Origin: Parcubacteria group bacterium
GTDB taxonomy: Bacteria > Patescibacteriota > JABMPQ01
NCBI GenBank assembly: GCA_013202585.1
Contig: JABMPQ010000019.1
Coordinates: forward strand, 1-36,294
Direction: 5' to 3'
DNA: 36,294 bases
In this document: positions 1-36,294 of the stretch, in pieces
Layout: the number at the start of each line of letters is the position of its first letter
Position numbering within the stretch: position 1 is the stretch's first letter
The notes under the pieces: generated by a model
Told to the model about the DNA's origin: nothing
The model's database searches: none
What the model saw: the letters and a program-made list of their open reading frames with translations, nothing else
Translations under genes and position numbers: made by a program

Positions 1-108
1 AGAATATCTTATGGCTTCAGGAACAAAACTAACTATATTGCTAAGATGACCCTAGCTTTTATGCCCATGGGTATCTTACTAGATGCTATGAATCGTCACC
101 CGATTTGA
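1..108 (+). CDS. ISL3-like transposase, C-terminal end only (runs off the window)
   Basis: Frame 1 is open from the first base to a TGA at 106-108. It encodes 35 residues beginning RISYGFRN and containing NYIAKMTLAF. This basic R-x-S-Y-G-F-R-N block resembles the extreme C-terminus of DDE transposases of the ISL3 (IS204/IS1001/IS1096/IS1165) family. The stop codon lies inside the putative terminal inverted repeat (98-117), as is usual for compact insertion sequences. The catalytic domain is outside the window, so activity cannot be judged. The family call rests on one short block from memory and is moderately confident. Confidence 0.6.
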   Translation, partial: RISYGFRNKTNYIAKMTLAFMPMGILLDAMNRHPI

Positions 109-117
109 TGAAGAGCC
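1..117 (+). mobile_element. Right end of an ISL3-like insertion sequence
   Basis: The transposase reading frame ends at 108 and the sequence AAGAGCC ends at 117. Read on the minus strand, the end starts GGCTCTTCATCAAATCGGGT, and a GGCTCTT start is what I recall for many ISL3-family inverted repeats. The next eight bases (118-125) would be one copy of the target duplication. The left end is outside the window, so neither the inverted-repeat pair nor the duplication can be confirmed here. Confidence 0.5.
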
Positions 118-130
118 TACTTTGTTGGTA

Positions 131-160
131 CAAAAAAACCGAGCATCTAACTCGGTTTTA
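131..160 (-). terminator. Rho-independent terminator of dprA-topA
   Basis: A 9-bp stem (AAAACCGAG 135-143 with CTCGGTTTT 151-159) encloses a 7-nt loop. On the minus strand it is followed by a run of T residues (131-138), so it fits the end of the topA transcript. On the plus strand the T-run is short and interrupted, so it is weaker for readthrough from the insertion sequence. Confidence 0.75.
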
Positions 161-180
161 TAATAATCTTAAACTATTAG

Positions 181-329
181 TAGTTGTTCTGATATGCCGG
201 AGAAAACCCTTGCTCGGCCGAGCGGGCACGGTTCTCCCGATCAGATCGGGAGAGAGCGAGGCCGATCACGGAATCGGATTTCCACGCTGGGGAAATCCGA
301 TGTGTTTTCGAGGTATGTCAGGACAACTA
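181..329. repeat. Composite stem-loop element 1 (long imperfect terminal inverted repeats)
   Basis: The outer arms 181-207 and 304-329 are inverted repeats of about 26 nt. Their few substitutions (positions 188, 193 and 196) all become G-T/G-U pairs on the plus strand. Inside are a perfect 10-bp hairpin with a 1-nt spacer (233-242/244-253), flanked by complementary TCGGCC/GGCCGA blocks (214-219/260-265), and a perfect 11-bp hairpin (273-283/291-301) with a loop containing CGCTGG. It lies between the topA stop and its terminator, so it would be in the topA 3' untranslated region. The arms resemble those of the element at 3687-3860, and the inner hairpins resemble those at 18605-18756. It encodes nothing convincing. 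Confidence 0.8.
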
Positions 330-336
330 CGACCCT

Positions 337-2556
337 CTACCCCTTGCAATCCTTATCGCCACACTTCGACTCGCCTTTAGCAGCAAATACCATTAAATTA
401 CCACACTTCTTACATTTATCTCCCGTTGGCTTGGTCCACATGGCATTTTTACAATCAGGGTATTGGTCGCAGGCGAAGAATAATCGTCCCTTCTTTGATT
501 TCTTCTCGACAATATCGCCCTTATTACACTTAGGACACTTGACGCCCGTTGGCTTCATTATTGCCTTGGTGGATTTACAATCCGGATATTTTGAGCAGGC
601 CAGGAAAGGACCGAAGCGACCGCGTTTAACTAGCATTTTAGCGCCACACTTTTCACACTTCTCTTTGCTTTCTTCTTCTAGTTTAGCCATCTCTTTCTTC
701 TCTTCTTCCAGTGGCTCAGTTTTCTTACAATCGGGATAACCAGAGCAAGCGTAGAATTGCCCGAAGCGACCAAATTTGATTACCATCGGTTTTTTGCATT
801 CGGGGCACTTTTTGTCCGTCTTTTTCTCGGTGATTTCTTTTTTGTCCAATTGTTTGTCTTTAATTTTTATATTCTTAGCAAAAGGCTCATAAAATTTCGC
901 AATCACTGGTACCCACTCTTTGTTTTTCTCCGCAATATCATCTAGGTCTTCTTCCATTTTAGCAGTAAATTCGAAATCGACAATATTAGGGAAATGTTCC
1001 ACTAGCAAATCATTAACCAAAACGCCAATATCCTTAGGGTGATATCTTTTTTCTTCCTTTTCCACGTAGCCACGAGTAGTAACGGTGGAGAGAGTCGGCG
1101 CATAAGTAGATGGCCGGCCGATACCGCGCTCTTCCAGCGCTTTGATAAGGCTAGCGTCAGAGTAGCGAGCGGGTGGTTCGGTTGAATGCTTCTGCGGATC
1201 AAGCTTGATCAGTCTAAGGATCTCATCGACAGACAAGTCAGGCAAGAGATTTTCCTGAATTGGCTTTTTATTATCATCACGACCCTCGATGTATACCTTA
1301 ATAAACCCGTCAAATTTAATAACAGAGCCGTTAGCGCGGAATAAATATTTGTCTGCTTCAATATCAACAGCCGTTGAGTCCATAACCGCCTCCGTCATCT
1401 GACAAGCAATCATCCGCTGCCAGATCAAGCGGTAGAGCTTGAATTCGCGTGGCTCTAAGTGTTCCTTTATACTCTCTGGCGTACGAGCCGGTGAAGTTGG
1501 TCGAACAGCCTCATGAGCTTCTTGGGCGCCTTTAGATTTCTTCTTATAATATCGCGGCTTGTCTAGAGCATACTTCGCACCATATTCTTTGACAATTGTG
1601 TCCTTGGCTTCTTTCAGGGCGTCCTCGGACAGATTATATGAATCAGTACGCATATAACTGATAAGGCCGGTTGACTCGCCATTGAGGGTAATACCTTCGT
1701 ATAATCTCTGGGCAAACATCATCGTCTGCTTGGCGGAAAAACCGAGCTTACGAGCGGCTTCTTGTTGGAGAGTACTAGTAATAAAAGGCGGAGCGGGGGA
1801 TTTCTTCCGTTCTTTCTTGCGGACGTCTACTATTTTATACTTAGCGTCTTTAAGGTCAGCTAAAATTTGATCAGCTTCCTTTTTGTTCTTTACGCCCAGC
1901 TTGGGGACGACTTTGCCGTCTTTCTTAGCTAACTTAGCTATAAATTCTTCCTTTTTGTCTTTTTGGCTAAGTAAAGCCTCAATTGACCAATATTCTTGGG
2001 GTTTAAATTTCTCTATTTCCCGTTCGCGCTCAACAATCAGACGTACGGTCACCGATTGTACGCGGCCAGCGGAGAGACCCATGCGCACCTTTTTCCAAAG
2101 CAGAGGACTGAGCTTATAGCCTACTAAGCGATCGAGGACGCGACGAGCTTGCTGGGCGTCAACCAGGTCTTGGTTTAAAGTGCGAGGGTTTTCGAGCGCT
2201 TCGGCAATAGCTTTCTTGGTAATTTCGTGAAAAACGATCCGTTTAGTTTTCTTCGGGTCTAATTTGAGAGCCTTGGTCAAATGCCAAGCAATCGCTTCTC
2301 CTTCGCGGTCTTCATCACTAGCTAGTATTACTTCGTCAGCTTTAGCAGTTGCTTTTTTTAATTTAGCAATTTGTTTTTTCGAATTATCTGGTATTTCATA
2401 AGTAGGCTTGAAGTCATGGTCGACATCAACGCCAATGTCCTTCTTGGGCAAATCACGGATATGACCATAAGAAGACTCCACGACATAATCCTGGCCGAGA
2501 AAACGGGCGATGGTCTTAGCTTTGGTGGGGGACTCAACTATTACGAGTTTACTCAT
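337..2556 (-). CDS. topA: DNA topoisomerase I (type IA)
   Basis: This 739-residue protein relaxes negatively supercoiled DNA by transient single-strand cleavage. The TOPRIM domain starts at the N-terminus (VIVESPTKAKTI, then the acidic DEDREGE at about 81-87). The nucleophilic tyrosine is Tyr301 in GLISYMRTDS. The C-terminal 150 residues hold three C4 zinc ribbons of the form C-x2-C...C-x4-YPDC and a degenerate fourth (KCKKCG...KCGDKDC), a common TopA tail that contacts single-stranded DNA. Length is normal for a multi-ribbon TopA. It starts 13 nt after the dprA stop on the same strand, the frequent dprA-topA operon. No Shine-Dalgarno is visible before the ATG. Transcription probably ends at 131-160. 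Identification is secure. Confidence 0.97.
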   Translation of the reverse strand: MSKLVIVESPTKAKTIARFLGQDYVVESSYGHIRDLPKKDIGVDVDHDFKPTYEIPDNSKKQIAKLKKATAKADEVILASDEDREGEAIAWHLTKALKLDPKKTKRIVFHEITKKAIAEALENPRTLNQDLVDAQQARRVLDRLVGYKLSPLLWKKVRMGLSAGRVQSVTVRLIVEREREIEKFKPQEYWSIEALLSQKDKKEEFIAKLAKKDGKVVPKLGVKNKKEADQILADLKDAKYKIVDVRKKERKKSPAPPFITSTLQQEAARKLGFSAKQTMMFAQRLYEGITLNGESTGLISYMRTDSYNLSEDALKEAKDTIVKEYGAKYALDKPRYYKKKSKGAQEAHEAVRPTSPARTPESIKEHLEPREFKLYRLIWQRMIACQMTEAVMDSTAVDIEADKYLFRANGSVIKFDGFIKVYIEGRDDNKKPIQENLLPDLSVDEILRLIKLDPQKHSTEPPARYSDASLIKALEERGIGRPSTYAPTLSTVTTRGYVEKEEKRYHPKDIGVLVNDLLVEHFPNIVDFEFTAKMEEDLDDIAEKNKEWVPVIAKFYEPFAKNIKIKDKQLDKKEITEKKTDKKCPECKKPMVIKFGRFGQFYACSGYPDCKKTEPLEEEKKEMAKLEEESKEKCEKCGAKMLVKRGRFGPFLACSKYPDCKSTKAIMKPTGVKCPKCNKGDIVEKKSKKGRLFFACDQYPDCKNAMWTKPTGDKCKKCGNLMVFAAKGESKCGDKDCKG

Positions 2557-2569
2557 GATATGTAAATGT

Positions 2570-3667
2570 TTAATTATTAATAATATATGTCATCGCGCCG
2601 AGGTGTCTGATTTTCCCCTGTATTTCCATCAGCGTTAGCGTGGATGAAATGACGGATGTATCCAGCTTACTGAGCTCTCCTAATTTGTCAATGTGAATAG
2701 GGTCTTTGGATAAGTGAGTGAGGAGCTTGGCTTCCTCGGGGGTGGAGGGAACAATATTTGTGTTCAGATGATCGGGGCTGTTTAGGCTGTTTATGGTGAC
2801 GTCAAATTCTTCTAAAACGTCGGTGGCTGAGCTCGTGAGCTTAGCACCCATCTTGATTAAGTTATTAGGACCAGCCGAATTGTTTTGGTTGATATTGCCA
2901 GGGACAGCGAAAACTTCGCGATTTTGCTCCAGGGCGAACTGAGCAGTGATCAGAGCGCCGGATCTGGCTGGTGCTTCGACAACGAGAGTGCCGTGACTGA
3001 ATCCAGAGATGATCCGGTTGCGTTGAACAAAATTGCCTGGATAGGTGCGAGTGCCGAGCGGAAATTCTGAAATCAGTGCGCCATGTTGCGCGATCTTTTC
3101 AGCCAGTTGACGATTAGCATAAGGATATATGTTTTGCTTGTCAAGGCCACCGGCGAGGACGGCGATAGTTTGGCCGCCTGCTTCGAGGGTAGCGCGATGA
3201 GCGAGAGTGTCGATGCCGCGCGCCAGGCCAGAGACTATGGTGATTTTACGCGAGGCCAGAGGCGAGACGATGTCAGGCGTGACTTGTTCGCCGTAGAGAG
3301 TGGATTTACGGGTGCCAACGACAGCGATAGCCAGGTCACTGATCGGGATTTTACCCTTAAAATAAAGGAGAGCCGGGGGGTCGGAGATTTCAGCCAGGAG
3401 TGGGGGGTATTCTTTGTCCTGAATGGTAATAATCTTGATGCCTTCTTGCGTCAGCTTTTCCATTTCTTGTTCGGGCGATATTTCGTGACGTTTTTCTTGT
3501 AAAGCTTCGATCACTTTGTTTTCTAATCCCGCTTGGCGGAGCTCTGACCGGTTAGCCTGCCAAGCTTGTCCCATGGTTTCGAAATAATTATAGAGTTTTT
3601 TAAAACGCGCCGGGCCGATTTTCGGTTCTAGATTGATGGCGTTCCAGTATTTTAGGTCGGGGTTCAT
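2570..3667 (-). CDS. dprA: DNA-processing protein DprA (recombination mediator)
   Basis: DprA binds incoming single-stranded DNA during natural transformation, protects it and loads RecA. The sequence has an N-terminal helical segment (DLKYWNAINL...IGPARFKKL), then the Rossmann-like core with AVVGTRKSTLYG, VSGLARGIDTLAH, FPLGTRTYPGNF and RNRIISGFSHGTLVVEA, and a C-terminal winged-helix domain (from about EEAKLLTHLSK). The frame extends to an ATG at 3706, adding 13 residues, but those upstream codons lie in the arm of a stem-loop element. The internal ATG at 3667 (MNPDLKYW) matches the usual DprA N-terminus, so I chose it, giving 365 residues. Neither start has a clear ribosome-binding site. 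It is the first gene of dprA-topA. Its presence implies competence or another ssDNA-handling role. Confidence 0.93.
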   Translation of the reverse strand: MNPDLKYWNAINLEPKIGPARFKKLYNYFETMGQAWQANRSELRQAGLENKVIEALQEKRHEISPEQEMEKLTQEGIKIITIQDKEYPPLLAEISDPPALLYFKGKIPISDLAIAVVGTRKSTLYGEQVTPDIVSPLASRKITIVSGLARGIDTLAHRATLEAGGQTIAVLAGGLDKQNIYPYANRQLAEKIAQHGALISEFPLGTRTYPGNFVQRNRIISGFSHGTLVVEAPARSGALITAQFALEQNREVFAVPGNINQNNSAGPNNLIKMGAKLTSSATDVLEEFDVTINSLNSPDHLNTNIVPSTPEEAKLLTHLSKDPIHIDKLGELSKLDTSVISSTLTLMEIQGKIRHLGAMTYIINN

Positions 3668-3686
3668 GGGGGAGGGATTAATAATC

Positions 3687-3860
3687 GGTAACAGCCACTC
3701 TGGCATACTTCGAAAACACCCCCGCCTTGGCGGGGTCAGTTTCCGGTTCCAGCTTCATTCTCTCTCCCGCTACGCCTGCCTACCGGCAGGCAGGCGGGAT
3801 CGAACCATGCCCATTCAGCTGGCTTATGGTTTTCGAATGCATACCAGAGCAACTGTCACC
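3687..3860. repeat. Composite stem-loop element 3, in the dprA 5' region
   Basis: Outer arms of about 32 nt (3687-3717 and 3828-3860) form an imperfect inverted repeat. All six substitutions are transitions that become G-U pairs on the minus strand, the strand of dprA. Inside are a 7-bp hairpin with a TT loop (3720-3726/3729-3735), an imperfect 10-nt stem (3749-3758/3813-3822), and a nested hairpin (TCCCGC 3765-3770 with GCGGGA 3794-3799, around GCCTGCC 3774-3780 with GGCAGGC 3785-3791). The arm core CTGGCATACTTCGAAAAC matches 15 of 18 bases in the arm of the element at 181-329. It overlaps the upstream candidate start of dprA. Confidence 0.8.
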
Positions 3861-3865
3861 AATTA

Positions 3866-3894
3866 AATATATCAGGTTTTGATCTTCCCATAAA
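3866..3894 (-). promoter_or_regulatory. Possible promoter of dprA-topA
   Basis: On the minus strand a TTTATG -35-like box (3889-3894) is followed after 17 bp by TATATT (3866-3871). Transcription from here would place the whole stem-loop element at 3687-3860 in the 5' untranslated leader. The boxes are imperfect and the call is tentative. Confidence 0.35.
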
Positions 3895-3935
3895 TAAAAA
3901 AGCCGCGCATATTTTGTGGTTAATATGGGGAGGAG

Positions 3936-3963
3936 TTGCTGTTTTTCAAGCGAGTGGTATTCT
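3936..3963 (+). promoter_or_regulatory. Putative promoter of the C39-like protease gene
   Basis: TTGCTG (3936-3941), a 16-bp spacer and TATTCT (3958-3963) precede the ATG at 3970 by only 6 nt. The transcript would start at or next to the start codon, so the mRNA would be essentially leaderless. Confidence 0.4.
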
Positions 3964-3969
3964 AAAAGT

Positions 3970-4761
3970 ATGTTAAAAATTACCAAAATATTATTGTTAG
4001 TTGTCGCTGCTGTCGCCATTGTGGCCGCCATTTATTTTTATCCGCGTTATATATCACCCGAGGAGCCGGTTAGTTTAGAAATCGCTGAGCAGGAAGAACC
4101 GGCTGAGGTTGTTCTAGATGTTGATAATGAAGCCAAGGACGAAGAAACGAAAGAAGAAGAGAAACCAGAACCAATTCCCACCAGCCACCGACTCACCGCT
4201 GCTTTCATTCCCCAAGCTCCTTTCCACGATTGGTCCGAGCCCTGGCAGAATACTTGTGAGGAAGCAGCTCTCCTAGTCGCCCACCACTATATACAGGGCA
4301 GCAAATCAGTCTCGCCCGCCCAGGTCAAGCAGGAGATCCAGGCAATGCTCAACTGGCAGGATAAATATTACGGAACCCACAAGGACTTAGTGGCCGCCGA
4401 AGTAGCCGAGATGGCTCGGGAGTATCTAGGCTATGAAAATGTTGAAGTGGCCTATGATATTACGATCGAAGATATAAAAAGAGAAGTGGCGGCTGACAAT
4501 CCGGTTGTTATACCCGCTGCTGGCCGCACGCTCAATAATCCTAACTATACTGCTCCGGGCCCGGTCTATCACATGTTGACCGTGATTGGTTACACTGAAA
4601 GCACAATTATCACTAATGACCCAGGTACGCGTAAAGGAGCGGGGTTTACTTATACATACAACAATTTCTATAACTCTATCCATGATTTTGTTGCAGGGGC
4701 GAATGCTAAACCGGCGCTGATGGCGGAGGGGCGCAGGGCGATGGTGGTGGTTAATAAGTGA
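3970..4761 (+). CDS. Membrane-anchored C39-like cysteine peptidase
   Basis: The protein has 263 residues. One transmembrane anchor or uncleaved signal (about residues 6-24, ILLLVVAAVAIVAAIYF) is followed by an acidic, Glu-rich linker (about 30-70) and a papain-like domain of the Peptidase_C39_2 type. Candidate catalytic residues are Cys96 in WQNTCEEAA, His201 in YHMLTVIGY and Asp217 in NDPGT, in the order expected for the family. The domain lies outside the membrane, so a role in trimming envelope or secreted proteins is likely; the substrate is unknown. The frame opens at 3916, but the ATG at 3970 starts directly before the hydrophobic segment and sits just after a promoter-like -10. The gene is divergent from dprA. 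Confidence 0.75.
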   Translation: MLKITKILLLVVAAVAIVAAIYFYPRYISPEEPVSLEIAEQEEPAEVVLDVDNEAKDEETKEEEKPEPIPTSHRLTAAFIPQAPFHDWSEPWQNTCEEAALLVAHHYIQGSKSVSPAQVKQEIQAMLNWQDKYYGTHKDLVAAEVAEMAREYLGYENVEVAYDITIEDIKREVAADNPVVIPAAGRTLNNPNYTAPGPVYHMLTVIGYTESTIITNDPGTRKGAGFTYTYNNFYNSIHDFVAGANAKPALMAEGRRAMVVVNK

Positions 4762-4924
4762 TAAATTTCAATTTCTTTCCAGTCCCAAGCGTGTTTAGCA
4801 GTCAGCTGATTAGTTATTGTTTATTTTAAGCCAAAAACTGGGATTGATAGATAGTCGATATCGTGATATCTTGTAAAGCTAATTGTAAGATTGTATAGTT
4901 CCTTTTTATTATCCTTATCTGTGC

Positions 4925-4972
4925 TTCACTACAGAATATAAGGACTTTATAGTTTTTGTATTCTGTAGTGAA
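4925..4972. promoter_or_regulatory. Perfect 14-bp inverted repeat upstream of the gene at 5046
   Basis: TTCACTACAGAATA (4925-4938) and its exact complement (4959-4972) are separated by 20 nt. There is no T-run, so it does not look like a terminator. It lies in the 284-base intergenic stretch 4762-5045, about 75 bp before the next start codon. It could be an operator, an RNA leader hairpin or part of a mobile unit with the gene downstream. I see nothing else convincing in that stretch. Confidence 0.6.
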
Positions 4973-5045
4973 AAGTCAAGCGTCTAGCTATAGCCTTGCA
5001 TGGTGCGGGTATGGTAAAGCGCGAAATCAGAGAAGGAGAATTGCT

Positions 5046-5723
5046 ATGGGTGAAGCCGTATCCCGCGGTCAAGCTCTGCAAGTTGCCGCTCGTGTGGCAA
5101 TGCAGGTCAATTGGGATAATCTCGACGGAGATCGCCTCCAGGAGGATATCATCCAACTTACGCCAGAGGAGTTTGGTGAAAGATTCACCGCCTTTCTCAA
5201 GAATGGCGGCCGGTTCATCTTTGGTGATCCGAAGCTCGTCCAGACCAAGCCGTTCGATCCGAGCGAGTTTTTCGATGAAGGCTGGATGATCTGGAAAGGC
5301 TCTGCCGATGGCGACGGCCTTTCGGGCGAAGAGGATATGGACAAACAGTCCGTCACTTTCTCCAAAATTGAGCTCGCTTCCCTCCTTTTTGAGACTTGTC
5401 TCGGGGAAGGTGAAGGTCCGATCAAGGGCGAGGAGAAACTCCGACGTCTCAAGGAAAAGCCACTCATCCGCCTCGATGGCACTGTGTTCATGGGTCTATG
5501 GCTTGATTACCAGGCCAACAAGGAGAACAGCGTTCTCGAATTTCTATATCGCAGTCGCGGTATTACTTACATGGATTTCTTCGGCCTTGTCCTTCGGCGC
5601 CCCGTCGGCGACCGTGGCGTTCTTTGCCTCTGCCGGTACGCTAGTGGCGAGTGGCGCTACCGCTACCGCTGGCTCGAGGATGACTGGAGTGCCAGCGGCG
5701 TGTCCGCGGTTCTCGCAAGTTGA
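5046..5723 (+). CDS. Conserved hypothetical protein of a Patescibacteria multi-copy type
   Basis: The protein has 225 residues, no signal peptide and no membrane segment. Visible blocks include SRGQALQVAARVAMQVNW, TPEEFGERFTAFLKNGGRF, DGLSGEEDMD and FMGLWLDYQANKENSVLEF. From memory, very similar proteins occur in several copies in Patescibacteria genomes; I know of no function and could not check this. The frame opens at 4956, but the ATG at 5046 has a strong Shine-Dalgarno (AGAAGGAGA), which few neighbouring genes have. Codon use is also unlike the neighbours: C-ending codons dominate and the GC content is visibly higher. It is a self-contained unit, with the 14-bp inverted repeat before it and a clear terminator after it. 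Recent transfer or a mobile cassette is plausible but unproven. Confidence 0.7.
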   Translation: MGEAVSRGQALQVAARVAMQVNWDNLDGDRLQEDIIQLTPEEFGERFTAFLKNGGRFIFGDPKLVQTKPFDPSEFFDEGWMIWKGSADGDGLSGEEDMDKQSVTFSKIELASLLFETCLGEGEGPIKGEEKLRRLKEKPLIRLDGTVFMGLWLDYQANKENSVLEFLYRSRGITYMDFFGLVLRRPVGDRGVLCLCRYASGEWRYRYRWLEDDWSASGVSAVLAS

Positions 5724-5789
5724 TTTTAGTTCTTTGAACCTTTGATTTCCTTGGATTCTTTGTTCTTTGTCCTTGGAAATCCGGTAAGG

Positions 5790-5818
5790 CCTTGTACAGA
5801 AATGTGCAAGGTTTTTTT
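5790..5818 (+). terminator. Rho-independent terminator with GAAA tetraloop
   Basis: A 9-bp stem (CCTTGTACA 5790-5798 with TGTGCAAGG 5803-5811, one G-U pair) is capped by GAAA and followed by seven T residues. It ends the transcript of the gene at 5046-5723. The preceding stretch (5744-5782) also holds a weaker GATTTCC/GGAAATC inverted repeat. Confidence 0.85.
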
Positions 5819-5834
5819 ATTGCCAGAACCGCGA

Positions 5835-5862
5835 TTGACACTATCTCTATATCAGCTAAAAT
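5835..5862 (+). promoter_or_regulatory. Sigma-70-type promoter of the glmS operon
   Basis: A consensus TTGACA (5835-5840), a 16-bp spacer and TAAAAT (5857-5862) precede the glmS ATG by 25 nt. It is the best promoter match seen in the window. The leader would be only about 19 nt long and holds no glmS-ribozyme-like sequence. Confidence 0.7.
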
Positions 5863-5887
5863 AGACCCATTATCATAAATATATAAT

Positions 5888-7714
5888 ATGTGTGGAATAA
5901 TAGGCTATGTTGGTAAAAAAGAAGCGTTACCGATCTTACTTCAAGGGCTGCGGCGCTTGGAATATCGGGGCTATGATAGTGCCGGAGTAGCAATAGCTAA
6001 CAAGGGCAAGATCTGTCGAGTAAAATCTGTCGGTCGGATTGATAAGCTGACGGAGAAGACCAAAGGTAAAAATTTAGCCGGCAGTCTGGGTATTGCCCAT
6101 ACCCGTTGGGCCACCCACGGCGGAGTGACGGAAGCTAACGCTCATCCGCACACTTCTTGTGGCGACAAGATCACCCTCGTCCACAATGGCATTATCGAAA
6201 ATTATCAAGAAATCAAAGAAAAATTGGGGGCTAAGCATAAATTTGTTTCCGATACGGATTCAGAGGTGGTGGCTCATCTTATAGAAAGCTGTTACGACGG
6301 TGACTTGCGGGCAGCGGTGGAGAAGGCGCTAGCTGATGTACGAGGAACCTACGGCATAGCAGTAATGTCAAACGACGAACCAGACAAAATTATTATTGCT
6401 CGCCTGGGTAGTCCGATCGTGATTGGTATGGGTCAAGATGAATACTTTGTAGCCAGTGACCCGACTCCTCTTTTGCCCCACACTAAGGAAATGGTTTTCT
6501 TAGATGATGGTGAACTGGCGGAAATTACTGACAAAGGCGTAAAAACTTATAGTTTAGAAAAACAAAAGGCAGTTAAAAAAGAAGTGGAAACAATCGACTG
6601 GGATGAGGCCAAGGCACAAAAGCAGGGTCATCCGCATTTTATGCTGAAAGAGATCTCTGAACAACCACATGTATTGCAGGATGCTATCCGGGGGCGCTAC
6701 GATGTTGAAGAGGGCACCGCTCATCTTGGTGGTCTCAACCTGACAGAGGAACAAATGCGCAAAGTTAATCGGGTAGTTTTTATTGCTTGCGGTACTGCTT
6801 CCTATGCAGCTATGATCGGCAAGTATGCTTTTGAACGACTGGCTGGTATTTCTACTGAAGTAGATGTTTCCAGTGAATTTCGCTATCGTGATCCGGTGGT
6901 TGATAAAAATACTTTAGTTTTCGCTGTTTCGCAGTCAGGAGAAACGTTGGATACTCTGGCGGCTTTACGTGAAGCTAAGCGACGAGGGGCGCAGGTGCGA
7001 GGGATTGTAAATTCGATTGGCTCGACTATCGCGCGGGAGACGGACGGTGGTACCTACATTCACGCTGGCCCGGAGTTAGCGGTGGCTTCGACTAAGGCCT
7101 ACACTAATATGACGGCTATTATGCTTCTCTACGCTTTGCAATTTGGCCGGTTGCGAGGTGTTTCCTTGGGAACGGGTAAAAAGCTGATCAAGGCTCTCTT
7201 AGAAATTCCGGCCAAGATAGAATCAGTTCTTGAGCAGAGTGATGAAATTAAAAAACTAGCTAAGAAATATAGTAAATATGAAGCCTTTTTGTACTTGGGA
7301 CGGGGAGTTAATTTCCCCGTTGCTCTCGAAGGATCACATAAGCTCAAAGAAATATCCTACATTCACAGCGAAGCCTATCCGGCCGGCGAGATGAAACATG
7401 GCGTAAACGCTTTACTTTCCGAAGATTTTCCGGTGTTTGCTATTGCGACCAAGAACCAGCTTTATGAGAAAATGTTAAGTAATATTGAAGAGGTAAAAGC
7501 ACGTAAGAGCAAGATTATTATCTTGGCCAATGAAGGTGATGACAAAGTAGCTAACTTGGCCAATGACGTTATCTATATTCCGGAGACGATGGAGCTTTTG
7601 GAGCCGCTACTCAATACCATACCGCTGCAAATTTTTGCTTATCATATGGCGGTGTTGTTGGGACGAGACGTTGACCGACCGCGTAATTTAGCCAAGAGTG
7701 TAACTGTTGAATAA
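5888..7714 (+). CDS. glmS: Glutamine--fructose-6-phosphate aminotransferase (isomerizing)
   Basis: GlmS makes glucosamine-6-phosphate from fructose-6-phosphate and glutamine, the entry step to UDP-GlcNAc and peptidoglycan. The sequence starts MCGIIGYVG, placing the Ntn-type catalytic cysteine at residue 2 after Met removal, followed by RRLEYRGYDSAG and HTRWATHG of the glutaminase domain. Two SIS sugar-isomerase domains follow (around ACGTASYAA, SQSGETLDTLAAL, GPELAVASTKAYT and LGRGVNFPVALEG). It ends RPRNLAKSVTVE, the usual GlmS C-terminus. At 608 residues it is full length. The gene follows a strong promoter, has no Shine-Dalgarno, and is two bases ahead of the HAD gene. glmM lies two genes downstream, so the operon covers two consecutive aminosugar steps. 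Confidence 0.98.
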   Translation: MCGIIGYVGKKEALPILLQGLRRLEYRGYDSAGVAIANKGKICRVKSVGRIDKLTEKTKGKNLAGSLGIAHTRWATHGGVTEANAHPHTSCGDKITLVHNGIIENYQEIKEKLGAKHKFVSDTDSEVVAHLIESCYDGDLRAAVEKALADVRGTYGIAVMSNDEPDKIIIARLGSPIVIGMGQDEYFVASDPTPLLPHTKEMVFLDDGELAEITDKGVKTYSLEKQKAVKKEVETIDWDEAKAQKQGHPHFMLKEISEQPHVLQDAIRGRYDVEEGTAHLGGLNLTEEQMRKVNRVVFIACGTASYAAMIGKYAFERLAGISTEVDVSSEFRYRDPVVDKNTLVFAVSQSGETLDTLAALREAKRRGAQVRGIVNSIGSTIARETDGGTYIHAGPELAVASTKAYTNMTAIMLLYALQFGRLRGVSLGTGKKLIKALLEIPAKIESVLEQSDEIKKLAKKYSKYEAFLYLGRGVNFPVALEGSHKLKEISYIHSEAYPAGEMKHGVNALLSEDFPVFAIATKNQLYEKMLSNIEEVKARKSKIIILANEGDDKVANLANDVIYIPETMELLEPLLNTIPLQIFAYHMAVLLGRDVDRPRNLAKSVTVE

Positions 7715-7716
7715 AT

Positions 7717-8370
7717 ATGAAATATAAAGCCGCCATTTTCGACATGGACGGAGTTTTGGTTGATAGTGAATATTATTGGCAAAAAATTGAACTGAAAATT
7801 TGGCAGCGTCTGGGGGTGGATGCTAATCGGGAATTTAAGGATAAAATAGTAGGACTAGGGATTGATAGCATTGCCAAGCTTCTTAAGGAGGAGCAGGGGA
7901 TTGATATTCCAGCGGATGAATTGGCTACCGAACTAAATGAAGATGCCAAGAAGATATATCTCAAGCATTGCGACCTGATTCCTGGAGTTATGAACACACT
8001 AGATCTGCTAGATGGAAAGTCTCTGCAATTTGCGCTTGCTTCTGCTTCACCACAGAGTTGGGTAAATATGGTAATAGACAGATTTGACTTGAAAAAATAT
8101 TTTCCTCTAGTTTTATCAACTCGCACTATGAAGATACCACCTAAGCCTGATCCAGCAGTTTTTATCCGAGCAATGGAGGCGATGGAGGTTAGCCCAGATA
8201 CAACGTTAATATTTGAGGACTCAAGTCATGGCGTACTTGCAGGTAGTCGCAGTGGTGCAACGGTGGTGGCAGTAAAAGATGGTCGTTGGCCAACAGGTAA
8301 TATTGGGTCGGCTGACTTGGTGATAAAATCATTTGAGGATAAGAAGTTAAATAAATTTTTGCTAGAGTAA
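7717..8370 (+). CDS. HAD-superfamily phosphatase/phosphomutase (beta-phosphoglucomutase-like)
   Basis: The 217-residue protein has the haloacid-dehalogenase motifs in order: FDMDGVLVDS with nucleophile Asp9 and Asp11, LASASP (motif II serine region), KPDP (motif III lysine) and FEDSSHGVLAG (motif IV acidic residues). The segment after motif I is a helical cap of subfamily I, as in beta-phosphoglucomutase or sugar-phosphatase YqaB/GPP-like enzymes. It sits between glmS and glmM with gaps of 2 and 4 nt, so it is almost certainly cotranscribed and probably acts on a sugar phosphate. The exact substrate cannot be read from the sequence. Confidence 0.85.
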   Translation: MKYKAAIFDMDGVLVDSEYYWQKIELKIWQRLGVDANREFKDKIVGLGIDSIAKLLKEEQGIDIPADELATELNEDAKKIYLKHCDLIPGVMNTLDLLDGKSLQFALASASPQSWVNMVIDRFDLKKYFPLVLSTRTMKIPPKPDPAVFIRAMEAMEVSPDTTLIFEDSSHGVLAGSRSGATVVAVKDGRWPTGNIGSADLVIKSFEDKKLNKFLLE

Positions 8371-8374
8371 AATT

Positions 8375-9718
8375 ATGCCACGTAAACTATTCGGCACCGA
8401 TGGTATCCGGGGGAAATTTGGGGAAGAACCAGTTACACTTACTACAGCAGCCAAGTTAGGCCGGGCAGTGGTGGACTATTTTGGCGGTGAAGAAAAACCT
8501 TCGCAGATTGTAATTGGTCGAGATACTAGAGAGAGTGGATCGGAACTTGAAAGTGCTTTGATCGAAGGTATTACTTCTCGGGGCGGAGAAATCGTTAGTT
8601 TAGGCGTAGTGCCAACTCCGACCGTAGCTTATATTACTAAAGTGCAAACGGCGACTGCTGGTATTGTTATCTCTGCCTCGCACAATCCTTACTGGGACAA
8701 TGGCTTAAAGATTTTTGCGGTGAATGGTTATAAATTGTCTGATGAAATTGAAACCGAATTAGAGAAATTGATTTTGGCTGATGATTATGTTTTATCCGAG
8801 AGTGAATCAGCTCCAGAGACTATCGGAGACGAAAAATACCGGCAACAATACATCGAGTTTGCCCAGAAATCTGTCGGTGATTTAGGCGGGCTTAAAATTG
8901 CGCTTGACTGTGCCAACGGCGCTGCTCACCAGTTAGCTCCGCAAATTTTTCGTGAACTAGGGGCGGAGGTGACGGTAATCAACGATCAGCCTGATGGTAA
9001 AAATATCAATGATAATTGCGGCAGTCAGTTTTTAAGTGGGCTGCAAAAAACAGTGGTCGCCAAAAGCTGCAATATCGGAATTGCTTTCGATGGTGACGCC
9101 GACCGCGTGATCATCTGTGACGAAAAAGGTCGGGAGCTAAGTGGTGATCATATTTTGGCACTAGGTGGCCTTGATCTACTTGAAAAAGACGAGTTGCCGC
9201 AAAAAACCATTGTTGCCACTGAGTATAGCAATTTAGGTTTGGACAAATTAATGGAATCTCGCGGCGTTGAAGTTGTCCGAGTGTTAAATGGAGACAGATA
9301 TGTTATTGAAGAAATGCGCAAAAACGGGTATATTTTAGGAGGAGAGCGTTCTGGTCATATTATCTTTGGTCAGCTAGCTACCACTGGCGATGGTATTATC
9401 GCTGCCTTGCAGATGGTGGCTTTGTTGAAAAATAAGAATCAACCGCTTTCCGAGCTGGCGGATGTTTTAGAAGAGTATCCACAAGCTTTGGTGAGCGTGC
9501 TGGTAGCAGAGAAAAAGGATTTAATTCAGCTAAAGCAAACACAGCAAGCGATAAAGCAGGCTGAGACCGAGTTGGGTGATCGAGGCCGAGTGCTAGCAAG
9601 ATATTCCGGGACGGAAAATAAAGCACGAGTGTTGGTGGAGGGACGGGATCAGAAAACGGTCACTGAATTAGCCAAAGAAATTGCCAAGGTATGGCAAGAA
9701 GAGGTTAGTAATAATTAA
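8375..9718 (+). CDS. glmM: Phosphoglucosamine mutase
   Basis: GlmM converts glucosamine-6-phosphate, the GlmS product, to glucosamine-1-phosphate. The protein starts MPRKLFGTDGIRG, has the phosphoserine loop ISASHNPYWDNG with catalytic Ser102, the metal loop FDGDADR at about 238-244, the sugar-binding GGERSGH and the C-terminal phosphate-binding RYSGTENKARV. These features and the 447-residue length fit GlmM better than a general phosphomannomutase, and linkage to glmS supports it. No glmU was seen in the window. The start lacks a Shine-Dalgarno, like most neighbours. The porB gene begins 9 nt downstream and may be cotranscribed. Confidence 0.95.
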   Translation: MPRKLFGTDGIRGKFGEEPVTLTTAAKLGRAVVDYFGGEEKPSQIVIGRDTRESGSELESALIEGITSRGGEIVSLGVVPTPTVAYITKVQTATAGIVISASHNPYWDNGLKIFAVNGYKLSDEIETELEKLILADDYVLSESESAPETIGDEKYRQQYIEFAQKSVGDLGGLKIALDCANGAAHQLAPQIFRELGAEVTVINDQPDGKNINDNCGSQFLSGLQKTVVAKSCNIGIAFDGDADRVIICDEKGRELSGDHILALGGLDLLEKDELPQKTIVATEYSNLGLDKLMESRGVEVVRVLNGDRYVIEEMRKNGYILGGERSGHIIFGQLATTGDGIIAALQMVALLKNKNQPLSELADVLEEYPQALVSVLVAEKKDLIQLKQTQQAIKQAETELGDRGRVLARYSGTENKARVLVEGRDQKTVTELAKEIAKVWQEEVSNN

Positions 9719-9727
9719 TAACATTTC

Positions 9728-11758
9728 ATGATAGACAATTGCCAAGAATTCGCCTCCGGTCACCGCAGCTGTCGTGGTTGCACGGCCGTACCGCAGCCAA
9801 TTCGCTATACTATCTCAGCGATGAAGGAAGAGGGGATCCCGGTCGTGATTGCCAATGCCACTGGCTGCACTGAGGTAACTTCGACTATCTCGCCCTACAC
9901 TTGCTGGAATGTGCCCTACATGCACAGCGTTTTTGCTAATGTGGCGGCCACGGCTTCTGGGATAGAAGCAGCTTATAAGGTACTCGAGAAAAAAGGCAAG
10001 CTGAAAGAGTTAAACGGAGGCAAAGAGGTAAAAAAGCCAGCCATTATTGCCTTAGCTGGCGATGGCGGTTCTTACGACATTGGTCTCCAATCTCTATCGG
10101 GTGCGCTCGAGCGTGGCCACGATTTTGTTTATATCTGTTATGACAATGAAGCTTATATGAATTGCTTGTCTACAGATTCTCTGATAATGACCGCAACCGG
10201 ACTAAAAAAGATCACTGACGTGAAAAGAGGAGAAAAAGTTTACGCTTTCGATCAGAAAAAGCATCAACCGGTTTTAAAAAAATGTACCGGTGTGCTCGAT
10301 AATGGTGTCAAGCAGGTATATAAATTACGAACCCTACATCACGACATCAAAGCAACAACCAATCACCCCTTTTTAGTATTGCAGCGAGGAGGTAGAGGGG
10401 GAAAGAATAAATTTGTTTGGAAAGTGCTAGGGAAGATTAAACCAGGGGATGAAGTTGTGGTGTCAAAAAAGCTAGACGAGGGCAAATCTTTTAAATTTTA
10501 TTTTAAGGAAACTAAAGTCGGGGATTATAAGGTGTCTCATCTAAATAAAGTTAAATTACCTAAAAGTTCTAGTTCAGATTTAATGAAATATTTAGGATTG
10601 TATGTTGGTGATGGCTGGATACGAGAGAAAAAAGGTGAGGTTGGTTTTGCTCTGCCGGCTGGAACTTCAGGTCGAAAGGCGTTACTTGCTGTACACCGTA
10701 AAATCTTCAGAAGCAAGGTGAGGACTGATAAACTATATGTTTATATTCATTCAGTTAATTTGGCTAAATTTATCAAATCACTGGGCTTTGGCCAAGGAGC
10801 AAAAAACAAGCTAGTGCCATCCTGGGTGTTCACCTTGCCACCGGAAGAAAAAGAGGCTTTTTTGGAAGGGTTGATGCTATCGGATGGATACAAACATGGT
10901 AACAGTTGGCGTTATGTTTCCGCTAGCGAAGAGTTGCTACGAACTTTGCGATTGTTGCTACAGACTTTTGATTATCGAGTAGGGGATATTCATTGGCAGA
11001 TAAAAAAGAAAGGCACCAAAGTAGTTTATCGTAAATTACTTAAAGATTCTAGATATGGCTATATTTGTTTTAGCAAAAAGCGCCAGTGGAATTTGGGGAA
11101 ATATCCAAACCAATATAGATATCAAAATTTCTTGGTTGATAATGACTATTTTGACGTTGAGAAGGTAAAATTTGTGAAACTGGTTGGCCGAGAACCGACG
11201 TTAGATCTACGAGTAGAAGGTGAACATAATTTTATTGCTGATGGAATAGTTGTTCATAACACAGGCAACCAACGCTCCTCCGCTACCCCTTTTGGCGCAG
11301 CCACGACCACTACGCCCGCTGGCAGTAAAATTGGGGGCAAGCAAAAACAACGCAAGGACTTAACTAAAATCGCTGTTGCCCATCACATTCCTTATGTGGC
11401 CACTGCTTCTGTTGCCCACCGAGCTGATTTTATTGCCAAAGTAAAAAAAGCGGTTGCCGTACAAGGACCAGCTTTCATTAATATGCTAGCGCCCTGCACT
11501 CTCGGCTGGAAATTTCCCGAGGACATGGGGATCGAGATCGCTCGTCTGGGAGTGGAGACTAATTATTGGCCTCTTTATGAAGTGGAAGACGGTAAATATA
11601 AGTTAAGTTACCAGCCAGCCGAACGTAAATCGATTGAGGAATTTATCAAACCGCAAGGACGGTTTAAACATCTCAAGGGCGACGATAAAGTCATGGCAGA
11701 AATACAGAAACATATTGATGAACAGTGGGAAGAGCTATCGGGATTATGCAACGAGTAA
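9728..11758 (+). CDS. porB: 2-oxoacid:ferredoxin oxidoreductase beta subunit with an in-frame intein
   Basis: The 676-residue precursor splits into an N-extein (145 residues), an intein (366) and a C-extein (165), so the spliced protein would have 310 residues, normal for PorB. The beta subunit binds thiamine diphosphate and a 4Fe-4S cluster and, with alpha and gamma subunits, oxidises pyruvate or a related 2-oxoacid to the acyl-CoA, reducing ferredoxin. Cluster ligands are likely Cys15, Cys18, Cys47 and Cys224 of the spliced form (APCTLGW). The thiamine-binding part has ALAGDGGSYDIG and YDNEAYMN, broken after Asn145 and resuming with TGNQRSSATP. No PorA or PorG gene lies in the window. The oxoacid specificity (pyruvate or other) cannot be fixed. 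It starts 9 nt after glmM. Confidence 0.92.
   Translation: MIDNCQEFASGHRSCRGCTAVPQPIRYTISAMKEEGIPVVIANATGCTEVTSTISPYTCWNVPYMHSVFANVAATASGIEAAYKVLEKKGKLKELNGGKEVKKPAIIALAGDGGSYDIGLQSLSGALERGHDFVYICYDNEAYMNCLSTDSLIMTATGLKKITDVKRGEKVYAFDQKKHQPVLKKCTGVLDNGVKQVYKLRTLHHDIKATTNHPFLVLQRGGRGGKNKFVWKVLGKIKPGDEVVVSKKLDEGKSFKFYFKETKVGDYKVSHLNKVKLPKSSSSDLMKYLGLYVGDGWIREKKGEVGFALPAGTSGRKALLAVHRKIFRSKVRTDKLYVYIHSVNLAKFIKSLGFGQGAKNKLVPSWVFTLPPEEKEAFLEGLMLSDGYKHGNSWRYVSASEELLRTLRLLLQTFDYRVGDIHWQIKKKGTKVVYRKLLKDSRYGYICFSKKRQWNLGKYPNQYRYQNFLVDNDYFDVEKVKFVKLVGREPTLDLRVEGEHNFIADGIVVHNTGNQRSSATPFGAATTTTPAGSKIGGKQKQRKDLTKIAVAHHIPYVATASVAHRADFIAKVKKAVAVQGPAFINMLAPCTLGWKFPEDMGIEIARLGVETNYWPLYEVEDGKYKLSYQPAERKSIEEFIKPQGRFKHLKGDDKVMAEIQKHIDEQWEELSGLCNE
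10163..11260 (+). mobile_element. Intein with LAGLIDADG homing endonuclease in PorB
   Basis: This in-frame insert of 366 codons has the standard splicing blocks. Block A begins with Cys1 (CLSTDSLIMTATG); block B has the T-x-x-H motif (TTNH, residues 65-68); blocks C and E are the two endonuclease helices, LGLYVGDG (about 144-151) and FLEGLMLSDG (about 233-242), both keeping the catalytic Asp; block F is VEGEHNFIADG and block G is VVHN, ending His365-Asn366. The +1 extein residue is Thr, a permitted nucleophile. All residues needed for class-1 splicing and homing appear present, so splicing and mobility may be intact. The boundaries follow from Cys1, the terminal HN and the restored extein motif. 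The insert sits in the thiamine-diphosphate site, a typical conserved active-site target. Confidence 0.95.
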
Positions 11759-11779
11759 CCAGTAATTAAATAATCAAAT

Positions 11780-12499
11780 ATGCCAAGTCAAAAAGAAAAC
11801 ACCGCTTCCAAATCAACTCAGCCGGCAGCCTCACCGCAAACCCCAGCTGCCAGTACTCCGAGCCAGCCACAACCTCCTAAAAAGAAGTCTAAAGGACTAA
11901 AAATAGCCCTAAGTATCGCCGCTGGCTGCTTAGTGGCTGTTTTAATCATCGCTATCTTAGGATACTATGTGTACCTCCAAGTGAAAAAGAGAGCGGAAGA
12001 AAAGATAGAGGACATTTCTTTTGAAGAGCTGGAAAAGAATTTCGCTAACCTGCCAAGTACAGAAGAGCTAGATAAAATTGCTGAGGATATAGATAAAAGC
12101 ACAAGCGAGTCAACCGAGAAGTCAGGCAGCATCGGAGAAAAACTTTCTGACGGAGAGGTGATTGTTACTGTTAATTCCTTTAAAAAGCAGGATAAAATAA
12201 AGAGTAACACCGCGGTAGATAACTATGAATATGTGTTAATCCATGTCACTCTGGAAAATGAGACGCAGCAAGATATTTCGGTTTTTACTTCTAATTTTTC
12301 CTTGCGTGACAGTGATTCTCACCAATACTACGAAGCTTCTTTAGCCGATGAACTTGAAGATCAAGTGGCTGCTTGGCAAACTATTTCGGCTGGAGAGAAA
12401 GAATCAGGTAATATAGTGTTCGAAGTCAGAAAAGAAGCGAAAGATTTGAAAATATTATATGATGGGGAAGTGACGTTGGAATTTGTACCGGGAAGTTAA
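11780..12499 (+). CDS. Membrane-anchored DUF4352-like extracytoplasmic protein
   Basis: The 239-residue protein has a low-complexity cytoplasmic N-terminus rich in Ser, Pro, Gln and Ala (about 1-34), a single transmembrane helix (about 38-66), an acidic linker and a C-terminal beta-rich domain. That domain (from about residue 120: DGEVIVTVNSFKK, YVLIHVTLENET, FSLRDSDSHQYY, GEKESGNIVFEV) has the pattern of DUF4352 immunoglobulin-like domains of secreted lipoproteins and anchored proteins. The molecular role is unknown. It follows porB by 21 nt and precedes another anchored extracytoplasmic protein gene by 31 nt. Confidence 0.7.
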   Translation: MPSQKENTASKSTQPAASPQTPAASTPSQPQPPKKKSKGLKIALSIAAGCLVAVLIIAILGYYVYLQVKKRAEEKIEDISFEELEKNFANLPSTEELDKIAEDIDKSTSESTEKSGSIGEKLSDGEVIVTVNSFKKQDKIKSNTAVDNYEYVLIHVTLENETQQDISVFTSNFSLRDSDSHQYYEASLADELEDQVAAWQTISAGEKESGNIVFEVRKEAKDLKILYDGEVTLEFVPGS

Positions 12500-12530
12500 C
12501 TAGTATATTAATAAATTTTAAAAAACAAAC

Positions 12531-13520
12531 ATGGCCAAAAGAAAATACACCTGGCTTTGGCTTCTACTTGGCGCTGTTGTGATTGTTTTATTTTTAGGGC
12601 TTGCGGCGGCGGTGGGAGTAGGGTATTGGATCAACAAAAATTACTATGGGGCTGATGATTATTCTTCTTCTTATTCTGACTATGGCCTATCAGAAGGGTC
12701 ATCAGATTATTCTCTGAGTAGTATCAGCGAAGAAAAGTCTACTGCCAAATCGACTGATTCGTCTTCTTTAACTACTAGTGATACGGAGGATAGTCTTGAT
12801 GTCGACGAAGCTTATTCTGCCGCCGGAGATTTGTCTGAACAGAAAGTAATCAAAACTGGTAGTCTGACGGTGACGGTGGAAAAAGTTGATGAAACCTCTA
12901 CTAAAATCACTGATGTCATAAAGGGTAAAAATGGCTTTATCCAAAGTTCTAATATCTATACCTCCTCTGATGATTCGCAGTCAGCTACTATTGTGGTGAA
13001 AGTTCCGGCTAAAGATTTTGAAAGTGCAGTCAAGGACATTAAGCAGCTGGCTAAAAGCATAGAAAGTGAAAGTGTGTCGGGTCAAGACGTGACAGCCGAG
13101 TACGTAGATCTACAAGCCCAACTGAAGAATTACCGGGCGGAGGAAGAGCAATATCTCAAAATCATGGAACAGGCGACGACTGTTACGGACACGTTGGAGG
13201 TGGCTGACAAATTGTCGGAGGTACGGGGCTATATTGAACAAGTAGAAGGGCGGATTAAGTATCTGGAGAACCAGACAGATTTTTCTACTATCACTATTTA
13301 CCTCAGCGAAGAAACGAAAGTCAGTGTGCCGACCAAAGAATGGAAGCCCTGGGAAAATGTCAAAGTAGCTTTTCAGTATTGGGTGAAAGCTTTACAAGCG
13401 ATGGTTGATGTTTCGGTGTGGATTGCCTTATTCGTCGGGCCGGTAGTGATTGTGGCTCTAATAGTAGTGTTGATCATTAGAGCGGTGATTAGAAGGAGAA
13501 GGAAAGCGAGAGTAGAATAA
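12531..13520 (+). CDS. DUF4349-domain membrane protein
   Basis: This 329-residue protein has an N-terminal transmembrane helix (about 5-33), a Ser/Tyr/Asp-rich spacer (about 38-95) and a DUF4349 domain (about 100-260). The domain shows KVIKTGSLTVTVEKVDE, VVKVPAKDFESAVKDI, DVTAEYVDLQAQLKN and a predicted coiled coil around LKNYRAEEEQYLKIMEQ. A C-terminal transmembrane helix (about 297-321) is followed by a basic tail (RRRRKARVE), so the domain is probably held outside the membrane as a two-pass protein. The family is common in bacterial envelopes, but its function is not established. It is probably cotranscribed with the gene at 11780-12499. Confidence 0.85.
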   Translation: MAKRKYTWLWLLLGAVVIVLFLGLAAAVGVGYWINKNYYGADDYSSSYSDYGLSEGSSDYSLSSISEEKSTAKSTDSSSLTTSDTEDSLDVDEAYSAAGDLSEQKVIKTGSLTVTVEKVDETSTKITDVIKGKNGFIQSSNIYTSSDDSQSATIVVKVPAKDFESAVKDIKQLAKSIESESVSGQDVTAEYVDLQAQLKNYRAEEEQYLKIMEQATTVTDTLEVADKLSEVRGYIEQVEGRIKYLENQTDFSTITIYLSEETKVSVPTKEWKPWENVKVAFQYWVKALQAMVDVSVWIALFVGPVVIVALIVVLIIRAVIRRRRKARVE

Positions 13521-13526
13521 ACAACT

Positions 13527-13532
13527 TATAAT
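13527..13532 (+). promoter_or_regulatory. Possible -10 box for glnA
   Basis: A perfect TATAAT lies 54 nt before the glnA ATG. No convincing -35 box is seen at the right spacing. The leader of about 48 nt between it and the ATG shows no clear structure. Confidence 0.35.
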
Positions 13533-13586
13533 TATTGTCAGACGCACGATAGCGGAGACTGTGTTTGTGTTACTGCTAACAAATGT

Positions 13587-14909
13587 ATGACCAAAGTAGA
13601 AATCAAAAAACTGTGTAAAACTCACAATGTCAACTCCATCAGTCTTTGGTTTACTGATGTTCTGGGAATGCTCAAATCGGTGTCAGTGTCGATCAAAGAA
13701 ATTAATGATGTGATCGAAAATGGCAAGTTTTTCGATGGGTCTTCAATTGAAGGCTTTGCCCGGATTGAGGAGTCGGATTTACTATTGAAACCCGACTTGG
13801 ATACTTTTATCGTACTACCTTTCGAAATCGGTGACTTTAAAATGGGACGGCTGATTTGTGATGTTTATAGCCCGGATGGCACTTCTTTTGCTAGTTGTCC
13901 ACGGGGAGTATTGAAAGAAAATTTGCGGAAAATCAGGCAACAAGGTTACAAAGCGAATTGTGGTCCGGAGCTGGAATATTTTTATTTCAAGGAAGACGAA
14001 GATCAACACAAGCTGATAGATAGAGGTAAGTATTTTGACATGTTGGGTGTTGATGAAGGAACGATATTGCGCGAAAAGACAGCGTCTACCTTAGAAAGTA
14101 TTGGTATTAAGTGCGAGTGTACTCATCATGAGGTAGCTCCTTCGGCACACGAAATCGGTCTTAAATATACCGAAGCTCTCAAGATGGCTGATCAAGTAAT
14201 GACTTATCGCTTTATAGTCAAGGCAGTAGCTCAACAAGCAGGGATCCACGCTACCTTTATGCCTAAACCGATCGGTGGTATTCCCGGTAATGGTATGCAT
14301 ACTCATCAGTCGCTGTTTAAGGGTGCCAAGAATGTATTTTATGATAAGCAGGATAAATATAATTTGTCCGAAATCGCTAAATCGTATGCGGCCGGGCTGT
14401 TGAAGTATAGTCGAGAATTTACTTTGGTTACCAACCAATGGGTCAATTCCTATAAAAGACTAGTTCCGGGCCATGAGGCTCCTACCTATGTTGCCTGGGG
14501 GCGAGCTAACCGTTCTGCTTTGATTAGGGTGCCAACTACTCGGCCAGGCAAAGCTAAATCGACGCGATTAGAATATCGTGCCCCTGATCCCGCTTGTAAT
14601 CCTTATTTGGCCTTTGCGGTGATGTTAGGAGCTGGTTTGCAAGGCATTAAGGAAAAACTAAAGATACCTCGGCCGACTGAGGATGACATTTATCATCTCA
14701 GTGAAGAAGAACTGAGTAAAAGAAAAATCAGTGAATTACCTGACAATCTATTTGAAGCGATTCAGGGAGCGGAGCAGAGTAAATTTTTGCGGGATGTGTT
14801 GGGTAAGGGCTTGTATGAAAAATTATTAGAGAACAAACATCAGGAGTGGGATGAGTATCGAGTTCAGGTGACTGACTATGAAACCAAGCGGTATTTGCCA
14901 ATTTTATAG
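13587..14909 (+). CDS. glnA: Glutamine synthetase type I
   Basis: GlnA makes glutamine from glutamate, ammonia and ATP; glutamine is the nitrogen donor for GlmS in this window. The 440-residue length and the motifs FDGSSIEGFARIEESDL, the ammonia/glutamate loop GMHTHQSLF, NRSALIRVPTTRPG and LEYRAPDPACNPYLAFAVML place it in class I. Around the position of the Escherichia coli adenylylated tyrosine it reads DIYHLSEEELSKRKISELP, closer to the Bacillus-type GSI-alpha than to the adenylylated GSI-beta, so regulation by GlnE-type adenylylation is doubtful. The U32-family gene begins 6 nt downstream. Confidence 0.95.
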   Translation: MTKVEIKKLCKTHNVNSISLWFTDVLGMLKSVSVSIKEINDVIENGKFFDGSSIEGFARIEESDLLLKPDLDTFIVLPFEIGDFKMGRLICDVYSPDGTSFASCPRGVLKENLRKIRQQGYKANCGPELEYFYFKEDEDQHKLIDRGKYFDMLGVDEGTILREKTASTLESIGIKCECTHHEVAPSAHEIGLKYTEALKMADQVMTYRFIVKAVAQQAGIHATFMPKPIGGIPGNGMHTHQSLFKGAKNVFYDKQDKYNLSEIAKSYAAGLLKYSREFTLVTNQWVNSYKRLVPGHEAPTYVAWGRANRSALIRVPTTRPGKAKSTRLEYRAPDPACNPYLAFAVMLGAGLQGIKEKLKIPRPTEDDIYHLSEEELSKRKISELPDNLFEAIQGAEQSKFLRDVLGKGLYEKLLENKHQEWDEYRVQVTDYETKRYLPIL

Positions 14910-14915
14910 TATATT

Positions 14916-16121
14916 ATGGCTGCTAAGATCGAATTGTTAGCTCCGGCGGGGGATTTACGTAAGCTTAAAACAGCGTTAGCCTTTGGGGCGGACGCTGTTT
15001 ATTTTGGTTTGCCCGCTTTCTCACTACGGGCGCGGCTTAATCCTTTTGATGAGGAGAAAGCGCAGGAAGCAATGACCTATGTGCGCCAGCAAGGTCGGCG
15101 GGCTTATTTAACTTTCAATATTTTTCCCCACAGTCGTCATTTAAAAGAATTGTCCAAGCAGGTGGGGCTGATCAGCGAATTGCAGCCCGATGCCTTGATT
15201 ATATCCGATCCGGGAATTTTATCTTTTATCAAAAGTGAGTTGCCCGAAATCCCACGTCACCTTTCCACCCAAGCCAATTGCACTAATTGGCGGGCGGCCA
15301 AGTTCTGGCACGAGCAGGGGATTGAACGGATTATTCTCGCTCGCGAGACTACCTTAGAAGATATTAAAGAAATTCACGCTAAAGTCCCGGGACTGGGATT
15401 AGAATATTTTGTGCACGGGGCGATGTGCATGTCGTACTCCGGGCGGTGTATTTTGAGTAAGTGGCTGACGGGGCGTAGCGCTAATCTAGGTGATTGTGTC
15501 CAACCCTGCCGCTGGAAATATCATCTGACGGAAGAAAAGCGACCGGGACAATATATTCCAGTAGAACAAGATCAGCATGGCACTTACATAATGAATTCGC
15601 AGGATCTATGTTTGCTTGAGCACCTGGATGAGTTGCGAGAAGCAGGAATAAGTAGCTTTAAAATTGAGGGGCGGACTAAGAGTGTCTATTACGTGGCTAA
15701 CATTGTTAAAGCTTATCGGCAGGCGCTTGATGAGGCTAGGCCAATTTTTGAGTTGCGCCAAGAATTAGATAAAATCACCAATCGTGGTTATACTAAGGGC
15801 TTCCTTTTTGGTGAAGAAAAATGCGAGCACAATTTTACGGACTCGCACAATATCGCTGACTGGCAATTTGTAGGCGAAGTGATTGAGTATGATGAGAAGA
15901 AGAATTTGGCGAAAATAAAAGTGCATAATGAAATTTTTCCAGGCGATGAGATAGAATTTGTCGTACCGGGAGGTGATAATTTTGAGCAGAAATTAGAAAG
16001 TATGCAAGACGCGAAAAATAACAAAAAAATATCCGAAGCCCACGGCGGAGCGGAGCAGGAAATTCTAGTAAAAACTGCCAAAACTGCTCCGGAGTTTACT
16101 GTCTTGCGGCGAAAAATATAA
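14916..16121 (+). CDS. U32-family protein, TrhP/RlhA-like RNA hydroxylation enzyme
   Basis: The 401-residue protein starts ELLAPAGDLRKLKTAL and has the U32 signature EYFVHGAMCMSYSGRC, followed by LGDCVQPCRWKY and MNSQDLCLL. Cys171, Cys178, Cys194 and Cys232 fit the 4Fe-4S ligands of this family. Despite the old label 'peptidase U32', characterised members TrhP and RlhA hydroxylate tRNA or rRNA uridine/cytidine with prephenate as oxygen-transfer partner, and UbiU/UbiV act in ubiquinone synthesis. The C-terminal small beta domain (GEVIEYDEKKNLAKIKVH...GDEIEFV) resembles the TrhP-type extension. Which RNA site is modified cannot be decided. The transcript ends at the terminator at 16135-16170. 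Confidence 0.85.
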   Translation: MAAKIELLAPAGDLRKLKTALAFGADAVYFGLPAFSLRARLNPFDEEKAQEAMTYVRQQGRRAYLTFNIFPHSRHLKELSKQVGLISELQPDALIISDPGILSFIKSELPEIPRHLSTQANCTNWRAAKFWHEQGIERIILARETTLEDIKEIHAKVPGLGLEYFVHGAMCMSYSGRCILSKWLTGRSANLGDCVQPCRWKYHLTEEKRPGQYIPVEQDQHGTYIMNSQDLCLLEHLDELREAGISSFKIEGRTKSVYYVANIVKAYRQALDEARPIFELRQELDKITNRGYTKGFLFGEEKCEHNFTDSHNIADWQFVGEVIEYDEKKNLAKIKVHNEIFPGDEIEFVVPGGDNFEQKLESMQDAKNNKKISEAHGGAEQEILVKTAKTAPEFTVLRRKI

Positions 16122-16134
16122 TTTCACCCCAAAC

Positions 16135-16170
16135 AAAAACAGCCTTTTAATACGTCAGGCTGTTTTTTTT
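16135..16170. terminator. Bidirectional rho-independent terminator
   Basis: A 10-bp stem (AAAAACAGCC 16135-16144 with GGCTGTTTTT 16158-16167) has a 13-nt loop, with three more T residues on the plus side and an A-run before it that serves as T-run for the minus strand. It lies between convergent genes and can end both. Confidence 0.85.
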
Positions 16171-16178
16171 ATAATGTT

Positions 16179-16466
16179 TTATAAAATCTCTTCCGCCTCA
16201 GTAACAAAATTGGCAACCACTCTCTGGAGAATGTCTTGGTAGTTGGTGATATTCTTTGTCAGATATTCTTCGAGATCAGTGTCCTCATTTTCCAATTTTC
16301 CGACAAATTCCTTAGCTTTATCTTCAGGGATATTGTCAGCAATAGCTACCATTAGCCTTTCTTCAAGCTTATCCCCGAGTTTCTCTGTTAAGGAAGCTCG
16401 TGACTCTGTTGAAAGCTTATCGATTAGACCGGTATGTTGAAGTACTTGTTTAGTTTGAACTAGCAT
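16179..16466 (-). CDS. Small hypothetical protein, possibly DUF5663-like
   Basis: The 95-residue soluble protein is mostly alpha-helical, acidic towards its C-terminus, and has no signal peptide or membrane segment. It opens MLVQTKQVLQHTGLIDKL and includes LTEKLGDKLEERLMVAIADN. The pattern of a short N-terminal helix, a Lys/Glu-rich helix ending in a LEERL-type core and an acidic tail resembles DUF5663 small proteins I recall from Patescibacteria, but this is a weak recollection. It lies 17 nt downstream of the gene at 16484-17221 on the same strand and shares its transcript and terminator. Confidence 0.65.
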   Translation of the reverse strand: MLVQTKQVLQHTGLIDKLSTESRASLTEKLGDKLEERLMVAIADNIPEDKAKEFVGKLENEDTDLEEYLTKNITNYQDILQRVVANFVTEAEEIL

Positions 16467-16483
16467 TTATTTTGATATTTAAT

Positions 16484-17221
16484 TTATTTGGGAGATTTTT
16501 CTGGATCTTCAGAACCGAAGGGGTCTTTCACAAGATCAGGGTGAATACCATGAGGCGTTGGACTTTTAGTAGCGACCCTAGTTTTACCATCTGGCTTATC
16601 TGAATCAGGTACTTTTTTTATTGATCCAGCGGCTTTGGTTTCTGGAGGGCCGACTGGCCTGACTGGTTCTGACGTTGGCGCTACTTTTTCTATGTCAATT
16701 CCCAATTCTTTCGCTATTGATGTATCAAACAGGCTTTCTGTTTTGATTCTTAACTCTCCGGCTAATGCTTTAGCTCGAGCTATTGCATTTGTAACGCCAG
16801 GCTTCAATGTACTAGTGTCACCTTTATTGTTTTGGATCTCTTTATATTTGATGGCGTAGTTCTCAAGTAAGCTACCAATATCCAAAACATCTTGTTGTCT
16901 TTCTTTGACAGTCCTTTTTAGTCCATCTAGCTTAACTGTGGAAACAATTTCATGCCGGCCTTTCGGCTGAGGCTGTAAAACGGTATAGTCAGCTTCGGCT
17001 CCTCTCATTGCCCCAAGGAAAGATAATCCAGCTACTAAGCTGCTTACTGCTATTTTTAATCGGGAACGACTTCTAGAGGGAGCCTGAGCGACTTTTTCCC
17101 CAGCTGGCGTTTGTGGCTCAGCAGCTGGCATCGAATCAATGCTGGCCTTCTGTTCGGTTGCTCGCTCAAGCTCGGCGGCAGCGTCTTCTCCTCCTGATTT
17201 TGATTCAGTGCCTTGGATCAT
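16484..17221 (-). CDS. Hypothetical single-pass membrane protein
   Basis: I do not recognise this 245-residue protein. Residues 1-53 are hydrophilic and Glu/Ala/Ser-rich, ending in a basic patch (SRSRSRLK). Residues about 55-73 are a short hydrophobic segment (IAVSSLVAGLSFLGAM) ending near GAEA, so it may be an anchor or a signal with a long N-region. The outer part has one helical region (about 95-170) and a Pro/Lys/Asp-rich disordered tail. A -10-like TATAAT on the minus strand lies only nine bases before the ATG, so the mRNA may be leaderless. It is transcribed divergently from rarA. Confidence 0.65.
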   Translation of the reverse strand: MIQGTESKSGGEDAAAELERATEQKASIDSMPAAEPQTPAGEKVAQAPSRSRSRLKIAVSSLVAGLSFLGAMRGAEADYTVLQPQPKGRHEIVSTVKLDGLKRTVKERQQDVLDIGSLLENYAIKYKEIQNNKGDTSTLKPGVTNAIARAKALAGELRIKTESLFDTSIAKELGIDIEKVAPTSEPVRPVGPPETKAAGSIKKVPDSDKPDGKTRVATKSPTPHGIHPDLVKDPFGSEDPEKSPK

Positions 17222-17230
17222 TTTATTGAG

Positions 17231-17236
17231 ATTATA
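17231..17236 (-). promoter_or_regulatory. -10 box of the 17221-16179 operon
   Basis: A perfect TATAAT on the minus strand lies nine bases upstream of the ATG at 17221, implying transcription start within a few bases of the start codon. The -35 region is weak (TACTTT at about 17254-17259). Confidence 0.45.
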
Positions 17237-17337
17237 TTATTTATGAATTTACTAAAGTATAGCATAAAAATTACGTGATGTCAACAGGTAGCAGCGAAAG
17301 CATCTCTATTTAGGTAGATACAATCATTAATTTGAAT

Positions 17338-17343
17338 TATAAT
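17338..17343 (+). promoter_or_regulatory. -10 box of rarA
   Basis: A perfect TATAAT lies 11 bases before the rarA ATG at 17355, so the leader would be about 5 nt or absent. No good -35 is visible. The intergenic stretch 17222-17354 therefore carries two divergent, nearly leaderless promoters. Confidence 0.45.
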
Positions 17344-17354
17344 AGCATAAAAGT

Positions 17355-18569
17355 ATGTCAAAAGGAACAACAGATAGTAAAAAACCCCTCGCTGATCGTA
17401 TGCGTCCAGTCACTCTGGCGGAGTTTTTGGGTCAGGAGGAGGTGATAGGTGAGAAGAAATTATTGCGGCAGGTGATCGAGTCTGACCAATTGCCCTCAAT
17501 GATTTTTTGGGGTCCGCCAGGTAGTGGTAAAACCACTCTCGCTTCTATTATTGCTCAGCGAACTAAGTCTGATTTTGTGCAGATGAGTGCGGTATCTAGT
17601 GGAGTGAAGGATCTGCGGGCAGTCATAAAACAAGCCCAAGATAATCAGGCAGCAAAAAAGGGCACGATTCTTTTTATTGATGAAATCCACCGCTGGAATA
17701 AGGCTCAGCAGGATGCTTTATTGCCGCAAGTAGAAGATGGTACGATCGTTTTGATTGGCGCGACGACGGAGAATCCGAGCTTTGAGGTGCGGGGAGCGTT
17801 GCTTTCCCGTTGTCGAGTGTTTGTCTTGAAGCAACTGCAGGCGGAACATATCGAGAAAATTATTAACGGAGCAATCAAGGATAAAGAAAGAGGGTTGGGC
17901 AAACTAGGCATTAAAATCAACCAAGCAGTAATCAAACAGATCGCCAACATGAGCAATGGCGATGCCCGCACCGCTCTCAACGTTCTCGAGTATGTCAGCT
18001 CGATCAGTAAAAATATCACGGCTAAGTTGGCCAAAGAAGCCTTCCAAAAATCACACCTTTTGTACGACAAAGACGGTGAGGAGCATTATAATATTATTTC
18101 TGCTTTACATAAAGCGATGCGGGGTTCAGATGCGGACGCGGCGCTTTACTGGTTAGCCCGGATGCTAGAAGGAGGGGAAGATCCGCTCTATATAGCGCGG
18201 CGAGTGGTGCGTTTTGCTTCGGAGGACATCGGACTGGCTAATTCCAAGGCGCTCGAGCAAGCCGTGGCTGCTTATCAGGCTTGTCATTTTATCGGCATGC
18301 CCGAGTGTAATGTCATTTTGGCCCAAGCAGTGGTTTATATGGCCAAATGTAAGAAATCTAATGAGCTATATAAAGCTTACGGCCAAGCGGCGCAGGATGT
18401 TCGGCAACACGGCAATCTTCCGGTGCCCCTCCATATCCGCAATGCCCCCACGCAACTAATGAAAGACTTGAATTACGGCAAAAATTACAAATATAGTCCG
18501 GATCACGATTACGAGGAAGATCAACAGTATTTGCCTGATAAGTTAAAGAATAAGAAGTATTTGGAGTAG
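17355..18569 (+). CDS. rarA: RarA/MgsA-type AAA+ ATPase
   Basis: RarA (MgsA, Mgs1/WRNIP1 family) acts at stalled replication forks, binding single-stranded DNA ends and SSB. The 404-residue protein has [17 protein letters not shown], Walker [10 protein letters not shown] (about 53-61), Walker [11 protein letters not shown], sensor 1 [12 protein letters not shown] and the arginine-finger region [10 protein letters not shown]. The C-terminal half has the tetramerisation/MgsA part ([27 protein letters not shown]-type region with CHFIGMPEC). Length and order match the family. It stands alone after a near-leaderless promoter, and no terminator is seen after it. Confidence 0.95.
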
Positions 18570-18588
18570 AGGGATGGTGTGATACAAT
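18561..18588 (+). promoter_or_regulatory. Possible promoter before stem-loop element 2
   Basis: TTGGAG (18561-18566), a 16-bp spacer and TACAAT (18583-18588), with TGA just before the -10, form a plausible promoter. The same TGATACAAT string occurs in the promoter of the BON gene. It would transcribe the element at 18605-18756 and the membrane protein gene at 18768. Confidence 0.35.
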
Positions 18589-18604
18589 TTACTCAATGAA
18601 TTTA

Positions 18605-18756
18605 GGTTGCTGTTGTGGTGTATCGAAGAAAGGCATAGTGCAGGCCGAGCGGGCCTGGTCTCCGACGTACGTCGGAGGAGCTCGGCCGAACCCTGAGTCA
18701 AATTTCCCGCTGGGGGAAATTTGACGTCCTTTATTCGACACAACGCAACAGCAGCC
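18605..18756. repeat. Composite stem-loop element 2
   Basis: Outer inverted arms of 29 nt (18605-18633 and 18728-18756) match at 24 positions. Inside are a perfect 18-bp palindrome (18660-18677) nested in a GGCCGAGC/GCTCGGCC stem (18643-18650/18680-18687), and a perfect 12-bp hairpin (18697-18708/18714-18725) with loop GCTGG. The two-hairpin design and the TTTCC-CGCTGGG-GGAAA core repeat element 1 (181-329), while the stem sequences differ on both sides, so pairing is preserved. It fills the gap between rarA and the membrane protein gene. Confidence 0.8.
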
Positions 18757-18767
18757 AAAAAGTAATC

Positions 18768-19154
18768 ATGACATTACGAAACTATCTAATTGGCATGATG
18801 ATCAGCACTATTTTCTGCTGGGCTTCTTGGATTATGATTTTGATTTATGTTGATCCGGAGTCAACGGGAGTAGTTGGCTTGAGCGCTTTTTATGTTAGTC
18901 TGTTTTTTGCCATGATTGGCACGTTGACACTGCTAGGATTTTATTTACGGGTTTGGTTTTCGCATAATGAGATTTTATTCGCTCACGTTGGGCCGTCTTT
19001 TCGCCAAGCGATATTTTTGTCGTTAGTGCTGGTGGGCTCACTGACGCTGCAATCTTTTCGTTTATTAACTTGGTGGGACGGAGCTTTATTTATCGCGGCC
19101 GTTGCCTTATTAGAATTTTACTTTATTAGTCGGCAAAGTGTGGCCAAGCGCTGA
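18768..19154 (+). CDS. Small integral membrane protein, function unknown
   Basis: The 128-residue protein is nearly all hydrophobic, with about four transmembrane helices: approximately residues 7-27 (IGMMISTIFCWASWIMILIY), 36-60, 79-98 and 103-122, linked by short loops and ending in a basic tail (RQSVAKR). I do not recognise a family with a known role. The gene sits just after stem-loop element 2 and 127 nt before pheS on the same strand, so it may be cotranscribed with pheS. Its start lacks a Shine-Dalgarno. Confidence 0.7.
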   Translation: MTLRNYLIGMMISTIFCWASWIMILIYVDPESTGVVGLSAFYVSLFFAMIGTLTLLGFYLRVWFSHNEILFAHVGPSFRQAIFLSLVLVGSLTLQSFRLLTWWDGALFIAAVALLEFYFISRQSVAKR

Positions 19155-19181
19155 TCACAAATCAGCCCGGATTGTTTTACG

Positions 19182-19305
19182 AATAACACGAATACAATAT
19201 GCAGGAAAAAATTGAAAAAATTACACCCGCCCGCAACGCTTCGCGTAGCGAGTCGGGCAGGCAAATAACACGGATATAAATATGCAGGAACAAATAGAGA
19301 AAATT
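19182..19305 (+). repeat. Duplicated pheS start region around an inserted hairpin
   Basis: The stretch 19182-19223 (AATAACACG...ATGCAGGAA...AAAATTA) is repeated at 19264-19305, where the second copy is the real pheS start. Between the copies lies a GC-rich hairpin (GCCCG 19229-19233 with CGGGC 19254-19258, inner CGCT/AGCG). The first ATG (19199) opens a 26-codon frame, MQEKIEKIT..., ending TAA at 19277-19279, two bases before the pheS ATG. It has no phenylalanine codons, so it is not a classical attenuation leader. Confidence 0.75.
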
Positions 19306-20325
19306 AAGCAAGGAGCATTAACCGAGATCGGTCGTTGCCAGAGCGAAAAAGAGTTGGAGAAAATTCTCTACAAGTATTTAGGTCGTAAAGACGGCCAGCT
19401 AACGGCTATTTTGCGAGGGGTGAGTGAATTACCAGAAGAACAGCGCCAAACGATAGGTAGTTTGGCTAATAAGGCCAGAGCCGAGATCGATCAGGCTTTG
19501 CAAAAGAAAAAGGCAGGAATGGCAAATGCTGGGGCGGCTCAGACTGGCTATTTTGACGTGACGGTGCCGGGGGCTAAGCCGACAACTGGCCACATGCATC
19601 CTTTGACACGAATTCGTTTGGAGGTGCAAGATATTTTTAAATCAATGGGCTTCAAGGTTTATGAGGGAAACGAACTTACCGATCTATATTATAATTTCCT
19701 GTCCTTAAATTTTCCCGACAATCACCCGGCTATGGATAGCTACGACACCTTTTTTATTAAAGAAGATCCAAAAAAGAAAATTAAACCAGAAGAGCGACGG
19801 ATGATGCGAGCGCACACTTCGAATATGCAGGTGCGTATTATGGAACAAAACAAGCCACCACTCAAGGTAATTGTACCCGGTCGTTGTTTTCGCAATGAAG
19901 CCACTGATGCTAGTCACGATCATACCTTCCATCAAGTAGAAGGCTTTGTGGTAGATGAGAATATTTCGATTGCTAATTTAGTTTATACGCAAAAAGCTTT
20001 GCTTAGTAAAATATTTGGTCAAGAAGTAAAGGTGCGTTTGCGTCCAGGGTATTTTCCTTTTGTCGAACCAGGTTTCGAGCTTGATTGCAGCTGTATTATT
20101 TGCGGGGGTAAGGGTTGTAGTGTTTGCAAGCGGACCGGTTGGGTAGAGCTTATACCTTGTGGCATGATACACCCCAAAGTATTAGAGTCAGCTGGTTATC
20201 CTAAGGGTAAATATACTGGTTTTGCTTTCGGCATGGGTTGGTCGCGCTTGGCAATGATGAAGTATGAGATTGATGATGTGCGACTTTTATTGAATGGCGA
20301 CATGCGCTTTTTAGAACAATTTTAA
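19282..20325 (+). CDS. pheS: Phenylalanine--tRNA ligase alpha subunit
   Basis: PheS is the catalytic subunit that charges tRNA-Phe as an alpha2-beta2 tetramer with PheT. The 347-residue protein has an N-terminal coiled coil that contacts tRNA, then FDVTVPG, class II motif 2 around GRCFRNEATDASHDHTFHQ, FPFVEPGFELD, a Cys-rich insert (CSCIICGGKGCSVCKRTGW) and motif 3 GFAFGMGWSRLAMMKY. Length is normal. I chose the ATG at 19282; an upstream copy of the same start (19199) leads into a short frame that stops before it. One gene separates it from pheT, which is unusual because pheS and pheT normally abut. Confidence 0.97.
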   Translation: MQEQIEKIKQGALTEIGRCQSEKELEKILYKYLGRKDGQLTAILRGVSELPEEQRQTIGSLANKARAEIDQALQKKKAGMANAGAAQTGYFDVTVPGAKPTTGHMHPLTRIRLEVQDIFKSMGFKVYEGNELTDLYYNFLSLNFPDNHPAMDSYDTFFIKEDPKKKIKPEERRMMRAHTSNMQVRIMEQNKPPLKVIVPGRCFRNEATDASHDHTFHQVEGFVVDENISIANLVYTQKALLSKIFGQEVKVRLRPGYFPFVEPGFELDCSCIICGGKGCSVCKRTGWVELIPCGMIHPKVLESAGYPKGKYTGFAFGMGWSRLAMMKYEIDDVRLLLNGDMRFLEQF

Positions 20326-20347
20326 ATTCTGATATAAGAAAAAATAT

Positions 20348-20770
20348 ATGTCAAAAGGTGATGTAGCTGGAGCTCATCATGGCGAGGAAACTGATGATAC
20401 TGGGAAAGAACATCAAGGTAGTAAATTAGATAGTTTACTGGATCAGGCTATAGATGGACTCGAAAGATTTGGTGATAAGCTACAGGGACTATCAGAAGAA
20501 GAATTGACTCTTCTAAAAGCCAAAATTGACGAGACAGTGAGTGTTGTTGTTAATAAAATTGAAAAAAAGACACCAGGAGCTACAAGATATCTAGCGGAGC
20601 GTCTTAGGGGTGATGATAAAAATGAGGGCAAAAGAAGTAGGCCGCGTAAAAAGTTAGATGAAACAGCGGATGTTGTACTCGGGAGATTAACTTTTTTGCA
20701 GAGGCCCAGGAGCGAAGTCGTAGATTTGAAGAAAGGGGCAAGCAACTCACTGAATTTGTGGATGGACTGA
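20348..20770 (+). CDS. Hypothetical protein, 5' part of a frame-changed gene
   Basis: The 140-residue frame is hydrophilic, with a His/Glu-rich N-terminus, a helical region (SKLDSLLDQAIDGLERFGDK) and a basic patch (KRSRPRKKLDE). Its last 25 or so residues look unlike coding sequence, whereas the -1 frame over the same bases reads FAEAQERSRRFEERGKQLTE and continues into the gene at 20758-21351. The frames meet at T-TTT-TTG (20692-20698), a canonical slippery heptamer in register for a -1 shift. The likely full product is about 333 residues. This may be programmed frameshifting, a disabling mutation or a sequencing error. No family is recognised. It lies 22 nt after pheS. Confidence 0.6.
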   Translation: MSKGDVAGAHHGEETDDTGKEHQGSKLDSLLDQAIDGLERFGDKLQGLSEEELTLLKAKIDETVSVVVNKIEKKTPGATRYLAERLRGDDKNEGKRSRPRKKLDETADVVLGRLTFLQRPRSEVVDLKKGASNSLNLWMD

Positions 20771-21351
20771 TAGAACGGAAAGAATTAGAACCTTCTTATA
20801 AAATTTATTTAACGCGAGGCAATGAGCCTAATGAAATGCCTACAACAGATAATTGGGGGAGATTAACTGTTAATTACAGAACAGGATCTTTAGAATTTTG
20901 CCAGAGATTTATTTTAGCCAATGTTGATAAAATTAATGAAATTAGTGCTGCATTATTTAAACAAGAACTAGATTTAATTGGAAAGACAAAGGAGAATCAT
21001 TTCAAGATTAAATATTCAGATTCTACAAACTTTACAAATTCTGAAGATGGTCACAAAGTCGAGCGTACTCCCAGCCAGATTTTGGCTAGAGCAAATGAGA
21101 TAGCAGACAGATTGATGGAGCAAGGAAGTTTCAGGTCATCCAGAGGAGATGAAGATGTTTCAGTTGTTGTCTTCTTGGATAATAAAGAGAACTATTTTCA
21201 AGAATTTGAGGCAGAAGAAAGTTTCCATCATGTAATGATTGTTATTAATATAAATGATACCATTGACGAAAATATAGATTTTATCACAACAGAAGCAAGC
21301 AATAATAATATAACTTTAGCCAAGGATTCTGTCGTTAACAAAAAACCATGA
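20758..21351 (+). CDS. Hypothetical protein, 3' part of a frame-changed gene
   Basis: With a GTG start at 20758 this is 197 residues, but its frame is open back to a TGA at 20659-20661 and reads as good coding sequence from about 20692, so it probably continues the gene at 20348. The domain has mixed alpha/beta character with blocks YKIYLTRGNEPNEMP, LEFCQRFILANVDKI and VSVVVFLDNKENYF, no membrane segment, and an Asn/Asp-rich C-terminus. I do not recognise a family. Its stop overlaps the pheT start (ATGA at 21348-21351), so the two are translationally coupled and this gene belongs to the pheS-pheT operon. Confidence 0.6.
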   Translation: MDGLIERKELEPSYKIYLTRGNEPNEMPTTDNWGRLTVNYRTGSLEFCQRFILANVDKINEISAALFKQELDLIGKTKENHFKIKYSDSTNFTNSEDGHKVERTPSQILARANEIADRLMEQGSFRSSRGDEDVSVVVFLDNKENYFQEFEAEESFHHVMIVININDTIDENIDFITTEASNNNITLAKDSVVNKKP

Positions 21352-23732
21352 AAATCTCACGCAACTGGTTAAATGAATACGTAAATATTAAAAGTACCAA
21401 ACCGACTAAAGTTGGTGAGACTTTGACAATGGGCATTGCCGAAGTAGAGGGCGTACAGGAATTAGGCGCCGGTCTAGATGATGTGGTGGTAGGAGAAATG
21501 AAGGAAATCAAGAAGCATCCCAACGCCGATAAGTTATTTGTCTCTCAGGTAGATGTCGGTGAGGCCAAGCCGCGCCAAGTTATTTTTGGCCAGGTAGTAG
21601 CCCTCAAAGTGGGTGATAAGTTGCCAATTGCGTTGGCGCCAGCCAAACTGCCCGGGGGTATGAAGGTTAAAAAAACAAAATTGCGGGGAGTGGATTCGGC
21701 CGGAATGTGCTGTCTTAATTCTGAGCTAGGCATTTTAGACCAAGCGGACGATGTTAATTTTTTCCCGAAATCGATCAAAAATGGTACTAAGATCGCTAAA
21801 GCGCTCGGACTGGACGACGCCATTCTGGAAATTGATAATAAGTCGCTAACGCACCGGGCGGATCTATTTTGTCACGTCGGGATTGCCCGCGAACTAGCTG
21901 CTTTATTAAGCAAAAAACTCACTTTGCCAAAATTAACCAAGCCTAAGGCTGGCACTAAATACAAGCTAAACATCACCGTTAAAGACAAAAAGCTTTGTTA
22001 TCGCTACGCTGGCATTATTCTGGACAGCATTAAAATCAGTCCTTCACCTGACTGGATGCAAGCTCATCTCAGTGCGGCCGGGATGCGACCGATCAATAAC
22101 GTAGTTGATATCACTAACTATGTCATGCTCGAGTATGGCCAGCCCTTGCACGCTTTCGATGTGGCCAAGCTCAAGAGCAAGAAAGAGAAGGAAAAGAGCA
22201 TTGTTGTTCGAGCGGCCAAGAAAAATGAAACAATAACAACCCTAGACGGCGAGACGAGAAAATTAAGCGAGAAAGTAATCGTGATCGCCGACGAAAAAGA
22301 GCCAGTAGCCATTGCTGGCATTATGGGCGGAGCCAGTACCGAGGTCAGTGAAAAAACCACTACCATTGCCATCGAATCAGCTAACTTCAACGAAACACTC
22401 ATTAGAAAAGCTTCGCAGGAATTAGGTCTACGCACTGAAGGTAGTATCCGGCATGAAAAAGGACTCAGTCTGGATTTACCGGAACAAGGTTTGCTGCGGG
22501 CGATTGATTTACTACAGAAACACGCTGGTGCTAAAATAGTCAGCAAGGTCACTGATACTTTAGCCAAAAAACTAAAGCCGGCCACAGTCAAATTAGACCT
22601 AGAGTATTTAAATAAGCTAGTTGGTGTCGATATTCCCAAAACCAAAGTTAGCAGCATCCTCAAAAGTCTAGAATTCAAAGTGAAAGGGCAGGGGAAGACG
22701 CTGGATGTAGAAGTGCCAATTTTTCGGACGGATATCGCGATTCCGGAAGACCTAATCGAGGAAGTAGCACGGGTATATGGCTATGACAATGTTACGCCAC
22801 AAGAAATTACGGGCGTGCTTGAGCCAGTAGAAGAGTTACCGGACATGCATTGGGGAGACAAGATCACGGAAGTCTTAGTGGGAGCTGGCTTTACCGAAAT
22901 GCAGAATTATTCTTTCTATGGTGAAAAGTTGCTCCGACGGTGTCTGTTGACGAGTAAAGATCACATTGAGCTGGCTAATCCGATGTCGGAGGATTTGCAA
23001 TATTTGCGAACATCTTTGTTACCCTGGTTATTTTACGACGTTGCCAAAAATATCCGCGAATTCGATCAGATCAACCTTTTTGAAATTGGCCATGTCTATT
23101 TTCCCGGCTGTGAAAGCAAAGCCTTATCAGGTGTAATGCTAGGCAACAAAGAAAAGGTGTTTTATGATCTCAAAGGAGTGATCGAGCTGTTACTGAAAAA
23201 ATTAAATATTTCCTATCAGACGTGCGAGCTGGCCAGAACAGCCGACTGTGAATATTGGAATATGTATGCTGTCGGGCGATCGCTACAGTACATGAGCGGG
23301 AAAGATATACTGGGCACACTTTCGTTGCTAGATCAGCGGGTAGCGACTAATTTCAACATCAAAGGTAAAAAATTAGCCTTTTTCAGCTTCTCTATTGATC
23401 AGTTAGCGCAAAAAGCTTCAAGCTTAACCAAATACCAGCCCTTGCCGAAATTTCCTCCGGTAACACTGGATATAGCGTTAGTGGTCAAACAATCTATGCC
23501 AGCGGGGAAGATCATGAAATTTATCCAGGAGCGAGGTAGGCCGCTGCTAGAGAAAGTGGAGTTATTTGACGTTTATAGCGGTAAACAACTAGATGGTGGG
23601 CAGAAGAATCTAGCCTTTCATTTGACCTACCGGGCGCAAGATCGGACACTCCAGGATAAAGAAGTAGAGGCAATACAGCAGAAATTAGTTGGCGCTTTGG
23701 AAAATGAGCTAGGAGCGCGAGTACGAAAGTAA
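21348..23732 (+). CDS. pheT: Phenylalanine--tRNA ligase beta subunit
   Basis: The 794-residue PheT has the expected domain order: an N-terminal methionine-anticodon-like tRNA-binding domain (about 40-150, HPNADKLFVSQVDVG, AMCCLNSELG-type loop), the B3/B4 editing domain (IDNKSLTHRADLFCHVGIARE, and MRPINNVVDITNYVMLEYGQ at about 245-264), B5 (about 405-475, DIAIPEDLIEEVARVYGYDN), a catalytic-like domain and the C-terminal ferredoxin-fold anticodon-binding domain (FPPVTLDIALVV...). It binds tRNA-Phe and hydrolyses mischarged Tyr-tRNA. The start overlaps the preceding stop by 4 nt. No terminator is seen before the BON gene promoter. Confidence 0.97.
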   Translation: MKISRNWLNEYVNIKSTKPTKVGETLTMGIAEVEGVQELGAGLDDVVVGEMKEIKKHPNADKLFVSQVDVGEAKPRQVIFGQVVALKVGDKLPIALAPAKLPGGMKVKKTKLRGVDSAGMCCLNSELGILDQADDVNFFPKSIKNGTKIAKALGLDDAILEIDNKSLTHRADLFCHVGIARELAALLSKKLTLPKLTKPKAGTKYKLNITVKDKKLCYRYAGIILDSIKISPSPDWMQAHLSAAGMRPINNVVDITNYVMLEYGQPLHAFDVAKLKSKKEKEKSIVVRAAKKNETITTLDGETRKLSEKVIVIADEKEPVAIAGIMGGASTEVSEKTTTIAIESANFNETLIRKASQELGLRTEGSIRHEKGLSLDLPEQGLLRAIDLLQKHAGAKIVSKVTDTLAKKLKPATVKLDLEYLNKLVGVDIPKTKVSSILKSLEFKVKGQGKTLDVEVPIFRTDIAIPEDLIEEVARVYGYDNVTPQEITGVLEPVEELPDMHWGDKITEVLVGAGFTEMQNYSFYGEKLLRRCLLTSKDHIELANPMSEDLQYLRTSLLPWLFYDVAKNIREFDQINLFEIGHVYFPGCESKALSGVMLGNKEKVFYDLKGVIELLLKKLNISYQTCELARTADCEYWNMYAVGRSLQYMSGKDILGTLSLLDQRVATNFNIKGKKLAFFSFSIDQLAQKASSLTKYQPLPKFPPVTLDIALVVKQSMPAGKIMKFIQERGRPLLEKVELFDVYSGKQLDGGQKNLAFHLTYRAQDRTLQDKEVEAIQQKLVGALENELGARVRK

Positions 23733-23734
23733 GT

Positions 23735-23763
23735 TTTTCAAGCCAAAGTGGATATGATACAAT
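23735..23763 (+). promoter_or_regulatory. Putative promoter of the BON-domain gene
   Basis: TTTTCA (23735-23740), a 17-bp spacer and TACAAT (23758-23763), preceded by TGA, precede the ATG at 23804. A perfect 8-bp inverted repeat, AATCTAAG-TAG-CTTAGATT (23761-23779), starts within the -10 box and covers the likely transcription start. Confidence 0.45.
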
Positions 23764-23779
23764 CTAAGTAGCTTAGATT
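23761..23779. promoter_or_regulatory. Palindrome over the BON-gene transcription start
   Basis: AATCTAAG (23761-23768) and CTTAGATT (23772-23779) are exact complements separated by TAG. The position over the -10 box and start site suits a repressor operator or a 5'-end mRNA hairpin. There is no T-run after it, so it is unlikely to be a pheT terminator. Confidence 0.4.
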
Positions 23780-23803
23780 AAGTAAATAACAACAAAAAAC
23801 ACC

Positions 23804-24043
23804 ATGACTGACGAATACGATGGGGCTCGGACTGATAAGGACATCCTACAAGATATAGAGCGAGAGTTGTTGGTGGATGAGGTGGTTTCTACGGACAATG
23901 TACAGGTACAGGTAGAGAATGGCAAAGTAATTCTCACGGGCGAGGTGGGTAGTTTGGAAGTAAAACAAAAAGTGGGAGACATTGCTGAGAATGTTAACGG
24001 AGTAGTGCTGGTTAATAATGATCTGCGGATAGAAAGGATCTAA
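23804..24043 (+). CDS. BON-domain protein
   Basis: The 79-residue protein is almost entirely one BON domain: helix DKDILQDIERELLVDE, then VQVQVENGKVILTGEVGSLE with the conserved glycine, helix QKVGDIAENVNGV, and strand LVNNDLRIERI. BON domains, as in OsmY, bind membranes or phospholipids. This copy lacks a signal peptide, so it is probably cytoplasmic or partners another protein. It has its own promoter and palindrome and is followed by the large inverted repeat at 24048-24167. Confidence 0.85.
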   Translation: MTDEYDGARTDKDILQDIERELLVDEVVSTDNVQVQVENGKVILTGEVGSLEVKQKVGDIAENVNGVVLVNNDLRIERI

Positions 24044-24047
24044 AATA

Positions 24048-24167
24048 AGAACTTACGTGCTTGATGCATTTCTTCGTTGGAGCTGCGGTGCTCGTTTGAT
24101 GTATGTTTGAATACATCTCACTTCACTCCTCGCTCCGCCTCGAACTACATTCAAGCACGTAAGTTCT
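24048..24167. repeat. Large composite inverted-repeat element 4
   Basis: Perfect 17-bp arms (AGAACTTACGTGCTTGA 24048-24064 and complement 24151-24167) enclose an interior with partial pairing (GGAGC near 24080 with GCTCC near 24132) and a perfect hairpin GATGTAT/ATACATC (24098-24104/24111-24117). The arm sequence differs from elements 1-3. It starts five bases after the BON stop and ends 12 nt before the next start codon. It may end the BON transcript, although the T-run is absent, or be a MITE-like repeat. Confidence 0.75.
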
Positions 24168-24178
24168 AAAAAACACAT

Positions 24179-24553
24179 ATGATAATAGAATATGTCACAT
24201 GGTGGTACAGCCGTGGCTTGTTAAGGTTTTTTAAATATTGCCGGGCTTATATTGTTATTCTGGCAGATGCTTTTTCTCTCAAAGTTGCAATTTCAACTTT
24301 CTTTGCTCCTTGGAAAAAAGACTCTACGCCCACCCAAGGACAGTCCTTGGATGTGAAATTCCGGATCTGGGGCTTTAATTTAATCGCCCGGGGTTTTGGT
24401 ATGATAATAAAGTTTTTCACGACCATTGTTTTTTTATTGGTTTTTCTGATTCTAGTAATATTAGAAATAATTGCTTTTATTGTTTGGCTCGCTTTCCCTT
24501 TTCTAATAGTTGAGATGTTTCTGCTCGGCTTTTTTTATTTATTAGGAGCGTGA
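24179..24553 (+). CDS. Small membrane protein encoded beside a Clp-type ATPase
   Basis: The 124-residue protein has an amphipathic N-terminal region (TWWYSRGLLRFFKYC), a hydrophobic stretch near residues 20-40, a conserved-looking motif FFAPWKKDSTPTQGQ, and two transmembrane helices filling the C-terminus (about 75-120). I know no function for it. The gene ends 6 nt before the anchored AAA+ gene, so they are cotranscribed and probably work at the same membrane. A CCAAGGAC-A-GTCCTTGG palindrome (24334-24350) lies inside it and encodes part of TQGQSLD; the same core occurs between genes at 30909-30923. Confidence 0.7.
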   Translation: MIIEYVTWWYSRGLLRFFKYCRAYIVILADAFSLKVAISTFFAPWKKDSTPTQGQSLDVKFRIWGFNLIARGFGMIIKFFTTIVFLLVFLILVILEIIAFIVWLAFPFLIVEMFLLGFFYLLGA

Positions 24554-24559
24554 TTATAA

Positions 24560-27103
24560 ATGACTTTTTATTTCAACGGTCAAAAATCAATTAACAGACG
24601 CAAGGCAGCTGTATACGATCTAGGACAAAGCAAGCTGGTCAAGTTTTTTTATGTTTTATTGATAGTGATCGGTTTTCTCGGCCTAGCTGTCCCAGTTTTA
24701 TATTATCTGCCGCTTATTTCTCTTTCCTTTTTTAACTTAATCACTTTAGGGCTGTCTTTTATCTTATTCTCTATTTCATTGGGGTTAGTGTCGTTTTCGA
24801 TTTTTTATCGCAGTGTAGTTGTTAATCATGCTCCACGTACATCGCTGACGAAGGTACAGCAGCTCATTAGTCAGGGCAAAACGGTTAACCTAGCTAATTT
24901 TGTTTCTCTGCCGGCTTTGTCGGCTATTGAGCAAGCTTATTCTGATGGCAAAACGACGGCTAAAATAAAGAGCTCTGATTTTTTGCGGGCTCTTTTGGAA
25001 AATAATCGAATTGGCTTTATCACCATGCGCATGGGGATTCCCCCTAAGGATTTTCTGGCTAATCTCGATAAGTTTTACCAAGAAAATCAGGCGGATGATA
25101 CTGAACATGAAATAGCCAGTATGGTTGGTGGTGCCCTGCCAATTGCTATTGCCGAGGGTCATCAGACTATCGAAGTGGGGGATATTTTTGTCTTGTTATC
25201 GCAGCTGGATACCTTTTTTCACAAATTAGCTTTCAATTTAGATATTAAGCTGGAGGATATTGCCAATATTGTTAGTTGGGAAACAACTGTCCAGCAGAGA
25301 CAGCGAGAGATGAAATTTAATCCCGATAAACTTAAGCTAAAAGGCGGAATTGGCAAGGAATGGGCATCTGGTTATACCCGAGCTTTGTCTCGTTTTGCCT
25401 ATGATTTGACTCCAGCGGTGATTAATTTCCCCCATAAATATTTAACTCATCAATCGGAACTAGATAGGATGGAAAAAATACTAGCCAAATCTTCTCATCA
25501 TAACGTGTTGCTGGTGGGGGAGCCGGGAGTTGGTAAAGAGACTTTAGTGTTGTTTCTGACTAAAAAAATCAAAGAAGGTCATTCGGGAAAAACCTTGGGA
25601 CGGCGCAAGATTATGAAATTAGACATTGACTATTTGCTGGCGGGAGCGAAAACGTCCGGAGAGATTATTGAAAGGCTGACGGCTGCTTTGCAGGATGCAG
25701 TGCAAGCGGGCAATATTATGCTCTACATTGACAACATTAACGCCCTTTTCACTAGTGGACAGGAGGGAGTGGGAGCAGTTGATGCTTCTCAGGTCTTGAT
25801 ACCTTATTTGGAAAACCCCCAGTTGTATATTATTGCTACGACTAGTCAGGCAGGCTGGCATCAGAGTATTGAACCGCGTAAAATAGCGGCGGAGAAATTC
25901 GAAAAGATAGAGGTAGCTGAGCCAGCGCCGGAGCAAGTAATCAAGGTACTGGAAGAGCATGTTCCCCTGGCTGAACATAAAGCGAAAGCTCTAGTTAGCT
26001 ACAAGGCTCTGCAGGCAATTGTCGAGTTAGCTGATAAATACATGTATGACAAGGCATCACCGGAAAAAGCAATTAATTTATTGGACGGAATAGCTACCCA
26101 GGCGCCAGCCGGTTTAATTATATCTGATAAGGATGTCGCCGCCTTTTTAGAACAAAAACTGGGTATACCAGTGGGTGAGGCAGCTGGTCAAGAAAAAGAT
26201 AAGCTATTACATCTGGAAGAAATTTTGCATCGGCGAGTTATTGGGCAGAATGAAGCAGTGACGGCAGTAGCTAACGCTCTGCGGCGGGCGCGAACAGGTG
26301 TTAAAAAAGGTCAGAAACCGATTGGCAGCTTTTTATTCTTAGGGCCGACCGGTGTAGGTAAGACGGAAACTTGCAAAGCCCTGGCCGAGTCTTATTTCGG
26401 TAGCGAGGACAGAATAATCCGGTTTGATATGAGTGAGTATCAAGATATAGCCAGTATTCATCGTTTTATTGGCGCTCCTCCGGGCACAGCTGGGGCGAAA
26501 GCGGGCGGAGAGTTAACTAATGCTGTCAAAGACGACCCTTTTTCCCTAATCTTGTTTGATGAGCTAGAGAAAGCTCACCCCAATATTCTTAATCTATTTT
26601 TACAGTTACTAGACGAGGGTTGGTTGACTGATTCTTCGGGACGCAAAGTGCGGTTTAGTAATTCAATTATCATCGCTACTTCCAATGCCGGGGCGGAATT
26701 TATTCGAAAATCTCTCAAGCAAAATCTGGACGCTGAGAATTTAAAGCAACGACTACTAGACCATTTGCAAAGCGAGGGCTTGTTCCGACCGGAATTTATC
26801 AATCGTTTTACGGAAGTAGTTAGTTTTCAACCACTTTCTCCGACTGACGTCAAAACTATCACCGAACTACTAGTGAATAAATTTGTCGTTCAAATTATGG
26901 ATGAGAAGGGTATTGATATTGAAATAACTCCAGCGGCCATCGAAAAAATAGCTGAGCTTGGCTACGATCCACTATTAGGAGCGCGTCCCATTAAGCGCAC
27001 CATCCAGCAAAAAGTAGAAAATTGGTTAGCTAAGAAAATGTTGTCTGGAGAAGTAGAGCGGGGGAGTAAACTAGTCATCGATCAGTCAGATATAGAAAAT
27101 TAG
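24560..27103 (+). CDS. Membrane-anchored Clp-type (ClpC/ClpB-like) AAA+ ATPase
   Basis: This 847-residue protein has two or three N-terminal transmembrane helices (about 28-90), a Clp-N-like repeat region (about 100-235) and two AAA+ modules. D1 has Walker A GEPGVGKET (near 320), but Walker B reads MLYIDNINAL (about 387-396), with Asn where the catalytic Glu is expected, and the arginine-finger segment reads AAEKFEKI where Clp has ERRF. D2 is intact: GPTGVGKTE (near 595), LILFDELEKAH, ATSNAGAEF, FINRFTE and sensor 2 GARPIKR. It is therefore probably an unfoldase or disaggregase driven by D2, tethered to the membrane. No ClpP-binding loop is evident and no clpP is in the window. An AGGAG lies 12 nt before the ATG. 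A zinc protease gene follows by 2 nt. Confidence 0.9.
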   Translation: MTFYFNGQKSINRRKAAVYDLGQSKLVKFFYVLLIVIGFLGLAVPVLYYLPLISLSFFNLITLGLSFILFSISLGLVSFSIFYRSVVVNHAPRTSLTKVQQLISQGKTVNLANFVSLPALSAIEQAYSDGKTTAKIKSSDFLRALLENNRIGFITMRMGIPPKDFLANLDKFYQENQADDTEHEIASMVGGALPIAIAEGHQTIEVGDIFVLLSQLDTFFHKLAFNLDIKLEDIANIVSWETTVQQRQREMKFNPDKLKLKGGIGKEWASGYTRALSRFAYDLTPAVINFPHKYLTHQSELDRMEKILAKSSHHNVLLVGEPGVGKETLVLFLTKKIKEGHSGKTLGRRKIMKLDIDYLLAGAKTSGEIIERLTAALQDAVQAGNIMLYIDNINALFTSGQEGVGAVDASQVLIPYLENPQLYIIATTSQAGWHQSIEPRKIAAEKFEKIEVAEPAPEQVIKVLEEHVPLAEHKAKALVSYKALQAIVELADKYMYDKASPEKAINLLDGIATQAPAGLIISDKDVAAFLEQKLGIPVGEAAGQEKDKLLHLEEILHRRVIGQNEAVTAVANALRRARTGVKKGQKPIGSFLFLGPTGVGKTETCKALAESYFGSEDRIIRFDMSEYQDIASIHRFIGAPPGTAGAKAGGELTNAVKDDPFSLILFDELEKAHPNILNLFLQLLDEGWLTDSSGRKVRFSNSIIIATSNAGAEFIRKSLKQNLDAENLKQRLLDHLQSEGLFRPEFINRFTEVVSFQPLSPTDVKTITELLVNKFVVQIMDEKGIDIEITPAAIEKIAELGYDPLLGARPIKRTIQQKVENWLAKKMLSGEVERGSKLVIDQSDIEN

Positions 27104-27105
27104 TC

Positions 27106-27639
27106 ATGGAAACTCTATATATTTTACCTCTAGGCGACATAGATAAGGACAGTCTGCGTAGATTAGGCAGTGGAATCAAAGATATTTTGCCGCTCTCGAT
27201 CAGAGTATTAGATAAAACAGACTTGCCAGCGCACACTTACAACAAAGCTCGACAGCAGTATAATTCTAGTCAGATTATTCGAGAGATGAGCTTATATGAC
27301 TTTGGCAGTGTTAATAAGGTGCTCGGGGTAAGCGTGGCTGATCTTTATTCAACTGATTTAAGTTTTGTTTTTGGTGAGGCGGAAGCGCCGGGACGCACTG
27401 CTCTTATTTCTCTAAAGCGACTGGATCCACAGTTTTATAAGCAAGAAACTGACAACAAGGTATTAGAAGTTCGTACCCTTAAAGAAGCTATGCACGAATT
27501 AGGTCATACCTATAGCTTATCTCATTGTCCAGATAAGGGTTGTGTAATGTATTATGCCCAGTCTATAGAGGATGTGGACAATAAAGGGGATATATTTTGT
27601 CCGCGCTGCCAGAAGTTGTATGAAATGTATAATTCTTGA
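27106..27639 (+). CDS. Archaemetzincin-like zinc metalloprotease
   Basis: The 177-residue protein has the archaemetzincin arrangement: the catalytic motif HELGHTYSLSHC (His130, Glu131, His134, His140, Cys141), then GCVM (Cys146, metzincin-like Met) and a C-terminal FCPRCQKL pair (Cys165, Cys168), giving a second four-Cys zinc site. Characterised archaemetzincins cleave peptides and are mainly archaeal and vertebrate, with scattered bacterial members. The Gly usually at position 8 of HExxHxxGxxH is Ser137 here, which may alter the turn but leaves all zinc ligands. There is no signal peptide, so it is cytosolic. The gene starts 2 nt after the AAA+ gene, suggesting a joint proteolytic role. Confidence 0.85.
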   Translation: METLYILPLGDIDKDSLRRLGSGIKDILPLSIRVLDKTDLPAHTYNKARQQYNSSQIIREMSLYDFGSVNKVLGVSVADLYSTDLSFVFGEAEAPGRTALISLKRLDPQFYKQETDNKVLEVRTLKEAMHELGHTYSLSHCPDKGCVMYYAQSIEDVDNKGDIFCPRCQKLYEMYNS

Positions 27640-27657
27640 ACTTGGAATAGAGAGTGG

Positions 27658-28386
27658 CTATCTCAATTTCTTACCAAATCGCAACCGCCAAACCATTAGA
27701 ATAGCCTCGCCAAAAATCTGCTTAGAAAACTTCGACTGGCCTACTTGCCGGTCAGTGAAGGTGATAGGGACTTCCTTGATTTCAAAACCAGCCTGGTGTG
27801 TTCGATAAGTAAGCTCGATTTGAAAAGAATAACCATCAGATTTGATGCTACTCAGATCCAACTTTTTAAGGACTTTAGCCGAAAAACACTTGAAACCAGA
27901 AGTAAGATCGTGAATAGGTAAGCCCAAGATCGTTTTGGCGTAAAGAGTTCCGCCGCGACTAATTATTTTCCTTAGCAGACTCCAGTTACTTATTTGACCA
28001 CCGGACACGTAGCGTGAACCGAGTACGAGATTGTTATCGTGAGCAGCCGCTAGCAACTTAGGAATATCAGCGGGAGAGTGGGAAAGATCGGCATCCATTT
28101 CTAAGATATAATCGGCCTGAGTGGCTAGCGCTTGCTCAAAACCAGCCAAGTAGGCACTACCTAGCCCCATTTTCTGGGAACGCTTGAGCAAAGAAATTTT
28201 ACCAGGATATTTGTTAGCCAAGCGAGTAACTTCCACGGCGGTACCATCGGGCGAATTATCATCAACGATAATAAGCGAGCCAGCTATCTGGTGATCTCGG
28301 AAGATGTTGATGATCTGCGGCACCAGCTGAGCAATATTCTTTTTTTCGTTATAGGTTGGCAGGATTATAGCAACTTTGTTAGTCAC
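27658..28386 (-). CDS. DPM1-type polyprenyl-phosphate glycosyltransferase (GT2)
   Basis: The 242-residue GT2 enzyme has ILPTYNEKKNIAQLV, the nucleotide-binding VDDNSPDGTA, the metal-binding DAD in LEMDADLSHSP, and GLPIHDLTSGFKCF, all typical of dolichol/polyprenol-phosphate mannose synthases (DPM1/Ppm1 catalytic domain). It lacks the C-terminal membrane helices of longer relatives and ends RLRFGKKLR, like soluble DPM1. It would transfer mannose or another sugar from a nucleotide donor to polyprenyl phosphate at the inner membrane face. The start codon is GTG at 28384-28386. It is divergent from the GT-C gene, the likely user of its product. Donor sugar is not certain. Confidence 0.9.
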   Translation of the reverse strand: MTNKVAIILPTYNEKKNIAQLVPQIINIFRDHQIAGSLIIVDDNSPDGTAVEVTRLANKYPGKISLLKRSQKMGLGSAYLAGFEQALATQADYILEMDADLSHSPADIPKLLAAAHDNNLVLGSRYVSGGQISNWSLLRKIISRGGTLYAKTILGLPIHDLTSGFKCFSAKVLKKLDLSSIKSDGYSFQIELTYRTHQAGFEIKEVPITFTDRQVGQSKFSKQIFGEAILMVWRLRFGKKLR

Positions 28387-28392
28387 GGGATG

Positions 28393-28421
28393 TTGTTATC
28401 TAAGTTTTTTCATTTTACTCT
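28393..28421 (+). promoter_or_regulatory. Putative promoter of the GT-C glycosyltransferase gene
   Basis: TTGTTA (28393-28398), a 17-bp spacer and TACTCT (28416-28421) end 7 nt before the ATG at 28429. Transcription would start at the ATG. The region also serves as the upstream region of the divergent DPM1-type gene. Confidence 0.4.
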
Positions 28422-28428
28422 ATTATCA

Positions 28429-29922
28429 ATGAAACTGGAACGTGAAATTAGACGATTTCTACGGCGAAATTGGCCACTGCTACTTATTTTAGGGCTGGCA
28501 ATATTTTTTCGCTTTTACCACTTAGAAGAATTCCTGCATTTTGCTAATGATGAGGGGCGAGATGCTTATGTAGTTAAGGAAATAGTAGAGCAGGATATTT
28601 TCCGTCTAACTGGTCCCGCGGCTTCTATCGGTGGTTTTAGTTTAGGACCGTTTTTTTATTATTTTTTGCTTCCTTTTTATCTTATCTTTAATTTGCATCC
28701 GGTGGCCGGTGGTTTCGCGGTCGCGCTCCTGGACTTATTCACCATCGGTCTAATTTACTTTTTTACCAAGCGACATTTTTCTCAGCTAGCAGCTATTTTT
28801 GCTACTCTGTTGTATGCCACTTCCTTTTGGGTAAATCTCTATGAACGTTGGGGCTGGAATCCCAACGTGTTGCCGTTTTTTACCATCCTAACTTTTTGGC
28901 TGTGTTCACGAGTATTTTTTTGTCGACCGAAATTACGAGCAAGGTATCTGCTGGCGCTGGGAGCTACTGTCGGTTTAGCGGTGCAGGCTCACGCTCAGGG
29001 CATCTGGCTGCTGCCCTTGATATTTTTGCTATTTATAGCCGGCAATAAAGGCATTCAACAGGGGTCATTCAGTATTAAACGCTATCTTAAGTTATTCGTT
29101 GTATTTTTGTCTTCGTTCTTGTTGGTCAATTTACCTAGCTTGATATTTGAAGTTAAAACTGGCGGCCAGAATAGTCGAGCGATTATTAATTGGATCTTTT
29201 CTATTAGGGAGAGTCAGGCCTTTGGGGTTAGGATTGAACAGGGGGTGGGGGATTTTATTAATTTCTGCGGGCAATTGATTTTTAGTCAGGGCGATGAGTT
29301 GCTTGTTTTGCTCATGTTGTTAGCTCCCAGCTTTTATCTAGTTCATCGCTATCGTAAATTAGTAGTTTCCCTGTGGACGGATTCGAACCGTCGCAGCTTT
29401 TTTGCTTTACGGGCGATATTGTCACTTACGACTTTGGTGTTCTTTTCTTTTTTCTTAATTTCCGAGAAGAAATATTTCCACTTTTTTATTATCCTGGCGC
29501 CAGCTTTGTTTATTTATCTAGGATTCTTGTTGGCGCGCTTGTATCGAATATCGAATTGGTTCGGGGTGGGAGTGTTATTAATGATTGGTTTATTATCCCT
29601 ATCTAATATTACTACTACCACTAGCTACTGGAGTTATTTAGAGACTGGAGCGTTGACACAGGAATTTGATTTGCCTCTCAAAGATATGCAGGCTGCAGTG
29701 GACTACTTGGTTGCTAATAGCTGTGCTGAAACGCGCGTTAAAGGAGAGGGGATTGAGGATGAGCGTCGAGCTTTTGAGTACTTGTTTGCTCGGGCTGGTC
29801 GCAGTGTCGTTTGGGTGGAAGACTGCAGTGACTATGAGTTTATGGTAACGCGGGATTTGACGGGGGCCGGGGAGCGGTTTGGGCGGCTAATGGTACTTGA
29901 AGAGCAAGAAGAATTAAGGTAA
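28429..29922 (+). CDS. GT-C membrane glycosyltransferase (GT39/ArnT/PMT-like)
   Basis: The 497-residue integral membrane protein has about ten or more hydrophobic segments and, in the first extracytoplasmic loop, the acidic motif NDEGRD (residues 40-45), the place of the catalytic Asp in GT-C enzymes that use polyprenyl-phosphate sugars. Further blocks include WGWNPNVLPFF and a C-terminal soluble part of about 80 residues. It probably glycosylates proteins or envelope polymers outside the membrane, using lipid-linked sugar made by the divergent DPM1-type enzyme. The frame opens at 28291 over the neighbouring gene, but the ATG at 28429 (MKLEREIRRF) fits a cytoplasmic basic start before the first helix and lies just after a promoter. 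Confidence 0.85.
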   Translation: MKLEREIRRFLRRNWPLLLILGLAIFFRFYHLEEFLHFANDEGRDAYVVKEIVEQDIFRLTGPAASIGGFSLGPFFYYFLLPFYLIFNLHPVAGGFAVALLDLFTIGLIYFFTKRHFSQLAAIFATLLYATSFWVNLYERWGWNPNVLPFFTILTFWLCSRVFFCRPKLRARYLLALGATVGLAVQAHAQGIWLLPLIFLLFIAGNKGIQQGSFSIKRYLKLFVVFLSSFLLVNLPSLIFEVKTGGQNSRAIINWIFSIRESQAFGVRIEQGVGDFINFCGQLIFSQGDELLVLLMLLAPSFYLVHRYRKLVVSLWTDSNRRSFFALRAILSLTTLVFFSFFLISEKKYFHFFIILAPALFIYLGFLLARLYRISNWFGVGVLLMIGLLSLSNITTTTSYWSYLETGALTQEFDLPLKDMQAAVDYLVANSCAETRVKGEGIEDERRAFEYLFARAGRSVVWVEDCSDYEFMVTRDLTGAGERFGRLMVLEEQEELR

Positions 29923-29948
29923 AATAGATTTTATTAGAACCATTTAAG

Positions 29949-30893
29949 ATGGATTTTTTATTACCTTTAGAAAAATTAAATAAAGATTCTATCGCTCAAG
30001 CTGGTGGCAAAGGTGCTTCGCTAGGCGAGATGGTCGGAGCTGGTTTTCCGGTGCCGCCTGGTTTTGTGGTGTCAGCCTCCGCTTTTGATAAATATTTGGC
30101 CGATAGCGATATTGGCGTAGAGATAGAATCGGCCTTAGACAAGGTCAAACCAGAAGATATAGAGTCGGTGGAAGAGGCAGCCGAAGTGATAAAGCATTTG
30201 ATTCACCGAACCAAGATGGATTCTGATTTGCAGGAGGAGATTTTGACCGAATTCGAAAAATTATCGGCTAAATTTGTGGCCGTACGTTCCTCCGCCACCG
30301 CCGAGGATAGCAAGATAGACAGCTGGGCGGGGGAGTTAGAAAGTTATTTAGATACAACGGAAGATAATTTGCTAGCTCGGGTGCGAGATTGCTGGGCTTC
30401 GCTTTTCACCCCGCGAGCAATATTTTATCGTTTCGCGCGTAAGTTGGAAAAGAACCAAGTAAGTGTAGCGGTCGTGGTGCAAGAGATGATAGAATCGGAA
30501 GTAGCGGGCGTGGCTTTTTCTGTTCACCCGATTACTAAAGATCACAACCAAATGATTATCGAGGCTGGTTGGGGATTAGGGGAATCGATTGTGTTAGGGA
30601 AAATCACCCCCGATTCATACGTGGTTGATAAAGAAAAAGAGAAAATTGTTGATTTAAATGTTTCCGAACAAGAAAAAAAGATAATCCGTCGGGGAGATAA
30701 AGGGGGAGTTAAAGAAGTATCAGTTCCCGCTAGCCATAAGGACAAGCAAAAGCTGTCGGCAGAAAAAATAATTGAGCTGGCACGCATCGTTAAAAAGGTT
30801 GAACAACATTATAGTTCACCACAGGATGTCGAGTGGGCGTACGTGGCTGGCAAATTTTATATAGTTCAATCACGACCAATAACAACTTTGTAA
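29949..30893 (+). CDS. Stand-alone PEP synthase/PPDK-type ATP-grasp domain protein
   Basis: The 314-residue protein matches the N-terminal nucleotide-binding domain of phosphoenolpyruvate synthase: GGKGASLGEMVGAGFPVPPG, FVAVRSSATAEDSK, VVVQEMIESEVAGVAFSVHP, IEAGWGLGESIVLGKITPD, and the end QDVEWAYVAGKFYIVQSRPI. Complete PpsA has nearly 800 residues with a phosphohistidine swivel domain and a PEP/pyruvate TIM barrel; this gene stops cleanly at the domain boundary and neither missing domain is next to it. It could phosphorylate a separately encoded histidine domain, or act as a rifampin-phosphotransferase-like fragment. The carbohydrate kinase gene follows after 57 nt holding a palindromic repeat. 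Confidence 0.85.
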   Translation: MDFLLPLEKLNKDSIAQAGGKGASLGEMVGAGFPVPPGFVVSASAFDKYLADSDIGVEIESALDKVKPEDIESVEEAAEVIKHLIHRTKMDSDLQEEILTEFEKLSAKFVAVRSSATAEDSKIDSWAGELESYLDTTEDNLLARVRDCWASLFTPRAIFYRFARKLEKNQVSVAVVVQEMIESEVAGVAFSVHPITKDHNQMIIEAGWGLGESIVLGKITPDSYVVDKEKEKIVDLNVSEQEKKIIRRGDKGGVKEVSVPASHKDKQKLSAEKIIELARIVKKVEQHYSSPQDVEWAYVAGKFYIVQSRPITTL

Positions 30894-30908
30894 ACTGTTT
30901 AGAGAGGG

Positions 30909-30923
30909 CAAGGACTGTCCTTG
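30909..30923. repeat. CAAGGAC-T-GTCCTTG palindrome
   Basis: A perfect 7-bp inverted repeat with a 1-nt centre is extended by AGGG/CCCT. The same core with the centre base complemented occurs at 24334-24350 inside a membrane protein gene. There is no T-run, so it is not a typical terminator. It looks like a small dispersed repeat. Confidence 0.6.
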
Positions 30924-30950
30924 AACCCTAACCCTTAATTAAAAATAATA

Positions 30951-31898
30951 ATGAAAAACATTCTCGTCACGGGCTCTCTGGCCTACGACTACATCATGAA
31001 TTTCAAAGAACGTTTCGCTGATCACATTTTACCCGACAAGGTTCATATTTTGAATGTCAGTTTCGGGGTGGATAATCTGACCAAGCAGTTAGGTGGGACT
31101 GCTGGTAATATTGCTTATAACCTATCTTTATTAGGCGAGCGGCCAACTATCGCGGCCACGGCGGGCAAAGATTTTACCGAATACACTGAGTGGTTACAGT
31201 CAAACAAAATTGCCACCGACCGTATTAAAATTTTACCTAAGGAATATACCGCTTCGGCTCATATTATTACGGATATTGATAATAACCAGATTACTTCTTT
31301 TCATGCTGGGGCGATGCTGGGTCATGATTTTTCCCTCCAAGAGACAATTGATAAAGTAAAACCGGAATTAGCCATTTTAGCTCCCGATTGTAAGGATGGA
31401 ATGATTAGACATGCGACTGAACTGCGAGAAGCCGACATTCCTTTTATCTTCGATCCTGGCCAAGGAATGCCTTTATTTAACAAAGAAGAGCTTATTGGTA
31501 TGATCACGGGCTCGAAAGTAGCGATTTTCAATGATTATGAGTTACAACTTTTTCGGGATAAAACGGGGCTGAGCCAGGAGAAGGTAGAGGATTTTACCGA
31601 ATATTTAATTGTTACGCTAGGGGGGAAAGGATCAATTATTTATCACCAGGGCAAAGAACATAAAATCCCGACAGCTAAACCGAAAAATACTTCTGATCCG
31701 ACTGGAGCGGGGGACGCCTATCGAGCGGGGATAATAAAAGGATTGCTAAATAAGATGCCTATAGATAGAATGGGGAAAATGGCTGCTCTAGCTAGTGTTT
31801 ATACAGTAGAGCTGTATGGGACACAGACCCATAAATATACATTGGCCGAATTTAAAAAAAGGTATCAGGAGAATTTTGCCGAGAAATTAGAAATTTAA
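30951..31898 (+). CDS. PfkB-family nucleoside (adenosine-like) kinase
   Basis: The 315-residue ribokinase-fold protein starts ILVTGSLAYDYIMNF, has the substrate loop QLGGTAGNIAYNLSLLG (PfkB signature 1 region) and the catalytic anion-hole motif DPTGAGDAYRAG, with the base Asp at about residue 256. The Asp-rich N-terminal pattern and 'GGTAGN' loop resemble archaeal nucleoside kinases and adenosine kinases more than phosphofructokinase. Its neighbour 78 nt downstream is S-adenosylhomocysteine hydrolase, whose product is adenosine, so adenosine phosphorylation to AMP is the most economical reading. Substrate identity is inferred from context. Confidence 0.85.
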   Translation: MKNILVTGSLAYDYIMNFKERFADHILPDKVHILNVSFGVDNLTKQLGGTAGNIAYNLSLLGERPTIAATAGKDFTEYTEWLQSNKIATDRIKILPKEYTASAHIITDIDNNQITSFHAGAMLGHDFSLQETIDKVKPELAILAPDCKDGMIRHATELREADIPFIFDPGQGMPLFNKEELIGMITGSKVAIFNDYELQLFRDKTGLSQEKVEDFTEYLIVTLGGKGSIIYHQGKEHKIPTAKPKNTSDPTGAGDAYRAGIIKGLLNKMPIDRMGKMAALASVYTVELYGTQTHKYTLAEFKKRYQENFAEKLEI

Positions 31899-31907
31899 AA
31901 GTTATCC

Positions 31908-31947
31908 TTCGACAGGCTCAGGAAATATTTGTGGTGAGCCCGTCGAA
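31908..31947. repeat. TTCGACAGGCTCA inverted repeat
   Basis: TTCGACAGGCTCA (31908-31920) and TGAGCCCGTCGAA (31935-31947) pair over 13 bp with one mismatch (a G-T/G-U pair on one strand) around a 14-nt loop. From memory, TTCGAC(A/G)GGCTCA palindromes are dispersed in many bacterial genomes. It sits between the PfkB kinase and SAH hydrolase genes. There is no T-run. Confidence 0.65.
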
Positions 31948-31964
31948 TCAAAAAATTAGTTTAA

Positions 31965-33233
<1,269 letters not shown>

Positions 33234-33257
33234 AAAATTATTTCTTTTACCTTTTTA

Positions 33258-33290
33258 AAAATCTGTCGTAAGCCACGGCAGATTTTGTTT
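33258..33290. terminator. Bidirectional rho-independent terminator
   Basis: An 11-bp stem (AAAATCTGTCG 33258-33268 with CGGCAGATTTT 33276-33286, one G-U pair) with a 7-nt loop is followed by GTTTTT on the plus strand and, on the minus strand, by a T-run broken by A residues. It separates the convergent ahcY and rhodanese genes. Confidence 0.8.
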
Positions 33291-34088
33291 TTACTCTACT
33301 TCATATCCCTCTCTCTGCCATTCAACAAAACCGTCCAATAAATTGATTGCGTCTAGGTATCCTTCCTTGATCAGTTGTTTTACGACAATAGGACTGCGAT
33401 TACCGGCCTGATCGTAAACAATAACTTCTTTGTCTTTTGAGATATCTTGTAGATTTTTGGCTACACCGGCAAAAGGGATATGTACAGCATTCTTGATGTG
33501 ACCCGCTTCATATTCTTCTTTTTCTCGCACGTCGAGAACCACTATACCATCATAGATTGTCAGCTTGTCATTCAGTTCTTTGGAGTTGATGTTTTTGATT
33601 GTAATTTCGTTGCCAGCCATAATTGGGTAGCCAGCTTCGGCCCAAGCAGTGATGCCACCAGCCAGTTTTTTGACGTCAGTATAATCAGAAGTTAACAGAA
33701 TTTCCGCTGCTCGCGAACAAGAATCGCAACCCTCACCGTTGTCTATAGTAATTATGGTTTTGTTTTTGGGTAGTTCAGTGATTCTAGCGTTAAGTTCATC
33801 TAGAGGCATTGAAATCGCCTGCGGTAAACTTGCTTTTATGTTATCATCACGACTTTGTACATCTAATAAAACCAATTCTTCTCCGGCAGTGATTGCCCAT
33901 TTTAATTCATCGACGCTGATTTCCGGGATAACCAATTGACCCTCAGTGTTCTCGGCAACGGAATTATCTTTTTTGGAGTCATTTTTTTCCGGCAACCAAA
34001 GCTTAACAATAAAAAGAGCGATTCCCGCTAAGGTTATTAATACCAGAAAAACCAAAATAGCTGCTTCACGTTTAGTTTTATTGGGCAT
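33291..34088 (-). CDS. Membrane-anchored tandem rhodanese-domain protein
   Basis: The 265-residue protein has an N-terminal transmembrane helix (about 9-30) and two rhodanese domains outside the membrane. Domain 1 (about 57-156) has LLDVQSRDDNIKASLPQA and the active loop C-D-S-C-S-R with Cys121 in the catalytic place and Cys124 nearby. Domain 2 (about 165-264) has VVLDVREKEEYEAGHIKNA, but its loop is DQAGNR (226-231), with Asp where the catalytic Cys belongs, so it is probably inactive and used for binding or structure. Sulfur transfer or a redox sensing role outside the membrane is possible; the partner is unknown. It starts 5 nt after the priA stop, so the two are cotranscribed. Confidence 0.85.
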   Translation of the reverse strand: MPNKTKREAAILVFLVLITLAGIALFIVKLWLPEKNDSKKDNSVAENTEGQLVIPEISVDELKWAITAGEELVLLDVQSRDDNIKASLPQAISMPLDELNARITELPKNKTIITIDNGEGCDSCSRAAEILLTSDYTDVKKLAGGITAWAEAGYPIMAGNEITIKNINSKELNDKLTIYDGIVVLDVREKEEYEAGHIKNAVHIPFAGVAKNLQDISKDKEVIVYDQAGNRSPIVVKQLIKEGYLDAINLLDGFVEWQREGYEVE

Positions 34089-34093
34089 AGTAT

Positions 34094-36112
34094 TTATAAT
34101 AAATCTTCTGGGTCAATATCAACAATACAGTCAGTTTGGCTAGCAGCAGGCGTAAAGATATCCCGTTGGGATTTCTTCAGGCCGCCCTTTATTTTACAAA
34201 TGATGTTCCAGCGGTAACGGTTACGCACGCGAGAGAAAAAAGCGGGAGCGGGACCGAGTATCTCGATCGGTTGCTTATTTTTGATTATAACTTGCTTAAT
34301 TGTCTTTGCCAATGCTGTTATTTGCTCTTGGACTTTTTCCGCCGAGCGGTGTTGACAAATTATTTTTACCAACTGGCTATAAGGAGGGTAATTGAGAGCC
34401 TGGCGTTCTTTGATTTCCGCTTGGTAAAATTTGTGATAGTCATGTTGCGCCGCCGCTTTAATAATTGCGTTTTTAGGATTGTAGGTTTGCAAGATTACTT
34501 GGCCGCGTTTTTGGCCGCGTCCCGTTCGCCCGGCCACTTGAGTGATTATTTGGAAGGCTCGTTCGTTAGAACGAAAATCGGGAAAATTAAACAGCACATC
34601 AGCCGAAATGATCCCCACCAGATCCACGTTGGGCAAATCCCAGCCTTTAGTAATCATCTGGGTGCCAATCAGAATATCATATTCACCGGAGGAAAAATTG
34701 TGAAAAACTTGCTGGTGAGCGTCTTTCTGATCCATGCTATCACGGTCGGCGCGGGCGATTTTCGCTGCCGGGAATAATTTTTGTAGTTCGTGCTCGACCT
34801 TTTGCGTACCGGTACCAAAATATTTAATAAATTGGCTATCGCATTCGGGGCACAAAGTAGGGGAGCTAGTTTGATAATTGCAGTGGTGGCAAATTAAGTC
34901 TTTGTCGGCAGTGGGCGTTGACTGTAAGTGATAAGTGAGAGAAACGCTGCAATTGGGACACTCGACTACGTAGCCGCAGTCACGACACATCACAAAAGTG
35001 GAAGCACCGCGTCGGTTAATAAAAAGCAAGGCTTGTTTTTTTTCCGCCAACACCTTCTCAAGTGTGGCAGCTAGTTTTTCACTAAAGATAGAATAGTTTC
35101 TTTTTTTAATCTCCTGGCGCATGTCGACGATTTCAACTTTGGGTAATTCTAAGCCGCCGGCGTAACGTTGCGGGAGCTCTAGTAGGGTGTGTTTCTTTGT
35201 CTTGGCATTGTAGTAACTTTCCAGACTAGGAGTGGCACTACCCAAAATAACTACCGATTGAGTGAATTCGGCTAACTTAAGGGCGGTCTCGCGGGCGTGA
35301 TAGCGCGGTTGCTGGTCGTATTGTTTGTAGCTAGCGTCGTGTTCTTCGTCGATTATGATCAGGCCGAGATTTTGCGTAGGGGCGAAGATGGCGGAACGGG
35401 GGCCAATAATGATTTTAGCTTGGCCACTGATGATTTTCTGCCACTCGGTATATTTTTCGCCACCAGTCATTTTACTGTGGAGAATGGCCAGCTTATCAGC
35501 GCCGAAGCGAGCGGCAAAACGTTCAATGTTCTGAGGGGTGAGAGAGATTTCTGGGACAAGAAGAATTGTTTGTTTATCTTTTTTAAGAACCTCTTGAATA
35601 GCGCGCATATAGATTTCGGTTTTGCCGGAGCCAGTGACGCCGTGGAGGAGGAAGGATTGGTACTGATGAGCTTTGAGGGCTTTTCCGACTGGTTTATAGG
35701 TTTCGGCTTGGTCAGAAGTGAGGCGAGGGAATTTAGTAGTGATTTTGGCGGAGTTGACGGCAGTTTTTTTCGTCCGCTTGAGACGCGGCCAGAGCATAGT
35801 TTTAATTACCAAGCCTAGAGAGGTCTGGTAATATTCCGCTACCCACTTAGCTAGCTGGAGGTGAGCAGGCGTCAGCACATTTTTTTCCGGGAAAATTTCG
35901 GTGACGGGTTTTACTTGATAAGGTAATTTTTTAGTGATCGGTTTTTCAGCCACGATCGCTCGTACTTGGCGATTACGCAGGGGAACCAGCACTTCTTGCC
36001 CGGGCTGCAGTTCTTCTTTCTCCGGAGCCAAATAGGAAAAAACCTGATTTTTGTCAGGGGGGATGTTGGTGGCCGGGATGACGTTTACAATTTTATTAGG
36101 CATTATGTTCAC
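34094..36112 (-). CDS. priA: Primosomal protein N' (replication restart helicase PriA)
   Basis: PriA recognises abandoned replication forks and loads the replicative helicase. The 672-residue protein has an N-terminal 3'-OH-binding domain (VIPATNIPPDKNQVFSYL, GQEVLVPLRNRQVRAIV), a winged-helix part, Walker A LLHGVTGSGKTEIYMR, motif II IIIDEEHDASYKQ, ILGSATPSLES, the paired zinc fingers (CRDCGYVVECPNCSVSLTYH, then CHHCNY and CPEC), and the C-terminal helicase lobe with VAGRTGRGQKRG. Length is typical. Two in-frame starts are close, ATG at 36112 and 36103 (MPNKIVNV); the first is used here, but the second is equally plausible. A promoter lies just upstream. Confidence 0.96.
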   Translation of the reverse strand: MNIMPNKIVNVIPATNIPPDKNQVFSYLAPEKEELQPGQEVLVPLRNRQVRAIVAEKPITKKLPYQVKPVTEIFPEKNVLTPAHLQLAKWVAEYYQTSLGLVIKTMLWPRLKRTKKTAVNSAKITTKFPRLTSDQAETYKPVGKALKAHQYQSFLLHGVTGSGKTEIYMRAIQEVLKKDKQTILLVPEISLTPQNIERFAARFGADKLAILHSKMTGGEKYTEWQKIISGQAKIIIGPRSAIFAPTQNLGLIIIDEEHDASYKQYDQQPRYHARETALKLAEFTQSVVILGSATPSLESYYNAKTKKHTLLELPQRYAGGLELPKVEIVDMRQEIKKRNYSIFSEKLAATLEKVLAEKKQALLFINRRGASTFVMCRDCGYVVECPNCSVSLTYHLQSTPTADKDLICHHCNYQTSSPTLCPECDSQFIKYFGTGTQKVEHELQKLFPAAKIARADRDSMDQKDAHQQVFHNFSSGEYDILIGTQMITKGWDLPNVDLVGIISADVLFNFPDFRSNERAFQIITQVAGRTGRGQKRGQVILQTYNPKNAIIKAAAQHDYHKFYQAEIKERQALNYPPYSQLVKIICQHRSAEKVQEQITALAKTIKQVIIKNKQPIEILGPAPAFFSRVRNRYRWNIICKIKGGLKKSQRDIFTPAASQTDCIVDIDPEDLL

Positions 36113-36134
36113 GAGTGTATTTATCTCTTATTCC

Positions 36135-36162
36135 ATTCTAACATCGCGTCGGGTCTTGGCAA
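36135..36162 (-). promoter_or_regulatory. Putative promoter of priA
   Basis: On the minus strand TTGCCA (36157-36162), a 16-bp spacer and TAGAAT (36135-36140) lie 22 nt before the start at 36112. Beyond it, 36163-36294 shows no gene, tRNA or strong hairpin that I can support; only a weak AGACC/GGTCT pairing is visible. Confidence 0.5.
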
Positions 36163-36294
36163 GATAGAGAGAGTGGGTAAAGAGGGGAGAGGTTGTGTGG
36201 ATTGCGTGGATGTCAGTCACCAGGTTAGCACCAGACCCAGACAGAGAGGTCTAAAGCGTGAATTCAAGGTTCTATTGCCCCACCTTCATTGTCC

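Follow-up and report, generated by a model that had tools for sequence, protein, structure and literature searches.

Within the window, by which we mean the whole stretch of 36,294 nt analysed here (contig JABMPQ010000019.1 of a Parcubacteria group bacterium, assembly GCA_013202585.1), we identified a gene for the beta subunit (PorB) of a 2-oxoacid/pyruvate:ferredoxin oxidoreductase that is interrupted in its thiamine diphosphate (TPP) site by an in-frame class 1 intein. With a probability of roughly 0.93, we read this element as a mobile intein that excises itself from its host protein and has homed across both domains. Bacterial and archaeal lineages, at least ten in all, carry it at one and the same codon. 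The window contig is contig 12 of a 78-contig genome of 1.22 Mb (79 % complete), the same-genus relative of which is a Patescibacteria genome.

An intein inside the porB frame

The ORF at 9728–11758 (+ strand) comprises 676 open codons and specifies PorB with the intein inside the frame; in a Pfam search, a TPP-enzyme domain was found to enclose intein splicing and LAGLIDADG domains in this one frame. PorB is matched by the host sequence on either side of the intein (NCBIfam NF008819, 1.2e-108; PDB 9bt4_C, 5e-66), and when aligned to the solved PorB structures 9bt4_C and 5c4i_C the two halves abut without a gap at Asn145/Thr512. The NF008819 score with the intein in place (362.9 bits) is below the family cut-off of 405, probably because the intein splits the gene. 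Once the exteins are read as joined, the PorB TPP motif GDG...DNEAYMNTG is present, and the predicted peptide across the junction of ligated PorB is YDNEAYMNTGNQR. Furthermore, Asn145 aligns to the Asn of DTEVYSN-TG in the one-chain PFOR (1b0p), a residue that we take to be part of the TPP-binding stretch. The substrate is presumably pyruvate, other 2-oxoacids being possible from the sequence. The features of the gene are listed below.

9728..10162, + strand: N-extein, PorB residues 1–145, ending in GDGG...YDNEAYMN of the TPP site; matches to the PorB family, 9bt4_C and 5c4i_C run up to Asn145
10163..11260, + strand: class 1 intein, 366 aa, residues 146–511, with a Hint splicing domain and an inserted LAGLIDADG endonuclease; identified from domain matches, junction, relatives and model
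10163..10165, + strand: Cys1, first splicing nucleophile; invariant in 33/33 aligned inteins
10283..10285, + strand: Cys41, second invariant cysteine; 33/33 aligned copies and 9/9 partial copies long enough to show the position
10355..10366, + strand: block B, TTNH, Thr65–His68; Thr65, Asn67 and His68 invariant across the aligned inteins
10592..10618, + strand: first LAGLIDADG motif, LGLYVGDGW, with catalytic Asp150; Pfam match and alignment
10868..10891, + strand: second LAGLIDADG motif, GLMLSDGY, with catalytic Asp241; Pfam match and alignment
11150..11260, + strand: C-terminal splicing blocks F and G, with Asp348, His355 and His365–Asn366; TIGR01443 and alignment
11261..11755, + strand: C-extein, C-terminal part of PorB, TGNQRSS..., with Thr as the +1 residue; PorB family and structure matches

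The TIGR model intein_Nterm begins at residue 146 and intein_Cterm (TIGR01443) ends at residue 512, whilst Pfam places Intein_splicing at residues 154–511 (8.8e-13) and LAGLIDADG_3 at residues 374–438 (3.9e-8). At its C-terminus the intein reads VVHN and is followed by Thr+1. The splicing residues are invariant in the 33 PorB inteins aligned, and of the 31 copies retaining an endonuclease domain, 30 have Asp150 and all have Asp241. An AlphaFold model of the intein alone, for which the 33 aligned relatives served as input, had a mean pLDDT of 92.7; its best Foldseek matches were the TliVMA and PhoVMA inteins, then PI-PkoII and PI-SceI, with E-values down to 2e-23. Judged by sequence and predicted fold, the PorB insert is, in every respect tested, a class 1 intein with a LAGLIDADG endonuclease. 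The sequence-only reading had called a complete class 1 intein at this locus, with Cys1, TTNH, two LAGLIDADG motifs bearing Asp, a C-terminal HN and Thr at +1, all of which are present. It had also placed the element in the TPP site of a PorB-type subunit, as borne out by the matches of the host halves to NF008819 and 9bt4_C, and its boundaries of 10163–11260 (366 aa) proved exact when compared with the domain ends and the extein junction Asn145/Thr512.

The pathway that we infer, for splicing activity and for DNA cleavage alike, would begin after translation, when Cys1 forms a thioester with Asn145. The N-extein would then pass to Thr+1, Asn366 would cyclise and the PorB halves would be ligated at Asn145–Thr512. 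Ligation, giving a protein of about 310 aa, would restore the TPP site in what is the sole PorB found, which would go on to work with PorG, PorD and PorA, whose genes lie on another contig. Acting on DNA, the LAGLIDADG endonuclease would recognize the highly conserved TPP-motif sequence of intein-free porB and cut there, and the intein would be copied into the cut porB during repair. Spread over both domains would have been possible because bacteria and archaea share this conserved target site; in some lineages the endonuclease would later have decayed or been deleted to leave a mini-intein, and the intein would probably have been lost.

Occupied, empty and decaying sites

To survey the insertion, we used a codon-degenerate pattern for DNExYMN plus a following Cys, the motif of the empty porB gene being DNExYMN-TG, and ran it over 84,980 species, each represented by a single genome. 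Forty-six matches were obtained, 41 of which are PorB frames where the Cys begins an intein, including that of the same-genus genome (L066); L032, L036, L055, L057 and L077 matched by chance, in unrelated frames. The count is a lower bound, since further copies escaped the pattern and were caught by protein search (L082 and L083, with NNEAYMN before the Cys, and L101, with DNGAYMN). Intein-bearing bacteria in the scan include Patescibacteria, Omnitrophota, Cloacimonadota and Poribacteria, and intein-bearing archaea include Hadarchaeota, Bathyarchaeia, Methanophagales (ANME-1), Altiarchaeota, Woesearchaeota, Micrarchaeota, Aenigmarchaeota and Diapherotrites. There were no named cultured isolates amongst the true scan matches. 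Almost every carrier is a metagenome-assembled genome, and some of the copies lie on short contigs, so that single taxon labels may be wrong (e.g. Chloroflexi for L046 and Clostridia for L041, possible binning errors). The sequence-only reading had treated the intein as a single case: the intein itself stands, but it is not a one-off, as the same insertion occurs in about 40 other genomes from both domains. Within one metagenome series, OS_PC_MetaG, the PorB intein occurs at the identical codon in a member of the Patescibacteria (L066) and in a member of the Nanoarchaeota (L076).

Occupied porB copies are a minority in evenly drawn samples, with four full-length copies and one contig-end fragment in 237 genomes of Omnitrophota and a single copy in 118 of Cloacimonadota; for the phylum Diapherotrites, we counted six full-length and about four partial copies in 73 genomes. 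The PorB halves are contiguous in the same-order relatives G005 and G006 and across the Patescibacteria phylum. We fetched 45 empty-site homologues, and the site is empty at the identical codon in all 45 of these host genes; the set includes 10 genes of more distant Patescibacteria, in which the empty site that had been proposed as a check was thus found. Three PorB intein copies are without an endonuclease and one is decaying. Two of the three are mini-inteins, of 203 aa (L041:4805-5413) and 157 aa (L052:942-1412), whose closest host relatives (L043 and L075, respectively) carry full-length inteins; in the third, L068, the endonuclease is deleted and the gene frameshifted. The decaying copy (L045:4700-5746) has the altered motifs GNGW and LSDRY and has lost one catalytic Asp.

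A viral origin of the PorB intein was rejected, as neither the site pattern nor the intein query found a match or relative in 2.9 million viral contigs. The PorB intein was not found in the phage, plasmid and viral collections, phages and plasmids holding just remote inteins (about 25 % identity) in other hosts. Remotely related inteins also occur in long frames of different hosts in other Patescibacteria (L014, L015, L017, L018, L021 and L024).

Cys41, tree conflict and competing explanations

The strongest competitor to a homing intein, albeit an unlikely one, is a domesticated post-translational switch, by which splicing and pyruvate oxidoreductase activity would be held back under oxidising or other stress, e.g. 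via a disulfide between Cys1 and Cys41. Cys41 is invariant in 42/42 copies long enough to show it, including the two mini-inteins, in which cysteines 1 and 41 are the only ones, and the DnaB, DnaX and PI-PkoII inteins in the alignments inspected have a residue other than Cys there. The oxygen sensitivity of the host enzyme class, the PorB-type oxidoreductases, also counts for a switch. So does the conditional splicing, including by redox, that has been reported for other inteins (PMC10663303). However, Cys41 may be structural, and patchy presence, many close empty-site relatives and a mostly intact endonuclease are what selfish homing predicts without any benefit; the pattern of presence and absence is well accounted for by homing alone. 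More doubtful still is a redox gate conserved among bacterial and archaeal anaerobes, where a reversible disulfide of Cys41 with or near Cys1 would allow the oxygen-sensitive pyruvate:ferredoxin oxidoreductase to be completed only under reducing conditions. The role of Cys41 may be structural or redox, and a redox or temperature switch operated by the PorB intein, as raised in the sequence-only reading, is speculation.

Vertical descent from an ancient intein-containing porB, followed by many independent losses, would fit the single codon and clear homology of all copies, but is very improbable because the phylogenies of host and intein conflict. With 31 occupied and 44 empty genes placed on a tree of host proteins, intein occupancy needs nine changes, eight of which are forced by strongly supported branches; in Omnitrophota, the occupied L083 and the empty L106 are sister host proteins. 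The clearest case is the Cloacimonadota copy L034 (contig JACNFI010000238.1): its exteins are 92 % identical to the empty-site Cloacimonadota gene L118 and fall inside that clade (100/100), whilst its intein clusters with archaeal ones, those of Woesearchaeota and related inteins (99/97 support). Compared with its three nearest partners, L034 has an intein identity of 73–75 % and a host identity of 42–46 %. More broadly, intein identity exceeds host identity in 194 of 208 bacterium–archaeon pairs (mean 59.3 vs 49.9 %). The intein is not simply slower evolving, because in some pairs within Omnitrophota, where it can diverge faster, the relation is reversed (intein 58 %, host 83 %). Bacterial inteins as a single clade were rejected (AU p=1.65e-6), Omnitrophota inteins as a single clade were not (p=0.26), and the intein tree has a poorly resolved backbone. 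Vertical inheritance alone was rejected on this conflict between trees, and the sequences point instead to horizontal spread into intein-free alleles, a direction that we infer for the individual events; at least one passage of the PorB intein between Bacteria and Archaea is clear from them. Beside the insertion, no co-conversion tract was discernible in the L106/L083 and L118/L034 pairs, where synonymous differences are too numerous and even.

We consider it just as improbable that the intein does not splice and that the gene is dead or yields fragments only. Splicing is predicted from sequence, and a frameshift is present in at least one copy from another genome (L068); nevertheless, the window copy has kept every splicing residue as well as the TPP motif of the host. 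For the pair formed by the window and L066, dN/dS was estimated to be well below 1 in the exteins and in the intein (0.05–0.13; endonuclease part 0.05–0.12), values that are rough because synonymous sites are near saturation. Also arguing against a dead gene, this porB is the only one found in the genome (79 % complete), and its putative partners are intact on another contig, where porA (Pfam POR_N) has adjoining porG- and porD-like ORFs (L031, G000:C18), the latter two named by reading the sequence and not by profile search. In this genus porB stands apart from porG-porD-porA, flanked by glmM and a DUF4352 gene; porA and porB lie close together on the same contig in G005, G006 and G018, relatives whose site is empty. 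As it is the only porB found, splicing must precede any activity of the oxidoreductase, provided there is no second porB in the genome.

An assembly or binning artefact, in which an intein contig was joined to an unrelated porB in a genome of 78 contigs and 79 % completeness, has a negligible probability, as a chimera is ruled out by the same-genus genome G001 (= L066, isolate OS_PC_MetaG.mb.121), where the same precursor occurs at 85 % identity amongst the same neighbours (glmS, HAD, glmM, porB, DUF4352, DUF4349, glnA), and where, as in dozens of genomes, the frame is unbroken.

Relation to known inteins and significance

The best fold matches of the PorB intein, the VMA inteins TliVMA and PhoVMA (PDB 7qsu, 7qss and 7qst; E-values 2e-23 to 2e-18), also combine Hint with a LAGLIDADG endonuclease in an energy-metabolism host (the V-type ATPase catalytic subunit), but show about 19–24 % identity to it in structural alignments and occupy another host protein and site. 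PI-PkoII (2cw7) and PI-SceI (1dfa) likewise have a two-motif LAGLIDADG endonuclease within the Hint fold, yet they differ in host and target site and are remote in sequence (12–15 % similarity). The splicing regions of the DnaB and DnaX class 1 inteins (SspDnaB 1mi8, NpuDnaB 4o1r and SplDnaX 7cfv) align with that of the PorB intein, including the block B His, penultimate His and terminal Asn; unlike it, they reside in DNA-replication hosts, were solved as mini-inteins and have no Cys at the Cys41 position. The PorB/oxalate oxidoreductase beta subunits 9bt4_C and 5c4i_C belong to the same host family and align gaplessly across the junction, but are without an intein.

Inteins in metabolic hosts have precedents, as Methanocaldococcus PEP synthase and GlmS carry them. 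Their occurrence in other metabolic enzymes has been stated generally (PMC7765530). The sequence-only reading did not know PorB as a listed host, in agreement with our search: the open-access literature covered yielded no account of an intein in PorB, although an entry in a supplementary intein catalogue is possible, and the NCBIfam intein-specific models matched by the protein were those for GyrA, RtcB and Tes, with none for PorB. Whilst the kind of intein is known, its host, its site and its documented spread across domains appear to be new.

According to a review, proteins of replication, recombination and repair host 62 % of bacterial and 67 % of archaeal inteins (PMC5874633); whether function underlies this bias is a matter of debate. 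The PorB intein instead lies in the catalytic centre of an enzyme that is core to carbon and energy metabolism in uncultured bacteria and archaea. PorB inteins represent a new set for protein engineering, and the invariant Cys41 makes redox control testable. The alleles at this one codon range from full-length and decaying to mini and empty; together with at least one clear passage between archaea and bacteria, they also constitute a clean natural data set, on which the homing cycle, cross-domain transfer and the question of sensor versus selfish element can be tested directly.
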